Notes under the pieces: model-generated
Seen by the model: the letters and a program-made list of their open reading frames with translations, nothing else
Told to the model about the DNA's origin: nothing
Database searches by the model: none
Position numbers and translations under genes: made by a program
Shown here: positions 1-64,000 of the stretch, piece by piece
Layout: each line of letters begins with the position of its first letter
Numbering within the stretch: position 1 is the first letter of the stretch
DNA from: Bacillota bacterium
Lineage (GTDB): Bacteria > Bacillota > Sulfobacillia > JACIYH01
Length of the DNA stretch: 64,000 nucleotides
Direction: 5' to 3'
Assembly (NCBI GenBank): GCA_040757085.1
Contig: JBFLXJ010000023.1
Span: forward strand, 252,457 to 316,456

Positions 1-1764
1 GCAGTCTCCTGGCCTCATTATCACGCCGCCGCCATGGACGGCGTGGCCGTGTCCAGCCGGGACGCGGCAGGGGCCAGCGAGTCTCATCCCGTGGTTCTCA
101 GCCCGGACCGGTACGACCCGGTGGACACGGGTGACCCCCTGCCCCCCGGGCGCGACGCGGTCATCATGAGCGAGGATCTGCACCTCCTGCCCGACGGTCG
201 CCTGGAGGTGATCGCCTCCGTGCCCCCCTGGGACAACGTGCGTCCCGTGGGGGAGGACGTGGTGGTCGGCGAGATGGTGGTCCCGGCCGGACACCGGTTG
301 CGCCCCGTCGACGTGGGGGCGTTGCTGGCGGCAGGGGTGACCCAGGTACCGGTGCGGCGTCGTCCCCGGGTGGCCATCGTGCCTACGGGAGACGAACTGG
401 TGCCCCCCGGCGAAGCCATGGCGCCGGGGCAGATCCCCGAATTCAACTCGGCTATCCTGGCCGGAATGCTGGCCGAGTGGGGAGCGGATCACGTGGTGTA
501 CCCGCCGGTTCCGGATGACCCCGGGACCGTGCGGGAAGCCATGCTGCGGGCGGCGGGGGAATGCGACCTGGTGCTCACCATCGGGGGTTCCTCGGCCGGC
601 TCGGGCGACTATACCGCCCGGGCCATGGCAGAGTGCGGCGAGGTGCTGGTGCACGGGGTCAACACCCGGCCGGGCAAGCCGGTAGTGTTGGGGAAGGTGG
701 ACGGCAAGGCGGCGGTGGGTATCCCCGGGTACCCGGTGTCGGCCGTGCTGGCCATGGAACTGTTCGTGCGGCCCCTGGTGCTTGCCTGGCAGGGGCTTCC
801 GCCCCCCGCCCGTGAGGTGGTGCGCGGGCGGCTGACCCGGCGCCTGGCCTCCAGTGCGGGAGTGGAGGAATTCGTGCGGGTGCGCGTGGGCCGGGTCGGG
901 GATGAACTGGTGGTGACGCCTTTGCCCCGCGGAGCGGGAGTGACCACCAGCCTGGTGCGGGCCGATGGCTGGCTGGTGGTGCCCGCAGGGGTGGAAGGGT
1001 TCCCGGAGGGCCATGGGGTGGAGGTGCAGCTCCTGCGGAGCCGGGAGGAAATAGAGGGCCGCCTGCTGGTGACGGGAAGTCACGATCCCGCCCTGGACGT
1101 GGTGAGCAGCCTCATGAGTGAGCGGTTCCCCGGACTGGGACTGAGTTCCGCCAACGTGGGTAGCCTGGCCGGCCTGGTAGCTCTGGGGCGAGGGGAGTGC
1201 CATGCGGCGGGATGTCACCTGCTCGACCCCGAAAGCGGCGAGTACAATGTTGCCTACGTGCGGCGATTGCTTCCCGAACGCAGGGTGATCCTGTTTCCCC
1301 TGCACTTCCGGCAGCAGGGGATCATGGTGGGGAAGGGAAACCCCAAGGGGATCCACGGGATTGAAGATCTTGCCCGCCCGGATGTTACCTTTGTGAACCG
1401 CCAGCGGGGGTCGGGGACGCGGGTCCTGCTGGACTGGCTGCTCGGCCGGAAGGGAATCTCTCCCCGCCAGGTGAACGGTTATGCGCGGGAACTGTTCACC
1501 CACGCTCAGGTGGCCGTGGCCGTTGAGAGCGGGACGGCCGACGCTGGCCTGGGGGTGCTGAGCGCCGCCCGCGCCCTGGGGCTGGAGTTCATCCCGGTGG
1601 CCGAGGAGCGGTACGACCTGGCTTTCCTGCCCGAGACGTTCGGCGACGAGCGCGTCCGCGCCCTGGTGGAGGTGGTGCGGAGCGATGCCTTTGCCCGCGC
1701 CCTGGAGGCCATGGGCGGCTATCGACCGGCCGACGGCGACGGGCAGGAGGTCGGCCCGCTGTGA
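1..1764 (+). CDS. moeA: Molybdopterin molybdotransferase MoeA fused to a C-terminal periplasmic-binding-protein-like domain (5' partial)
   Basis: MoeA inserts molybdate into adenylylated molybdopterin, the last step of molybdenum cofactor synthesis in the cytoplasm. The reading frame is open to base 1 and reads PHYHAAAMDGVAV, the conserved N-terminal MoeA motif, so the ATG at base 34 is internal and the true start lies before the window. The MoeA part carries the MPT-binding core (TGDELVPPG, GGSSAGSGDY, GKPVVLGKVDGK, GIPGYPVS) and a domain IV. About 225 further residues (from VTGSHDPALDVV) form a PBP-like domain with RGSGTRVLLDWLL, a known fusion that may sense a ligand such as molybdate. It is followed after 16 bases by moaA, in an apparent moeA-moaA-moaC-mogA operon. 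Confidence 0.93.
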   Translation, partial: AVSWPHYHAAAMDGVAVSSRDAAGASESHPVVLSPDRYDPVDTGDPLPPGRDAVIMSEDLHLLPDGRLEVIASVPPWDNVRPVGEDVVVGEMVVPAGHRLRPVDVGALLAAGVTQVPVRRRPRVAIVPTGDELVPPGEAMAPGQIPEFNSAILAGMLAEWGADHVVYPPVPDDPGTVREAMLRAAGECDLVLTIGGSSAGSGDYTARAMAECGEVLVHGVNTRPGKPVVLGKVDGKAAVGIPGYPVSAVLAMELFVRPLVLAWQGLPPPAREVVRGRLTRRLASSAGVEEFVRVRVGRVGDELVVTPLPRGAGVTTSLVRADGWLVVPAGVEGFPEGHGVEVQLLRSREEIEGRLLVTGSHDPALDVVSSLMSERFPGLGLSSANVGSLAGLVALGRGECHAAGCHLLDPESGEYNVAYVRRLLPERRVILFPLHFRQQGIMVGKGNPKGIHGIEDLARPDVTFVNRQRGSGTRVLLDWLLGRKGISPRQVNGYARELFTHAQVAVAVESGTADAGLGVLSAARALGLEFIPVAEERYDLAFLPETFGDERVRALVEVVRSDAFARALEAMGGYRPADGDGQEVGPL

Positions 1765-1780
1765 GGGGGGGGCGACGGGG

Positions 1781-2764
1781 GTGCGGGATGCCTTCGGCCG
1801 GGAGATTAATTACTTGCGGGTCTCGGTGACCGACCGCTGCAACCTGCGCTGCCGCTACTGCATGCCCGAGGAGGGCGTGGAGTCCATCGCCCATGCCGAT
1901 GTCCTCCGCTACGAGGAGATCGAGCGGCTGGTGCGGGTGGCGGCGCGGCTGGGCTTCTGGCGGGTGCGGGTGACGGGCGGGGAGCCACTGGTGCGCAAGG
2001 GCATCGTGGGATTCGTGAGGCGGCTGGCGTCCATCCCCGGCATAACCGATGTTTCCCTCACCACCAACGGCGTGCTCCTTGCGGACATGGCTCGGGACCT
2101 GCGCCGGGCCGGGTTGCACCGGGTGAACGTGAGCCTGGACACTCTGCGCGAGGACAGGTTTGCCTGGATCACCCGCCGTCCGGAATTTGGACGCGCGTGG
2201 GCGGGGATAATGGCCGCCCTGCGCGAGGGACTGGTGCCGGTCAAGGTGAACGTGGTGCTGATGGCGGGTATCAACGACGATGAGGTGGAGGATTTTGCCC
2301 GCCTGACCCGGGAGTATCCCCTGTGGGTGAGGTTCATCGAGATCATGCCTCTGGGGGAAAATGGGTTAGGGCAGGAGCGCCGGTACCTGCCCGCGGAAAC
2401 CATCTGGCCCCGGTTGCAGGCGCTGGGCCCCGTCGAGGAGGTTTCCACCCCTGCCGGCGATGGTGGTGGCCCCGCCCGCTATTTCGCCTACCGGGGTGCG
2501 CCCGGGAGACTGGGCCTCATCACCCCGCTCAGCCAGCACTTCTGCCAGGGGTGTAACCGACTGCGTCTCACGTCGTACGGGCATCTGAGCCCCTGTCTGG
2601 CCGGGGTGGGCGAGGTGGACGTGCGCGGTCCTTTGCGTTCAGGGGCGACGGATGACGATCTGGCTCGCCTCATCGCCCTGGCCGTGTCCCAGAAGCCCCG
2701 CGAGCACCACATGACGCCCGACGAGGTGGCATGCGGGCGGCAGATGTCCCGCCTGGGCGGCTAG
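1781..2764 (+). CDS. moaA: GTP 3',8-cyclase MoaA (radical SAM)
   Basis: MoaA converts GTP to 3',8-cyclo-GTP with S-adenosylmethionine, the first step of molybdopterin synthesis. The N-terminal radical SAM cluster motif CNLRCRYCM is clear, followed by TGGEPLVRKG. The second 4Fe-4S cluster is formed by CQGCNRLRLTS and a later cysteine in LSPCLAG, and the protein ends in the conserved LGG tail. I place the start at the GTG at 1781 (VRDAFGREINYLRVSV), preceded by a G-rich ribosome binding site, which gives 327 residues, the usual family length. Frames open further upstream overlap moeA and are not conserved. Confidence 0.95.
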   Translation: MRDAFGREINYLRVSVTDRCNLRCRYCMPEEGVESIAHADVLRYEEIERLVRVAARLGFWRVRVTGGEPLVRKGIVGFVRRLASIPGITDVSLTTNGVLLADMARDLRRAGLHRVNVSLDTLREDRFAWITRRPEFGRAWAGIMAALREGLVPVKVNVVLMAGINDDEVEDFARLTREYPLWVRFIEIMPLGENGLGQERRYLPAETIWPRLQALGPVEEVSTPAGDGGGPARYFAYRGAPGRLGLITPLSQHFCQGCNRLRLTSYGHLSPCLAGVGEVDVRGPLRSGATDDDLARLIALAVSQKPREHHMTPDEVACGRQMSRLGG

Positions 2765-2807
2765 CTGCAGGCGTGAGCGGGACGCCAGCGGAAGGGGACT
2801 GCTGAGG

Positions 2808-3377
2808 ATGAGTGAACGGAACACGGGTCTCACCCACCTGGATGAGGCCGGGCAAGTGCGGATGGTGGACGTGTCGGGGAAAGAACCTTCCTTACGGGAG
2901 GCGGTGGCACGGGGCCAGGTGACCATGGCTCCCCGCACCCTGGAGCTCATCAGGCGTGCCGCCCTGCCCAAGGGGGATGTGCTGGCCGTGGCCCGGGTGG
3001 CGGGGATCATGGCCGCCAAGGAGGCTGCCCGTCTGATCCCCCTCTGTCATCCCCTGCCCCTGGACCACGTACAGGTCGACCTTAGACTGGAGGACCCTTC
3101 CGTCGCCGCGCCGGGCGCGGCCGCGGAGGATGCCACCGCCCGCGTACTCATCCAGGCCACCGTGCGCACCCGGGCTCCCACCGGAGCTGAGATGGAGGCA
3201 CTCACCGGCGTCATGGGGGCGGCCCTGGCGGTTTACGATATGTGCAAGGGAGTCGACAGGGACATGGTCATCGGCCAGGTGCGCCTGGTCCGCAAGGAAG
3301 GCGGGCGCAGCGGCCGGTGGCAGAGGGGAGGTGAGGAGCCCTGGCCCTCCAGCGAAAAATCAGAGCAGGGATCTTAA
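2808..3377 (+). CDS. moaC: Cyclic pyranopterin monophosphate synthase MoaC
   Basis: MoaC works with MoaA to make cyclic pyranopterin monophosphate. Family motifs are present: MVDVSGKEPSLREAVA at the N-terminus, then LIPLCHPLPLDHV and EMEALTGVMGAALAVYDMCK, the last carrying the conserved acid and lysine region. At 189 residues it is slightly longer than usual because of a polar tail after VRLVRKEGG. Its 3' end overlaps the start of the next gene by 37 bases, suggesting translational coupling. Confidence 0.95.
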   Translation: MSERNTGLTHLDEAGQVRMVDVSGKEPSLREAVARGQVTMAPRTLELIRRAALPKGDVLAVARVAGIMAAKEAARLIPLCHPLPLDHVQVDLRLEDPSVAAPGAAAEDATARVLIQATVRTRAPTGAEMEALTGVMGAALAVYDMCKGVDRDMVIGQVRLVRKEGGRSGRWQRGGEEPWPSSEKSEQGS

Positions 3378-3853
3378 CCGCAAGCGACAGCGCCTACCGG
3401 GGCGAGCGGCAGGACGAAAGCGGTCCCCTCATTGCCGCCATCCTGGAGAAGGCGGGCATGGAGATCGTCCACCAGAAGGTCCTGCCCGACGAAGAGGGGG
3501 CCCTGGCCATGGAAATGAAGTACATGGCGGATGGCCTCGGGGTGGACGTCATCCTGACCACCGGCGGTACCGGGCTGGGACCCCGCGACCGCACACCCGA
3601 GGCGACGCGGGCGATCATCGAGCGGGAGGTGCCCGGCATCGCCGAGGCCCTGCGGGCGGCGGGAACGAGGAAAACCCCCCATGCCATGCTTTCGCGGGGC
3701 GTGGCGGGAGTCAGGGGGAGCACCCTGGTAGTCAACCTGCCCGGCAGCCCCCGCGCTGTGCAGGAGAGCCTGGAGGTGCTGTTGCCCGCCCTGCCCCATG
3801 CGGTGGAACTCCTCCAGGGAAAGGCGATCGACTGCGCCCGCCTGCGCCGCTGA
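3341..3853 (+). CDS. mogA: MogA/MoaB-family molybdopterin adenylyltransferase, probable CTG start
   Basis: MogA activates molybdopterin by adenylylation before MoeA inserts molybdate. The family N-terminus is complete only if translation begins upstream of the first ATG (3458): the open frame from the stop at 3332 reads RAGILTASDSAYRGERQDE, matching the MogA/MoaB start. The only start-like codon between that stop and this conserved block is CTG at 3341, set after a good ribosome binding site (GGGAGGTGAGGAG). Later motifs TTGGTGLGPRDRTPEAT and NLPGSPRAV are the substrate-binding signatures. The product is 170 residues, a normal length. A non-ATG start inside moaC implies coupled translation. 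Confidence 0.88.
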   Translation: MALQRKIRAGILTASDSAYRGERQDESGPLIAAILEKAGMEIVHQKVLPDEEGALAMEMKYMADGLGVDVILTTGGTGLGPRDRTPEATRAIIEREVPGIAEALRAAGTRKTPHAMLSRGVAGVRGSTLVVNLPGSPRAVQESLEVLLPALPHAVELLQGKAIDCARLRR

Positions 3854-4057
3854 TCCTCGGGCAGGCCCCGCCACCGCATGCCCCGTAGCAGGTCGGGATG
3901 GGCAGGTGTGGGCTGGTGCATGGTGCTGGCCTCACTGTAACATGCCTGTAGCATAATTGTTAGGGAACGTTAAAGGCGATAGCGGTCTGCCCCGCTAACT
4001 GCTTATGTAAACTCCGCAAGGATGCAATGCGGGGATGACAGGGCGGGAGCGGGGCAT
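3854..4057. other. Intergenic region with possible promoter element
   Basis: No gene is seen here. The stretch holds CATGCCTGT at 3941 and a -10-like CATAAT at 3952, but no clear -35 box. The combination CATGCCTGT-N2-CATAAT recurs once more near the right end of the window. Confidence 0.4.
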
Positions 4058-5401
4058 ATGGCATTTCCGAAACAGCCCCTGGCGTGCATCGTGGGCGTGG
4101 TAACGTTAGCGGGATTGCTGGTGGGAGGCGCCTGGGCCTATCCCCGGGTTGCGTGGCTGGGTGAGGTGCCCTCCCGGTTGGAGATTGCGGTAGAGACGGT
4201 GGTGGGCACACTGGCCGGTGACCGGTTGTACCACACCGTGCCCCCGGGGGTATACCAGCGCGGAGTTGGGCCTGTTCCATCGGGCGTCAATGAGGGTGGG
4301 AGCCCGGTGGCGGTGGGTGCGACGGACATCGGTGCCGGGCTGGAGCGGCTGGTGTCCCAGCAGACAGAATGGCTGCTGGCCTGTCGCACCCCCGGCGGCA
4401 CCTTTGCCGTGGCGCCCGCATCCGACCTCATCATCCCCTATTTTGCGAACCAGGCCGCCTGGTCGCTGTTGCCGGAATATCCCGGGGAAGTCAGGGCTCA
4501 CCTGGATTGGTACCTCAGCCACCTCAACCGGCCCGATCGCTGGGGCCTGGTGGGGACGGCGTACGATTACCGCATCGAGGGGGACCGCGAGGTGCCCACG
4601 GGATCGTACGATTCGGCCGACGCCTATGCGGCTACGTTCCTCACCGCAGTGGCCCGCTACTGGCAGGTGACGGGTGACACCCGGTTCGTGCTCGATCACC
4701 GCAGCGAACTCGACCTGGTGGCGGGGGTCATCGTGGCCCTGCAGGACGCCGATGGCCTGGCCTGGGCTCGTCCCGGGCACTGGGTCAAGTACCTCATGGA
4801 CAACGCCGAGAACTACCAGGGGTTGAGCGACTATGCCTGGCTGCTGGCCAGGCTGGGAGACGCCGAGTCCGCCGCCTACTGGGCGGCCCGGGCCGAGGCC
4901 GTACGCCAGGGTGTGAGACAGGTGATGTACAACCCCCGTCGGGGCGAGTACTACTGGGCGATCAAGATGTCGGGCACGCGGCGCCTGCCCAACTGGCGGC
5001 AGTGGTACCCGGACGCGGTGGCCCAGCTATTTCCCGTCCTGTGCGGCGTGGAGGCCCCCGACAGCCGTATCTCCCGGGAAATCTACCGGCGCTTTGCCCG
5101 GTTTTACCCGGGATGGGCAGCCGTGCCCCATCCCGGTCGTTCTCCCTGGGGCGTGATCACCCCCGTCGCCGTCACCATGGGCGATACCGGCGACCTCCAA
5201 CTCAGCCTGAGTGTAGCAGCCGAATTGCCGTCCCGGGCGGCGGTGTGGCATGCTGGCGAAGCCGCCTGCCTGCTTTCGGCCGCCCGCCAGTGGCTGTCGC
5301 GCCTGTTCCCCGGCGGGGAGGGTTCCCCGTCAGTACCGGCACCGCAGCCGGAAGCGTTACCCCACGTTCCGGATACTGCCGCTGAGGGCGGGGGTGAGTA
5401 A
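4058..5401 (+). CDS. Exported or membrane-anchored six-hairpin glycosidase-like protein
   Basis: The predicted 447-residue protein starts with MAFPKQPLACIVGVV, a basic stretch and a hydrophobic segment ending near GGAWA, consistent with a signal peptide or signal anchor. The mature part is rich in aromatic and helix-forming residues, with pieces such as DSADAYAATFLTAVARYW, DNAENYQGLSDYAWLLARL and GEYYWAIK, typical of (alpha/alpha)6-barrel glycoside hydrolases. I cannot assign a GH family or substrate, and the catalytic acids are not certain. An ATG at 4022 is possible, but the ATG at 4058 gives a cleaner signal sequence and has GGGAGCGGGG before it. The gene appears to be a single unit. Confidence 0.6.
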   Translation: MAFPKQPLACIVGVVTLAGLLVGGAWAYPRVAWLGEVPSRLEIAVETVVGTLAGDRLYHTVPPGVYQRGVGPVPSGVNEGGSPVAVGATDIGAGLERLVSQQTEWLLACRTPGGTFAVAPASDLIIPYFANQAAWSLLPEYPGEVRAHLDWYLSHLNRPDRWGLVGTAYDYRIEGDREVPTGSYDSADAYAATFLTAVARYWQVTGDTRFVLDHRSELDLVAGVIVALQDADGLAWARPGHWVKYLMDNAENYQGLSDYAWLLARLGDAESAAYWAARAEAVRQGVRQVMYNPRRGEYYWAIKMSGTRRLPNWRQWYPDAVAQLFPVLCGVEAPDSRISREIYRRFARFYPGWAAVPHPGRSPWGVITPVAVTMGDTGDLQLSLSVAAELPSRAAVWHAGEAACLLSAARQWLSRLFPGGEGSPSVPAPQPEALPHVPDTAAEGGGE

Positions 5402-5412
5402 CCCCCGCCCTC
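5384..5412 (+). terminator. Perfect 12-bp hairpin spanning the stop codon
   Basis: GAGGGCGGGGGT and its exact complement ACCCCCGCCCTC flank a 5-base loop, and the stop codon TAA straddles the loop and 3' arm. There is no T-run, so it is either a GC-rich terminator without a U-tract or an RNA-stabilising 3' hairpin. Confidence 0.5.
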
Positions 5413-5531
5413 GGCAGGACGGAGGGCCCTGCGTGAAGAAAGCTAAGGGAAGGCTGCCCGGGCCCCTTGCCAGGCGATTAAGGGGCGCTGGGTGGTGATG
5501 CGCGCGGTGAAGAATAGCAGAGGGGGCTGCC

Positions 5532-6077
5532 ATGGAAGAACGGAATGTGCTGATCACGGCCGAGGAAATAGCGCACAGGGTGAAGAAACTGGGGAAAGAG
5601 ATCTCTCAGGACTACCAGGGCAAGGAGCCCCTGCTGGTATGCGTGCTCAAAGGGGCCGTCATCTTTTTGGCCGATCTGGTGCGGCACCTGACGGTCCCGG
5701 TTAACGTGGACTTCATGGCGGTGTCCAGTTACGGGCAGAGCACGGTGACGTCAGGGCAGGTGCGGATCCTCAAGGACCTCGATACCAGTATCGAGGGCCG
5801 CCATGTGCTGCTGGTGGAGGACATCGTGGACACGGGGCTGACCCTCTCCTACCTGTGCGATCTGTTGCTGGCCCGGGATCCCGCCAGCCTGAAGGTGTGT
5901 ACCCTGCTGGATAAAGCGGCCCACCGCCGGGTCAAGGTACCCCTGGACTACGTGGGGTTCGAAGTACCCAACGTCTTCGTGGTGGGGTACGGGCTCGACT
6001 ACCAGGAACGCTACCGGGAATTGCCTTACATCGCCCGGCTTGAGGCAGAGCCGGGAGCGACCGGCACGGGAGGTTGA
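5532..6077 (+). CDS. hpt: Hypoxanthine phosphoribosyltransferase
   Basis: This 181-residue enzyme salvages hypoxanthine (and usually guanine) to IMP/GMP using PRPP. The PRPP-binding motif VLLVEDIVDTGLTL is intact, the early LKGAVIFLADL matches the family, and the C-terminal YVGFEVPNVFVVGYGLDY carries the purine-binding aromatic. AGAGGGGGC lies before the ATG. It is followed by guaA, so both genes handle purine nucleotides ahead of the de novo operon further right. Confidence 0.95.
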   Translation: MEERNVLITAEEIAHRVKKLGKEISQDYQGKEPLLVCVLKGAVIFLADLVRHLTVPVNVDFMAVSSYGQSTVTSGQVRILKDLDTSIEGRHVLLVEDIVDTGLTLSYLCDLLLARDPASLKVCTLLDKAAHRRVKVPLDYVGFEVPNVFVVGYGLDYQERYRELPYIARLEAEPGATGTGG

Positions 6078-6185
6078 TGGGATGCCGCACCGTGCGGGAC
6101 GGTGACTGGCGCGGAAGATGCACGGTGCTGGACGGAGTTGCTGGTCCGTGCGCGGGAGGCCCTGAGATGGGGCCGGTGAGATGAG

Positions 6186-7715
6186 ATGGACGTCATACTG
6201 GTGCTGGATTTCGGGGCGCAGTACGCCCAGTTGATCGCCCGCCGGGTGCGTGAGGCGGGTGTGTTCAGCAAAATCGTGCCGGCCAACTGGCCGGCGTCCC
6301 GCATCCTGGGCGAGGGGCCGGCGGGCCTGATCCTGAGCGGCGGGCCGGCCAGCGTGTACGCGGAGGGTGCTCCCCGCCTTGATCCGGAGTTGTTGAGCGC
6401 GGGGGTACCGATGCTGGGGATCTGCTACGGCATGCAGCTGCTGGCCTACCTGCTGGGCGGCACGGTCGAGCGCGGGGAAAGGTGCGAGTTCGGGCGGGCC
6501 CGGGTGGAGCTGCTGGACGAAGACGACATCCTGGCTGGCCTCGGTCCCGGGCCCCTGGACGTGTGGATGAGCCACGGCGACCTGGTGCGGGAACCCCCGG
6601 CCGGGTTCCGGGTTCTGGCCCGTACTCCCAATGCCCCGGTGGTGGCGATGGCCGACACCGACCGGCGGCTGTACGGGGTGCAGTTCCACCCCGAGGTCGT
6701 GCACACGCCCCGGGGCAGGGAGGTCCTGGCCAATTTCCTGTTCCGGGTGTGCGGTTGCCGGAGAGGGTGGACGACCTCCTCTTTCATCGACCAGGCGATC
6801 GAGCGCGTGAGGGAGCAGGTGGGCGACGGGCGGGCGGTATGTGCCTTATCCGGAGGAGTGGACTCGTCGGTGGCGGCGGCCCTCACCCACCGGGCCATTG
6901 GCGACCGCCTCACCTGTGTGTTCGTGGACACCGGTCTCCTGCGGGAAGGGGAGCCGGAGCAGGTGGTGGCCACCTTCCGGGACGTATTCGGCCTGCCCCT
7001 GGTCCACGTGAAGGCGGCCGACCGCTTCTTCGCTGCCCTGCGGGGTGTGGTCGACCCCGAGGTGAAGCGCCAGCGGGTCGGGGAACTGTTCGTGCGCATC
7101 TTCGAAGAGGAGGCAGCGCGCCTGGGACCGGTCGAGTTCCTGGTCCAGGGGACCGTGTATCCGGACGTGATCGAGAGCGGCACGGCCACGGCCGCCACCA
7201 TCAAGACCCACCACAACGTGGGGGGACTGCCGGAGCACATGACCTTCAAGCTGGTGGAGCCCCTGCGGGAACTCTTCAAAGACGAGGTGCGGGCGGTAGG
7301 GGAAGCCCTGGGGTTGCCGGAAACCCTGGTCTGGCGGCACCCCTTCCCCGGACCGGGCCTGGCCGTGCGCATCGTGGGAAAAGTCACTCCCGAGAAGGTG
7401 GCCGTCCTGCGCCGGGCCGATGCCATCGTTATCGAAGAGATCCAGCGGGCCGGCTGGTACCGCCGGCTCTGGCAGGCGTTTGCCGTGTTGACGGACACGC
7501 GTTCCGTCGGGGTGAAGGGGGACGCCCGGGCGTACGGCTGGACGGTGGCGGTGCGCGCGGTGGAAAGCGAAGACGCCATGACCGCCGACTGGGCGCGGCT
7601 TCCCCACGACGTGCTGGAATCCATCGCTACTCGTATCGTGAATGAACTGCCGGCTGTTAGCCGGGTGGTCTACGACATAACGTCCAAGCCTCCCGCTACC
7701 ATCGAGTGGGAGTAG
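6186..7715 (+). CDS. guaA: GMP synthase (glutamine-hydrolysing)
   Basis: GuaA converts XMP to GMP. The N-terminal class I amidotransferase has the catalytic cysteine in [15 protein letters not shown] and the His/Glu pair in VQFHPEV. The ATP pyrophosphatase domain has the P-loop [12 protein letters not shown], and the C-terminal dimerisation domain ends in the typical [13 protein letters not shown]. The length of 509 residues is normal. Translation starts at ATG 6186 after GGTGAG. It sits 108 bases after hpt with no terminator evident between them. Confidence 0.97.
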
Positions 7716-7760
7716 CGGTTTCCCCCGGCGCTCGGGGTGTGCGGCGCGTCCGGCGCTGGC

Positions 7761-9047
7761 CTACCGTGTATCGCCGGGGCGAGGTGAAAGCGGCACCTGC
7801 TCCCTGTCGCCTGTCGGCGCGGGCTCGTGCACGGTGAGGGTCATCCAGATAAGGTTGGCCACCAGGAGCAGGCCGGTGAATACGAATATGGTTCGCAATC
7901 CGAAAGTGGCCACCACCAGTCCGCCCAGGAGGGGTCCCAGGAAGTTGCCCAGGAAGGTGGCGCTGGAGGTCAGGCCGTAGGCCGTGGCCCGTCGCTCGTG
8001 GGGGGCGAGGTGGCCGACGAGGGCGTTGGCCGTGGGCAGGATGCCCCCCAGGAACACGCCCAGTCCAAAGCGCAGGGCGGCCAACTGCCAAACCTCCCGG
8101 ACCAGGGCCTGGGGGAGCACGAAGAGGGTGGCTCCCGCCGTGGCCAGGGCCAGGGTGGGCTTGCATCCCAGGGCGTCGGCCCGCCTTCCCAGCAGGGGAG
8201 CGGCCAGCGAGCTTCCCAGCCCTGCGGCGGCGAATGTCATGCCCGAAAGGGCAGCGGCCCGGTCGGGGTCGCCGGTGAGTTCCAGCACGAAGAGGGAAAG
8301 CTGGGGGCCGGCGCTGGAGGTGGCCACCTGGGCCATGAGGAGAACTCCGAACATGGCCAGCAGGCCGGGCACGGCCAGCACCCCGCGCACCTGGCTGCGC
8401 AGTGGTTCGGTCTGCGAGCGGGGTGCGGGGGCAAAGCGTTCCCTGGCCAGGGCTGCCACCAGCACGCAGGCGGACAGGGAGAGCGCGCCCGTGACCAGAA
8501 ACGTGTTGCGGTAGCCTATGGTGGGCGCCAGAATTCCTCCGACGAGGGGCCCGAAAACGATCCCGGCCAGTTGTCCCGCGGAGAGGATGCCCAGGGCGTA
8601 CCCGAGGTACTGGGGAGGCGTTCCGGCTCCCACCAGGGCCACGGCCGTGGCCCCGAAGCCACTGAACAAGCCCATGAGCAGGCGTACGCCCAGCAGCTCG
8701 TAGACGTTACGCACCAGGGCGGCCAGCATGCTGAATACACCCACGGCGGCCGAGGCCCGCAGTACCATCACCTTACGCCCGTAACGGTCGGCCAGGGCGC
8801 CCCACAGGGGGGATACCAGGGCCGCCACCAGCATGTTTGACGACTGGATGGCCCCCGCCCAAAGCTCTACCTGGCGCATGTCCCGTATGCCCAGATCCTG
8901 GCGGATGAACAGCGCCAGGAAAGGCATGATGAGCTGGATGGCCGCCATCAGGATGAACTGGGCCGCGCACGCCACGTAAAGGTTCCGCCGCCAATAGATG
9001 AAGGAGCCCCCCGGATCAGGGCAGGCCCGCAGTTCCCCGTTGCTCAT
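7761..9047 (-). CDS. Major facilitator superfamily transporter (probable multidrug efflux type)
   Basis: A 428-residue membrane protein with about twelve hydrophobic segments and the MFS loop signature WGALADRYGRKVMVLRAS between helices 2 and 3, repeated in weaker form as APLLGRRADALGCKPTL in the second half. This is the pattern of drug:H+ antiporters (DHA1 type). The substrate cannot be inferred. It is transcribed toward hpt-guaA and converges with guaA. Upstream, 10 bases before the ATG, the minus strand has TAATAT with no clear ribosome binding site, so the message may be nearly leaderless. Confidence 0.85.
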   Translation of the reverse strand: MSNGELRACPDPGGSFIYWRRNLYVACAAQFILMAAIQLIMPFLALFIRQDLGIRDMRQVELWAGAIQSSNMLVAALVSPLWGALADRYGRKVMVLRASAAVGVFSMLAALVRNVYELLGVRLLMGLFSGFGATAVALVGAGTPPQYLGYALGILSAGQLAGIVFGPLVGGILAPTIGYRNTFLVTGALSLSACVLVAALARERFAPAPRSQTEPLRSQVRGVLAVPGLLAMFGVLLMAQVATSSAGPQLSLFVLELTGDPDRAAALSGMTFAAAGLGSSLAAPLLGRRADALGCKPTLALATAGATLFVLPQALVREVWQLAALRFGLGVFLGGILPTANALVGHLAPHERRATAYGLTSSATFLGNFLGPLLGGLVVATFGLRTIFVFTGLLLVANLIWMTLTVHEPAPTGDREQVPLSPRPGDTR

Positions 9048-9126
9048 GCTTGATATATTACTTCGTGCAACGAGGTATTCCTTCCGGGCTCCCCGGCGCC
9101 GGCTCGGGGCTTCGGAAGTGGTAGCT

Positions 9127-9939
9127 TCAGGCGATGCCCAGGTAGGCCGCCTTCACCCGCGGGTCGCCGGCCAGTTCGGCGGGCGTCCCACTCATGGCTA
9201 TCGTCCCCGTCTCCAGCACGTAGCAGTAATCCGCGACCTTCAGCGCCATGTGCGCGTTTTGCTCCACCAGGAGGATGGTTGTGCCCGCCTTCCTTATCTC
9301 CTCGATGATGGCGAAGATTTCCTCGACGAGGATGGGGGAAAGGCCCATGGACGGCTCGTCGAGGAGCATGAGGCGGCCGCGGGTCATAAGGGCCCGGGCC
9401 ACCGCCAGCATCTGCTGCTCACCGCCGGACAGGGTGCCGGCTAACTGACGCTGGCGTTCCTTGAGACGCGGGAAGATGGTGAACACCCGCTCAAAGTCTT
9501 GCCGGACTTCCTCCCGGTCGCGACGCAGGAACGTGGCCAGCTTCAGATTCTCGTAAACCGTCAGGTTCCCGAATATGCCCCTGCCTTCGGGGACGTGGGC
9601 CACGCCCAGCCCGGTAATGCGTTCCGCGGGCATGCGCACCAGGTTTTGACCGGCGAAGGTGATGCTCCCGCTCGTCACCGGCACGATGCCGGAGATGGCC
9701 CGCAGGGTGGTGGACTTGCCCGCGCCATTGGCTCCGATCAGGGTGACGATCTGCCCCGGGAAGACCTGGAAGGAGATGCCCCTCACGGCGCGGATGGCGC
9801 CGTAGGAAACATGCAGGTCCTGGACCGAAAGGAGGGGCGCCTGGCCCGCAGGCGCGCCCGCCTGAGGCTGGCCAGCGGTCCAGCCGGGCTGAGCCTGGCC
9901 GGGGGCTGAACTGCGGTGATTGGCACTGACCGTACTCAC
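9127..9939 (-). CDS. livF: Branched-chain amino acid ABC transporter ATPase LivF
   Basis: LivF is one of the two cytoplasmic ATPases of the high-affinity branched-chain amino acid importer. It carries Walker A GANGAGKST, signature LSGGEQQM, Walker B LMLLDEPSMGLSP and the H-loop region LLVEQNAHMAL. I place the start at GTG 9939, which overlaps the livG stop as GTGA and follows a GGGGAGGGG ribosome binding site. This gives 270 residues with a roughly 35-residue polar leader before LLSVQDLHVSYG that is longer than usual. It is the last gene of livKHMGF. Confidence 0.93.
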   Translation of the reverse strand: MSTVSANHRSSAPGQAQPGWTAGQPQAGAPAGQAPLLSVQDLHVSYGAIRAVRGISFQVFPGQIVTLIGANGAGKSTTLRAISGIVPVTSGSITFAGQNLVRMPAERITGLGVAHVPEGRGIFGNLTVYENLKLATFLRRDREEVRQDFERVFTIFPRLKERQRQLAGTLSGGEQQMLAVARALMTRGRLMLLDEPSMGLSPILVEEIFAIIEEIRKAGTTILLVEQNAHMALKVADYCYVLETGTIAMSGTPAELAGDPRVKAAYLGIA

Positions 9940-10706
9940 TGGGTTGTCCCCCTCCCCAGGTAGGCTTCCAGCACCCGCGGGTTGCGCTGGATCTCTGCAG
10001 GCGGGCCGTGGGCGATGGTCTCGCCGAAGTCGAGTACCTTGATGCGTTCGCAAATCCCCATTACTACCCGCATCTGGTGCTCGATGAGCAGGATGGTCAG
10101 GCTGAACTGGCTGCGGATCCACTGGATGAACTCCATAAGGCGCACGATCTCACCGGGGTTCATCCCCGCTGCCGGCTCGTCGAGGAGAAGCAGCCTGGGC
10201 CGGCACGCCAGTGCCCGCGCGATCTCCAGGCGCCGCTGTTCCCCGTAAGGCAGAGCCCTGGCGGGCTGCCCCGCATAGCGGTCGAGGTTGAGGAGCCGCA
10301 GCAGTTCCAGCGAGCGCTCCCGGATGCGGGCCTCCTCGCCCGCGAAGCCAGGGGTGCGCAGGATGGCGCTGCCCACCCCGTACCGGCACTGTGAATAGTG
10401 GGCGATGCGCACGTTGTCAAGTACGGTGAGGTCTCGGAAGAGGCGGATGGTCTGAAAGGTGCGCGCCACCCCCAGAGACGTTATCCGGTGAGAGGGGAGC
10501 CCCACCAGGTTCATGCCGTTGAACATGATTTTGCCCCGGGTGGGGACGTACACCCCGGTGATCAGGTTAAACACGGTGGTCTTGCCGGCGCCGTTGGGGC
10601 CTATGATCCCCACCAGTTCCCCCGGCTCCAGCTCCAGGTTGAAGTCGTAAACGGCCCGCAGCCCTCCGAAGTAGTGGGTCAGGCCTTCAATCTGCAGCAG
10701 AGGCAC
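9936..10706 (-). CDS. livG: Branched-chain amino acid ABC transporter ATPase LivG
   Basis: This 256-residue ATPase pairs with LivF. Walker A is GPNGAGKTT. The typical LivG insert after GVARTFQTIRLF is present, the signature region is ALPYGEQRRLEIARAL, and Walker B is LLLLDEPAAGMNP. The start MPLLQIEGLTHYFGGL overlaps the end of livM by 20 bases and its end overlaps livF, so the three genes are translationally coupled. Confidence 0.95.
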   Translation of the reverse strand: MPLLQIEGLTHYFGGLRAVYDFNLELEPGELVGIIGPNGAGKTTVFNLITGVYVPTRGKIMFNGMNLVGLPSHRITSLGVARTFQTIRLFRDLTVLDNVRIAHYSQCRYGVGSAILRTPGFAGEEARIRERSLELLRLLNLDRYAGQPARALPYGEQRRLEIARALACRPRLLLLDEPAAGMNPGEIVRLMEFIQWIRSQFSLTILLIEHQMRVVMGICERIKVLDFGETIAHGPPAEIQRNPRVLEAYLGRGTTQ

Positions 10707-11676
10707 GGGCCTTCACCTCCTCGCGGGCCAGTTCGCCTGCGGGGATCAGGGGCCGGAACTCTCGCAGTCCCATGATCCCGGTGGGGCGGAAGAGCATGAG
10801 TAACACGAGGGTCAGAGGCACCACCACCCAGCGCCACACCCCGAGCGGGCGGAGCAGCTCCAGCACCACGGTAAAGATGGTGGCGCCCAGGACAGACCCG
10901 GCAATGCTGCCAATGCCGCCCAGGTAGACCATGACCAGGATTTCCGTGGACTTGGGGAAGAGGGCAAAGCTGCGGGGGTTGATGAACTGCAGGAGGTGGG
11001 CAAACAGCCCCCCGGCGATCCCGGCGAAAAAGGCGGCGATGACGAAGGCCAGCACCTTGCATTGCCGGGTGTTGACGGTTACCAGTTCAGCGGCGATTTC
11101 GTCTTCCCGTATGGACAGTACGCCCCGACCGTAGTTGCTGTAAACGAAGTTGCGTATGCAGAACAGGGCCGCGATGGTCCAGACGTACACCCAGGCCATG
11201 TTGGTCAGCCTGTCCATGCCCATGAACCCGCGCGGTCCGCCCACGGCCTCGATGTTTTCCAGGGCGCTCTTCACGATCATGTTGAACGCCAGCGTTACGA
11301 TGGCCAGGTAGTCGCCGCGGGTCCGGAAAGACGGGATCGCCACCACCAGCCCGGCCACCGCTGCGGCCAACCCGCCCGCGATGAGGACGAGGGGGAAGAT
11401 GAACGGACCGTAAGGGCGGGGGAACACCCACACGGTCAGGATAGAAGAAACGTATGCGCCAACGGCCATGAATCCTGCATGTCCGACGGAGAACTCACCC
11501 ATGTAGCCGTTGACCAGGTTGAGGCTGACGGTAAGGATGATGTTGATGCCCACGTACATGAACACCTGCTGGAGGTAGGGGTTAATCAACCCCAGTTCGG
11601 GCAGGAGCAGGGTGACCGGCAAGAGGGCCACCAGGATCCACCAGAACATGCGCGGATGTCTGAGCAGCTTCAGCAC
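10687..11676 (-). CDS. livM: Branched-chain amino acid ABC transporter permease LivM
   Basis: A 329-residue polytopic membrane protein of the LivM family. The family motifs NLVNGYMGEFSVGHAGFMAVGAY and the EAA-like loop with YLAIVTLAFNMI and GGPRGFMGMDRL are visible, and it ends in a LLMLFRPTGIMG segment shared with LivH. It lies between livH (22-base gap) and livG (overlap). Confidence 0.94.
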   Translation of the reverse strand: MLKLLRHPRMFWWILVALLPVTLLLPELGLINPYLQQVFMYVGINIILTVSLNLVNGYMGEFSVGHAGFMAVGAYVSSILTVWVFPRPYGPFIFPLVLIAGGLAAAVAGLVVAIPSFRTRGDYLAIVTLAFNMIVKSALENIEAVGGPRGFMGMDRLTNMAWVYVWTIAALFCIRNFVYSNYGRGVLSIREDEIAAELVTVNTRQCKVLAFVIAAFFAGIAGGLFAHLLQFINPRSFALFPKSTEILVMVYLGGIGSIAGSVLGATIFTVVLELLRPLGVWRWVVVPLTLVLLMLFRPTGIMGLREFRPLIPAGELAREEVKARASAAD

Positions 11677-11698
11677 GTCCGATACCCCCTTGCCCCCG

Positions 11699-12604
11699 TC
11701 AGACCTTCTTCATGGCCGGTTGCCCCAGGATGCCCGTGGGGCGGAAAACCAGGAACAGGAGCAGCAGGGAGAAGGCCACGAAGTCCCGGTAAGTGGACGA
11801 GGGCAGGAAAACGGGGGTGAAGATCTCGATAAAGCCCAGGATGAAGGACCCGATCATGGCACCCCTCACGTTTCCGATGCCCCCCACGACGGCGGCGATA
11901 AATGCCCACCATCCGATGCGGATGCCCATGTAAGGATCGATGATGGGGTAAGCCTGCCCGTAAAGGATCCCGCCTGCTCCCGCTACCGCCGCACCGAGGG
12001 CGAAGGTGACGGAGATGATGCGGTTCACGGGCACGCCCAGCAGAGGGGCCACCGTGCGGTCATATGAAACCGCCCGCATGGCCATGCCGGTCATGGTCTT
12101 CATGACGGTGGTGTCGAGCAATACCATGAGCACGACGGATACCAGGATGATTACGACCTGCACGGCGGAAACCGTGACCCCGCCCACGTTGAAGTTGATC
12201 ATGGGGACGAGAGGCGGCATGTGGCGGGGTTCCGGCCCCAGGGTGGCCAAGGTGAAGTTCTCCAGGAAGATTCCCACGCCCAGGGCGGTGATGACGGCCG
12301 AGACGCGCGGGGCGTTGCGGAGGGGGCGGTAGGCCACGCGCTCGATGATCACCGCCAGCAGGGCCGTGAGCATCATGGCCAGCAGCATACCTAAGACGAA
12401 GGTGGTGGTGGGTGCCAGGTGGCCCCAGGTCAGAAAGAAAGTGGTCGCGAAAAAGCTAATGTAGCAAGCCACCATGAAGATGTCGCCGTGGGCAAAGTTG
12501 ATCAGTCTCAAGACCCCGTACACCATGGTGTAGCCAAGACATATAAGGGCGTACACGCTCCCCAACTGGAGGGCGTTGAGGACCTGCTGGATGATGTGAG
12601 TCAT
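11699..12604 (-). CDS. livH: Branched-chain amino acid ABC transporter permease LivH
   Basis: A 301-residue permease partner of LivM, beginning MTHIIQQVLNALQLGSVYAL and containing LGYTMVYGVLRLINFAHGD, the classic LivH N-terminal signature, and RVAYRPLRNAPRVSAVITALG. I choose the ATG at 12604 because GGGGAG lies eight bases before it. The in-frame GTG at 12610 sits too close to that site. It follows livK after a 73-base gap. Confidence 0.94.
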   Translation of the reverse strand: MTHIIQQVLNALQLGSVYALICLGYTMVYGVLRLINFAHGDIFMVACYISFFATTFFLTWGHLAPTTTFVLGMLLAMMLTALLAVIIERVAYRPLRNAPRVSAVITALGVGIFLENFTLATLGPEPRHMPPLVPMINFNVGGVTVSAVQVVIILVSVVLMVLLDTTVMKTMTGMAMRAVSYDRTVAPLLGVPVNRIISVTFALGAAVAGAGGILYGQAYPIIDPYMGIRIGWWAFIAAVVGGIGNVRGAMIGSFILGFIEIFTPVFLPSSTYRDFVAFSLLLLFLVFRPTGILGQPAMKKV

Positions 12605-12677
12605 GCCCACCTCTCCCCGGCCGGGTTTGCAGACGGGATGGGGGGCAGCCGGAGTGGCTGCCCCCCTCTACCCTGAC

Positions 12678-13826
12678 CTACGGACTGGCGGTTTCGTAGT
12701 ACTTGAACTGACCGCCCTGGATCTGCAGGATCACCGCGCTCTTGATGGGATCGCCGGTGCCCTTGAACTGCATCTGGCCGGTGACGCCTTTATACTCCTT
12801 GATGCTGGCCAGCGCATCCCGGAGTGCCTCGCGGTCTACCTTACCGGCGGCCTTGAGAGCCTGGAAAAGAAGCCCGAAGGAATCGTAGGTCAAGGCGGCT
12901 ACGTCGTCCGGCGTGCTGCCGTACTTGCTCTTGTACGCGTTGATGAACTTCTGGGCCTCGGGGGTGGCGATGTCCGGGGCATAGTGAGTGCTGAAGAAAT
13001 GGCCCTCCATTGCCTCGCCGCCGAGTTTGATCAGGTCGGTGCTGCCCCAGCTATCGCTGCCCAGGAACTTGCCCGTGTACCCGAGCTTGAGGGCCTGTTG
13101 AACCTGTAGCGGTACCTCACTGTAATAGTTGGGCAGGAACAGGACATCAGGCCCGGCGGCTTTGATCTTGGTAAGCTGGGCGCTGAAGTCCTTGTCGCCG
13201 GTGGTGTAGGTCTCGAAGGCCACCACGGTCCCGCCCTCTGCCTCGAAGGTGCGCTTGAATACCTCGGCGATACCCTTGTTGTACTCGCTGGCCACGTCGT
13301 ACAGCACGGCTGCCTTTTTCGCACCCAGGGTCTTGAGCGCGAACTTGGCGCATACCACGCCCTGGAAGTCATCGATGAAGCAGGCCCGGAATACGTACTT
13401 CTTGTCCTGAGTGGTCTTGGGGTTGGTGGACCAGGGGCTGATCATGGGAACCTTGGCACCTTCCGCGACGGTTGCCGCCGGTATGGCGTTCCGGCTCGCG
13501 TTGGGGCCGATCATGGCCAGCACCTGATTCTGGTTGATCAGTTTTTGCGCCGCGGCCGCCGCCGATTCCGCTTTATCCTCGTTGTCTTCTATGATCAGGG
13601 TGATCTTATACTTCTTGCCCCCTACCTCAAGTCCGCCTGCAGCATTGACCTCGTCCACGGCCATCAGAGCAGCGTTCTTGCACGACTGCCCCACCACGGG
13701 GATGGAACCGGTGAGTTCGGCGTTGAGTCCAATCTTGATCTCGGCCTCTTTCTGTGCGCACCCCGAAACGCTCATGCCCACGAGAGCTGCGGCGAGGAAG
13801 ACGACGAGTGCCAGCCTTCTGCGCAT
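12678..13826 (-). CDS. livK: Branched-chain amino acid-binding lipoprotein LivK
   Basis: The extracellular receptor of the importer, 382 residues. The N-terminus is a lipoprotein signal with the lipobox VSGC, so the mature protein would be lipid-anchored outside the membrane. The rest is a type I periplasmic-binding fold: IKIGLNAELTGSIPVVGQ, IGPNASRNAIPAA, VPMISPWSTNP and GFLFQALKAAG-like segments near the end. The ATG at 13826 follows AGGAGGGAGG. A GTG three bases earlier is also possible. It is the first gene of livKHMGF. Confidence 0.93.
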   Translation of the reverse strand: MRRRLALVVFLAAALVGMSVSGCAQKEAEIKIGLNAELTGSIPVVGQSCKNAALMAVDEVNAAGGLEVGGKKYKITLIIEDNEDKAESAAAAAQKLINQNQVLAMIGPNASRNAIPAATVAEGAKVPMISPWSTNPKTTQDKKYVFRACFIDDFQGVVCAKFALKTLGAKKAAVLYDVASEYNKGIAEVFKRTFEAEGGTVVAFETYTTGDKDFSAQLTKIKAAGPDVLFLPNYYSEVPLQVQQALKLGYTGKFLGSDSWGSTDLIKLGGEAMEGHFFSTHYAPDIATPEAQKFINAYKSKYGSTPDDVAALTYDSFGLLFQALKAAGKVDREALRDALASIKEYKGVTGQMQFKGTGDPIKSAVILQIQGGQFKYYETASP

Positions 13827-13829
13827 CAC

Positions 13830-14099
13830 ATCCTCCCTCCTTTTAGGGCGAACGTTCGTCCTGGCATCGGGCTCCCACGCTCATACCTGCAGGCGGCCAC
13901 CTCCCTTCGCCGGATTCCGTGCCGACCCGCCGTCGGTTTTACCTGGCACAAGCCTCTCTTTCTGTTTGCTTGGCCGGCACGAGTTGGGCGTGCTTGAAAC
14001 GTAAGACTACGGCAGGCAAATGCACTGCATATTATTCCAGGCGAGCAACCCAAAGTCCTTCTTATGGGTGATGACACTGGCGGCGAATGGTCAGAAGCC
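13830..14099. other. Divergent intergenic region between livK and the purine operon
   Basis: No gene is supported here. The stretch holds the livK leader with a perfect palindrome CGAACGTTCG at 13849-13858, a possible operator. Farther up, a minus-strand -10-like TAATAT lies near 14030, in the right direction for livK but with a poor -35. Confidence 0.4.
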
Positions 14100-14128
14100 T
14101 TGACGCTGCCAGTTGGCTGGGATATCAT
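14100..14128 (+). promoter_or_regulatory. Sigma-A-type promoter of the purine operon
   Basis: TTGACG at 14100-14105 and TATCAT at 14123-14128 are separated by exactly 17 bases. Transcription would begin near 14135, just ahead of the PRPP riboswitch. Confidence 0.75.
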
Positions 14129-14153
14129 TTTCGGTGGACAAGCAGATCAGGCG

Positions 14154-14301
14154 GGGGAAAGTGCGCCTAGGGTTCCGCACCCGTATGGAGGTGGCAGTGA
14201 CCGAGCGGCGCAGGCGCAGCAGGGATGACCCCGAAGAAGCCGTGCGGGGCGGGTCAGGGGTGTCATCCCGGGAGCGCTACACCACGGGACAAAAGCCCAG
14301 G
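14154..14301 (+). ncRNA. PRPP riboswitch aptamer (ykkC subtype 2b) leading the purine operon
   Basis: The ykkC-family core is present in order: GGAAAGTG and CCTAGGGTTCCGC (14166-14178), the conserved GACCGAGCGG segment, and the 3' element ACGGGACAAAAGCCCAGG (14284-14301). TGCGCC at 14162-14167 pairs with GGCGCA at 14207-14212 as the first stem. An arm GGGATGAC (14222) pairs with GTCATCCC (14272). ykkC subtypes bind guanidine, ppGpp or PRPP. Placement directly before purE and the rest of the purine genes argues for PRPP, which usually turns such operons on. The subtype is inferred from context. Confidence 0.85.
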
Positions 14302-14340
14302 TGGGTAGGTTTCTTGCCGCGGAGACCTATCCCCTGGGCA
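14295..14340 (+). promoter_or_regulatory. Expression-platform hairpin of the PRPP riboswitch
   Basis: GCCCAGG at 14295 pairs with CCTGGGC ending at 14339, extended inward by GGGTAGGT with ACCTATCC and one bulged base. The 5' arm is also the 3' end of the aptamer, so the two structures are mutually exclusive, as expected for a switch. A strong U-tract is lacking after the stem (AAGCTGTTT), so the terminator may be weak or act by another route. Confidence 0.6.
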
Positions 14341-14435
14341 AGCTGTTTAGGGGTGAGGTAAGGGTGGACGAGCGCGGGCCAACGCGGGCGCCGGGTGGTC
14401 GGCCGGAGGACAATCGAGGGGCGGAGGGGCCGCTG

Positions 14436-14927
14436 GTGGCCATTGTGGTGGGGAGCGATTCCGACCTTCCCCTCATGAAAGAAGCGTACGACTTGCTGGG
14501 GAGTTGGGGGATCGGCTGCCGGGTGCTGGTGGCATCGGCCCACCGCACGCCCGATGCCGTTGCCTCCTTCGCCCGTAGCGCCGGGGAGCGGGGGGTGGAT
14601 GTGATCATCGCCTGTGCCGGGATGGCTGCCCACCTGCCGGGGGTGATCGCTGCCCACACCACGGTGCCGGTGATAGGAGTGCCGCGAGCGGTGGGCAGCC
14701 TGGGAGGGCTGGACGCGCTCCTGTCCGTGGTGCAGATGCCGCCCGGTGTGCCCGTAGCCTGTGTGGGCCTGGACGCCGCCCGGAACGCGGCGTTGCTGGC
14801 GGCCGCCATCTTGGCCGTCAAGTACGAGGATCTCCGGGAAAGGCTGCAGCGCTTCCGCCAGGAGCAGGCAGAGGCCGTCAGGGAGAAGAACGCCCGTGTG
14901 GCCGAGCTGGGCATGGCCGGGCCATGA
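14436..14927 (+). CDS. purE: N5-carboxyaminoimidazole ribonucleotide mutase PurE
   Basis: PurE moves the carboxyl group of N5-CAIR to give CAIR, step six of purine synthesis. Motifs VVGSDSDLPLMKEA, VASAHRTPD and GMAAHLPGVIAAHT are class I PurE signatures. I choose GTG 14436, preceded by GGAGGGG and giving 163 residues, the usual length. GTG 14364 with GGGGTGAGG before it would add 24 low-complexity residues. Any start before 14340 would overlap the riboswitch. No purK follows, although a class I enzyme normally uses its product. Confidence 0.93.
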   Translation: MAIVVGSDSDLPLMKEAYDLLGSWGIGCRVLVASAHRTPDAVASFARSAGERGVDVIIACAGMAAHLPGVIAAHTTVPVIGVPRAVGSLGGLDALLSVVQMPPGVPVACVGLDAARNAALLAAAILAVKYEDLRERLQRFRQEQAEAVREKNARVAELGMAGP

Positions 14928-14969
14928 TGGGGACAGGAGCCGGGGTGGCGGGGAGGGAGGGATGAAGGC

Positions 14970-16349
14970 GTGATCGAGCGCTACACCCGCCCGGTGATGG
15001 GGCGGCTCTGGTCCGACGAGAACCGCTACCGCAAGTGGCTTCAGATCGAGGTGGCAGCCTGCGACGCCTGGGCCTCCCTGGGCGTCATCCCCCCGGACGC
15101 TGCCCGCCGCATCCGGGAGCGGGCTGCCTTCTCGGTGGAGCGCGTGCGCGAACTGGAGCACCGGGTTGAGCACGAAGTAATTGCCTTCGTATCGGCAGTA
15201 GCGGAGACGGTGGGGGAAGACGGCCGTTACCTCCACTACGGGCTCACCTCCTCGGACGTGATGGACACAGCCCTCTCCTGCCTCATGGTAGAGGCGCTCG
15301 ACCTGATCGCGGAGGGTGTCTCCCGGTTGGCCGGGGTGGTGCGAGAGAAGGCCCTGCAGTACCGCAATACCGTGATCATGGGACGCACCCACGGGGTGCA
15401 CGCGGAGCCGACTACCTTCGGCCTCAAGCTGGCCCTGTGGTGGGCGGAGCTGGGCCGGCACCGGGAGCGCCTGGCGGAGGCGCGGCGGCAGGTGGCGGTG
15501 GGGAAGCTATCGGGGGCGGTGGGGAACTTCGCCCACCTGGATCCCCGCGTGGAGGAGTACGTCTGCCGGCACCTGGGGCTGGAGCCCGCCCCCATCTCCA
15601 GCCAGGTGCTGAGTCGGGATCGCCATGCCCACTACCTGTGCACTCTCGCCAACCTGGCCGCTTCCATCGAGAAGTTCGCCCTGGAAATCAGGGGTCTTGC
15701 CCGCAGCGAGGTGCGCGAGGTGGAGGAACCCTTCCGTGAGGGGCAGAAGGGGTCGTCCGCCATGCCCCACAAGCGGAATCCCATCCTGTCCGAGCGCATG
15801 TGCGGGCTGGCCCGGCTGGTCCGCTCGTACGCCATGGCCGCCCTGGAAAACGTGGCCCTGTGGCACGAGCGCGACATTTCCCACTCGTCCGTGGAAAGGG
15901 TGATCATCCCGGATGCCACCACGGTAGTGGACTATATGCTGCACACCTTCACCCGGGTGGTGGAGGGCATGCGGGTCTACCCCGAGCGGATGGAGGCCAA
16001 CGTCTATGCCGGAGGCGGTCTGGCTTTTTCCGAGCGCGTTCTGCTGGCCCTGGTGGACCGGGGCATGAGCCGCGAGGATGCCTATCAGGTGGTGCAGGAA
16101 CTGGCTCACCGGGCGCTGGACACGGGAGCATCTTTCCGGGATCTGGTGGAGACCGACCCGCGGGTGGGCAAGGTGCTGGATGCGGGCGCGGTGGCCCGGT
16201 GTTTCGACCTGAGTCCGTTCCTGGCCCGGGTGGAGTACATCTTCGGTCGTCTGGGCCTCCTTCCGGGCGACCCGGTGGCAGCTTCCGGGGCAGAGGCGGG
16301 TGCGGGCCGGGCCGGTGACCATGCGCGCAGTGGAGGTGGAGGGGCGTGA
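14970..16349 (+). CDS. purB: Adenylosuccinate lyase
   Basis: PurB cleaves both SAICAR and adenylosuccinate, releasing fumarate. At 459 residues it has the fumarase/aspartase superfamily loop GSSAMPHKRNPILSE with the catalytic serine, MGRTHGVHAEPTTFG with a catalytic His, and HYGLTSSDVMDTA. It starts at GTG 14970 after GGGAGGGAGG. The stop codon overlaps the next start as GTGA. The last 30 or so residues are a Gly/Ala-rich tail not typical of the family. Confidence 0.96.
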   Translation: MIERYTRPVMGRLWSDENRYRKWLQIEVAACDAWASLGVIPPDAARRIRERAAFSVERVRELEHRVEHEVIAFVSAVAETVGEDGRYLHYGLTSSDVMDTALSCLMVEALDLIAEGVSRLAGVVREKALQYRNTVIMGRTHGVHAEPTTFGLKLALWWAELGRHRERLAEARRQVAVGKLSGAVGNFAHLDPRVEEYVCRHLGLEPAPISSQVLSRDRHAHYLCTLANLAASIEKFALEIRGLARSEVREVEEPFREGQKGSSAMPHKRNPILSERMCGLARLVRSYAMAALENVALWHERDISHSSVERVIIPDATTVVDYMLHTFTRVVEGMRVYPERMEANVYAGGGLAFSERVLLALVDRGMSREDAYQVVQELAHRALDTGASFRDLVETDPRVGKVLDAGAVARCFDLSPFLARVEYIFGRLGLLPGDPVAASGAEAGAGRAGDHARSGGGGA

Positions 16350-17422
16350 AGCTGCGGGAAATTTACCGGGGTAAGGCCAAGGTAGTGTGGGCCACCGACG
16401 ACCCGGAACGGGTGGTGATGGAATTCACGGATGCGGCCACCGCCTTCGACGGGGCCAAGCGTGGTGTGATCGGTGGCAAGGGGCGGTTCAACGCCACCAT
16501 GTCCACCATCCTCTTTCGCTATCTGGAGCAGGAGGGGATCGCCACCCACTTCATCGACCAGGTTAGCGACAACGAGTTGCTCTGCCGGCGGCTTGAGATC
16601 GTCCCCCTGGAAGTGGTGGTGCGCAACCGGGCGGCCGGCGGGATTTCCCGCCGCCTGGGGATCGAAGAAGGAACCCCGCTGGCCAGGCCGGTGCTGGAGT
16701 TTTCGTACAAAAGCGACGCCCTGGGGGACCCCATGGTGAACGAAGACCATGCCCTCGCCCTGGGCCTGGCCACCCCGCGGGAACTGGAGGAGTTGAGGGA
16801 GATGGCCCTGGCCACCAACGCCCTCCTGCGTCGATTCCTGGGGGCGAGGGGCCTGGAACTGGTGGACTTCAAGCTGGAGTTCGGCCGTGACACCGCCGGG
16901 CGTCTTGTTCTGGGCGATGAGATATCCCCCGATACCTGCCGGCTGTGGGACGTCGGCACCGGCGAAAAGCTGGACAAGGACCGCTTCCGGCGCGACCTGG
17001 GCCGGGTCGAGGAGGCTTACGAGGAGGTCCTGCGCCGCGTCCAGGGTGAGCCCCGCCCGCCGGCGGGTGCTCCCGCGGAGCAGGTTTTCCGGGGAGTGAT
17101 GAGGGTCACCTTGAAGGAGGGGGTACTGGATCCCCAGGGGCGTACCATCGCGGGAGCCCTGCACTCGCTGGGTTATCCGGGCGTGGAAGAGGTCAGGGTG
17201 GGCAAGCTCATCGAGATCAGGCTCAGGGGGGCCGATCACGCCCACGTGCGGCAGCAACTGGCCGAGATGGGCAAGCGGCTGCTGGCCAACCCGGTGCTGG
17301 AAGACTTCCGCTTCGCCGTCGAGCCAGCCGAACAGGGCGGTGAGCCGGGACATGGTGGCTGGGCGGGCGATCCGCACGGGGGCTCTCCGACCCGTGCGGG
17401 GGGCGGGGGGCTGGAGCGGTGA
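16346..17422 (+). CDS. purC: Fused SAICAR synthetase (PurC) and FGAM synthase subunit PurS
   Basis: Residues 1-235 are Pur[49 protein letters not shown] and [12 protein letters not shown] are all present. After a short linker ([13 protein letters not shown]) a complete PurS domain of about 80 residues follows: [35 protein letters not shown] and [15 protein letters not shown]. PurS normally is a separate small protein that bridges PurL and PurQ. Here it is carried by the enzyme that acts later in the pathway. The last 30 residues are glycine-rich. The GTG start overlaps purB by 4 bases, and the stop overlaps purQ by 4. No frameshift is visible, so the fusion looks genuine. Confidence 0.93.
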
Positions 17423-18114
17423 GGTTCGGCGTGGTGGTGTTCCCGGGGTCCAACTGCGACGCCGACTGCTACCACGCCATCGGAGTGGGTACCGGCGCCC
17501 GGGTGGAGTACGTCTGGCACCGGGACACGAGGGTGGCCGGCTACGACTGCCTGGTACTGCCGGGTGGCTTCTCCTACGGGGACTACCTGCGGACGGGGGC
17601 CATAGCGAGGTTTTCGCCCGTGATGGCCGAGATAGCCCGCTTCGCCGCCGATGGCGGGCTGGTGCTGGGGATATGCAATGGATTTCAGATCCTGCAAGAG
17701 GCCGGCCTGCTCCCGGGAGCCATGTGCAAGAACGAGGGGCTCACCTTCCGCTGCCAGTGGACGTGGCTGCGGGTGGAGGACAATACCACCCCGTTCACGT
17801 TGCTGTGCGAAAAAGGTCAGGTCCTGCGCATCCCCATTGCCCACTACGAAGGCAACTTTTACGCCCCTCCGCGAGAACTGGAAGAGATCGAGAGAGAGGG
17901 CCGGGTGGTGATGCGCTACAGTACGCCCGCCGGGGAGGTAGTGCCGGAGGCCAATCCCAACGGCTCGGTGGGGAACATCGCGGCCCTGCGTAACCCGGCC
18001 GGGAACGTGCTGGGCATGATGCCCCACCCCGAGCGGGCTGCGGAAGCGGTCCTGGGGAGTGAGGATGGGAAGCTCATCTTCCGGTCGGTGGTGGAGTACC
18101 TGCGTCGCCGCTAG
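17419..18114 (+). CDS. purQ: FGAM synthase glutaminase subunit PurQ
   Basis: PurQ supplies ammonia from glutamine to PurL. At 231 residues it begins [18 protein letters not shown] and carries the nucleophile cysteine in [15 protein letters not shown]. It also has the His of [10 protein letters not shown] and the C-terminal GMMPHPERA with the catalytic His and Glu. It starts as GTG overlapping the PurC-PurS stop. Confidence 0.97.
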
Positions 18115-18147
18115 GCGGCTTCTGTGGTGGGAGACGGGAGGGCCGCT

Positions 18148-20475
18148 GTGCTGAGCCGTGAGGAGATCGAGGCCCGCCGGGCGTGGCGGGAACTGGGACT
18201 GACCGACTACGAGTACCGCCTGATCGCGGACGGGCTGGGGCGGGAGCCCAACTGGACGGAACTGGGGATGTTCTCCGTGCTCTGGTCCGAACACTGTGCC
18301 TACAAGCATTCCCGCTTGCTCCTGCGCCAGCTTCCCTCGCAGGGGCGGCGGGTGCTGCAGGGACCGGGCGAAAATGCAGGTGTCCTGGACATTGACGAGC
18401 CGGTGGCTCTGGCCCTGCGCATTGAGTCCCACAACCACCCATCCTTCGTGGAGCCATTCCAGGGCGCGGCCACCGGCATCGGGGGTATCGTGAGGGACAT
18501 CCTGGCGGTGGGTGCCCGTCCGGTGGCCCTGCTGGATTCCCTCCGCTTCGGCGACCCTGCCTCGCCCCTGACCCGTTACCTGTTCGGAGGCGTGGTATCG
18601 GGCATCGCCTCGTACGGCAACAGCATCGGGGTTCCCACGGTGGGGGGAGAAGTGGTGTTTGCCCCCGCCTATCAGTACAACCCCCTGGTCAACGTCATGT
18701 GCCTGGGGCTGGTCCCCCGCGACCGCCTCATGAAGGGGCAGGCCGCAGGCGTGGGGAACGCGCTGGTGCTGGTGGGGTCGCCCACGGGGCGGGATGGCAT
18801 CCACGGGGCGGGGCTGCTCGCCTCGCGCACGTTCGACGAGAAGGCCGCCGAGATGAGACCCGCCGTCCAGGTGGGCGATCCCTTCATGGAAAAGGTCGTC
18901 ATCGAGGCCTGTCTCCAGGCCCTGGAGACGGGGGCAGTGGTGGGTCTGCAGGATCTGGGCGCGGCCGGGCTCACCTCGGCTTGCGCCGAGGCGGCAGCCC
19001 GCGCCGGCACCGGCGTGGAGATCGACATTTCCCTTGTGCCTCGCCGCGAGCGGGGGATGTCCCCCTTCGAGGTCATGCTGTCGGAGTCTCAGGAACGCAT
19101 GCTGCTCATCGTGCAGAAGGGGCACGAGGACGAGGTGCTGGCGGTGTTCCGCCGCTGGGACGTGCCCGCCACCGTGATCGGGAGGGTGACGGAGGTGGGC
19201 CTCTTCCGCGTGCGGGATGGGGATGAGGTGGTGGCCGAGGTCCCGGCTTCCCTGCTGGCGGCCGGGTCGCCGACGTACACGCCTCCCCAGGTGGAGCCCG
19301 AGGAAGCTGCGCGGGCCCGCGATCAGGATCCCGTGGTGGTACCCCTGCCCGCCGAGGAGGCGTTCCCCGCCATCCTGGAGAAGCTGGTGGCTTCCCCCAG
19401 TGTGGCCAGCAAGGAGTGGGTTTTCAGCCAGTACGACCACATGGTGCAGGTGAATACGGTGGTCGCCCCCGGTGCCGATGCCGCCGTGCTTCGTCTGAAG
19501 GGGACTTCCCGGGGCATTGCCGTCTGCACCGATGGCAACGGCCGCTGGTGCTACCTTGACCCCCGCTCCGGAGGAGCCGCGGCGGTGGCCGAGGCGGCCC
19601 GCAACGTGGCCTGCGTGGGGGCAGAGCCCATCGGGCTGACCAACTGCCTTAACTTCGGCAGCCCCGAGGATCCCGGCGTGATGTGGCAGTTCGCCCGGGT
19701 GATCGAGGGGATGTCCGAGGCGGCACGGGAGCTCAGCACCCCGGTGACGGGGGGCAACGTGAGCTTTTACAACCAGACTGGGGAGCGGGCCGTTTACCCC
19801 ACTCCCGTGGTGGGGATGGTTGGCCTCCTGGGCGACGTGGCACGGGTGGTAACGCCAGCCTTCAAGCGGGCGGGGGACATGGTGGTGCTGCTCGGGCCAC
19901 TGCTGCGCCCGGATACGGATCGGGGATGGCAGGGCCTGGGTGGGTCGGAGTACCTGGCCGTGTGGCACGGGATGGTGGCGGGCCAGCCGCCCATCCCCGA
20001 CCTCAAGAAGGAGAGGTCCCTCATCACCCTGCTCGTCCAGGCGGCAAAGGACGGCATCCTGGCCTCCGCTCACGATGTATCCGACGGAGGCCTGGCGGTG
20101 GCTCTGGCCGAGTCCTGCTTCGCCTCCGCGCATGACCGGTACGGGGCCCTGTACGGGGTGGAAGTGGACATCCCGGCGGCAGGGGGAGTGCGAGTGGACG
20201 CCGTGCTGTTCGGCGAGAGTACCGGCCGGGTGGTGGTGAGTTGCCGGCCGGGTGACTGGCCCCGCCTGGATCGGCTGTCGCGGGCGGTGGGTGTCCTCGC
20301 CCAGCCGGTGGGATGGGTGCGGGGCGAACGCCTGCGTCTGCGCGTGAACGGGCGGCTCCTGGTGGATGTGCCGGTGGGGGATCTGCGGGAGGCATGGCTC
20401 CGCGCCATACCCCGCCTGGTGGTGGGCCAGGGTGGCCAGGGGCCGGGGCGGCTCGGGGTACGGGGTAGCCGTTAG
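18148..20475 (+). CDS. purL: FGAM synthase large subunit PurL
   Basis: PurL makes formylglycinamidine ribonucleotide and belongs to the small PurL type that needs PurS and PurQ. Of 775 residues, the N-terminal half has GMFSVLWSEHCAYKHS, ALRIESHNHPSFVEPFQGAATG and DLGAAGLTSACAE. The second repeat has SDGGLAVALAESCF. The in-frame GTG at 18124 is open, but the GTG at 18148 is better placed behind CGGGAGGG. Confidence 0.96.
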   Translation: MLSREEIEARRAWRELGLTDYEYRLIADGLGREPNWTELGMFSVLWSEHCAYKHSRLLLRQLPSQGRRVLQGPGENAGVLDIDEPVALALRIESHNHPSFVEPFQGAATGIGGIVRDILAVGARPVALLDSLRFGDPASPLTRYLFGGVVSGIASYGNSIGVPTVGGEVVFAPAYQYNPLVNVMCLGLVPRDRLMKGQAAGVGNALVLVGSPTGRDGIHGAGLLASRTFDEKAAEMRPAVQVGDPFMEKVVIEACLQALETGAVVGLQDLGAAGLTSACAEAAARAGTGVEIDISLVPRRERGMSPFEVMLSESQERMLLIVQKGHEDEVLAVFRRWDVPATVIGRVTEVGLFRVRDGDEVVAEVPASLLAAGSPTYTPPQVEPEEAARARDQDPVVVPLPAEEAFPAILEKLVASPSVASKEWVFSQYDHMVQVNTVVAPGADAAVLRLKGTSRGIAVCTDGNGRWCYLDPRSGGAAAVAEAARNVACVGAEPIGLTNCLNFGSPEDPGVMWQFARVIEGMSEAARELSTPVTGGNVSFYNQTGERAVYPTPVVGMVGLLGDVARVVTPAFKRAGDMVVLLGPLLRPDTDRGWQGLGGSEYLAVWHGMVAGQPPIPDLKKERSLITLLVQAAKDGILASAHDVSDGGLAVALAESCFASAHDRYGALYGVEVDIPAAGGVRVDAVLFGESTGRVVVSCRPGDWPRLDRLSRAVGVLAQPVGWVRGERLRLRVNGRLLVDVPVGDLREAWLRAIPRLVVGQGGQGPGRLGVRGSR

Positions 20476-20498
20476 TCGGGGTTCGTGGAGGTGGTCTG

Positions 20499-21899
20499 TT
20501 GCGGGAGGAATGCGGCGTGTTCGGGATCTGGGGGCATCCCCACGCGGTGGAGCTGACGCATGTAGCCCTGTTTGCCCTGCAGCACAGGGGGCAGGAAAGC
20601 GCGGGACTGGCGAGCGTCAGGGACGGTCACCTGCGTCTTCACAAAGGGATGGGTCTGGTCTCCGAGGTGTTCAGCGAGGGTGTCCTGCGCGATATGGCGG
20701 GAGAGGCTGCCATCGGCCACGTGCGCTATTCCACCTTTGGATCTTCCGACCCGGTTAACGCCCAGCCGCTCCTGGTGAGGTACCAGCGAGGGATGCTCGG
20801 GCTGGCCCACAACGGCAACCTGGTGAACGCCGCCCAGTTGAGGCATGAACTGGAGGCCCAGGGGTCCATATTTCAAACCACGCTCGATACGGAAGTGATC
20901 GCCCATCTCATCGCCAGGCGGCCCACCAGGGAACTGGTAGACGCGGTGGCCGGGTCCCTGGCGGAGGTGAAGGGCGGGTACGCCCTGGTCTTCCTGACCC
21001 CGGAAGCCCTCATCGGGGCCCGTGATTCCCACGGGATTCGTCCCCTCTGCCTGGGTAAGCTGGACGGGTCGTGGTGCCTTGCTTCCGAGACGTGCGCCCT
21101 CGATGCCGTGGGGGCGGAATTCGTGCGCGAGGTGGAGCCGGGAGAGATGGTGGTGGTGACGCGGCAGGGGCTGACCAGCCACCGCGCCACGCCCGCGGGT
21201 CGCCCGGGCCTGTGCGTGTTCGAGTACATTTACTTCGCCCGTCCGGATTCTGACCTGGACGGGCTAAACGTACACGCCGTGCGCAAGCAACTGGGGCGGG
21301 TCCTGGCCCGGGTCCAGCCCGTGCCGGCCGACCTGGTGACCGGTGTGCCCGACTCCAGCATTTCCGCCGCGACCGGATATGCGGAGGAAGCCGGCATCCC
21401 TTACGAGATGGGACTGGTCAAGAACCGTTACATCGGGCGCACCTTCATCGAACCCCGCCAGGAGGGGCGTGCCCTGGCGGTGCGGCTGAAACTCAACCCC
21501 TTGAGGCGGGTTGTGGACGGCAAGCGTGTCATTCTCGTGGATGACTCCATCGTGCGGGGGACTACCTCCCGGTACATCGTGGGGCTGCTGCGGGAGGCGG
21601 GTGCCCGCGAGGTGCACCTGCGCATATCCTCGCCTCCCTACCGATTCCCGTGCTACTACGGCATCGATACCTCCGCCCACGGGGAACTGGTGGCGGCGGG
21701 CAAGGATGTCGAGGGAATCCGCCGCCTGGTGGGTGCTGACACCCTGGCCTACCTGCCGGTGGAGGGATTGGCTGAGGCCTTGGGGAGACCCCTCGACCGG
21801 TACTGTCTGGCTTGCTTCACCGGTGAGTACCTGGTGCCCGTGCTGGTCCCGTTGGACAAGCTTCTCTTCGAGCGCGGGTACTTCCCTCGGGAGGTGTAG
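20499..21899 (+). CDS. purF: Amidophosphoribosyltransferase PurF
   Basis: PurF commits PRPP to purine synthesis by making phosphoribosylamine. The TTG start leads MREECGVFG, so the catalytic N-terminal cysteine is exposed after removal of a very short propeptide. The PRPP loop is [13 protein letters not shown]. Cysteines in RFPCYYGID and the C-terminal [10 protein letters not shown] fit the 4Fe-4S cluster of the Bacillus-type enzyme. The protein has 466 residues. It ends two bases before purM. Confidence 0.96.
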
Positions 21900-21901
21900 C
21901 G

Positions 21902-22984
21902 GTGGACTACCGCAGCGCGGGGGTGGACATCGAGGCGGGCGACCGGGCGGTGCGTCTCATCCGGCCGCTGGCGCGGGCCACCTTTCGGCCGGAGGTCCTG
22001 GGGGACATAGGGGGCTTCGGCGGGTTCTTCGCCCTGCCCGCGGGGTACCGGGAGCCGGTCCTGGTGGCGGGCGCGGACGGGGTGGGGACCAAGCTCAAGG
22101 TGGCGCTTGCCCTGGGCAGGCACGACACGGTGGGCATCGACTGCGTGGCCATGAACGTCAACGACATCCTGACCCACGGTGCCGAGCCTTTGTTCTTCTT
22201 GGATTACCTGGCGGTGGGGAAGCTGGATCCCGAGCAGGTGGCGCAGGTGGTGGCGGGGGTGGCGGAAGGCTGCCGGCGGGCGGGATGCGCCCTGCTGGGT
22301 GGCGAGACCGCTGAGATGCCAGGATTCTACACCCCCGGGGAGTACGACCTGGCCGGATTTGCGGTGGGGGTGGTAGAGCGGTCTCGCCTCATCGATGGTT
22401 CCGCCGTTCGGCCCGGCGACGTGGTGCTGGGGCTGGCCTCTTCCGGCCTGCATTCCAACGGTTTTTCCCTGGTGCGCCGCGTCCTGCTCCATGACGCACA
22501 CGGCAGTTCCCCCCGGGACGTGCACCCCGGCACCCGCGGAAGGGGCACCCACGAGGACATACGGGAGCGCCTCAGTCGACCGGTGCCTGAACTGGAAGGC
22601 AAAACCCTGGGGGAGGTCCTGCTGGAACCGACCCGCATTTACGTGCGCCCGGTGCTGGATCTGTTGCAGCGGGTGCCGGTGCACGCCATGGCTCACGTCA
22701 CCGGCGGGGGATTGGTCGAGAACGTTCCCCGCGTCATCCCGCGGGGATGCCGGGTGGTCATCCGGCGGGGAGCCTGGCCCGTCCCACCCATCTTCCACCT
22801 GCTGCAGCGGGAAGGGCCTATCCCGGAGGAAGAGATGTGGCGCGTGTTTAATATGGGGCTGGGGTTCGTGCTGGTGGTCGATCCCGCCCACGCCGACCGG
22901 GCGGCGGATATCCTTTCCCGGGCGGGGGAGCAGGTGTACCGGATCGGGTTCGTGGAGCCGGGCGAAGGCGTTCTGTTGCAGTAG
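21902..22984 (+). CDS. purM: Phosphoribosylformylglycinamidine cyclo-ligase (AIR synthase) PurM
   Basis: PurM closes the imidazole ring to give AIR. In 360 residues, [61 protein letters not shown] and [16 protein letters not shown] are all family signatures. The start is GTG 21902. The glycine-rich and DxxT parts are intact. An extra segment around [18 protein letters not shown] is longer than in most homologues. Confidence 0.96.
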
Positions 22985-23089
22985 GGCACTGGGGGGTCGG
23001 GCGGTTTGCCGGGTACGTTGGGATCAACCCGGTCGCCAGAAGCGCGGGGGTCGGAACCCGGACCAGTGACGGGAGCATGGCAGGGCAGC

Positions 23090-23713
23090 TTGCTCAGGGT
23101 GGGAGTGCTGGCCTCGGGGCGGGGCACCAACCTGCAGGCCATCCTGGATGCCTGTGCCCGCGGGGAGCTGCCTGCCCGCGTGACGGTCGTGGTCAGCGAC
23201 AACCCGGGTGCCCAGGCCCTGGAACGCGCGCGGCGGGCGGGCGTGCCCGCGGTCTTCGTGGACCCCCGGGGCAGGAAGAAAAGTGACTTCGAGGGTGAGA
23301 TCTGCCGCCATCTGCGGGAGCACGGAGTGGAGCTGGTGTGCCTGGCCGGCTACATGCGGGTGCTGGGACGGTCTTTTCTGGAGGAGTGGGAGGGGAGGGT
23401 GCTCAACATCCACCCGTCACTCCTTCCCGCTTTCCCCGGCCTGGAGGCGCAACGGCAGGCTTGGGAGTATGGGGTGAAGGTGGCGGGGTGCACGGTACAC
23501 TTCGTGGTGCCGGAGGTTGATGCCGGCCCCATCGTGTTGCAGGCGGCGGTGCCCGTGTTGGGGGATGATACTCCTGAGACCCTGGCCGCGCGCATCCTCG
23601 AGCAGGAGCACCGCGTCTACGTGGAGGCCATCCGCCTGTACGCGGAAGGACGCCTCCGCATCGAGGGGCGGCGGGTGAAGATCCTGCCTCCCGCGAGCGG
23701 GGGATCGGCCTGA
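23090..23713 (+). CDS. purN: Phosphoribosylglycinamide formyltransferase PurN
   Basis: PurN transfers a formyl group from 10-formyl-THF to GAR. It shows VLASGRGTNLQAILDA, AGYMRVLG, NIHPSLLPAFPGLEAQ with the catalytic Asn/His, and GCTVHFVVPEVDAGPIVLQ with the catalytic Asp. The start is uncertain: TTG 23090 puts the usual two to four residues before the motif. GTG 23066 and TTG 23006 are in frame and upstream but would add non-conserved residues. From 23090 it has 207 residues. Confidence 0.93.
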   Translation: MLRVGVLASGRGTNLQAILDACARGELPARVTVVVSDNPGAQALERARRAGVPAVFVDPRGRKKSDFEGEICRHLREHGVELVCLAGYMRVLGRSFLEEWEGRVLNIHPSLLPAFPGLEAQRQAWEYGVKVAGCTVHFVVPEVDAGPIVLQAAVPVLGDDTPETLAARILEQEHRVYVEAIRLYAEGRLRIEGRRVKILPPASGGSA

Positions 23714-23729
23714 GCAGGGGGGGGTAAAG

Positions 23730-25415
23730 ATGGGGGAGCAGCGATGGGCCATCGTGAGCGTGTGGGACAAGACGGGGGTGGCAGGTTTTGCCCGCGGCCT
23801 GGTGGATCTGGGGTTCGCCATCCTGGCCTCCGGGGGGACGGCCGACCATCTGGCGGGGTCGGGGGTGCCGGTGACCCGGGTGGAGGAACTCACGGGCTTT
23901 GGCGCCCTCCTGGAGGGTAGGGTGAAGACGCTGCATCCCCTGGTGCACGCGGGCATCCTGGCCCGCCGGGACCGTGCCTCCGACATGGCCCAGCTCCGCG
24001 ACCTGGGGGCGCACCCCATCGACCTGGTGACGGTCAACCTCTACCCCTTCCACCAGGCCCTTGAGGACGGAGCCGATCTGGGTGCCGCCCTGGAGATGAT
24101 AGACATCGGCGGCCCTGCCCTGCTGCGGGCGGCGGCAAAGAACTTTCCCCACGTGCTGGCGGTTTGCCGGCCCGAGCAGTACGGGGTGGTGCTGGATGCC
24201 CTCCGGCGCAAGGCGGCAGGGGCTCTCCCTCCGGAAGAGGAGGGGATGCTGCGCCGGCGCCTCGCTGGCGAAGCCTTCCGCCACACCACGGCCTACGACT
24301 ACCTGGTGAGCCAGTACCTTTCCGCCGGCGAGCAAACAGCCGGCCCCGGCACGGTAGCCGGAGCCGCGGCTGGCAATGCGGGCGGGGCAGGGGCCGCCGT
24401 TGCAGCCGGGGTCGCGTTCGGCGCGGCAGGCGGGACGGAGGCCTTCCCCGCTCAACTGCACCTGGGCTGGGAACTGGTGCGTACCCTCAGGTACGGGGAA
24501 AACCCCCATCAGAAGGCCGCTCTCTACCGTCCTCTGGGGGCCCCGGTGGTGGGCCTGGCCGCCGCCCGCCAGATCCAGGGCAAGGAACTCTCCTACAACA
24601 ACCTGGCCGATGCCAGTTCTGCCTGGGCCCTGGCCCGCGAGTTCGGTGATTCCCGACCGGTCGCGGTGGTGGTTAAGCACGCCGTGCCCTGTGCCTGTGC
24701 TGTTGGCCCGGATGCGGCCACCGCTTTCCGCCGCGCCCGCGAAGGCGACCCGGTTTCTGTATTCGGGGGGATCGTGGCGCTGAATGTCCCCGTGGACGAG
24801 GCTGCCGCCGGCGAAATGGCCCGCATCTTCCTGGAGGTGGTGGTGTCCCCTGCTTTCACGGAAGAGGCCATGTGGCACCTGGGTCGACGCCACAACGTGC
24901 GCCTCCTCCAGGTACCCTGCGCGCCTGCCCCTGCCGTGCCCGCGCCTCTGGAGAGATGGCACCTGCGCCAGATCGACGGTGGGCTGCTGGTGCAGGAATC
25001 TGACCGCCTGGGGGATCAGGACGATCCCGCCGGCTGGCGCACCGTCACGGTAAGGCGTCCCACCTCCAGGGAAGTGGCCGACCTGGCTTTTGCCTGGAGG
25101 GTGGCCAAGCACGTGCGTTCCAACGCCATCGTGCTGGCCAAAGACGAGGCGACCGTGGGGATAGGGCAGGGACAGCCCAACCGGGTGGATGCCGCCCGGC
25201 TTGCTATATCGCGGGCCGGGCCGCGGGCCCGCGGGGCGGTCATGGCTTCCGATGGTTTCTTTCCCTTTCCCGACGTGGTGGAAGAGGCGGTGCGGGCCGG
25301 GATCACCGCCATCGTCCAGCCCGGCGGCAGCCTGCGCGATGGCGAGTCCATCGCCGCCTGCGACCGGGCCGGCCTGGCCATGATGTTCACCGGGGTCCGC
25401 CATTTCCTCCATTAG
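23730..25415 (+). CDS. purH: Bifunctional AICAR formyltransferase / IMP cyclohydrolase PurH
   Basis: PurH performs the last two steps to IMP. The N-terminal MGS-like IMP cyclohydrolase has SVWDKTGVAGFARGLVDLG, LASGGTADHL, GRVKTLHPLVHAGIL and MIDIGGPALLRAAAKNF. The AICAR transformylase domain has LRYGENPHQKAALYR and the VKHAVPCACA stretch holding the catalytic Lys-His. It has DGFFPFPD toward the end and closes with TGVRHFLH. The 561 residues include an Ala/Gly-rich insertion of about 45 residues (24340-24450) between the two domains. Confidence 0.96.
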   Translation: MGEQRWAIVSVWDKTGVAGFARGLVDLGFAILASGGTADHLAGSGVPVTRVEELTGFGALLEGRVKTLHPLVHAGILARRDRASDMAQLRDLGAHPIDLVTVNLYPFHQALEDGADLGAALEMIDIGGPALLRAAAKNFPHVLAVCRPEQYGVVLDALRRKAAGALPPEEEGMLRRRLAGEAFRHTTAYDYLVSQYLSAGEQTAGPGTVAGAAAGNAGGAGAAVAAGVAFGAAGGTEAFPAQLHLGWELVRTLRYGENPHQKAALYRPLGAPVVGLAAARQIQGKELSYNNLADASSAWALAREFGDSRPVAVVVKHAVPCACAVGPDAATAFRRAREGDPVSVFGGIVALNVPVDEAAAGEMARIFLEVVVSPAFTEEAMWHLGRRHNVRLLQVPCAPAPAVPAPLERWHLRQIDGGLLVQESDRLGDQDDPAGWRTVTVRRPTSREVADLAFAWRVAKHVRSNAIVLAKDEATVGIGQGQPNRVDAARLAISRAGPRARGAVMASDGFFPFPDVVEEAVRAGITAIVQPGGSLRDGESIAACDRAGLAMMFTGVRHFLH

Positions 25416-25435
25416 CCGCCGCGGGGGTGGTCGGC

Positions 25436-26722
25436 ATGAAGGTCATGGTAGTGGGAGGGGGCGGCCGGGAGCACGCCCTGGTGTGGAAACTGGCCCAGGA
25501 TTCCTCCGTCACGGAACTCTTTTGCGCGCCGGGGAATGCCGGGACGGGGGCCCTGGCGAGGAACGTGGATATCGCCGCCACCGACCTGGACGCCCTGTGC
25601 GACTTCGCGCGGCGGCAGGGCGTAGACCTCACCGTGGTCGGGCCGGAGGATCCGCTCGTGGCGGGCGCCGGCGATGTCTTCGCCCAGGCGGGCCTCCTGG
25701 TATTCGGTCCCTCCCGGGAGGGGGCGCGCATCGAGGGTAGCAAGGCCTTCGCCAAGGAATTCATGGCCCGGCACGGGATTCCCACCGCCCCGTTTCGGAT
25801 CTTCGACGATGCGGCCCGGGCCCGTGCTTACATACAATCGCGGGGAGGGCCCGTGGTGGTGAAGGCGGACGGGCTGGCGGGGGGTAAGGGTGCTTTCGTC
25901 TGCTCCACCCCGGGGGAGGCCCTGGAGGTGGTGACCGGCCTCATGGAGCGCCGGATCCTGGGGGCTGCCGGCCAGGTGGTGGTCGTGGAAGACCGTCTGG
26001 AGGGGGAGGAACTGTCCGTCCTGGCCCTGTGCGACGGGGAAAACTTCATGGTGCTACCCCCTGCCCGCGACCACAAACGGGTCTGTGACGGGGATACCGG
26101 TCCCAACACCGGCGGGATGGGTGCCTACGCCCCCGTTCCCCTGCCCGCCGGGCTCCTGGACGCGGTGACAGATAAGGTCATTGCTCCCGCGGTGCAGGGG
26201 ATGGCCCGGGAGGGGCGTCCCTACCGCGGGGTGCTGTATGCGGGACTCATGCTCACCCGGGACGGTCCGGCTGTGCTCGAATTCAACTGCCGGTTTGGAG
26301 ACCCGGAAGCGCAGGTGATCCTGCCCCTCCTGGATGAGGATCTGGGTCAACTACTGGCTGCGGCCGCCCGTGGCGAGCTCCCCCGGCGACGCCCGGCCCT
26401 GCACAACCGGTATGCCGTGTGCGTCGTGATCGCCTCCGGCGGTTATCCCGGGCCCTACCGACGCGGTTTCCCTATCACCGGGCTGGAGCGGGCCGAGGAG
26501 GTGCCGGGCGTGGTGGTGTTCGAAGCCGGAACGGCGTGCGACGCCGCGGGGAAGCTGGTGACCGCCGGGGGCAGGGTGCTGGGGGTGACGGCATGGGCCC
26601 CCAGCCTGGCGGAAGCCCGCGAGCGAGCCTACCGGGCCTGCGCCCGCATTTCCTTCGAGGGGATGCACTACCGCCGGGACATCGCCCTGTCCCCGGCGGC
26701 TGAGGGTGGTGATGCACAGTGA
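25436..26722 (+). CDS. purD: Phosphoribosylamine-glycine ligase PurD
   Basis: PurD makes GAR from phosphoribosylamine and glycine in an ATP-grasp fold. Motifs VVGGGGREHALVWKL, VVGPEDPLVAG, DGLAGGKGAFVC, RDHKRVCDGDTGPNTGGMGAY and EFNCRFGDPEAQVILPLL are complete. I use ATG 25436. A GTG nine bases earlier is possible. Its stop overlaps the start of the queT-like gene by 4 bases, so the transporter is coupled to purine synthesis. Confidence 0.96.
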   Translation: MKVMVVGGGGREHALVWKLAQDSSVTELFCAPGNAGTGALARNVDIAATDLDALCDFARRQGVDLTVVGPEDPLVAGAGDVFAQAGLLVFGPSREGARIEGSKAFAKEFMARHGIPTAPFRIFDDAARARAYIQSRGGPVVVKADGLAGGKGAFVCSTPGEALEVVTGLMERRILGAAGQVVVVEDRLEGEELSVLALCDGENFMVLPPARDHKRVCDGDTGPNTGGMGAYAPVPLPAGLLDAVTDKVIAPAVQGMAREGRPYRGVLYAGLMLTRDGPAVLEFNCRFGDPEAQVILPLLDEDLGQLLAAAARGELPRRRPALHNRYAVCVVIASGGYPGPYRRGFPITGLERAEEVPGVVVFEAGTACDAAGKLVTAGGRVLGVTAWAPSLAEARERAYRACARISFEGMHYRRDIALSPAAEGGDAQ

Positions 26723-27258
26723 AATCTGCAGGGACTCCCGCAGGGCAGCAACCGCAGCATCCGGTCGGTTACTGGGGGCGGGTGGCGCTCATAGGGGCGG
26801 TGTATGCCGTGCTGACCTTGCTCCCCCCCTTGCGGGCCATAAGCTACGGCATGATTCAGGTGCGGGTGGCGGAGGCGCTCACCGTGCTGCCCTACCTGAC
26901 CCGCGCAGCGGTACCCGGGCTGTTCATCGGTTGCCTGGTGGCCAACGTGGCGGGGGGCCTGGGCCCGGTGGACATGATCCTGGGCAGCCTGACCACCCTG
27001 GCGGCGGCATTGTTGACCTCCCGGGTCAGGGCGCCCTGGCTGGCTCCCCTGCCCCCGGTCGTCCTGAACGCTCTCGTCGTAGGCACCTATGTGCCAAAGC
27101 TGCTGGGGCTGCGGGTGTTCCTGCCCGTGGGCTGGGCCTGGGTGGGGCTGGGAGAGCTGGTCGCCTGCTACGGCCTGGGTTACCCCCTGTTACTGTACCT
27201 GTGCCGCCGCCCTCGCCTGCAGTCCCTCCTCGGCTCGACCGGGAGAACCCGCTGCTAG
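26719..27258 (+). CDS. queT: QueT-type ECF transporter S component
   Basis: A 179-residue membrane protein with five or six hydrophobic segments. The run IQVRVAEALTVLPYLT, then GLFIGCLVANVAGGLG and VDMILGSLTTLAAALLTSR, is the pattern of QueT, an energy-coupling-factor substrate subunit thought to import a queuosine precursor. The first 20 residues (KSAGTPAGQQPQHPVGYW) are polar. No preQ1 riboswitch is next to it. It sits at the end of the purine operon, overlapping purD, and converges with the next gene by a 4-base overlap. Substrate assignment is by family only. Confidence 0.8.
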   Translation: MKSAGTPAGQQPQHPVGYWGRVALIGAVYAVLTLLPPLRAISYGMIQVRVAEALTVLPYLTRAAVPGLFIGCLVANVAGGLGPVDMILGSLTTLAAALLTSRVRAPWLAPLPPVVLNALVVGTYVPKLLGLRVFLPVGWAWVGLGELVACYGLGYPLLLYLCRRPRLQSLLGSTGRTRC

Positions 27259-29003
27259 CGGCGGCCGGCCAGGTCGAGCCAGTCGGACGGAATGATGCGG
27301 ATGGCCGGCAGAGGATCGGTCTCGTGCCGGAGAAGGCCGGTATCGCGCCGGGATACGGCGGCGTGGCGTCCTTGTGGGTGGGGTAGACTGGCGGGGAAGG
27401 CACCGTCGAGGGGAGGGGCGAGTTCCACCTCGGCCCGGGGCAGGTATCCCTCCTTCTCAAGGATGCGGGGCAGGAAAGTCAGGTCACCCTCGCGCAGGAT
27501 GAGGTCCCGGGGAGTGAGTTCCCCCGCCAGAAACGGTTGCAGTCGGGGAGAAGCCTTCAGCCGGGCGGCGACCTCGGGGTCCGCGCAGCGGAGGAGGTGA
27601 AAGCGGGCCAGCCACACCTGCCCGTACGCGGCTACCCATTCCCGGATGGTGACCTCCACGTTTTGGGGGAGAGGGTGAGGGCTGCCCTGCCTGAGTACCC
27701 CCAGGATGGCCTCCCCGTCCATGCCCGCCTTCAATGCCCGGTATATTGAATTGCGGCTGATGCGAAACATGAGGGCCTGGTCGGCGTGCACCAGGTCGGC
27801 GAGGGCCCCCACCTCCAGGAGGAGACGGGGGTGGATGCTGAACGGTGCCACCACCTCGAAGTTGGGCGCCACGATGAACGACCTCTCGTCGGTGGGGAGA
27901 AGCTCGGCAGGCATGCCCTCCCGTTGACCGTAGATTGCCTCCAGGCATGCCCGCCCCAGCGGCGTGAGGCGGAGAGGGAGTGAAGCCGGGTCCCCATCTT
28001 CCGCCTGTTCCAGCAAGCCCAGGTAGGCCAGGCGGTGGAGCCACTGGTTGAGAGACTGGCTTGCGCTCGGGGAAGCGGGGTTGTAGCGCGGACGGGGAAA
28101 CGCCTGTCCCATGGGCAGCCACTTGCCCGGGGGTGCCCACAGCAATACCTGCAGTGCCGTGAACACGTTCTGATACCAGCTCATGCTCTGGCGGAGGGTT
28201 GCTTCCACCATATCGATCCACCGTTCCGCCCAGGAGAGGTCCAGCCAATCCTCCACGGCGGGAGTGAGAGTAACGGTGCTCGAGCGGCGTTCCGCCAGGT
28301 GACGACTGAGGGCATACTCCCACAGCAGTGACAGCCTGGCGGCCAGGTAATCCTCCCGTGGCAACTGGACGTCGGCTGGCCCCCAGGTGGGCCATCCCAG
28401 CAAGCGGGCCAGCCTGATTTGCTGGCGACGGTAGATGTCCCCGTGCTGAGTGATGCTGACTTCGCCTCTGGCCGCCGCCACCAGGAACAACTGCATGTCG
28501 CGGAGGGCGGTGGGCTGGTGGGGAAGGGGGCGGTACGCGTCTTCGGGGAGGACGGCATGGGCTATTACGGGGCGGAAGAAGATTTCCTCTGCCAGCCGGC
28601 GCAGGTCGCGCGGGATGAAGTATACGGAGCGGTAGTTGTGATGTCCGACGAACACCAGGCCCTTGCGGCGCAGGGAATCCAGGATGGGCTGGTATCGCCG
28701 GTGACGCTGTCCGGTCATTTCAGCCAGGGTGGCCCAGCACTGTTCGACGGGCACGCCCCGGCCGGCGTCGAATGTCCCCACCAGCCAGAAGGCGGTTTTC
28801 TCGACCGGATCGAGGCCCGCCAGTACCGCCTCCAGGTGCCCCGGCTCCGTGAGCGATGCTACCGTTTCCTGTGGCGATGCTGCACGGCTATGCGTGCAGA
28901 GGGATGCCAGGTACCAGGGAGGCGCCGAGGCCAGGCATTCGGCCAGCGTGGGGGCGGGGGGCAGGAAGGTGTCCAGCCCACACACCCGTACCACCGCGTT
29001 CAT
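27255..29003 (-). CDS. XPB-associated protein (helicase C-terminal domain type, Rv0862c-like)
   Basis: A 582-residue protein whose middle part (EERSFIVAPNFEVVAPF-like segment, with FRISRNSIYRALKAGMDG and EVTIREWVAAYGQVWLARF) matches the helicase_C_3 domain family. In mycobacteria such a protein (Rv0862c) is encoded next to XPB. It has no Walker motifs and probably acts as a helicase partner in DNA repair. Its ATG overlaps the stop of the XPB helicase gene as ATGA, and both are on the minus strand. It converges with queT. Confidence 0.75.
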   Translation of the reverse strand: MNAVVRVCGLDTFLPPAPTLAECLASAPPWYLASLCTHSRAASPQETVASLTEPGHLEAVLAGLDPVEKTAFWLVGTFDAGRGVPVEQCWATLAEMTGQRHRRYQPILDSLRRKGLVFVGHHNYRSVYFIPRDLRRLAEEIFFRPVIAHAVLPEDAYRPLPHQPTALRDMQLFLVAAARGEVSITQHGDIYRRQQIRLARLLGWPTWGPADVQLPREDYLAARLSLLWEYALSRHLAERRSSTVTLTPAVEDWLDLSWAERWIDMVEATLRQSMSWYQNVFTALQVLLWAPPGKWLPMGQAFPRPRYNPASPSASQSLNQWLHRLAYLGLLEQAEDGDPASLPLRLTPLGRACLEAIYGQREGMPAELLPTDERSFIVAPNFEVVAPFSIHPRLLLEVGALADLVHADQALMFRISRNSIYRALKAGMDGEAILGVLRQGSPHPLPQNVEVTIREWVAAYGQVWLARFHLLRCADPEVAARLKASPRLQPFLAGELTPRDLILREGDLTFLPRILEKEGYLPRAEVELAPPLDGAFPASLPHPQGRHAAVSRRDTGLLRHETDPLPAIRIIPSDWLDLAGRR

Positions 29004-30712
29004 GGTGATGCCTCCGTCGTGCGCCGGGGCGGCAGCGGTTCCTGTCCGGCGAGCAATTCGTGATCATAATGGATGGAGTAGCGGTACCCCTGCTCGGTGA
29101 GGAACAGTTGGCGCTTCTGGGCGAAATCCTGCTCCCTGGTTTCCCGGGAGACCAGCGTGTAGAAGGTGGCGGGGATGCCGGAGGCCTTGGGCCGCAGGAT
29201 GCGCCCCAGGCGCTGGGCTTCCTCCTGGCGGGAGCCGAAGGTGCCGGAGACCTGGATGGCCACGCTGGCCTCGGGGAGGTCGAGGGCGAAGTTGGCCACC
29301 TTGGATACCACCAGCAGCCGCAGTTCCCCGTTGCGGAACCGCCGGTAGAGTTTCTCCCGCTCCCGGTTGGGGGTTGTACCCGTGATGAGCGGTGCTCCCA
29401 GGGATGCGGCGATATCGGCCAGCTGCTCCAGGAACTGGCCGATGACCAGCACCTGATCCCGGGAGTGAGCCCTCACCAGACGGTGCACCAGGGGGATCTT
29501 GGCCGGGTTTTCTGAGGCCAGCCGGAAGCGGGAGCGCTCGTCGGAGACGGAGTAGAGCAGGCGCAGGTCCTCCGGCATATTCACCCTGATCTCGTGGCAG
29601 GTGGCTTCTGCAATCCAGCCCTGCCTCTCCAGCGCCTTCCAGGCCACGTCGTACCGCTTGGGGCCGATCAGGGAGAAGACGTCGTCCTCCCGGCCGTCCT
29701 CGCGCACCAGGGTGGCGGTGAGGCCCAGGCGCCTCCGGGCCTGGATTTCCGCCGTCGCCCGGAAGACGGGAGCCGGCAGCAGGTGCACCTCGTCGTATAC
29801 GATGAGGCCCCAGTCCTCCCGGTCGAACAGCTTCAGGTGGGGGAAATCCTCGCTCTTGCGGGGATGGTAGGTGAGCACCTGGTAGGTGGACACCGTGACG
29901 GGGCGGATCTGCTTTTCCTCGCCCGTGTACTCCCCGATGTCGCCGGGCAGGAGTGAGGTCTTGTCGAGCAACTCGTCCCGCCACTGGCGGGCTGCGGTTA
30001 CCCCGGTGCAGAGGATGAGGGTGCGGGTGCGGGCCTGCGCCAGGATGGCCAGCCCCACGATGGTCTTGCCCGCCCCGCAGGGGAGGACGATCACGCCGCT
30101 TCCCCCCGCGGGGCCCCCGCCCTTCCAGAAGCGGTCGGCCGCTTCCTGCTGGTAGGGTCGCAGCCGGAATGGTCGGCCCGCCCGCGTCTCGGTGCGCAGG
30201 GAGATGTCCAGAGGGGCGCCCGGCGTGTAGCCGGCCAGGTCTTCCACGGGCCAACCGACCTTGATCAGGGCCTGCTTGAGGTAGCCGCGTTTGCCCGCGG
30301 TCACGTAGATGCCATCGGGGGCTTGTTCGTCCAGGCAGGCACGCACCTGGCGGTGGTTCCAGATCTGGGTGAGGAGTACGGGGTCTGGGGAGCGCAGGAC
30401 GAGCCGGTCCCCGTCCCGATACAGTTTCAGCCGCCCGTAGCGGCCCACGTAGTCAACGATGTCCCGGCGCAGGTTTTCCGGGACCGGGTAACGGGAGTAA
30501 CTGTCCAGCGCACGCAGGATGTCGTCTGCGGTGAGCCCGGCTGCTGCCGCATTCCACAGGGAGAGGGGTGTGATGCGGTAGGTGTGCACGTGCTCGGGGC
30601 TCTTTTCCAGATCGGCGAAAGGAGCCAGAGCGTCGCGGGCATCCTCGTACAGGGGATGATCTACTTCCAGCAATATGGTACGATCACTCTGGACGACCGC
30701 AGGTCCGCGCAC
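29000..30712 (-). CDS. Bacterial XPB-type DNA repair helicase
   Basis: A superfamily 2 helicase resembling bacterial/archaeal XPB (ERCC3). The N-terminal domain reads VVQSDRTILLEVDHP and HVHTYRITPLSLWNAAAAG. The helicase core has Walker A LPCGAGKT, motif II DEVH, motif III GLTATLVREDG, and motif VI QRLGRILRPK. I place the start at GTG 30712 (570 residues), where the family's N-terminus begins. Further upstream the frame is open but not conserved. It is cotranscribed with its partner downstream and divergent from the GNAT gene. Confidence 0.92.
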   Translation of the reverse strand: MRGPAVVQSDRTILLEVDHPLYEDARDALAPFADLEKSPEHVHTYRITPLSLWNAAAAGLTADDILRALDSYSRYPVPENLRRDIVDYVGRYGRLKLYRDGDRLVLRSPDPVLLTQIWNHRQVRACLDEQAPDGIYVTAGKRGYLKQALIKVGWPVEDLAGYTPGAPLDISLRTETRAGRPFRLRPYQQEAADRFWKGGGPAGGSGVIVLPCGAGKTIVGLAILAQARTRTLILCTGVTAARQWRDELLDKTSLLPGDIGEYTGEEKQIRPVTVSTYQVLTYHPRKSEDFPHLKLFDREDWGLIVYDEVHLLPAPVFRATAEIQARRRLGLTATLVREDGREDDVFSLIGPKRYDVAWKALERQGWIAEATCHEIRVNMPEDLRLLYSVSDERSRFRLASENPAKIPLVHRLVRAHSRDQVLVIGQFLEQLADIAASLGAPLITGTTPNREREKLYRRFRNGELRLLVVSKVANFALDLPEASVAIQVSGTFGSRQEEAQRLGRILRPKASGIPATFYTLVSRETREQDFAQKRQLFLTEQGYRYSIHYDHELLAGQEPLPPRRTTEASP

Positions 30713-30854
30713 TGGCACCACCCCGCGGTATGCCCCGGCGCCACCGCCGAAACTTGCCTCGGCGGCTATGCCGGCAATCCACGGCCGTTGTCGCCACGGA
30801 GGGGTTGCTTGCCCAGCAGGTGGTCTGCCACCTAGGCCGGGAGTGGGTCCGAAT

Positions 30855-31328
30855 ATGTATCTTTTCTCTGCCCGTGTAGCACCATCCTGCACGATCCCGG
30901 GTGATGGAGTCTGCCTGGAGCGGGAGCCCGGGTTCTCCCTGGTCGAGGTGGCCTTCCGGGTCCTGCTGCCGGGGGGTCAGCGGGTGGGCACGGTGGCTTA
31001 CCGCAACTTGAGCCGGCGCCGGGGTAGCGCCGAGATTGGTATCGAACTCTACCCCGATTACCGCGGGCAGGGTTTGGGACCCCGGGCTATCCGGGCCCTG
31101 CTGGGGTACCTGTTCGACTCCCTGGGCCTGCGCCGGGTGTGGCTGCGGGTGATGCCCGACAACGAGCGGGCCATCCGCTGCTACGAGAAATGCGGATTCC
31201 GCCAGGCCGGTTACGGCAAGGCGTATCTCTTCTTCCCCTGCCTGGTAATGGAGATCACAGATAAGGAATTTCACCGCACCGTCGCCCCGGCGACGGTGCA
31301 GGGTGAGTCCGACCGTGACAAATGGTGA
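30855..31328 (+). CDS. GNAT-family N-acetyltransferase
   Basis: The 157-residue protein has the GNAT fold motifs: EIGIELYPDYRGQGLGPRAI (motif A with the acetyl-CoA loop RGQGLG), and VMPDNERAIRCYEKCGFRQAG (motif B). The acceptor is unknown. RimJ/RimL-like enzymes share this look. The ATG at 30855 has GGGAGTGG nine bases before it. It is divergent from the XPB gene and followed by the ABC-class ATPase after 14 bases. Confidence 0.85.
   Translation: MYLFSARVAPSCTIPGDGVCLEREPGFSLVEVAFRVLLPGGQRVGTVAYRNLSRRRGSAEIGIELYPDYRGQGLGPRAIRALLGYLFDSLGLRRVWLRVMPDNERAIRCYEKCGFRQAGYGKAYLFFPCLVMEITDKEFHRTVAPATVQGESDRDKW
31276..31299 (+). repeat. Perfect 11-bp inverted repeat in the 3' end of the GNAT gene
   Basis: GCACCGTCGCC and its complement GGCGACGGTGC are separated by two bases, so a strong RNA hairpin can form just before the stop codon. 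It could slow the ribosome or attenuate read-through into the ATPase gene. Confidence 0.55.
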
Positions 31329-31342
31329 GGTGAGCAGCCAAC

Positions 31343-33088
31343 GTGGTCACCAGTGAGGATCTGAGGAGCATTCTGCGGCGCATCGATGGCCGCGGCTACA
31401 AGGCTTATCTGGACATAAAGGGCAGCTATCAGTTCCCGGGATTCCGCCTGTACGTGGATAGGGTGCAGGGCGACCCCTTCGCCTCCCCCTCGGAGGTGAG
31501 GGTGGTGGTGCCCCAGGACCTGGCTCGCTTTCCCGCCGATCTCTACCAGGACCGGTTCCGGCGCCTGGGCCTGGAGGACTTCCTCCTGCGGACCCTGGCC
31601 GCTGCCCTTGGGCGCCAGGCGCGAGGCCACCGGGGCACGGGTACGAGCGGCCTGATGGCAGTGATGCCCCACGGGCAGGAAATTTTGTGGCGGTCGGCCA
31701 TCTCCGTCAACGCCGAGCGGGTAGAGGCCCGCCTGGTGGTGGGACTGCCCGCGGCCGGGCGCACCGTCCTGGGTCGGGAGGCGGAGGCCATGCTGCTCGG
31801 GGAACTCCCGCGGGCGGTGATGTCCGCTCTGTACTGGGAGAGGATCGACCGGGACCAGGCCCGTCGCTGGGCGTACCTGGCCGAGGATCAGGAGTACATA
31901 AGGGAGGAGCTGCCCCGCCGGGGATTGGTGGCCTTTGTGGCCAACGGCGCCATCCTGCCCCGGGAAAGCGGGGTGTCCGACCGCCCGCTGCGAGAGGGGC
32001 GGGTGATCCCCTTCGTGTCGCCTCCCTCTCTGGAGGTGGAGTTCTTCCTCCCCAACGGCGGTCCCGTGCGGGGGATGGGGATACCCCGAGGGGTGACAGT
32101 CATCGTGGGCGGCGGCTACCACGGCAAATCCACCCTGCTGCGGGCGCTGGAGCGGGGTGTCTACGGGCACATCCCGGGGGACGGGCGGGAACTGGTGGTG
32201 ACGGTGCCCGGCGCGGTGAAGATCAGGGCCGAGGACGGCCGACGCGTCGAGAAGGTGGACATCAGCCCGTTCATCTCCTACCTGCCTTTCGGACAGGACA
32301 CGCGGTGCTTTTCCACCGAATCGGCCTCTGGTTCCACATCCCAGGCGGCCAACATCGTGGAAGCCCTGGAGGCGGGGGCCGACGTCCTCCTGCTGGACGA
32401 GGACACGTCCGCCACCAACTTCATGATCCGGGACGCCCGCATGCAGATGCTGGTATCCAGGGAGAAGGAGCCCATCATCCCCTTTCTGGACCGGGTGCGT
32501 TCGCTCTGGGAACATATGGGAGTCTCCAGCGTGCTGGTCATGGGGGGATCGGGCGACTATTTCGACGTGGCGGATACCGTCATCATGATGGACGCTTACC
32601 GTCCGCATGATGTAACCGCCCGCGCCCGCGAGATCGCCGCCGCGATGCCCACCCGCCGCCGGCCCGAAGAGCCGGCGCCCATGGCGCGCCCGGTGTCACG
32701 GATTCCCCTGGGGGATTCCCTCGACCCGTCCAAGGGAGGCAGGGTGAAGATCTCCGCTCGCGGTACCGAGCACATCCGGTTCGGGCGGGAGGACATCGTG
32801 CTGGACTGCGTTGAGCAAATCGTGGACGAGGGCCAGGTGCGCTTCACGGGTGACGCTCTGTACTGGATGGCGCGGAACTGCCTGGACGGCCGCCGCACCT
32901 TGCGGGAGGCTCTCGACATGCTGGTTGCCCGGGTCGAGAAGGAGGGACTGGACGTGGTGGCGCCGCCGGGCCCCCCTCCCGGTGACTACGCCTGGGCGCG
33001 CCCCCTGGAGGTGGCAGCCGCACTCAACCGCCTGCGCACCCTGCGTGTCCGCCTACCCGCGGCCGGGCGGCAGGAATGTTTTGGGTAG
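31343..33088 (+). CDS. Predicted ABC-class ATPase (COG3044 family)
   Basis: A 581-residue cytoplasmic ATPase of an understudied family. The N-terminal part (DIKGSYQFPGFRLYVDRVQ, SEVRVVVPQDLARFP) and the P-loop IVGGGYHGKSTLLRALERG identify it. Walker B is VLLLDEDTSATNFMIRD, and FSTESASGSTSQAANIVEAL is also diagnostic. The start is GTG 31343. The family has been linked to nucleic-acid binding in trypanosomes, but the bacterial role is unknown. It follows GNAT by 14 bases. Confidence 0.85.
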   Translation: MVTSEDLRSILRRIDGRGYKAYLDIKGSYQFPGFRLYVDRVQGDPFASPSEVRVVVPQDLARFPADLYQDRFRRLGLEDFLLRTLAAALGRQARGHRGTGTSGLMAVMPHGQEILWRSAISVNAERVEARLVVGLPAAGRTVLGREAEAMLLGELPRAVMSALYWERIDRDQARRWAYLAEDQEYIREELPRRGLVAFVANGAILPRESGVSDRPLREGRVIPFVSPPSLEVEFFLPNGGPVRGMGIPRGVTVIVGGGYHGKSTLLRALERGVYGHIPGDGRELVVTVPGAVKIRAEDGRRVEKVDISPFISYLPFGQDTRCFSTESASGSTSQAANIVEALEAGADVLLLDEDTSATNFMIRDARMQMLVSREKEPIIPFLDRVRSLWEHMGVSSVLVMGGSGDYFDVADTVIMMDAYRPHDVTARAREIAAAMPTRRRPEEPAPMARPVSRIPLGDSLDPSKGGRVKISARGTEHIRFGREDIVLDCVEQIVDEGQVRFTGDALYWMARNCLDGRRTLREALDMLVARVEKEGLDVVAPPGPPPGDYAWARPLEVAAALNRLRTLRVRLPAAGRQECFG

Positions 33089-33169
33089 CGGAGAATCTAC
33101 CAGGGGTTGACCGAACGATGGGGTGAAGAGTGTGGTGCTGTTGTAGACCACGAGACTGGGGGTGCGGGG

Positions 33170-34675
33170 ATGCGCGACGTGGTGCGGAAAGCACTGGAAG
33201 TAGCGCGGGCGCGGGGAGCCGGCTACGCCGACGCCCGCGTGGTGACCCGGCGCGAGGAGCGGGTGGCCATCAAGAACGGGAAGGTAGAGTCGGTTTCAGC
33301 CCTGCAGTCGCGCGGGATAGGCGTGCGCGCACTGGTCGACGGGGCATGGGGATTTGCGGCCAGTTCGGTGATCGATGATCGGGAAGTAATGCGGATAGCG
33401 GAGAAGGCGGTGGAGATTGCCCGGGCCAGTGCCCTGGCCAGGGCCGAGCCTCCCGTGGAGCTGGCTCCCGTGGAGCCGGTCGAGGATCGCTGGGAATCAC
33501 CGATGAAGGAAGATCCCTTCGAGGTGAAACTGGAGGAGAAGATCGATCTCCTGCTGGAGGCAGACCGCCTGATGCGCAAGGATCCCCGCATCAGGGTGAC
33601 CCAGGGTTTGCTGTCGGCCTTCCGCGAAGATAAAGTGTTTGCCAGCACCGAGGGTACCTACGTGGAGCAAAGTAAGACGGAGACGGGGGCCGGTATTTCT
33701 GCCCTGGCTGCCGACGCTGGCGAGGTGCAACGGCGGTCGTACCCCTCCTCGTTTGGAGGTGACTACGCGTCCCGCGGTTACGAGTACGTACGTGAGATGG
33801 ACCTTGCCGGTCACGCTGAGCAGGTGGCTGACGAAGCCCTGGCCTTGCTGGAGGCTCCCCAGTGCCCGTCCGGCAAGACCACGGTGATCCTGGGTTCCGC
33901 CCAGATGGCACTGCAGGTGCACGAATCCTGCGGTCATCCCAGCGAACTGGACCGTGTCTTCGGCACCGAGGCCTCGTACGCAGGGACCAGCTTCATCACT
34001 CCCGACAAGCTGGGGAAGCTGCAATATGGATCTGCGGCAGTCAACCTGGTGGCGGACGCCACCATCCCCGGGGGCCTGGGCAGCTTCGGTTACGACGACG
34101 AGGGTGTCCCGGCCCAGCGGATCACCCTGGTGCGGAATGGGCTGTTCGTCAACTACCTCACCTCCCGGGAGACGGCCGCACTCCTTGCCCGCCATGCCGG
34201 CGCTCCGGGCGGCAGCACGGCGGGCGGCGGGGCCGGTTGCCAGGTGGCGCGGTCAAATGGGACCATGCGGGCGGACGGGTGGAACCGGCTCCCCATCATC
34301 CGGATGACCAACATCAACCTGGAGCCCGGTGACTGGACCTTCGACGAACTGATCCGCGACACCAAAGAGGGCATCTACATGGAGACCAACAAGTCCTGGT
34401 CCATCGACGACAAGCGCCTCAACTTCCAGTTTGGCACCGAGATCGCCTGGGAGATCAAGGACGGCTCCCTGGGACGCATCCTCAAGAATCCCACGTACAC
34501 GGGGATCACGCCCGAGTTCTGGGGGGCCTGCGACGCCGTCTGTGACAAGAAGCACTGGCACCTGTGGGGTCTGCCCAACTGCGGCAAGGGAGAACCTCCC
34601 CAACTGGCGCACGTAGGGCACGGGACGGCGCCGGCACGCTTCCGCAACGTGAGAGTCGGCGTAGGGAGATGGTGA
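33170..34675 (+). CDS. tldD: TldD metalloprotease subunit
   Basis: TldD with TldE (PmbA) forms a metallopeptidase that degrades or matures peptides (antitoxin CcdA, microcin B17). The zinc motif is HESCGHPSELDRVFG. The N-terminal ALEVARARGAGYADARVV and AIKNGKVESV also fit. ATG 33170 gives 501 residues; the open frame upstream to 33107 is not conserved. Its last codons lie in the first copy of a 28-base imperfect tandem repeat. Confidence 0.94.
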   Translation: MRDVVRKALEVARARGAGYADARVVTRREERVAIKNGKVESVSALQSRGIGVRALVDGAWGFAASSVIDDREVMRIAEKAVEIARASALARAEPPVELAPVEPVEDRWESPMKEDPFEVKLEEKIDLLLEADRLMRKDPRIRVTQGLLSAFREDKVFASTEGTYVEQSKTETGAGISALAADAGEVQRRSYPSSFGGDYASRGYEYVREMDLAGHAEQVADEALALLEAPQCPSGKTTVILGSAQMALQVHESCGHPSELDRVFGTEASYAGTSFITPDKLGKLQYGSAAVNLVADATIPGGLGSFGYDDEGVPAQRITLVRNGLFVNYLTSRETAALLARHAGAPGGSTAGGGAGCQVARSNGTMRADGWNRLPIIRMTNINLEPGDWTFDELIRDTKEGIYMETNKSWSIDDKRLNFQFGTEIAWEIKDGSLGRILKNPTYTGITPEFWGACDAVCDKKHWHLWGLPNCGKGEPPQLAHVGHGTAPARFRNVRVGVGRW

Positions 34676-34702
34676 ATGTGAGAGTGGGGGTGGGAAAATG
34701 GT
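34646..34702 (+). repeat. Imperfect 28-bp tandem duplication across the tldD-tldE junction
   Basis: Bases 34646-34673 and 34675-34702 agree at 22 of 28 positions. Copy 1 is the coding end of tldD; copy 2 supplies the ribosome binding site (GGGGGTGGG) and the ATG of tldE. Confidence 0.7.
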
Positions 34703-36035
34703 AGGTAAAGAGGGAGCCCTCGCCCTGCTGGAGAAGGTCCTGTCCCTGTCCCCCGGGGACGCCACCGAGGTCATGCTGTACGGGGGAGATTCCTACCTCA
34801 CGCGTTACGCCTGCAACTACATCCATCAGAATGTAGGCGAGCACAACGCCAGCCTGACGGTGAAGATACGGTTCGGCCAGAAGGTGGGGCAGGCCACCAC
34901 CAACCGGCTGGATGACCCTTCCCTGGAGGAAGTGATCCGGCAGGCGGTGGAGATCGCCCGCGTGCAACCGGATAACCCGGAACTTCCCCCGGTGCCGGAA
35001 CCGCAGCCTGTCCCTGCGGTGGATGCTTTCGTACCTGCTACCGCCCGGTTCAGCCCCATCGATCGAGCCCGCGGCGCCCGCGAGGTCATCGAGATCGCCC
35101 GCGCGATGGGGTTCGAGGCGGCGGGAGCGTTCTCCACCACGGCGGCAGAAGTGGCAGTGGCCAACAGCCGGGGCATCAGGGCCTATCATGCCGGCACCAT
35201 GGCGATAATGACGGCAGTGGTGATGTCGCCCGATTCGGCCGGGTTTGCGCTGGGCGCCTCCACCGATGTGGCCGGCATCGACCCCCGGGCGATCGGACAG
35301 CGCGCCGCGCAGAAATGCCGCGACGGCCGGAACAGCATCAGGCTCGACCCGGGCGAATACGAGGTGGTATTGGAGCCGCTGGCGGTGGCGGATCTGGTGG
35401 AATACATCGGGAGGCTGGGCTTCTCGGCGGAGGCTTACCAGGAAGGACGCAGCTTCGTGTGCGGTAAACTCGGGCAGCAGATCGTCCATCCCTCGGTCAC
35501 CATCTGGGATGACGGGCTCGACGCCCGCGGGATTCCACTCCCCTTCGATGCCGAGGGCGTGCCCAAGCAAAAGGTGGTACTGGTCGATCAGGGCAAAGCC
35601 AATGCCCTGGTCTATGACAGCCGGACTGCGCATCGGGAGGGGAAGACCAGCACGGGACATGCCGTCGCCTGGGGATGGTGGTCGGGTCCCGTGCCCACCA
35701 ACCTGTTCATGGCCCCCGGGGATGCTTCCCTGGAGGACATGATCAGGTCAACGCGCCGGGGTATCCTGGTCACCAGGTTCCACTACACCAACCCCGTCCA
35801 TCCAGCCCGCGGTATCATCACCGGGATGACCCGCGACGGCACCTTCCTGATCGATAACGGCGAAATCCGCGCCCCCATCAAGAACTTCCGATTTACGCAG
35901 GGGCTGCTGGAAGCCTTCTCAGCGGTCGAGGCCATCGGCCGGGATCTGGTCCTGGTGAGCGAGGGATTCGGCAGCGCAACGGTCCCCGCCGTCAAGCTAT
36001 CCCGCTTCAACTTCACCGGCGTCACCGAATTCTAG
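34698..36035 (+). CDS. pmbA: TldE/PmbA metalloprotease subunit
   Basis: The 445-residue partner of TldD, with a similar beta-rich fold but no zinc motif. It shows LPFDAEGVPKQKVVLVDQG, TSTGHAV and the C-terminal IRAPIKNFRFTQGLLEAFS and KLSRFNFTGVTEF of PmbA. It starts at the ATG in the second copy of the tandem repeat, 23 bases after tldD. Confidence 0.93.
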   Translation: MVGKEGALALLEKVLSLSPGDATEVMLYGGDSYLTRYACNYIHQNVGEHNASLTVKIRFGQKVGQATTNRLDDPSLEEVIRQAVEIARVQPDNPELPPVPEPQPVPAVDAFVPATARFSPIDRARGAREVIEIARAMGFEAAGAFSTTAAEVAVANSRGIRAYHAGTMAIMTAVVMSPDSAGFALGASTDVAGIDPRAIGQRAAQKCRDGRNSIRLDPGEYEVVLEPLAVADLVEYIGRLGFSAEAYQEGRSFVCGKLGQQIVHPSVTIWDDGLDARGIPLPFDAEGVPKQKVVLVDQGKANALVYDSRTAHREGKTSTGHAVAWGWWSGPVPTNLFMAPGDASLEDMIRSTRRGILVTRFHYTNPVHPARGIITGMTRDGTFLIDNGEIRAPIKNFRFTQGLLEAFSAVEAIGRDLVLVSEGFGSATVPAVKLSRFNFTGVTEF

Positions 36036-36266
36036 CTGTCCCTCCTCGCGCATACCACCCCCTGCGCGTAACACCCTCTCGCGAACTCGCAGTGCTCCCC
36101 GAAAGCAGCTTGCTTTCAGTCGTAGCTGGGTGGGCATCCCGAGTGTCACCCCGTGGCGCCGGGTGCCCACCCATCAACTGTGCTTTCCACGGGTCGGGGG
36201 AGGGTTGAGGCAGGGTCGGGATGGGCTGTATGATACCGTCGGCCAGGAAGCAAGGGAGGCAGCCAT
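36036..36266. other. Intergenic region with hairpins and the pcrA promoter
   Basis: Two inverted repeats are visible. GAAAGC-AGCTT-GCTTTC near 36100 is a probable pmbA terminator. A longer one pairs GGGTGGGCA (from 36127) with TGCCCACCC. A promoter for pcrA follows. Confidence 0.5.
36205..36234 (+). promoter_or_regulatory. Sigma-A-like promoter upstream of pcrA
   Basis: TTGAGG at 36205 and TATGAT at 36229 are 18 bases apart. Confidence 0.55.
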
Positions 36267-38645
36267 TTGGGATTACGGCGACAGGGGATCGAGGGAATGC
36301 TGGAGGGGCTGAACGAGGCCCAGCGCGAGGCGGTGACGTGGCCGGGGGGTCCGCTGCTGGTACTGGCGGGAGCCGGATCCGGCAAGACCAGGGTGCTCAC
36401 GTACCGGATCGCGTGGCTCATCGCCAATGGGATTCCACCGCACGCCATCCTGGCGATGACCTTCACCAACAAGGCGGCAGGGGAAATGACCCAGCGCGTC
36501 CACGCCATGCTTGACTGTCAGGCCGTGCAGACGGGGGCCGCAGCGGGTGGGGACGGGCAGGCGGAGAGCCGCGGGGATGAAGGCGGGGACGGGGAGGCGG
36601 TTGGTGCGGGGCAGGACCAGGCGGTGCGGGGGATCTGGATGGGGACGTTCCATGCCATCTGCGTCCGCATCCTGCGTCCTCATGCGGCGAAGCTGGGGTA
36701 CGACAACCGCTTCGGCATAGCGGATGGCGACGACCAGGCCCGCATCGTGCAGGGGATCATCCGCGACCTGGGGGTGGAGCGCACCCACAAGCCGGGCGCG
36801 GTACTGGCCGAGATAGGGCGGGCCAAGGACCAACTGGTCGGCCCCGGGGAATACCTGGCCCGGGCGCGGGGATTCTGGGATGAGAAGACGGGGGAAATCT
36901 ACCGCCTGTACCAGGAGCGCCTCCGGGAATCGAACCTGATGGATTTCGATGACCTGCTGGTAAACGCGGTGCGCCTCTTCCGCGAGCATCCCGACGTTCT
37001 GGAGAGGTATGCCCGCCGGTTCCAGCACATCCTGGTGGACGAGTTCCAGGACACCAACCGCGTGCAGTACATACTGCTGCGGCAGCTGGCCTCCCACCAC
37101 GGCAACCTGACCGTGGTGGGGGACGACGACCAGTCCATCTACGGGTTCCGCGGCGCTGACCTGCGCAACATCCTGGATTTCGAGCACGACTTCCCGGGGG
37201 CGCGGGTGATCCGCCTGGAGCAGAACTACCGCTCCACGCAGGTCATCCTGGACGCCGCCCAGGGGGTGATCAAACACAACCGGGGGCGGAAGAGCAAGCG
37301 CCTGTGGACCGAGCGCCGGGGCGGCGCGCCCGTCCTCCTGTACCGGGCGGAGAACGAGCACGATGAGGCTCACTTCATAGTGGAAGAGGCGATACGGCTG
37401 GCCGGGCGGCACGGATACGCCCTGTCGGACATGGCGGTGCTGTACCGCACCCATGCGCAGGCGCGCGTCCTGGAGGAAGCCTTTCTCCGCCACGGTGTGG
37501 CCTACGTGGTGGTGGGGTCCGTCCACTTCTATCAGCGCAAAGAGATCAAGGACGTCCTCGCCTACCTGCGGGCGGCGCTCAATCCCAGAGATGATGTGAG
37601 CACCGAGCGCATCATCAACGTCCCCCGGCGCGGGATCGGGGAGGAGACGGTGCGCCGGCTGAAGGATTTCGCCCGGCGGGAAGGCATCGGCCTGCGTGAG
37701 GCGGCATCCCACCCGGCGGATTCCGGCCTGGGGAAGGCAGCCTGCCGGCGGGTGGAAGAGTTTGCCCGCCTGCTGGACGAGGTGGAGCAGCGCCTGGATC
37801 TTCCTGTCCACGAGGTGATCACCTGGGTCATCGAGCGCACCGGGTACCTGGCCGAACTGCAGGCGGAGCGCACCCGCGAGGCCGAGGACCGCATCGAGAA
37901 CCTGCGCGAGCTGGTCATTTCGGCGGTGGACTTCTCTCGACGGTCGTCCGACCCCCGGGCGGAGGCATTCCTGGCCGAGGTAGCGCTCTTCACCAGTGTG
38001 GACACCACACGGGCGGGTGGCCCGGCGGTGACCCTGATGACCCTGCACGCCGCCAAGGGGCTGGAGTTCCCGGTGGTCTTCCTGGCCGGGTTGGAGGAGG
38101 GCGTGTTTCCCCATGCCCGCTCCCGGGACAGCGAGGATGAGCTGGAGGAAGAGCGCCGGCTGTGCTACGTGGGTATGACCCGCGCCCGTGACCTCCTCTA
38201 CCTGAGTCACTCCCGCTACCGCGAACTGCACGGGGGCCGCGTGCTGCCCTCGCGCTTCCTGGAGGAAGTCCCCCCGCACCTGGTGCAGGAACTCCCCTCC
38301 TGCGACGAGTTACCATCCTGGGAGCATCCCCGGGACAAGGAGATGGCCCTGGAGCCTTCGCGCCACGGGTTGGCTGGGCTTGTTACGGGGACCGGTCTCC
38401 GGCAAGCTGCTGAGGACAGGAGGGATGCCGCAGCCACCGGCGGGACGGTCCGCGGCGGCAGGATATGGCGGGGCGAACCTCTTGCGCCGGGACGAAAGGT
38501 GAGGCATCCTCAGTTTGGTACGGGCGTGGTGCTGTCCTGCCGGGGTGAGGGGGAGGACGCCGAGGTGAAGGTCGCCTTCCACGACAACGGCGTGCGGACC
38601 CTGGTGGCGCGCTACGCCAGGCTGGACCTGGGCGCAGAACCGTGA
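36267..38645 (+). CDS. pcrA: ATP-dependent DNA helicase PcrA/UvrD
   Basis: A 792-residue superfamily 1 helicase of replication and repair. Walker A is AGAGSGKT, motif II DEFQDTN, motif III GDDDQSIYGFRGA, motif IV EQNYRS, motif V TLMTLHAAKGLEFPVVF and motif VI VGMTRARD. The C-terminal tail (VRHPQFGTGVVLSC) is the Tudor-like RNA polymerase-binding part of PcrA. The TTG 36267 follows GGGAGGC at a good distance. An ATG at 36297 is the alternative. An unusual Gly/Asp/Glu-rich insertion of about 40 residues lies after RVHAMLDC. Confidence 0.95.
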   Translation: MGLRRQGIEGMLEGLNEAQREAVTWPGGPLLVLAGAGSGKTRVLTYRIAWLIANGIPPHAILAMTFTNKAAGEMTQRVHAMLDCQAVQTGAAAGGDGQAESRGDEGGDGEAVGAGQDQAVRGIWMGTFHAICVRILRPHAAKLGYDNRFGIADGDDQARIVQGIIRDLGVERTHKPGAVLAEIGRAKDQLVGPGEYLARARGFWDEKTGEIYRLYQERLRESNLMDFDDLLVNAVRLFREHPDVLERYARRFQHILVDEFQDTNRVQYILLRQLASHHGNLTVVGDDDQSIYGFRGADLRNILDFEHDFPGARVIRLEQNYRSTQVILDAAQGVIKHNRGRKSKRLWTERRGGAPVLLYRAENEHDEAHFIVEEAIRLAGRHGYALSDMAVLYRTHAQARVLEEAFLRHGVAYVVVGSVHFYQRKEIKDVLAYLRAALNPRDDVSTERIINVPRRGIGEETVRRLKDFARREGIGLREAASHPADSGLGKAACRRVEEFARLLDEVEQRLDLPVHEVITWVIERTGYLAELQAERTREAEDRIENLRELVISAVDFSRRSSDPRAEAFLAEVALFTSVDTTRAGGPAVTLMTLHAAKGLEFPVVFLAGLEEGVFPHARSRDSEDELEEERRLCYVGMTRARDLLYLSHSRYRELHGGRVLPSRFLEEVPPHLVQELPSCDELPSWEHPRDKEMALEPSRHGLAGLVTGTGLRQAAEDRRDAAATGGTVRGGRIWRGEPLAPGRKVRHPQFGTGVVLSCRGEGEDAEVKVAFHDNGVRTLVARYARLDLGAEP

Positions 38646-38734
38646 CGGTGGGCTGGTAAGCCAGGCCGGATGTGGGGAACGCGAAGCTGCACACCGGGCA
38701 GCCGCGTACCGGGGCGAATTGGGGGGACACGTGA

Positions 38735-40786
<2,052 letters not shown>

Positions 40787-40793
40787 CCCTGTT

Positions 40794-41207
40794 TCAGAAA
40801 CTGATGTGGAAGACGGGTCCGCTCGGTCGGCTGGCGCTTGCGGGCGGGCCCGCGTTCATTACGGTTTCGCACTCCGGCGCAGGCGGGGTCGCTGTGACCT
40901 TCACAGGATCGCGTGGGGCGGGCTCAGCCTCCGCACGCCGCGGTGCGTCAGTGGGGTATTCGTCCTGTCCAACTTCCAGGATACCGCCCGGTTGGATGAA
41001 CAGCGACTTGAACCGGGCCCCACCGTGTACTCGTCCGGTGCGGAGAACAACCAGCCTGCCGGCTTCGACGACGCCTTTGACCTCACCGGCGACTTCCAGG
41101 TAGTCGGCCAGGATCCTGCTCCTGCATAAGCCGGTGCTGGCCACTCTCACCCTTCCCGCGCCGCATATGTCACCGTTGACCTGCCCGCGGATGTCGGCAT
41201 GGACCAT
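40794..41207 (-). CDS. Bactofilin-like polymer-forming protein
   Basis: The 137-residue protein has the repeating Gly/hydrophobic pattern of the bactofilin (DUF583) beta-helix: GQVNGDICGAGRVRVASTG, GEVKGVVEAGRLVVLRTG and GRVHGGARFKSLFIQPGGIL. The tail is proline- and charge-rich. GGAGGAG precedes the ATG. It lies 37 bases after the ParM-like gene, so a cytoskeletal pair is possible. Confidence 0.72.
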   Translation of the reverse strand: MVHADIRGQVNGDICGAGRVRVASTGLCRSRILADYLEVAGEVKGVVEAGRLVVLRTGRVHGGARFKSLFIQPGGILEVGQDEYPTDAPRRAEAEPAPRDPVKVTATPPAPECETVMNAGPPASASRPSGPVFHISF

Positions 41208-41244
41208 CCGTCGGTCTCCTCCGGGGCCGCCCCAACGAGGGGCA

Positions 41245-42237
41245 TTACTTCCACAGCCGGCGGGCCCAGGCCAGGTATCCCTTACAGTTGGCAGTTACGG
41301 GGTCGGGCACCAGTTCCGCGTGGGAGAGATGGGGCAGGAGGTAGTTGCTGAGGGCCTGGCCCCCTCCACCACTCACCAGCAGCCGGTCGAACTCCAGCAC
41401 CCGCCAGGTAGAGTGGAGCTCTACCAGCACCTTGGCGGCCAGTTCTTTGAAGACCTGGTTCCTGATGTCGGTGATGTCCACCTCGCGGCCTGCCACCCTG
41501 ATCCTGCCCGTGATCACGGCTTCGTCCAGGGCGTGGTTCTCCCGTTCCAGCCCGTACCGGGTGAGCAGGTGGTTCGCTATCTCTGCGTAGGCGGCGGCCA
41601 GGCCGACCGCGATGGTCCTGCTCTTTTCTGGGATGAATTCCCCATCCTCGACGGCGGCCAGGTCGGTGGTGCGGAATCCGACGTCAAGGACCCCGATCCG
41701 GCCTTCCCACTTTCCCTCCACCGGTTGCCCCCACGGGTCAAGGGCACGGGACCAGAATGTACCCAGGGGCTGGGGCACGATCTCGATCCGCTCGACCTCG
41801 ATTTCCACTTCCCGTGGCTGGTCACGGTCGTACAGGGTCAGGCGGCGCTGTTGCCTGAGGGTACCGGACAGGACGGGAGCCAGGTGCATCTGACCGGGTG
41901 GGACGCCAGTCACCACCTGGAGCCTGTTCGCAGTGCCGCCACAAAAGAGGCTCAGGCCTGCCAGCAGAAGGACCTCGAAATCCCCTCTTTCGGCCCGGGT
42001 GGGCGACAGATCGCGGAAGGGCAGCCGGGAGTGCCGTATCGCGGCCTTTCCGACGAAGAAAACCCTGTCCCCCAGGCCTACCCTGAGGTGGTTCAGTGCT
42101 GAAGGTTGCTGTGAGTCAGCGCGAAAGATCGGCTTGGTGTGACCTTCCCCCACCACACTGGGGAAGACGTAGCCTCTCTCGCCGTCCGTCACCTTGACAA
42201 ACCCGTAGCCGAGATCCAGACCCAGCACCTGGCTCAT
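41245..42237 (-). CDS. ParM/StbA-type actin-like ATPase
   Basis: The start MSQVLGLDLGYGFVKVTDG is the phosphate-1 motif of actin-like proteins of the ParM/Alp group. Phosphate-2 is VLDVGFRTTDLAAVEDG, and the adenosine motif is LLVSGGGGQALS. The 330-residue length fits. ATG 42237 has GGGAGGTG before it. ParM proteins move plasmids with a ParR-like adaptor, but no ParR is next to it here, so the role on a chromosome is open. Bactofilin follows and DUF1844 precedes it. Confidence 0.8.
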   Translation of the reverse strand: MSQVLGLDLGYGFVKVTDGERGYVFPSVVGEGHTKPIFRADSQQPSALNHLRVGLGDRVFFVGKAAIRHSRLPFRDLSPTRAERGDFEVLLLAGLSLFCGGTANRLQVVTGVPPGQMHLAPVLSGTLRQQRRLTLYDRDQPREVEIEVERIEIVPQPLGTFWSRALDPWGQPVEGKWEGRIGVLDVGFRTTDLAAVEDGEFIPEKSRTIAVGLAAAYAEIANHLLTRYGLERENHALDEAVITGRIRVAGREVDITDIRNQVFKELAAKVLVELHSTWRVLEFDRLLVSGGGGQALSNYLLPHLSHAELVPDPVTANCKGYLAWARRLWK

Positions 42238-42402
42238 TCCAGCACCTCCCAACCGGTGACCTGCATGGTCGTAGCCCTGCCCGGGCGGAGTTGGCGACGG
42301 CCTTCGTGCCAGCACAGGAACAAGCACACCGTGAAAGCAACCGGGCGGTCGGCCTCATCGCTCCTCGTGTAAGTCATCGGTGACCGTGGTCGGATTCCTT
42401 AA

Positions 42403-42843
42403 TCACCGACCCGCCGGGTACGGGGGTTCGGTGTGGGGGCCCTGGGCATCTTGCCGGGGGGCTGATTCGGCGCGGGAGCGCTGGGCGGCGTAGTTTATGC
42501 GCAGGTCCGCGAGCAGGGTCTGCAACCGCCGCAGGCCCGCGGGCTCGATGCGCGGAGCCAGCAGATCGACCAGGGCGGCGATGGCGTCGATGGCCAGGCG
42601 GGCATCTTCGAAGTCCCGGGTGATCTTGCCCGTGGCCGGGTTGGCCACCAGCCCCATGCGCTCCCAGGCTTTCTCCGCCAGGCCGGCAATGGCCCACTGG
42701 ATCATGTCACCCGCCGAAAGGGAGGCGATGTAACCGACCGCTTGGCGGGCTTCTTCGGCCAAGCGGGACGCCGCTTCCGGGTCGGGAGGCGGCGTCCGGG
42801 GGGTGCCGGCGTCAGCGGTACCGCGGTCGTCGTTGTCCCTCAT
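42403..42843 (-). CDS. DUF1844 domain protein
   Basis: A 146-residue protein with the DUF1844 core GDMIQWAIAGLAEKAWERMG followed by DFEDARLAIDAIAALVDLLAP. The function is unknown; such genes often sit near translation or housekeeping genes. ATG 42843 has AAGGAGG about nine bases before it. An in-frame ATG at 42849 is too close to that site. Confidence 0.78.
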   Translation of the reverse strand: MRDNDDRGTADAGTPRTPPPDPEAASRLAEEARQAVGYIASLSAGDMIQWAIAGLAEKAWERMGLVANPATGKITRDFEDARLAIDAIAALVDLLAPRIEPAGLRRLQTLLADLRINYAAQRSRAESAPRQDAQGPHTEPPYPAGR

Positions 42844-43353
42844 GTCCATACCCCTCCTTGCGGACGGGCCGTAAGCGATGTCTGTCCTGCGTAGAGCATA
42901 CACCATCCTGGAGCGGGCGGGCAATGCGGCCACCGCCCGGTGCGGGAGTCGTGGAGGAAGCGATGGACCTGCCGATGGGTACTGGTTGAACGATCCAGCG
43001 GACCAGCAGTTCGACCTCGGACCCAACCGGGCGACCTGGACCGCCGGATCCTTTGCCATCTGGGGTTACCCTTGCCGTAGCCGCCGGGCGGAAGTCGCGG
43101 TTGAGCGAGAACCCAACTGCCCCGATGCCTTCAATTACCGTCGCCTCGGGAACTTGCGGTGGTTTCTTGGCTGTGGCTTACCAACGCGACCGAAGTAAAC
43201 CCCCCAAACCGTCCCGGGACCTGCGTATGAGCTAATGCGGGGACAGCAGTATCCCCGGACCCGCCGTGAGTTGCTCTTCTGGCCGGCGGGATGGCGTTTG
43301 GTAGCTGTCGGGGGTTCGCCCCAAGAACGTCTTGTCTGAGGAGGGAGATGCGT
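42844..43353. other. Divergent intergenic region before the first S8 protease
   Basis: No convincing gene is seen in this stretch of about 500 bases. It carries the DUF1844 leader on the left and the SigI-like promoter of the protease on the right. Confidence 0.5.
43198..43227 (+). promoter_or_regulatory. Putative SigI-type promoter of the first S8 protease
   Basis: The box AACCCCCC ends at 43205, and CGTA starts at 43224, 18 bases on. The SigI promoters I know of are described as ACCC(CC) and CGWA boxes. The protease start is about 125 bases farther. Confidence 0.6.
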
Positions 43354-46300
43354 ATGCCTCACTATCGGAGGGGGAGCCGGCTGTTGAGAGCGGCAGTGGG
43401 TTTGATCATGTTCTTCGTCCTTGTTGCCCCTGTGTACGGCGGCATGCCGCAGCCAGGGGGAACGGTGCATGCTGCCGGGACCTTGCCCCTCCCCTCTGAC
43501 GTCAAGGATGTCACCGATCTGCAGGCGACTGACGGTGCACAGCAGGTGCTCGTCGACCAGCTAAACCTAGCCAGGGAACAGGCTGCCGAGGTCGTCCGTC
43601 AGCTGGCCCAGATGGCCGACGAGGTTGACGAGGCCATCCGACAGAGTGCCAGATCCGTTGCGGATGAAGCGAAGGACCTGGGCACCGAACTGGTTGGGCA
43701 AGCGGCCGACGTGCTTAAGGATGCTGTGTACCGAGCAGGGGATATCTTGGCGCGTGCACAGCAACGCGTCGGCGAACTTCCTGTCGGTCTGCCGCGTATC
43801 GGCAAAGCCTTGGTTGGCCCTACTCTCACTGACTTGCTCGAGACACTCAAACCAGGTGACACGGTGGAATTGCTCATCACTTACGATCATTACCCTACTC
43901 AGGCTGACCGTGTGAGGCTCCTGGAGACGGAGGTCCGCGGCGGCATACAGATGAATGTGCTGCCCGTGATTGCAGTTGTGGCTCCCATCTCAGCGGTGGA
44001 CGACATTGCTGCGCTGCCGGGGGTCGTCTCCATTTGGTACAACCAGAAGTTGCAGTATTTCATGAAAGACAGCCGTGTCCTCATTGGGGTCGACAAGCTA
44101 GAGAAGGACCGGCGCTTCCAGACTCTGTGGCCCCGGAAGGATCCCGCCACAGGCCAGCCCGTTCCGCCCTTGGGGACCGGGGTCAAGGTGGCCGTGATCG
44201 ACAGCGGTATCGACGCCCTCCATCCAGATTTGCCCCTGGGTGACAAGGTGGTAGAGAACCGGAAGGTACTGGGGTTGAGCGTGGTGGAAGAGTTGGGCGT
44301 GCCGGACATCATTGGCCTGAAGTTGTCCCCGATTCTGCCCAACACCGATACCACGAGCGGGCACGGGACCCACGTGGCGGGCACGGTGGGTGGCCTGGGG
44401 ACGATGTGGCAGGAAAATGCAGGCGTCGCCCGCAACGTGAAGCTGATCGGACTCGGTACGGGCGAAACTCTGTTTATCCTTTCTGCCGTCGAGGCGTTTG
44501 ACTGGGTACTTGAGTACAACTTGCGGCATCCCAACGACCCCATCCGCGTCACCACTAACAGTTGGGGTACCAGTGCGCCCGCTGACCCGTTTGATCCGCA
44601 GTACGGATTCCTGACGTACCTTTACAATCCCGTCGTCGTTGCCACACGGATGCTCTACGAGCAGGGCGTGGTTACCTTATTCGCGGCTGGGAACGACGGC
44701 GGCTACGGGACGATTAACCCGTATTCGGTCTGGCCGTGGGTAATCAGCGTTGCGGCCGGAACCAAGTCGGGCGAGTTGGCCGGTTTTTCGTCGCGCGGGT
44801 ATGATCCCCTCATGGAGCACGATGGCAGGTTCTACAAGGTGCACCGGTTGGGGCAGTGGTCTTTCCGGCTCATCGACCTCCTCCATCCCGACATCACCGC
44901 ACCGGGTGTGGACATCATCTCTGCGCGGGCTAGCACGGGCGTCCTGCCGGTTCTGGCCGCCACCACGGACGTGACCACGCTGGGCACGAAGGCTGCTTTC
45001 TACACGGTCATGAGCGGCACAAGCATGGCTACGCCCCATGTGGCGGGCGTGGTTGCTCTTCTGCTGAGTGCGGATCCCAGCTTGACGCCGGCCCAAGTGT
45101 ACCAGGTGCTGGTGGAGACGGCACAACCCATGGTCCAATATGCCGAGTACCAGGTCGGCGCGGGATACGTCGATGCATATGCTGCCGTCCACAAAGTGCT
45201 GGCTAAGAGGGCGCTTGGCCTTGACCTGCCTTACGGGCGGGGTTACCCTGTCGCCACTCCGGTACCCTACGGGGACAGACCTGACTGCGGATACGCGATG
45301 ATGCCGTTGGGGGACCCGTGGCAGGAGGCCGGCTCCTACGTAACGGGGCGGCGGCAGTACTACAAGTTCAGCCGTCCGTTTCCCTTGGGGACGACTACGG
45401 TGAAGTTAACTTCCCAGTACGACCCGACGGTGGATGTGCTTATCTCGACCAGCAACATCTGGATTTACCGTCCCACGGACGGTAAGCGCACTCCGCGAGA
45501 CGACGAAGCGGTGGCGATGTTCACGGGTATGGACAGCAAGGTCTTCATCAATGACCCGGTGGTGGACAACGGCAGGGATGAGGACGACTCGGATCTGTAC
45601 TGGTACAACCTGCGTGGCGCTTTCTCTGTCCTCACGGGTACTGGTGGGGCGGAGCTGCCTAGGAAATTTGCCTTCACGGTTCAACCCCTCGGGCTTACCT
45701 TCACCGATCAGGCGTTTGCTCGCTCCCTGCAGTCTCTTACTGCCGAAGATCGCGCTTTGGTTAGGAAGCTAGTGCGAGCGGGGGTGCTTGCTCCGTTTGG
45801 TGCCTTTAACCCGGACGCGCCGATGAAGCGGGCAGACTTGGCGCGTGCGGTGGCTCTCCTCGCGCGTGTCAAGCAATATGCTCCAGAGGTGCCGACCTAT
45901 GGCGACGTTGGGCTCCACCACCCAGCCTACGTGTTCGTGGAGTCGCTTCGGGGCCAGTGGGATTTCGCGGGTCAATCGGAACTGCCCCGGGGCGTAGACG
46001 TGAGGAAGGTTATGGGCGGTGCGACGGTAGATTCGAGCACGGGGGCTACGGTGCCGATGTTGGAGGGCGAAGCTACCTTGTTCCAGCCCCATGCACCGGT
46101 GAGCGCTCTGGATGCGGTGGTGACCGCCGGCACGTTGGCTGGCAAGCAGTCGCGGGCCGAGGAATTGGCCAAGCAGGCGAACGAGCATCCGTACGTGGAA
46201 TTTGTCCACGACAAAGAAGGTGGCGTGCTGCGCTTGCGAGTGATGAGGCAGGGGCTCACCGCTAGGCAACTCGGGTACATCGCCCTCGCTTTTGAGGAAG

Positions 46301-46479
46301 GCTGGCTCGATCCGATCAGGGAGGTCGTGGTTAAGCAGCCCACGTTTGAGCAATGGTACCAGTGGTACTTCTTTGGGCGCGGGAAAAAGCCTGAGTGGGT
46401 CGTGGAGTTGTACTTTGACCCGCTCGAGCCGGCCAAAACGCTGAACGTATACCGGGTGATAGACAGGGTGTGCAGGTGA
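43354..46479 (+). CDS. Exported subtilisin-family (S8) protease with N-terminal helical region and C-terminal SLH-like region
   Basis: A secreted 1041-residue protease. Signal peptide residues 1-40 (RLLRAAVGLIMFFVLVAP). A helical, charged region of about 90 residues (QQVLVDQLNLAREQAAE on) and an I9-like propeptide come before the catalytic domain. The triad is Asp283 (VAVIDSGIDALHP), His337 (GHGTHVAGTVGG) and Ser557 (GTSMATPHVAG). The oxyanion Asn lies in LFAAGNDGG and looks intact. The last 300 residues contain a part resembling one SLH repeat (AFNPDAPMKRADLARAVALLA). I choose ATG 43354 because the AGGAGG ends nine bases before it; ATG 43348 is closer. The substrate is unknown. Its SigI-like promoter lies 125 bases upstream. 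Confidence 0.9.
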   Translation: MPHYRRGSRLLRAAVGLIMFFVLVAPVYGGMPQPGGTVHAAGTLPLPSDVKDVTDLQATDGAQQVLVDQLNLAREQAAEVVRQLAQMADEVDEAIRQSARSVADEAKDLGTELVGQAADVLKDAVYRAGDILARAQQRVGELPVGLPRIGKALVGPTLTDLLETLKPGDTVELLITYDHYPTQADRVRLLETEVRGGIQMNVLPVIAVVAPISAVDDIAALPGVVSIWYNQKLQYFMKDSRVLIGVDKLEKDRRFQTLWPRKDPATGQPVPPLGTGVKVAVIDSGIDALHPDLPLGDKVVENRKVLGLSVVEELGVPDIIGLKLSPILPNTDTTSGHGTHVAGTVGGLGTMWQENAGVARNVKLIGLGTGETLFILSAVEAFDWVLEYNLRHPNDPIRVTTNSWGTSAPADPFDPQYGFLTYLYNPVVVATRMLYEQGVVTLFAAGNDGGYGTINPYSVWPWVISVAAGTKSGELAGFSSRGYDPLMEHDGRFYKVHRLGQWSFRLIDLLHPDITAPGVDIISARASTGVLPVLAATTDVTTLGTKAAFYTVMSGTSMATPHVAGVVALLLSADPSLTPAQVYQVLVETAQPMVQYAEYQVGAGYVDAYAAVHKVLAKRALGLDLPYGRGYPVATPVPYGDRPDCGYAMMPLGDPWQEAGSYVTGRRQYYKFSRPFPLGTTTVKLTSQYDPTVDVLISTSNIWIYRPTDGKRTPRDDEAVAMFTGMDSKVFINDPVVDNGRDEDDSDLYWYNLRGAFSVLTGTGGAELPRKFAFTVQPLGLTFTDQAFARSLQSLTAEDRALVRKLVRAGVLAPFGAFNPDAPMKRADLARAVALLARVKQYAPEVPTYGDVGLHHPAYVFVESLRGQWDFAGQSELPRGVDVRKVMGGATVDSSTGATVPMLEGEATLFQPHAPVSALDAVVTAGTLAGKQSRAEELAKQANEHPYVEFVHDKEGGVLRLRVMRQGLTARQLGYIALAFEEGWLDPIREVVVKQPTFEQWYQWYFFGRGKKPEWVVELYFDPLEPAKTLNVYRVIDRVCR

Positions 46480-47298
46480 AGCGCCTGGCGGAGCAGGAGG
46501 GAGGCGTGCGGGGGCGCCTCCCTGTTCGTCTGCCAATGGGGTGTGTGATGATCTGCCACCCTGCGGACCCTGGTATGCGGCGTCTGCTCAATCAAGGCCG
46601 GCAGGAGGACTGCGGTTAGTGGCACGGTTAGCGGAGGTTCGGCCCGTGCCCGGGGAGCGAGATGCGCAGGCGCGCTGCTGGCGCGCGCTTCCAGACGTGA
46701 TCGCGAAGAGTGCAGCACGCTTGGCTGTTCCGCCCCGCGCGTGGCGGTTGCATGGCGGGATCGGGGAGGGTAGTGTCTCCGGTCGGGCACGTCGACGCGC
46801 GGGTCAAAACCGCATCTGCCGGAGGGTAGTGCGCTATCGTCATACGCGAGCTTACTGGTTCCGAGACCGGCAGGTACATAACCCCCTGCTCGGGGTGGCG
46901 GGGTGCACCTCACCCCTGTCCAGGCACGAGGGGTTCAAGGAGATATTCCGGTACGTCTGGGGCATTCCCCGTCGGGTGAGCCACGTGTGGCCAACTCGTC
47001 CGTGGCGGCTTACCTGAGGCGACCCCGCGGCTGTCACAGCGGCTACGTTCGCCATCCGAAATATCCGAGACGAAGCGTCAGAAAACCGTGAGACCGAACA
47101 GGCAGGACTGGCAGCTTTTTGCTTCGTATACTCACATTGCCTGCACGCGCGGGGCGTGGGCCCGGTCGTCAACGCATGCGGGGGCACGCGTGCCGGGGCT
47201 TCATGCTGATGTAAGTAGCAAGAACGGCTGTGCTACGCTTGCTTGGGATCCGTGCTCCGTTGCTCGGCTGCAGTAAGCGGGGGAGGCACCCTGCAGAA
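46480..47298. other. Long intergenic region between the first protease and sigI
   Basis: Open frames of up to 158 codons exist here, but none resembles a known protein and their codon use is irregular, so I call no gene. The left edge has the terminator of the protease. No copy of the ACCCCCC-CGTA promoter was found before sigI. A weak variant ACCCCGC-N17-CGTT lies at about 47020. Confidence 0.5.
46499..46530 (+). terminator. Terminator hairpin after the first S8 protease
   Basis: GGGAGGCG at 46499 pairs with CGCCTCCC at 46515-46522, followed by TGTTCGTCT. Confidence 0.6.
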
Positions 47299-48051
47299 AT
47301 GAATGAGTCGCTTGGGGAACTTATCCGCCGGGCACGGGGGGGCGAGGTGGAGGCCCGCGAGAATCTCATTCGCACCTGGCAGCCTTTCGTCCGACTGGTA
47401 GCATCGAGCGTGTGCGGGCGGCACCTGTCTTGGGAGGCCGCGGACGACGAGTTGAGTATTGCCCTGATTGCTTTCAACGAAGCGATTGACCGTTATGAGT
47501 CCGGCCGCGGGGTAGACTTCGCCCGGTTTGCGCGTCTCGTGATCACCAGCCGCCTGAAGGATTACATACGCAGGGAAGCACGCCATCGGCACCTGGCCCT
47601 TGTTCTGGTGACGTCCGATGGAGAGGAGTACTTGCCGGCTGAATATGGGTCGTCAGCGACACGTTACGAGGTAGAACAGGACGCACAGGCTCTGGCCGAG
47701 GAGATCGCTGAACTTGACGGCCTTCTGCGGCGGTTCGGCTTTAACTTCCGTTCGCTTGCGCGTTGTTCCCCGCGGCACCGCGAGACCCGGGACCGATGCG
47801 TTCAGGTTGCACTTGAGCTCGCGCGCGACCCGCAGTTGCTGGGAGAACTTACTGTGCGGCGCAGACTGCCCCTAAGCGAGCTCCAGAGACGGACGGGCGT
47901 GAGCCGGAAAGTTCTGGAGACCTGGCGGCGCTACATTGTGGCGCTCACCTTGATCCTCGCCTGCCCGCAGTTCGTAGGCCTGAGACAGTTCCTGCACATG
48001 GACGGCGAGCTGGGTGCAAAGAAGCAGCCGAGCGCGGGCTTGTCGGGCTAG
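47299..48051 (+). CDS. sigI: RNA polymerase sigma factor SigI
   Basis: SigI-family factors direct RNA polymerase to promoters for cell-surface and extracellular functions and are held by RsgI. The 250-residue protein has region 2 (ENLIRTWQPFVRLVAS, DDELSIALIAFNEAIDRY, VDFARFARLVITSRLKDYI) and the family's C-terminal domain (GLLRRFGFNFRSLARCSPRH, RRTGVSRKVLETWRRYIVAL). ATG 47299 follows GGGGGAGG at a rather long spacing of about 12 bases. It converges with rsgI instead of preceding it in an operon, which is unusual. Confidence 0.88.
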   Translation: MNESLGELIRRARGGEVEARENLIRTWQPFVRLVASSVCGRHLSWEAADDELSIALIAFNEAIDRYESGRGVDFARFARLVITSRLKDYIRREARHRHLALVLVTSDGEEYLPAEYGSSATRYEVEQDAQALAEEIAELDGLLRRFGFNFRSLARCSPRHRETRDRCVQVALELARDPQLLGELTVRRRLPLSELQRRTGVSRKVLETWRRYIVALTLILACPQFVGLRQFLHMDGELGAKKQPSAGLSG

Positions 48052-48084
48052 GTCGGAGCGCGCCCGGTCCGCCGGGCTTTTGGG

Positions 48085-49722
48085 CTAGGGGATGGGTAGT
48101 ACCGCATAGGCAGGTTGGAGCGAACCCACCGGTGGGGTCACGGGTTCCGGCTGCGGTACGGCCGGCTTCGCTTCGCCACTCCCCTGGGTGGGCGGAGGCA
48201 GCAGGATGGTGGGTTCCCCCGCCCGGGTGGTATTCCCGACGTCAGGAGAAGTGTCCGGCAGGGCGGGCTCTCCAGAGTGCCCCGTCATGTCCCGGGCGTC
48301 GACAGTGGGTTCGTGGGGGACGCTAGGAATGCCCACGACTCCAGCCGTTTGCCGTGTGATCAGCCCGCTCGTTGCCTCGTCATCACCCCAGTGCACAGCC
48401 CCGGTGACAGCCTCGGTGACAGGGGTCATCTGCTGGGCGGTGCGCGCTGTCACGGTTGCTTCCCTACTCGTCTCGGGAACTTCTGTAAAGACCCCTTGCA
48501 CCAGTTGGCCGGCCGTTTGTGTGACCGTAGAAGCGGTGCCAGGTGGCACGGCGCTCTCGTACGCTGCGGGAGATGGAGTCTGACCTTGTAGCTGGTTGCT
48601 ACCAGAGGCCGTTGAGCCTTTCTCGGCCGTTTGCTGCTTCTGTTCTTTGGCGGATATTCCACGCTCGACTGGCACGACCCGGGACTGGTTGACCGGTGCA
48701 GGCTCGTGCGGGTCACCGCCACCGTGGGCGAAGGGATCCACGTAGGGGTACGAAGAGCTGTCCTGGTTTACGGGGACCAGCCGTTGGATGACCGGTCCGA
48801 GCACCATGTTGCTGTCAAACAGGTTGCTGACGCCCACCTGGGCGAGAAGCTCGCTCAGGTCCAGGGTGCGGGCTTTGCTTCCCTGGTCCCCGTGCAGAGC
48901 CTTCCGAATGAGGAGATACCGGGACACAGTGACTCCTGCGGCACTGGCCTCTCGATACAAGCGAGCGCGGGCCTCGTAGACAAACACCGTACCGCCCGCG
49001 CGGTGGCGCATCAAGGAACGTTCTACGGCCTGATAAGCAGCATCAGGTGCCAACGAGAGATCATTTCCAATCATGCGCAGGCGAACGAATGCGATGAACA
49101 CAACGTTTCGCTGACTGGGAGAAAGGTACCCGAGGTGCCAGGCTTGGTCCAAGAGACGGGTTAGCGCGTCTGCGAGGTCGAGGCCCGCCACGGAAACGCT
49201 CCGCAGCAAGTGCGACGCATGGGCGTTCAATGGCTCAGCGGTAAGAACGCGACCGGACCGATCGAGAGCCAAGTTGAGGCTCGGGTTGAGGTCTATGGCC
49301 ACCACGGCGGCTGGTCCGGCTAGGGCGGCCCAGAGACTCCACATCAAAGCCAAGAGGAACACCGCGGCCGCAAGCGCACAGCGCTTCCACGGGCCGATCT
49401 GCACCCACGCGCGCCAAGCCCGGGGGCCGGCCAAGCGTTCTGCTGGTACCCGGGGGTTTTCCGCTGCGACGGTATTTACCGGTGGCTGCTCCCTCAGGAG
49501 GGTGATACAATCAGCGGTTAAGATGTCGCATGGTACGGAAGCACTGGAGCGCCTAGCCGGATCGGGGACCGCACGCAGCCGGTAGCAGGCTCCAATCCGG
49601 GGAACAGGGCCGCGGAACGGCACCTCCAGGAAAAAACCGTTGTCTGTCAGTACCACGGCCTTATCGCCATTGACCGCTACCACTAGAGCGCCGCGGTCTG
49701 AGTTCGTGCTACTCTGCGTCAT
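48085..49722 (-). CDS. rsgI: RsgI-type transmembrane anti-sigma factor
   Basis: The 545-residue protein begins with the RsgI N-terminal anti-sigma domain (GALVVAVNGDKAVVLTDNG). A single transmembrane helix follows near residues 114-135 (KRCALAAAVFLLALMWSLW). Outside the membrane is the conserved IDLNPSLNLALD, whose Asn146-Pro147 matches the reported autoproteolysis site of RsgI proteins. The later region (LLIRKALHGDQ, then a Pro/Gln/Thr-rich tail) is the extracytoplasmic part; no carbohydrate-binding or enzyme domain is recognisable. The stop is 34 bases from sigI's end. Its start follows GGAGAGACC. Confidence 0.88.
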   Translation of the reverse strand: MTQSSTNSDRGALVVAVNGDKAVVLTDNGFFLEVPFRGPVPRIGACYRLRAVPDPARRSSASVPCDILTADCITLLREQPPVNTVAAENPRVPAERLAGPRAWRAWVQIGPWKRCALAAAVFLLALMWSLWAALAGPAAVVAIDLNPSLNLALDRSGRVLTAEPLNAHASHLLRSVSVAGLDLADALTRLLDQAWHLGYLSPSQRNVVFIAFVRLRMIGNDLSLAPDAAYQAVERSLMRHRAGGTVFVYEARARLYREASAAGVTVSRYLLIRKALHGDQGSKARTLDLSELLAQVGVSNLFDSNMVLGPVIQRLVPVNQDSSSYPYVDPFAHGGGDPHEPAPVNQSRVVPVERGISAKEQKQQTAEKGSTASGSNQLQGQTPSPAAYESAVPPGTASTVTQTAGQLVQGVFTEVPETSREATVTARTAQQMTPVTEAVTGAVHWGDDEATSGLITRQTAGVVGIPSVPHEPTVDARDMTGHSGEPALPDTSPDVGNTTRAGEPTILLPPPTQGSGEAKPAVPQPEPVTPPVGSLQPAYAVLPIP

Positions 49723-49801
49723 CGGACGGTCTCTCCATCCATTTCACGCCGCGAGACCGCAGACGTACACTCATGTTTGCCGACCTTCCCCTTGGGATAT
49801 A

Positions 49802-49831
49802 TACGCGGGCTAAAACACCCTCCGGGGGGTT
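49802..49831 (-). promoter_or_regulatory. Putative SigI-type promoter of rsgI
   Basis: On the minus strand AACCCCCC (49831-49824) is followed after 18 bases by CGTA (49805-49802), exactly as at the first protease gene. The rsgI start is 80 bases farther. Confidence 0.6.
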
Positions 49832-49862
49832 GACGCAACCCGGTTTTGGAGCCGCTGCCCTT

Positions 49863-49892
49863 ACCCCCCGAAATCACAGGCGTCCGTACGTA
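49863..49892 (+). promoter_or_regulatory. Putative SigI-type promoter of the second S8 protease
   Basis: ACCCCCC at 49863-49869 is followed by CGTA at 49885 and again at 49889, spacings of 15 and 19. The start codon is about 75 bases on. Confidence 0.55.
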
Positions 49893-49964
49893 TTAGTCGT
49901 AAGCATCATAGCTGGTTTGGCCAACGGTGTCCAGATGCTTGAGGCACCCGGGAGGTGATGACCT

Positions 49965-52900
49965 GTGTGCGGACCGCGGTGCAGGCGCAGTCTTATGCGC
50001 CTTCTTCTGACAGTGGTTCTTGTCGCATGCGTCGCGGTCACGGCTGGTGCCCCCACACGGGCATTGGTCCAAAACGACCTTGGTGCAGCAGCAGGTGCTT
50101 CGGTGAGCGGTACGCAAGGAGTTACAGAGGGTGGGACCGAGGTGCTTGACGGCACGGTGCAGCCAGCTCCAGGTTCGGTGCAGGACACCCTTGAGGGAGG
50201 AGCGAGCAGCCTCCAGCTCGGCGTCGAAGGCACCGCGGGCCCGCTCCAAAGTGCGATCACGGATTCGGCCAGCCCCGTCCAGGGTGCCGCCGAAGGTGCT
50301 GTGGAAGCGGTTAGCCAAGGTATCTCGGGGACCACAGGAACGCTGCAGGACGCCGTTGGGAACGTGGGCGGGGGCTTGGAGGATGCGCTGCGTGGTGTCG
50401 TGGATAGGGCTACAGCCCCCTTACAGGAAAATGCCGGCTTGCCCGGCCTGGGGGGTGCCGGTGAGAATCCGGCCCCGGCCGCTGAAGCCCCGGAGGAGCG
50501 GCCGGTGCCCGAACGCGTGCTGGCAATTATCGTCTGCGACCATGGAGCCACTAGTCGTACCCTGGAAGCTCTCTCCGCCCTTGGCGTAACTGGTGGCGTT
50601 GTGTTCCAGCACCTACCCATGGTGGCGGTTGCCGTCGACGCTCGCCAGTTGGCCATGCTGAGGAGGGTGCCGGGTGTCCGGTCGGTGTTCCTGGACCGAC
50701 CTCTAGAGTGCTACCTCAACGAAAGCGTTCCCACCATCGGCGCTCCTGCGGTCTGGCATGTCCTGGGATTCACCGGGCGCGGGGTGACGGTGGCCGTGGT
50801 TGACACGGGCATTGATGCCACACACCCCGACCTGTTGTTTGGGGGCAAGACGGTTGAAAACGTGAAGGTGGCAGGTGGGCGGAGCTTGCTCGAGGGCTCG
50901 GGGTTCGAGGGTTTTGTACTGCCCGTGTACCTGACGCGTCAGCTGGTCACGGACACTACCAGCGGTCACGGGACTCATGTGGCTGGTATCGTTGCGGGAA
51001 CTGGATCCGCGAGTAGCGGTGCCCGCAACGGCGCGTACGTGGGGGTGGCGCCGGGCGCCTCGCTGGTTGGGATCGGTACCGGAGAAGGGTTGTCGCTGTT
51101 TTCGGTCCTGGAGGCCTTCGACTGGATCCTTGCTAACAAGGAGCGCTACAACATCCGCGTGGTTAACAACAGCTGGGGCACTTCCGGGCAGTTCAATCCT
51201 GATGATCCCATAAACGTGGCGACGCGAGCCCTCTATGATCGGGGCATAGTGGTGGTTTTCGCTGCTGGCAACAGTGGGCCCAGCCCCGACACGCTGAACC
51301 CTTACGCGGTGGCGCCGTGGGTGACCGGCGTGGCGGCTGCCTGCAAGGAAGGAGATGTGGCGGACTTCTCCTCGCGGGGTGTACCGGGCGACGACCTGTA
51401 CCGGCCGACCGTAACTGCCCCAGGGGTGGCCATCGTATCTGCCCGGACCAAGACGGTGGGCATCACTGCCCTTGCAGCCGCTGACGATTCCAGTGGCATC
51501 CCGCCCGATTTCATCCCGTTCTATACCACCATGAGCGGTACGAGCATGGCGGCTCCCCACGTCGCGGGTGTGGTCGCCCTCATGCTCGAGGCAAATCCGC
51601 GCTTGGACCCGGAGACGGTGAAGGAGATCCTGATCAACACGGCCCGGCCGATGGGGGGCCGTCTGCCCTACGAGGTGGGCGCAGGCCTCGTCGATGCTGA
51701 GGCGGCGGTACGGGAGGCACTGACCCTCGACACGCCCGAGAAGATCCGTGCTTATCGAGTCCGGGAAGCGAGGAACCAGGACGCTGTGGACGGATCCTGG
51801 GCCACCGTAGCAGGAACCCTGGGTCCATCCCTGACGTACGCAATAGGTGACGGGGTCTTTTATACCGTCAAGGTGCCGCCCCGCACGGTGCGGCTGTGGG
51901 TCAGGTTGTCTTGGGACAGCGAACTCAACGACCTCGACCTATTTGTGACCTCCCCGGATAGCGCTCAGAGGATTGCGTCTCAGCGCTTCCAGATCATGGA
52001 GGGTGGTGCGTGGGAGAGTGTGATCGTCGAGTCGCCCATGGAGGGTGCCTGGACGGTGAGCGTGCGCGGCTGGTTGAACGCTCCGACCGCGTACCGCCTT
52101 TCTTACCGCGTCAGCGCGGCAGTTACCGGTCAGCCCGGAGAGTCCGGCAGCGGGGGGCCCGGCGGCGATGCTGGCGCAGGCGGTGGCACGGTGGGGGAAC
52201 CCCAGCCTGGTGACGGCACCGGCACCCCTCAGGAGCCCGGGAGGGATCACACGCGAACGCCCGGCGGGGCTGCACCGGGCGGTCAGACAAGTGGTGGCTG
52301 GGGCGGTACGGAGGTAGCAAGGGGCGCTAGCGCGGGTCAGGGTGGCCCCTCAGAGGGTAGTGGGTACGCAGGAGGGCAGGCCGGTGGTGCTAAACTACTG
52401 GCTGCTACTGACAATGAGCGGCGCAACCTGGTCTGGCAGTGGGCGCTGGCTCGGGGGCAAGTCCGCGCGGGCACGTTTCTGCCTATTGCTGGCGGAAGGT
52501 TCTTAGACGTAGCGGATCACTGGGCTGCGCCAACCCTGACCTTGCTCGCGGAGTTGGGCATCGTGCGTGGCGTTCGGGTCGCCCAGGGGGTGGCCTTGTA
52601 TCCAGACCGCGCCATCACTCGAGCGGAACAGGTTGCCATGCTCGGTCGTGCTCTGGCTTATATCGAGGGTCGACCCGACCCGGCAAGCGCTCCCCATGGG
52701 CGGGCGATCTTCGGTGACGTGGTGGGGCACTGGGCTGAACCGTATGTGACAGACCTGTTCGCGCGAGGTTTAGTGCGCGGCGTGCCTGAAAAGGGCGGGG
52801 CTCCGCGGTTTTTCCCGGAGAACCAGGGCACGCGGGCGCAGGCCGCCGTGTTGATTGCGCGGGCGCTCGGCTTGCCAGAGCAGGTGATGGGTAGCCCCGA

Positions 52901-53111
52901 GTACGACGTGCCCTTCGTGGACGCGAGAGGGCATTGGGCTGAAGGGGCTATCTGCAGCCTGTGGCAGGCCGGCCTGGTTAGTGGGTGTCCCGGCCGAGTC
53001 TTCGAGCCGGATCGTGCTATAACCCGGGCGGAATTTGCCACGCTGATCATGCGTCTGCTGGCCTCCAAGGTGGCTGGTCAGCCGGTGGCAACTGGGGGAG
53101 GTGGCAGGTAG
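49965..53111 (+). CDS. SLH-anchored subtilisin-family (S8) protease
   Basis: A 1048-residue protease starting at GTG 49965 after GGGAGGTGAT. Signal peptide (MRLLLTVVLVACVAVTAGAP), then a low-complexity amphipathic region (residues ~35-160), an I9-like propeptide, and the catalytic domain with Asp280 (VAVVDTGIDATHPDL), His335 (GHGTHVAGIVAG) and Ser527 (GTSMAAPHVAGVVAL). The oxyanion Asn (FAAGNSGP) is intact. A beta-sandwich-like segment (WVRLSWDSELNDLDLFVTSP) is followed by a Gly/Thr-rich linker. The last 200 residues hold three SLH repeats (FLDVADHWAAPTLTLLAELG, IFGDVVGHWAEPYV, PFVDARGHWAEGAICSL), which anchor proteins to secondary cell-wall polymer. The catalytic residues suggest an active cell-wall-bound protease. 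Confidence 0.93.
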   Translation: MCGPRCRRSLMRLLLTVVLVACVAVTAGAPTRALVQNDLGAAAGASVSGTQGVTEGGTEVLDGTVQPAPGSVQDTLEGGASSLQLGVEGTAGPLQSAITDSASPVQGAAEGAVEAVSQGISGTTGTLQDAVGNVGGGLEDALRGVVDRATAPLQENAGLPGLGGAGENPAPAAEAPEERPVPERVLAIIVCDHGATSRTLEALSALGVTGGVVFQHLPMVAVAVDARQLAMLRRVPGVRSVFLDRPLECYLNESVPTIGAPAVWHVLGFTGRGVTVAVVDTGIDATHPDLLFGGKTVENVKVAGGRSLLEGSGFEGFVLPVYLTRQLVTDTTSGHGTHVAGIVAGTGSASSGARNGAYVGVAPGASLVGIGTGEGLSLFSVLEAFDWILANKERYNIRVVNNSWGTSGQFNPDDPINVATRALYDRGIVVVFAAGNSGPSPDTLNPYAVAPWVTGVAAACKEGDVADFSSRGVPGDDLYRPTVTAPGVAIVSARTKTVGITALAAADDSSGIPPDFIPFYTTMSGTSMAAPHVAGVVALMLEANPRLDPETVKEILINTARPMGGRLPYEVGAGLVDAEAAVREALTLDTPEKIRAYRVREARNQDAVDGSWATVAGTLGPSLTYAIGDGVFYTVKVPPRTVRLWVRLSWDSELNDLDLFVTSPDSAQRIASQRFQIMEGGAWESVIVESPMEGAWTVSVRGWLNAPTAYRLSYRVSAAVTGQPGESGSGGPGGDAGAGGGTVGEPQPGDGTGTPQEPGRDHTRTPGGAAPGGQTSGGWGGTEVARGASAGQGGPSEGSGYAGGQAGGAKLLAATDNERRNLVWQWALARGQVRAGTFLPIAGGRFLDVADHWAAPTLTLLAELGIVRGVRVAQGVALYPDRAITRAEQVAMLGRALAYIEGRPDPASAPHGRAIFGDVVGHWAEPYVTDLFARGLVRGVPEKGGAPRFFPENQGTRAQAAVLIARALGLPEQVMGSPEYDVPFVDARGHWAEGAICSLWQAGLVSGCPGRVFEPDRAITRAEFATLIMRLLASKVAGQPVATGGGGR

Positions 53112-53136
53112 GGGCATAATATAACCTGATCTAGAG

Positions 53137-53239
53137 CTTACCTCGATAAAGGCAAACCCGGCGAAAGCCGGGGACGCAAAGCCATCGGGTCTACGGCGTC
53201 CGTGAGGACGCTATGACGGCTGGGCTGCCGAAGGGTAGG
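53137..53239 (+). ncRNA. Cyclic di-GMP-I (GEMM) riboswitch
   Basis: P1 is CTTACCT (53137-53143) with GGGTAGG (53233-53239). P2 is GGCAAACC-CGGC-GAAA-GCCG-GGGACGCAAAGCC (53151 on), the GEMM-I hallmark. P3 is capped by a GCGTCC-GTGA-GGACGC hairpin and ends GACGGCTGGGCTGCCG. The sequence next to P2 (ATAAAGGCAAACC) resembles canonical c-di-GMP sensors rather than cGAMP variants. It precedes the third S8 protease gene. Confidence 0.92.
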
Positions 53240-53264
53240 GGTGGAAATGCAGAGACCTTGCGAT

Positions 53265-53293
53265 CCCTCGGTGTCAGCCGAGGGCTTTTCTTT
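53265..53293 (+). terminator. Intrinsic terminator of the c-di-GMP riboswitch
   Basis: CCCTCGG and CCGAGGG form a 7-bp stem with a 6-base loop, followed by CTTTTCTTT. The 5' stem CCCT can alternatively pair with AGGG of the riboswitch P1 strand, so ligand binding would favour termination (an off switch). The 3' arm GAGGG also serves as ribosome binding site for the TTG at 53292. Confidence 0.8.
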
Positions 53294-54605
53294 GCAGCTG
53301 GGGTGGTGTCGGTTTGGAGCGGCGGTTGTTGCGCTGCTCCTGACTACCGCGCTCGTGGGCTTGCCCTGCGTGCCGCGAGGTTGGCAACCCGCGGATGCTG
53401 CATGCCGACTTCCTGTTGCCGGTGGGCAGTTGAAGGGGGCGGACGTGGGATTAGCGGAGGCAGGACAAGCGCAGATGTGGCACGTTGTGACGTACAGTCG
53501 GGTGCCCGGGCGGGAAGATCTCGCCAGATTGCAGCGGGCTGGTGCCACCGGGGGTTGGGTATTGCGGCACCTTCGCATGGTGGCGGTCAAGGTACGTACT
53601 AACGAGGTGGAGCGGTTGGCAGCACTAGACGGCGTGCTCTCCGTCTATCCGGGAGAGCGGGCTGTGTTCGTTCCCAGCCCTGTTCCTGAGGGGGCAGATC
53701 GGATTTCCGGCCTCCGTGAACCGGTGGCACTTGCTGCTGCTCTGGTCAGGGGCGTCCGAGTGCAGATGGGTGGGGCTACCGGGGGCAGGGGCGATGCTGC
53801 GAGTGAGGAAATTCCCGCCGTGGCGCTGGTGGACACCGGACTGGATGAGACACACCCCGCGTTTGCGGACGTGGTCGTCCGCGCCAACCTCAGGTTCAAG
53901 CTCGACTCTGCTCCCACCGATTTCCAGTGCCCGTCGGCCACCCCGTGGGAGAGCCACTGTGATCCGGTCGGTCATGGCACGGCCGTGGCGGGGGCCGTCT
54001 TGGCGGGGTGGGAGGCAGCTGAACGCTCGACGGGTGGGCGGTCGAGCGAGTGTCTTTCCGAGGGGTCGCATGCGGCCCGCCGCATGGTCCCGGCCCTCGC
54101 TTTGGTGTCGTTGAGCGCTGGCAATAGCCCCGCGTGGGTTGTGGAAGTGCTGGCCGCCATGGATTACGTTATGGGACACGGCGCTTCTCTGGGAGTGCGG
54201 GTTATTAACAATAGCTGGGCCGTGGGGGGCCCATGGGACCCCCGGCACCCCATTAACGTGGCCACGCGTCAGCTTGCCGAGGCCGGGTTCGTCGTTGTGT
54301 TTAGTGCCAGGAGTGCCGACGGCGAGTTCAACGCGTTTGCTCGTGCCCCCTGGGTGATTCCTGTAGATGGAAGGTCGGTGGAAGGAGCAGTGAGTGCCGC
54401 TCCGCTAGTGCAGGTTGTCCCGCCCGTTCCGGGGGAGCCGCTTCAACCCGGGCGGTTGCAGGTGGTACTGGTCGGTCCCCGGTTGGTACCCGGTGTTCCG
54501 CTTGCCGGCACATCGAATCTGACGGCCATCAACGGCACCAGCGCTGCGGCGGGATACGTTTCCGGGTGGCTGTTGTGGGCTGCCAGCTGCCCCGGACAGC
54601 GATGA
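53292..54605 (+). CDS. Degenerate exported subtilisin-like (S8) protein
   Basis: The 437-residue protein starts at TTG 53292, inside the terminator's U-tract and eight bases after GAGGG; a start at GTG 53241 or ATG 53247 would put the terminator inside the coding region. A signal peptide (RFGAAVVALLLTTALVG) and I9-like propeptide come first. The triad is kept: Asp181 (ALVDTGLDETHPAF), His228 (GHGTAVAGAV) and Ser417 (NGTSAAAGYVSG). But the oxyanion Asn of the FAAGN motif is replaced by Ser341 (FSARSADG). The Pro-His after the Ser is lost too, and the protein lacks SLH repeats. It may be a weak or dead protease, perhaps a regulator or decoy. It lies behind a c-di-GMP riboswitch. Confidence 0.8.
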   Translation: MQLGWCRFGAAVVALLLTTALVGLPCVPRGWQPADAACRLPVAGGQLKGADVGLAEAGQAQMWHVVTYSRVPGREDLARLQRAGATGGWVLRHLRMVAVKVRTNEVERLAALDGVLSVYPGERAVFVPSPVPEGADRISGLREPVALAAALVRGVRVQMGGATGGRGDAASEEIPAVALVDTGLDETHPAFADVVVRANLRFKLDSAPTDFQCPSATPWESHCDPVGHGTAVAGAVLAGWEAAERSTGGRSSECLSEGSHAARRMVPALALVSLSAGNSPAWVVEVLAAMDYVMGHGASLGVRVINNSWAVGGPWDPRHPINVATRQLAEAGFVVVFSARSADGEFNAFARAPWVIPVDGRSVEGAVSAAPLVQVVPPVPGEPLQPGRLQVVLVGPRLVPGVPLAGTSNLTAINGTSAAAGYVSGWLLWAASCPGQR

Positions 54606-54719
54606 CGGATGAGCTGGGTACGCTGGGTCCGGTTACGAATCCTGGTGGTCGACTTTTGGTGGATTGTTCCTCGCCTTCCTCATGGATTCCCCGTTTCACA
54701 CGAGGTTGTGGCTGGCGCG

Positions 54720-55330
54720 CACGAGGCGATTAGATCCGGTTGGCGACTGTGGGATCAAGAATCGTGCCGTGCCAGTGTTCGATGGGAAGCTGGGTGACCA
54801 CGGTAATGGATCGCGTCCCGGCGCGATCATCGATCACGTCGAGTGTGCCCCGCGACTGCTGGGTGCCAAGCGGCGCGATCCCGAGGTGTCCAGCACGAGC
54901 ACATCTTGCCCGTAGCGAGGCTGCGCATGAGCGTGCGGGCAAGGGCGCGGGGCGCATGGTAGTCGATATCCCCCGTGCAGGGGGGAAGCCTTAACCTAGC
55001 CTCCTTGAGCAGCCTGGCCAGCAGCGTCCTGGTTGATGGTCCACTCCTGGTCCACGAGCAGCCAAAGGCCCTGTGAGTGAGGCGCTCGGGGGTGAGGTGC
55101 TCCCGGTGCCAGGGGGGTGTTCGGGATTGGTGCCCTTCCGGTAACTGCGAGCGTGGCTGGCCACCCGGCGACCCTTGTGGATGATCTCCACCGTGGCGGC
55201 GGTGTAGCGGCCGTCCACCTGCTCTTTGAGCCGGTAGGGAACGCTGCAACAGTTGTCCTCCACGTCCACGCGCTAGTTGATGTTAACCCGGGCCTTATTC
55301 CACCGGGCAACCTCGTATCTTTGGGGCGGC
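54720..55330 (-). mobile_element. Degraded IS21-family element (istA 3' part and istB remnants)
   Basis: Read on the minus strand, the first part is the C-terminal end of an IstA transposase (DVEDNCCSVPYRLKEQVDG, VEIIHKGRRVASHARSY), at about 55269-55080. Next, around 55000-54910, comes IstB-like LLKEARLRLPPCTGDIDYHA and RTLMRSLATGKM. Then, after a deletion of the P-loop part and frameshifts, the IstB end RSITVVTQLPIEHWHGTILD (about 54810-54735). No intact ends or target duplications were found. The element is dead. Confidence 0.75.
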
Positions 55331-55410
55331 AGCGTTTTCAGGGCTGCCTACTGGCGTGAACAGGAGCTGGTGCCGCTCAAGGACTCCTCTGCCCGACCTC
55401 GGGATTCTTG

Positions 55411-55475
55411 GCGAACCGCCGGACGCGGACCCGCATGTCCGGTGTGAGAGGCTCCGGGGTGACCCCGGACTTGAT
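55411..55475 (+). mobile_element. Group II intron 3'-end remnant (domains V and VI)
   Basis: GCGAACCGCCGG and CATGTCCGGTG form an 8-bp stem, a 2-base AT bulge on the 3' strand and a short capped top stem, as in domain V. After TGAGAGG comes CCGGGG-TGA-CCCCGG (domain VI-like) and the end ACTTGAT. No reverse transcriptase is nearby, so it is a fragment. Confidence 0.5.
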
Positions 55476-55538
55476 GATGCGGCCACCGGAACCAAGGGTG
55501 ATGTGGGCCCTCACAATGCGCGCTAACGTTCTCTGAAT

Positions 55539-55566
55539 TTGAGATCGATAATCCTGCCGGTATAAA
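55539..55566 (+). promoter_or_regulatory. Sigma-A-type promoter of the wzz-like gene
   Basis: TTGAGA (55539-55544) and TATAAA (55561-55566) are 16 bases apart. The start is 100 bases on. Confidence 0.65.
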
Positions 55567-55665
55567 GGGGAACCGGGTGGCGCGTCGAAATCTCCCGATG
55601 GGGGCAGGGCGAGCCTGGGGTGTTCCGGCCCGGTTCTGCCTTTTCACTCCGGGAGGTCGGCCGAG

Positions 55666-56958
55666 TTGGACGAAGAGATTTCGTTGCGGGAGATTGTTCT
55701 GGTGCTCTTGCGCAGGAAGTGGATCATCGCTGGGATCACCGCTGCCTCGCTGGTCGCTGCGGCGGTGTTGAGCTGGTGGGTGCTGCCCACCGTGTACGAA
55801 GCGAAAGTCACCATCGGGGTGCCTGTCTCAGCCAGTCCACCTCCGGCGCAGGGGGCGTCGCCCGTGGAGGTCCTGGTGAGGGCGGCCGGCGCCCCGCTTA
55901 GCCTGAGCGTGGAAGGGTACCGCCTGCACGTCAAGCACCCGGCCGTGCTCCAGGCCGCCTTAGAGAAGGTGGGAGTCAAGAAGAGCGTTGGCGAGTTTGC
56001 CAACGCGGTGAGCACGAAGGTGGTCAAGGATACCAGCCTGATCGAGATCACCGTGGAGGAGCGGGACCCGGCGCTGGCAGCACAGCTGGCCAATGCCCTG
56101 GCCGAGGAGTACATACGATACCTGCGCCAGCTGGGGGCGGGCCAGTCGAGCAGGGCTGCGGCCGTGCTGGAGGAACAGATGAAGCAGGCCGATGAGCGGC
56201 TGTCCGCTGCCATGGAGGAATGGAGAGACTTCCTTGCTTCGGTACCCGGGACCGACGAGTTAAAGGCAGAGTTAGAGGCTAGGGTCCACGACCTGACGAC
56301 CCTCAAGAGTGAGGCGGACCGTGTCGAGGTGGAGCTGGCCGCTACCGCGGCCAGTCTCGAGGCGGCGGAGGCGGATCTTGCCCGCATCTCACCGGTGATC
56401 GTCACCAGGCGGTCGCTGACGGACGACGACGTCCTGCGCGAGCTGGTGTCTGCCCTTTCGGGCGATCGGGCGTCCGCCCTGCGAGGGCTGAGTGTCACCA
56501 CAGAGGCCGTCAACGAAGCCTACACGGAGGCCATGAACCGGGTAGCGTCTTTGCGCTCGGACCTGGCAGGCTTGAGAACCCGGCTGGCAGGGGTCAGGCA
56601 GGCCGTGGTCGCGGCGCGAAACGAAGTGCAGAACCTGCGCGTGCAACTGGCGGAGCAGCAGGTCCAGGAGGACAAGCTGCAGACCAGGTTGCAGGCTGCC
56701 CGCGAGTCATATCTGACCCTGGCCCGCAAATATGAGGAGATAAGTGCAGCGGGGACGGGCGAACTGGTGGCTACGGGAATCCAGATCGTGGGTCCGGCCG
56801 AGGTGCCGGACACGCCGGTGAAGCCACGGCGGCTGCTGAACGTGGCCGTGGCCACGGTGCTGGGGCTCATGGTAGGCGTATTTGTCGCCTTCTTCGCCGA
56901 CTACTGGGAGCGCTCTGCGGCCGTGCCCTCGTCCGGTCAGGGCGGCCTGGCGACGTGA
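55666..56958 (+). CDS. Wzz-type polysaccharide chain-length determinant protein
   Basis: The 430-residue protein begins at TTG 55666 (EISLREIVLVLLRRKWIIAG) and has an N-terminal transmembrane helix. A long coiled-coil region (residues ~150-350, Ala/Glu/Arg-rich) follows, and a second helix near the end (RRLLNVAVATVLGLMVGVFVAF) after the motif DTPVKPRR. This is the PCP/Wzz architecture that sets length of exported polysaccharide. The tyrosine-kinase partner is not encoded here. The next gene is the LuxR-type regulator. The substrate is unknown. Confidence 0.85.
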   Translation: MDEEISLREIVLVLLRRKWIIAGITAASLVAAAVLSWWVLPTVYEAKVTIGVPVSASPPPAQGASPVEVLVRAAGAPLSLSVEGYRLHVKHPAVLQAALEKVGVKKSVGEFANAVSTKVVKDTSLIEITVEERDPALAAQLANALAEEYIRYLRQLGAGQSSRAAAVLEEQMKQADERLSAAMEEWRDFLASVPGTDELKAELEARVHDLTTLKSEADRVEVELAATAASLEAAEADLARISPVIVTRRSLTDDDVLRELVSALSGDRASALRGLSVTTEAVNEAYTEAMNRVASLRSDLAGLRTRLAGVRQAVVAARNEVQNLRVQLAEQQVQEDKLQTRLQAARESYLTLARKYEEISAAGTGELVATGIQIVGPAEVPDTPVKPRRLLNVAVATVLGLMVGVFVAFFADYWERSAAVPSSGQGGLAT

Positions 56959-57015
56959 CCGCCATGCAGCCCGATGCGCACGGAAGCCGGTGCCGACGCG
57001 GGGGTACGGAGTATG

Positions 57016-57642
57016 GGCCTTAAGGTGCTTTTGGCCGGCGGTGAGGCATTGTTCAGGGAAAGCCTGGCGGCGGCCCTTCGTGCCGCCGGGTTGCAGGTGA
57101 AGACCTGCTCTGCTTCGGTTGACGATGTGGTGGCAGCCGCCACCCAGTTCGTACCCGACGCGATAGTGTGCAGCGTTCCGACCGTCGATAGGGGGGTGCT
57201 GGACCTCCTGCGACTGCTGCACGAGAAGCTGGCGCGCGGGAACGTGCTGCTGGTGGTGGGACGCAGCGACCCGGCGGGTGCCTATCACGCTCTCCGGGCG
57301 GGTGCCGCTGGCTATGTGCCGCGTGCTATGGGACTGGATCAGCTACTGCATGCTGTGGCGGTAGTGGCGGCAGGGCACTGTCTGGTGCCCGCAGGGGTTC
57401 TCGCCGACCTGCTGCGGGCGGAGGTGGGGCGGCCTGGCCTGACCGAGGGCGAACTGACGAGGAGGCAGGTCCGTATCCTGGGAGCCATCGGCCAGGGCCT
57501 GAGCGATCGGCAGATCGCGCGGGCCCTGGGTCTCAGCGAACCGCTTGTGAAGTCGGAAGTGAAAGCCATCCTGCGTAAGACCGGCACCCGCAACCGGGCC
57601 GAAGCGGTTGCTACCGCCCTCAAGCGCGGCGTCATCAGCTAG
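57016..57642 (+). CDS. LuxR/NarL-type regulator with degenerate receiver domain
   Basis: The 208-residue protein has a C-terminal LuxR helix-turn-helix (LTRRQVRILGAIGQGLSDRQ, then AIRALG-like residues and VKSEVKAILRKTG). The N-terminal half folds like a receiver, but the acidic pair is replaced (LLAGGEALFRESL) and the phosphorylatable Asp is missing (AIVCSVPTVDRG). It is therefore a pseudo-receiver, likely regulated by a ligand, partner or level. It follows the wzz-like gene by 57 bases and may control surface polysaccharide. ATG 57016 has ACGGAG upstream. Confidence 0.85.
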   Translation, partial: GLKVLLAGGEALFRESLAAALRAAGLQVKTCSASVDDVVAAATQFVPDAIVCSVPTVDRGVLDLLRLLHEKLARGNVLLVVGRSDPAGAYHALRAGAAGYVPRAMGLDQLLHAVAVVAAGHCLVPAGVLADLLRAEVGRPGLTEGELTRRQVRILGAIGQGLSDRQIARALGLSEPLVKSEVKAILRKTGTRNRAEAVATALKRGVIS

Positions 57643-57764
57643 CCCCGTCTCCTGCGCGGGGGAACGCCGGGTTCCCGAGGGCGCGATGCGTCTCGGGTGG
57701 GCGGTTGCCAGTCGCGGGGAGAGGGTTCCGTCAGGCGGTTCGGGGCAGTCCGCGAGGATGTTGC

Positions 57765-58568
57765 TCAGGCCGGAGGGGCTGCCGGCTGGGCTGTGGCGAG
57801 GCGGGCCAGGATGGCGTCGGCTACCTTCTTTCCGGAGAGCAGCATGCCCCCGAAGATGGGGCCCATGCGGTGGCCGCCGAATACGGCGTTGGCGGCCATG
57901 CCGCACACCCACAGGCCGGGGTAGACCTCGCGGGTGTTGACCAGGGTGGCGGCTTCCGCCTGCTCGGCCCACAGGCTGCGTTCCCCCTCGATGCGTCCCG
58001 ATGGCGTCAGGAGTTGCGCCCGGAGCTTATCCTGCACGATGTGGACTACCGCGCACTCGTGGCCGGTGGAGTCGATGACTTCCCTTGCTTCCACCCCGAT
58101 AGGATCCACGTGTAGCCGCGCCATGTGGGCAGCCGTCCACAGCAGGACCAGCCCCAACACCCGTCCGTCCCGCACCAGCACGTCTTCCACCGTGATCAGG
58201 TTAAATACCTTGGCGCCCGCCTTGATGGCCCGGGAGGCGATGGTGGTTATCGCTTCCACCGAATCCGCGGTATAATATCCTTCGACATAGGGCCGGGTGC
58301 GCACGTCGAATTCGTCCAGGATCGCTTTGGCGTCCTCCTGCACGACGATGTGGTTGAACATCATGCCCCCGCCCCACATGCCGCCGCCGATGCTCAGCCG
58401 GCTCTCGAAGACCGCCACCTTCCTGCCGGCCCGCGCCAGGTAGTAGGCGGCCGTGAGGCCCGAGGGGCCAGCGCCCACCACCGCCACGTCCGACTTCAGG
58501 TGGTTGAGCAGGTCTTCCGTGTACCTTTCCACGATGGCCCGCGATACAGTGACGTCATCCAGCCGCAT
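57765..58568 (-). CDS. thi4: Sulfide-dependent adenosine diphosphate thiazole synthase (Thi4 type)
   Basis: The 267-residue enzyme makes the thiamine thiazole from NAD, glycine and sulfide. FAD/NAD motif [35 protein letters not shown], then [10 protein letters not shown] and [20 protein letters not shown] are complete. The site that is cysteine in suicidal eukaryotic Thi4 is His153 here ([10 protein letters not shown]), as in the archaeal enzymes that use free sulfide. ATG 58568 follows GGGAGGTCAGAGG. Only 14 bases separate it from the longest possible start of the divergent NUDIX gene (58583), so its promoter must lie inside or beyond that gene. Confidence 0.92.
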
Positions 58569-58678
58569 CCTCTGACCTCCCTGTGAGAGTGGATTTCGTA
58601 CCCGCGAGATCCTCGGCTCGCCAGCCGCCCGCGGCCCGCTCTCGTCGGCGACCGCCCGGGCGGGTCTCCCTGCCGCGG

Positions 58679-59224
58679 ATGCGGGTACTGCGCCTGGAGG
58701 GGTGCACCGCGGGCCTGCACTGCGAGGGATGGAACGTGAACGACGACTGCCGGGAGCAGAACCCGCCCGCCGCTGACCTGCCCGCCGGCGAGGGCCAGCT
58801 GGCGCGTCTGGCGGTGAGTACGGCCGTGTTCGACCGCCAGGGACGCGTCCTGCTCGTCCACCAGACTTACGGGGCGCGCTGGTGGGCCCTGCCCGGCGGC
58901 TGGGTGGATCCGGGGGAGGACCTGGCGGAGGCGGCGCGCCGCGAGTGCAGCGAAGAGACGGGCTACGAGGTCCGCATCCTGCGCCCTTCCGGGATCTACT
59001 GGCGCCTCCCCAAGCGCCTGCTGGTGGTGGTGTTCCTGGGCGCCATCACCGGGGGTTCTCCCCGCCCGAGTGCCGAGACGGACGGGTGCGCCTTCTTCTC
59101 CCTGGACGCCCTGCCCTCGCCCCTGTCCCCCTGCCTGGAGGAGCGGCTGCGCGACGCCCGCGAGGTCAGCCTGGGTGGGCCCGCCCGTTACCGCCTTCAG
59201 ATGAACCCGGAGCCCGCCCCGTAG
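58679..59224 (+). CDS. NUDIX hydrolase
   Basis: The 181-residue protein has the NUDIX box [20 protein letters not shown] then ETGYEV, with all GX5EX7REUXEEXGU residues. The substrate is unknown; the neighbouring thi4 and TPP riboswitch suggest thiamine compounds, but this is a guess. The start is unclear: ATG 58679, GTG 58583 and GTG 58813 are possible, none with a good ribosome binding site. A GC-rich hairpin (AGCCCGCC...GGCGGGCT, around 59209-59233) overlaps its stop. Confidence 0.8.
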
Positions 59225-59348
59225 TGAGGCGGGCTCTCGTTCCCGGGTTCCCCTTCCCGGCCGGCCCCGGTCCCGGTGACTGCTCTCCCGGATGGGTCCC
59301 TGGCCCCGTGGGCCTGTGCGTCCGGTGCGGTCGCGTGCCCGGTTGCCC

Positions 59349-59441
59349 TCCCTACGCTGGCATTACCCAGATCAGGTTCCAAGGGTTGAGCATGGCCGCT
59401 CTCTCAGCCCGCAGCGCGTCTCACCGCGAGCACCCCTGGGC
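59349..59441 (-). ncRNA. TPP (thi-box) riboswitch
   Basis: Read on the minus strand, the conserved elements appear in order: CCAGGGGTGC, GGCTGAGAG, ACCTGATCTGGGTAATGCC and AGCGTAGGGA. This is the complete TPP aptamer. The nearest thiamine gene downstream in that direction is thi4, about 780 bases away and beyond the oppositely oriented NUDIX gene. Confidence 0.93.
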
Positions 59442-59635
59442 GATTCACTTTGCTCCAATGTAACACGTGTGAGGCCCGGCGGCAATACCGAGGAGAGCAG
59501 GGCAGTGACTGTCTCGACGACATCGGCTGCAAGTTCCACCCCTTCCGCTGCCGCTTTGCGGTTGTAGACGAGGGCGGGGATGCTGTCCGGGAGGCCGTTT
59601 GGGTATCTGGTCGGGATGTAATACCCGTCGCCCAC
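59372..59635 (-). pseudogene. HEPN-domain protein remnant
   Basis: The frame reads GYYIPTRYPNGLPDSIPAL and AAAEGVELAADVVETVTALL, the typical C-terminal end of HEPN-domain proteins (often toxins or nucleotide-binding partners). The N-terminal half is absent and the upstream frames are broken by stops. Its reading frame runs into the TPP aptamer. It is likely a decayed fragment. Confidence 0.5.
59457..59485 (-). promoter_or_regulatory. Promoter of the TPP riboswitch transcript
   Basis: On the minus strand TTGCCG (59485-59480) and TACATT (59462-59457) are 17 bases apart. Transcription would begin about ten bases ahead of the aptamer. Confidence 0.55.
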
Positions 59636-59852
59636 GACTCACGCTTTTGGGCGACTCGATCGAGATAGCCTTGCGACAGCAACTGGTGAGCGACTCCACG
59701 GCGAATAGGTTAGGTGCTGGCCTTGGCTCGGGTGTGGACTACCAGGGAAGCGTTGACCGTGCTGAGGCGGGCGCGGGCGGCCCACTGATTGCCCCTGCTA
59801 GTAGCCTGCTTGGTTGTCTGCAGTTCGCGGCGGGTGGTCCGGTGCGAACATA

Positions 59853-59881
59853 TTTACGTGCCACCGGAGGTATGGTATACT
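59853..59881 (+). promoter_or_regulatory. Sigma-A-type promoter of the dnaE-like gene
   Basis: TTTACG (59853) and TATACT (59876) are 17 bases apart, with TGG as an extended -10. The start codon is 34 bases farther. Confidence 0.7.
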
Positions 59882-59914
59882 CTGTTCCAGAACGCAAGTT
59901 CGGGAGGGCGTCTG

Positions 59915-62900
59915 GTGTTCGTACACCTGCACGTGCATTCCCCGTTTTCTTTCCTCGACGGAGGGAGCAGGCTGGAGGACCTGGTCGGGCTGGCTGCCCG
60001 TTACGACATGCCGGCGCTGGCCATCACCGATCACCATAACGTTTCCGCTGTCGTCAGGTTCCGGCGTCTGGCCGGGGCGGCGGGGATCAAGCCCATCATA
60101 GGCGCCGAGGTGGTGGTGGAGGCCGCCGTGCCCCTCGCCGTTGGCAGCCCGGCTCCCCTCGCAGGTGGGTGCCCGGCTCCCGTCGCCGGCGGCCGCGGGG
60201 CGGGAGTTGCTGGTGACGCCGACCGTGGGGGTCACCTCGTCCTGCTCGCCCGCGATGCCGTGGGGTACGCGAACCTGTGCAGGCTGCTCACCGCCGCCCA
60301 CCTGGGCAACCCGCGCGGGCAGCCCCTTGTGCGCTGGGCCGACCTGGAGCGCTATCACGAGGGGCTCATCGCCCTGTCAGGGTGTCGCCGGGGGGAGGTC
60401 CCGCGCCTTATCCTGGCCCGCCGCTACCGGGAGGCAGAGGAGGTGGCGCGGCGCCTGCAGGCCATCTTCTCCGGCGCCGCCGGATCCGGCACCTGCGGCT
60501 CCCCCTGCTCGGACTCCTCTGATGCCGCCTGTGGCGTCGGCCTTGCCGGCAGGAGTGCTGCCGGGGAAGCGAACTTCTACCTGGAGTTGCAGGGGAACCT
60601 GCTGCCCCGGGAGATGGCCCTCAACCGCGCCCTGGCCGAGCTGGGCGAGCACCTGGGCATCCCCCTGGTGGCGTCGGCCAACGTGCACTACGCACGGCGG
60701 GAGGACTTCCCCGTCCACGACCTGCTCACCTGCGTGCGTACCCTCACCCGGGTGGACGACGTCCACCCCGAGCGGCGCCTGAATGCCCAGAACTACCTGC
60801 GCTCCCCCGCCGAGATGAAGGCCCTGTTCGCCGAGTGGCCCGGGGCCCTGCGCAATACCCTCGAGATCGCCGCCCGCTGTCAGCCCGCCCTGGAGGGCGT
60901 GATCCCCGGGCGCCGGGGGGCCGATGCGGCATTTCCCGGGACGGAGGCGCCGCTGGGAATGAGGGCGGCCGAGTTTCTGCGCCAGAAGGTGTACGAGGGA
61001 GCCCGGCAGCGGTACGGCACCGTGACCGAGGAGATCAGGCAGCGGCTGGAGCACGAACTTGACATCATCTGCCGGCTGGGGTTCGAGGACTACTTCCTCC
61101 TGGTGTGGGATGTGGCCCGCTTCGCCCGCGAGCGGGGCATCCGCTATGCCGGGCGCGGTTCGGCGGCCGATTCCGCGGTGGCCTACTGCCTCTTCATCAC
61201 CGGGGTGGATTCCATCCGCCGGGGCCTGCTATTCGAGCGGTTCATGAGCCCGGAGCGGGCGGAGAAGCCGGACATCGACATCGACTTCGACGCCCGCTAC
61301 CGGGACGAGGTCACCCGGTACGTCTACGAAAAGTACGGCGCCGACCACGTAGCCGGGGTGGCCACTTACAACACCTTCGGAGCGCGGGCGGCCGTGCGCG
61401 ACCTGGGCAAGGCCCTGGACCTGCCCCCGGCGGAAATCGACCGCTTCGCCAAGCGCTTGCCCTACTCCCTGAACGCCGACGACCTGGACCGTGCCTTTGC
61501 CAGTGTGCCGGAACTGCGCGATTCCGGCCTGGATCCCCACCGGTTCCGCTTGCTCAGCGAGATCGGCCGCAGGGTGGCGGGCTTCCCGCGGCACCTGGGG
61601 ACCCACCTGGGCGGGGTGGTGATCAGCCGCCGCCCCCTGGTGGAGGTGAGCCCCCTGCAGATGGCGGCCAAGGGGATCACCATCGTCCAGTTCGACAAGG
61701 ACGACGTGGAGGCCCTGGGGCTGGTGAAGCTGGACCTGCTCTGCCTGCGCACCATGGGGGCGATCGAGGAAGCCTCCCGGCAGATCACCCTCCGGGACCC
61801 CGGCTTCCGGTACGACGACATCCCTCCCGACGACCCCGCCACCTTCGAGATGATCAACGAGGGGCGCACCATCGGGGTGTTCCAGCTCGAGAGCCCCGCC
61901 CAGCGGGCGCTGCAGGCCCGCCTGGGGGCGTCCCACCAGGAGGACCTGGTGGCCAGCGTGGCCCTCATCCGGCCCGGCCCCATCAAGGGAAACATGGTGG
62001 AACCTTTCATCGCCCGCCGCCAGGGGAAGGAGCCCGCCCAGTACCTCCATCCCGCCCTGCGTCCCATCCTGGAAAAGACGTACGGGGTGGTGCTGTTCCA
62101 GGAGCAGGTGATCGAGATTGCCACCGCCGTGGCCGGCTTTACCCCCGGAGAGGCCGACCGCCTGCGGCGGGTGATGACCCACGCCCGCTCCCAGCGGGAG
62201 ATGGAGGAGATTGGCCGCCACTTCGTGGAGAAGGCCCGCGCCCGCGGGGTGAGTGAGGAGGTGGCCCGCGCCATCTTCGCCCAGATCGCCGGGTACGCCA
62301 GCTACGGTTTTTGCGAGGCCCACGCCGCCGCCTTCGCCGACATCGCCTACCGGACGGCCTACCTGGTGCGGCACTATCCGGCCGAATTCTACGCGGCCAT
62401 CCTCACCCTGCAGCCCATGGGCTACTATCCTCCCGAAACGGTGGTAGTGGAAGCCCGCCGCCGGGGGATCGCCGTGCTCCCGCCCGACATCAACCGCAGC
62501 GCGGACCGCTTCACGGTGGAGGTAGCAGACGGACCCCCACATACGGACGGGCGCCCGGCCATCCGCACTTCCCTGCGGGCGGTGAAGGGGATGCCGGAGA
62601 AGGGCGTGGAGGCAATCCTGGCTGTCCGCCGCCAGGGCGGCCCCTTCGTCTCCCTGGCCGACTTCTGCCGCCGTCTCGCCTGCCCCCCCGACGCCTCGAC
62701 CGCCGCCGGCTGGCTCGCCTGCCCCCCCGACGCCCGCCCGGGGCTTAGGGGACTGGATCAGGACGTGATCGAGAACCTCATCCTGTGCGGGGCCTTCGAT
62801 TCCCTCCATCCCAACCGCCGCCTGCTCATGTGGCAGCTACCCGCCGTCCTCCGGGAATGCCGGAGCGATCTGCTCCCCGGCATATCCTCGCTTGCCGGGG

Positions 62901-63418
62901 GTGCCACCCGGGGAAGAGGATCGTGGGTTGCCGGGGGCGGACCCCCACCAGTGCTACCTGCGCTGGGGGTAGAGTGGTCAGGTCCGGGTGTGGTGGCGGC
63001 TGTGGCCGACTTCACGCCCCTGGAGAAGCTGGCCTGGGAGCACGAGATCCTGGGATTCGGCGTGAGCGGGCACCTCATGGGCCACCTGCGCCCTTACCTG
63101 CAGAAGCGGGGGTACCGGTCCAGCCGGGAGGTGGCCAGCATGCCGGAAGGAAGCCGGGTGAAGGTGGCCGGCCTGGCCGTGCGGCCCCACCGCCCCCCTA
63201 CCAAGAGCGGCCGCATCGTGGTGTTCCTTTCCCTGGAGGACGAGTTCGGCCTGGTGGATGTCACCGTTTTCGAAAACGTATACCGCCGGTACGGCGGTCA
63301 CATCTTCGGAGAAGCCGTGCCGCCTCTGGCGGCCGGGGGGGTCTTAGAGCGTCGCGGGAGGGCGGTATCGGTTACGGCGCGGTGGATAGCTCCTCTGCCG
63401 CGCCTGATACTGAACTAA
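59915..63418 (+). CDS. dnaE: DnaE-type (error-prone class) DNA polymerase III alpha subunit
   Basis: The 1167-residue protein starts at GTG 59915 after GGGAGGG. The N-terminal PHP domain has HLHVHSPFSFLDG and ITDHHN. The palm holds the aspartates in PDIDIDFDARYRDEV and YAGRGSAADSAVAYCL. FPRHLGTHLGGVVIS and SYGFCEAHAAAFADIAYRTA follow. The C-terminal end is an OB fold (VFLSLEDEFGLVDVTVFENV), with no tau-binding tail. This is the layout of DnaE2/ImuC-type translesion polymerases. There are Ala/Gly/Pro-rich insertions at 60131-60210 and a CPPDA-containing duplicated stretch near 62680-62740. ImuA or ImuB partners are not present here. Confidence 0.9.
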   Translation: MFVHLHVHSPFSFLDGGSRLEDLVGLAARYDMPALAITDHHNVSAVVRFRRLAGAAGIKPIIGAEVVVEAAVPLAVGSPAPLAGGCPAPVAGGRGAGVAGDADRGGHLVLLARDAVGYANLCRLLTAAHLGNPRGQPLVRWADLERYHEGLIALSGCRRGEVPRLILARRYREAEEVARRLQAIFSGAAGSGTCGSPCSDSSDAACGVGLAGRSAAGEANFYLELQGNLLPREMALNRALAELGEHLGIPLVASANVHYARREDFPVHDLLTCVRTLTRVDDVHPERRLNAQNYLRSPAEMKALFAEWPGALRNTLEIAARCQPALEGVIPGRRGADAAFPGTEAPLGMRAAEFLRQKVYEGARQRYGTVTEEIRQRLEHELDIICRLGFEDYFLLVWDVARFARERGIRYAGRGSAADSAVAYCLFITGVDSIRRGLLFERFMSPERAEKPDIDIDFDARYRDEVTRYVYEKYGADHVAGVATYNTFGARAAVRDLGKALDLPPAEIDRFAKRLPYSLNADDLDRAFASVPELRDSGLDPHRFRLLSEIGRRVAGFPRHLGTHLGGVVISRRPLVEVSPLQMAAKGITIVQFDKDDVEALGLVKLDLLCLRTMGAIEEASRQITLRDPGFRYDDIPPDDPATFEMINEGRTIGVFQLESPAQRALQARLGASHQEDLVASVALIRPGPIKGNMVEPFIARRQGKEPAQYLHPALRPILEKTYGVVLFQEQVIEIATAVAGFTPGEADRLRRVMTHARSQREMEEIGRHFVEKARARGVSEEVARAIFAQIAGYASYGFCEAHAAAFADIAYRTAYLVRHYPAEFYAAILTLQPMGYYPPETVVVEARRRGIAVLPPDINRSADRFTVEVADGPPHTDGRPAIRTSLRAVKGMPEKGVEAILAVRRQGGPFVSLADFCRRLACPPDASTAAGWLACPPDARPGLRGLDQDVIENLILCGAFDSLHPNRRLLMWQLPAVLRECRSDLLPGISSLAGGATRGRGSWVAGGGPPPVLPALGVEWSGPGVVAAVADFTPLEKLAWEHEILGFGVSGHLMGHLRPYLQKRGYRSSREVASMPEGSRVKVAGLAVRPHRPPTKSGRIVVFLSLEDEFGLVDVTVFENVYRRYGGHIFGEAVPPLAAGGVLERRGRAVSVTARWIAPLPRLILN

Positions 63419-63503
63419 CTCTCGCGGGACCCCGCCACCGCTCCGAGCCCTCACCGCAAGGGCGCGGACGCCACCGGACCTGGCCGGTAGGGGCACGGTG
63501 CCG

Positions 63504-63857
63504 CTACGGGCCGTCGCCGGGGGCGGCACCCGGAGGCAGCCACTGCTGGCCGTACTGCTCGAGGGAATTGACCAGCGGGAGGAGGGCCCTGCCCTTTTCC
63601 GTCAGGCTGTACTCCACCCGGGGAGGGACCTCAGCGTAAACCCGCCGGGCGATGATCCCCAGACCGTCGAGTTGGTGGAGGCGATCTGACAGGGTCTTGG
63701 GGCTGATGCCGGGAAGGCTCCGCTGCAGCTCGTGGAAACGCATGGGTCCCCTGGCCAGGTGACCGATGATCAGGAGAGTCCACTTGGCTGCCACCAGCCT
63801 GGCGGTGCGCGCTGCGGCGTCGCTTTGCGGGGCGGCGTCGCTGCCTGGCGAGGTCAT
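63504..63857 (-). CDS. HxlR-family transcriptional regulator
   Basis: A 117-residue winged-helix protein: KWTLLIIGHLARGPMRFHEL, LPGISPKTLSDRLHQLDGLG and VPPRVEYSLTEKGRALLPL are the HxlR pattern. Such regulators often sense redox or aldehydes through an N-terminal cysteine, but no cysteine is present in this protein. ATG 63857 follows GGGGGGAGAGAAG. It probably controls a divergent gene beyond the window's right edge. Confidence 0.88.
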   Translation of the reverse strand: MTSPGSDAAPQSDAAARTARLVAAKWTLLIIGHLARGPMRFHELQRSLPGISPKTLSDRLHQLDGLGIIARRVYAEVPPRVEYSLTEKGRALLPLVNSLEQYGQQWLPPGAAPGDGP

Positions 63858-63955
63858 CTTCTCTCTCCCCCCGGAGACCGGCCGCAAGGGCGGTGCTTGG
63901 ATGGGTAAGGGCCGGCATGCCCGTCGGTCAGGGGAAGGAACATTGCATGCCTGTT

Positions 63956-63966
63956 ACATAATATGT
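63956..63966. promoter_or_regulatory. Palindrome in the hxlR upstream region
   Basis: ACATA-A-TATGT is a perfect inverted repeat about 100 bases upstream of hxlR and overlaps a -10-like element; it is a candidate HxlR operator. Confidence 0.4.
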
Positions 63967-64000
63967 GGGTATCGCGGCAGCCGTCACCGCGGGCATCGTC

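Follow-up and report, generated by a model that had tools for sequence, protein, structure and literature searches.

We propose that three sites in a protease gene cluster of this bacterium are promoters read by the sigma factor SigI encoded in the same cluster, and put the probability of this reading, judged from sequence, at roughly 85%. The stretch of DNA analysed, called the window below, comprises 64 kb of a 2.67 Mb host genome (G000) with 67% G+C. Since the promoter signature is shared by two S8 protease genes and rsgI, is conserved in a related family and fits the SigI encoded beside it, the cluster very likely forms a self-contained switch for cell-surface remodelling. Its features are listed in Table 1.

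Table 1. Features of the sigI-rsgI protease cluster, with positions in the window.
Feature	Position	Strand	Basis or layout
SigI-type promoter (predicted) of S8 protease a	43199..43227	+	ACCCCC-CA-AA-N15-CGTA; N18 from ACCCCCC to CGTA
S8 (subtilase) protease a (S8a)	43354..46479	+	PF00082, E 3.7e-39
sigI, sigma-I factor	47299..48051	+	NCBIfam NF006175, 244.4 bits (cutoff 244)
rsgI, membrane anti-sigma factor	48085..49722	-	RsgI_M domain PF23750, 66.8 bits
SigI-type promoter (predicted) of rsgI	49802..49830	-	ACCCCC-CG-GA-N15-CGTA; N18 from ACCCCCC to CGTA
SigI-type promoter (predicted) of S8 protease b	49863..49892	+	ACCCCC-CG-AA-N16-CGTATTA; N19, or N15 to an earlier CGTA
S8 protease b (S8b) with C-terminal SLH domains (cell-wall anchor)	49965..53111	+	PF00082, E 4.1e-49; PF00395, E 8.4e-22
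c-di-GMP-I-GGC riboswitch	53142..53233	+	Rfam RF03167, 71.9 bits; 31 nt 3' of S8b
S8-like protease c (S8c), smaller	53247..54605	+	PF00082, E 1.6e-12; D/H/S motifs; start read from sequence

A search of the window for ACCCCCC-N14-19-CGTA returned exactly three matches. An earlier note on this DNA had reported three such sites, and pattern search found each of them exactly where it had been placed. The same note had assigned boxes of the ACCC and CGWA type to SigI promoters. This assignment was correct, because the consensus printed for Bacillales in PMC4711584 is ACCCCC--AA-15(N)-CGAA, with two bases between ACCCCC and AA, and the clostridial -10 element is CGWA; the agreement extends to spacing. 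All three sites carry the ACCCCC -35 element. Two bases further on, the S8a and S8b sites have AA and the rsgI site has a partial GA, and the distance from this position to CGTA is 15 nt for S8a, 15 nt for rsgI and 16 nt for S8b. Spacing at the S8a site is thus exactly that of the Bacillales consensus, and all three sites fit it within one base. The CGAA form of the Bacillales -10 element is absent from all three, CGTA standing in its place as in clostridial promoters of the SigI3 type. The rsgI site is the weakest, with GGA after the C run where the others have AAA. For the site at 49863 the N19 spacing is favoured over N15, because its homologue in G003, a genome of the same class but a different family, reads ACCCCCCGAAATCGTATGGCGGCCTGCGTATTA and has CGTATTA at the same longer distance.

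Both regulatory proteins are recognizable. SigI matches the solved SigI1 and SigI6 structures (8i23, 8i24, 6ivu), including their C-terminal domain, and scores 175.6 bits against TIGR02895, under the cut-off of 185. The minor-groove K/H/R motif of its -35-binding domain reads PRHRETR as compared with PKHRDSR, so that His-Arg is kept and Lys is replaced by Arg. When RsgI is aligned to chain B of 8hdj and 8heq, N146-P147 coincides with the cleavage boundary of the solved RsgI fragments, Pro147 aligning with residue 1 of the cleaved fragment, a chain that starts at Pro. The cytoplasmic anti-sigma domain RsgI_N reaches 22.7 bits in this protein against a cut-off of 25. The outer tail is long, rich in Pro, Thr and Ser, and has no recognised sensor module. 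A sequence scan of genome contigs with SigI found no relative, and a search of plasmid records returned only Bacillaceae SigI proteins of about 34% identity.

In the window, and likewise in locus L049 of G003, sigI and rsgI are convergent and do not form a same-strand sigI-rsgI operon. In the other loci read that hold both genes, sigI lies 5' of rsgI on the same strand, with a gene in between in L059 of G037. Neither reading of the upstream sequence nor the matrix scan of the window revealed a SigI-type site 5' of sigI.

Next to be considered is how readily such sites arise by chance. Dinucleotide shuffles of the window (n=100) contained on average 0.54 matches to the bare pattern and reached three matches in 4 cases, and the bare pattern is therefore weakly unusual in the window. 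The earlier note had proposed a scan of the whole genome, which gave a divided answer. By pattern search, from which all genome-wide counts given here derive, the bare pattern has 13 matches in the host genome against 11 for the reversed control and is not enriched, yet 10 matches fall outside the cluster, and 9 of these are within open reading frames of at least 266 amino acids. The tenth (C2:62704) is intergenic; in our reading it flanks the 3' side of an antisense gene and does not clearly precede any gene. Adding the AA of the published extended -35 element leaves 3 matches in the host genome, two of which are the S8a and S8b sites, and the tight form ACCCCCCNAA-N14-16-CGTAW matches these two alone; a search of 154 genomes of the class gave 11 matches to this form against 9 for its reversed control. 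The three sites scored 27.6, 26.3 and 22.2 bits in a matrix scan of the window, where the best of the other, non-overlapping sites reached 12.5 bits. This bears out the remark of the earlier note that nothing similar precedes the housekeeping genes. The bare-pattern counts and the shuffles by themselves would suit the view that the sites are chance C-rich matches picked by eye in a 67% G+C genome. We consider this view hardly credible, given the literature spacing at all three sites together with the cross-family conservation, the two-way prediction and the association with S8 and SLH genes described below.

Comparison with other genomes supplies the main evidence. In G003 we identified a cluster comprising S8a, an extra S8 gene, convergent rsgI and sigI, S8b-SLH and S8c. 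Gene order is the same as in the window apart from the extra S8 gene and the inversion of the sigI-rsgI pair as a unit, and the SigI proteins of the two clusters are sisters in the tree (support 96/87). Sites 5' of S8a, S8b and a second S8a copy in G003 read ACCCCCGAAA, ACCCCCCAAA and ACCCCCCGAAA, respectively. Taking G000 and G003 together, ACCCCC[CG][AG]AA occurs 73-150 bp before the start of all five S8a/S8b-type genes, whose upstream regions have little else in common, exact shared words outside the motif being mostly of chance length. The -10 element is not conserved in two of the five (TGTA at G003 S8a, CATA at G003 S8b).

Each cluster predicts the sites of the other. A two-box matrix made from the three G003 sites alone ranked the window sites at 49863, 43199 and 49830 highest in the 64 kb, with 24.1 bits for S8b, 22.5 bits for S8a and 15.9 bits for rsgI. 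The maximum in 100 dinucleotide shuffles was 20.4 bits, which the S8a and S8b sites exceed. A score of 15.9 bits is expected 0.37 times per 64 kb by chance and is not significant alone; what supports the rsgI site is where it lies and how its boxes are spaced. Conversely, the matrix built from the window sites placed the S8b and S8a sites of G003 first in L049, and it also gave the top match in L120, L138, L140, L139 and L055.

Association with surface proteins extends further into the class. In five genomes, the extended pattern ACCCCCN1-2AAN13-17CGWA stands directly 5' of S8 or SLH genes in 8 of its 18 matches, while its reversed form does so in 0 of 19 (Fisher P 0.001). This pattern was derived from the published consensus when the window sites were already known, and the value calculated without those two sites (P 0.005) is therefore the fairer one. 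Proteins encoded 3' of these matches include SLH proteins in G003, G014, G001 and G002. In G037, sigI and rsgI each have a site of the type ACCCACC[GA]A[AT]-N15-CGTATT, and two divergent secreted TPR-Cu_amine_oxidN1 genes have ACCCCCC...CGTAT sites, back to back with those of sigI and rsgI; G003 also has a gene of the TPR-Cu_amine_oxidN1 type behind such a site. Across four families (G000, G003, G014, G037) the signature is linked to sigI/rsgI. The next-scoring SigI loci (in G146, G019, G143, G151, G009 and others) contain no S8/SLH cluster.

Other SLH and S8 genes of the class have promoters of a similar kind, so that the regulon would not be confined to this locus. The small SigI regulon of anti-sigma factor and cell-surface proteases proposed in the earlier note is supported, with amendments. 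Published promoter architecture, the presence of SigI and RsgI in the cluster, conservation, and the preference of the extended motif for S8 and SLH genes all argue for it; the amendments are that sigI itself has no such site, that S8c lies behind a riboswitch instead, that an SLH anchor is detectable in S8b only and that the regulon appears wider than the locus.

The linkage to sigI/rsgI also bears on whether the sites might serve an ECF-type sigma factor as promoters, or be bound by a regulator recognising a C-rich motif, and lie near sigI by coincidence. Such a coincidence is very improbable in view of the linkage in four families; moreover, the -35 element is ACCCCCC with an A-tract, the signature of SigI and not the AAC of ECF promoters, and we saw no ECF gene among those of the cluster. 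The idea draws on the likeness of ECF and SigI -10 elements (PMC6056542) and on the S8b site of G003, which keeps a conserved CGTCCGT stretch and not CGTA.

Which SigI would read the sites is a separate question, as the host genome has two further sigI-rsgI operons encoding SigI paralogues, on contigs C3 and C24. The other SLH and S8 genes of this genome mostly have no motif, but one SLH gene has a closely similar promoter of the TAAA...CGAT form, ACCCCCCTAAA-N14-CGAT. One could thus imagine that the three sites are of SigI type but serve chiefly one of the paralogues, or all SigI factors. We regard this as distinctly unlikely. In the congeners G001 and G002 only paralogous SigIs were found, the tight CGTA form has no match there, and their SLH and S8 genes have TAAA...CGAA or CGAT forms, which suggests that the preferred -10 element differs between SigI types. 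The CGTA form accompanies the window type of SigI in both G000 and G003, and in Clostridium thermocellum SigI specificities are distinguished by the W at position -12, CGTA versus CGAA (PMC10575876). A lead from few sequences is SigI residue 93, hydrophobic in proteins of the CGTA type and Thr, Met or Gln in those of the CGAW type, which may read position -12. Upstream of the paralogous sigI genes of the genus (L045, L047, L048) we observed a shared GGACGCAA...CGAAAGGATGTGG element just 5' of the start, possibly another type of sigma-I promoter.

We favour the SigI of the cluster itself as the reader of the three sites, and its presumed targets are secreted proteases. S8a starts at ATG 43354 (or 43348) after GGAGGGAG, has a signal peptide by inspection and intact D/H/S triad motifs, and no SLH domain was detected in it. 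The D/H/S motifs of S8b are intact as well. A scan with an S8a alignment matched distant S8 proteases only, with identities no higher than 40%. Between S8a and rsgI, a scan for sigma-70 promoters and terminators brought up no site of use, nor anything that it defines as a terminator; a strong hairpin lies 3' of S8a, and read-through from S8a into sigI may occur. The approximately 820 bp separating S8a from sigI contain an open reading frame (46541-47017) that has no Pfam match and may be non-coding. Similar low-complexity, helical-looking stretches rich in Ala, Gly and Thr occur in the RsgI tail (48085-48800) and the N-terminal part of S8b (49965-50500), more clearly in the G003 counterparts, and could possibly represent a shared recognition feature.

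Transcription of the third protease gene, S8c, may start at the S8b promoter. The c-di-GMP-I-GGC riboswitch preceding S8c has a counterpart in G003, likewise between S8b and S8c (L049:12051-12141). In the predicted fold the ribosome-binding site of S8c falls within the P1 stem of the riboswitch, and c-di-GMP therefore probably switches S8c off. Two other riboswitches were observed, a TPP riboswitch in the window (59332-59447, minus strand; RF00059, 73.1 bits) and a borderline c-di-GMP-I riboswitch (L055:3693-3762, minus strand) 5' of the sigI-rsgI pair of G014, where the adjoining SLH gene has a SigI-type site.

From these elements a working circuit can be drawn. RsgI would hold SigI at the membrane, and an outside signal acting on the outer part of RsgI would cause release of SigI. 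The likely route is self-cleavage at Asn-Pro and then intramembrane and ClpXP cleavage, that is, the RsgI cleavage route of PMC12203970. Polymerase carrying SigI would transcribe S8a, the SLH-anchored S8b and rsgI, and transcription of S8b would probably read on into S8c, gated by c-di-GMP. With a SigI-type promoter in front of rsgI and none in front of sigI, activation would yield more of the brake, and we infer negative feedback with a pulse-like response that would deploy or remodel surface proteins. Such wiring is not uniform in the class, since sigI and rsgI of G037 both have a site. A further elaboration, which we think rather unlikely, is a decoupled circuit, in which rsgI and not sigI is controlled by SigI, the S8 proteases act on the outer tail of RsgI or on its ligands and so feed the state of the proteases back to SigI, and c-di-GMP separately gates one protease.

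By most tested features the system belongs to the SigI-RsgI kind. Its promoters resemble those of Bacillus subtilis SigI-RsgI (sigI, lytE, mreBH, bcrC) in the ACCCCC -35 element, the A-tract and a CG[AT]A -10 element some 15 nt further on (PMC4711584), and the SigI and RsgI families and the cell-envelope genes as outputs are shared as well (PMC4711584, PMC7478892). It differs from B. subtilis in having CGTA, not CGAA, as the -10 element, S8 and SLH proteases as presumed outputs, and convergent sigI and rsgI in separate units instead of an operon, sigI being devoid of a site. In Clostridium (Acetivibrio) thermocellum, SigI1-SigI8 and their RsgI partners are cellulosome regulators (PMC4711584, PMC6056542, PMC10575876). 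Like SigI3 promoters of this species (CCCYYAAA, CGWA), the window sites combine CCC and an A-tract at -35 with CGTA at -10; several SigI paralogues per genome with related promoters and an Asn-Pro cleavage site in RsgI are further likenesses. Unlike in C. thermocellum, the RsgI tail has no recognised sensor module, the presumed targets are proteases and not glycanases, and the spacing is Bacillales-like (15-16 after AA) rather than 13-14.

Control by c-di-GMP has a parallel too. In Clostridioides difficile, a type I c-di-GMP riboswitch lies 5' of a secreted protease gene, and surface proteins are under riboswitch control. The window shares a type I c-di-GMP riboswitch 5' of a secreted protease gene; unlike in C. 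difficile, this protease is of the S8 family and lies in a SigI cluster.

In the literature searched, SigI regulons consist mainly of heat and cell-wall genes in Bacillus and of cellulosome genes in Clostridium. In the G+C-rich lineage studied here, the SigI system goes together with genes for S8 proteases and S-layer-anchored proteins, and the promoters are conserved in several families. The cluster also combines separate wiring of sigI and rsgI with a conserved c-di-GMP riboswitch. If the three sites are read as we propose, SigI control would extend to surface proteolysis.
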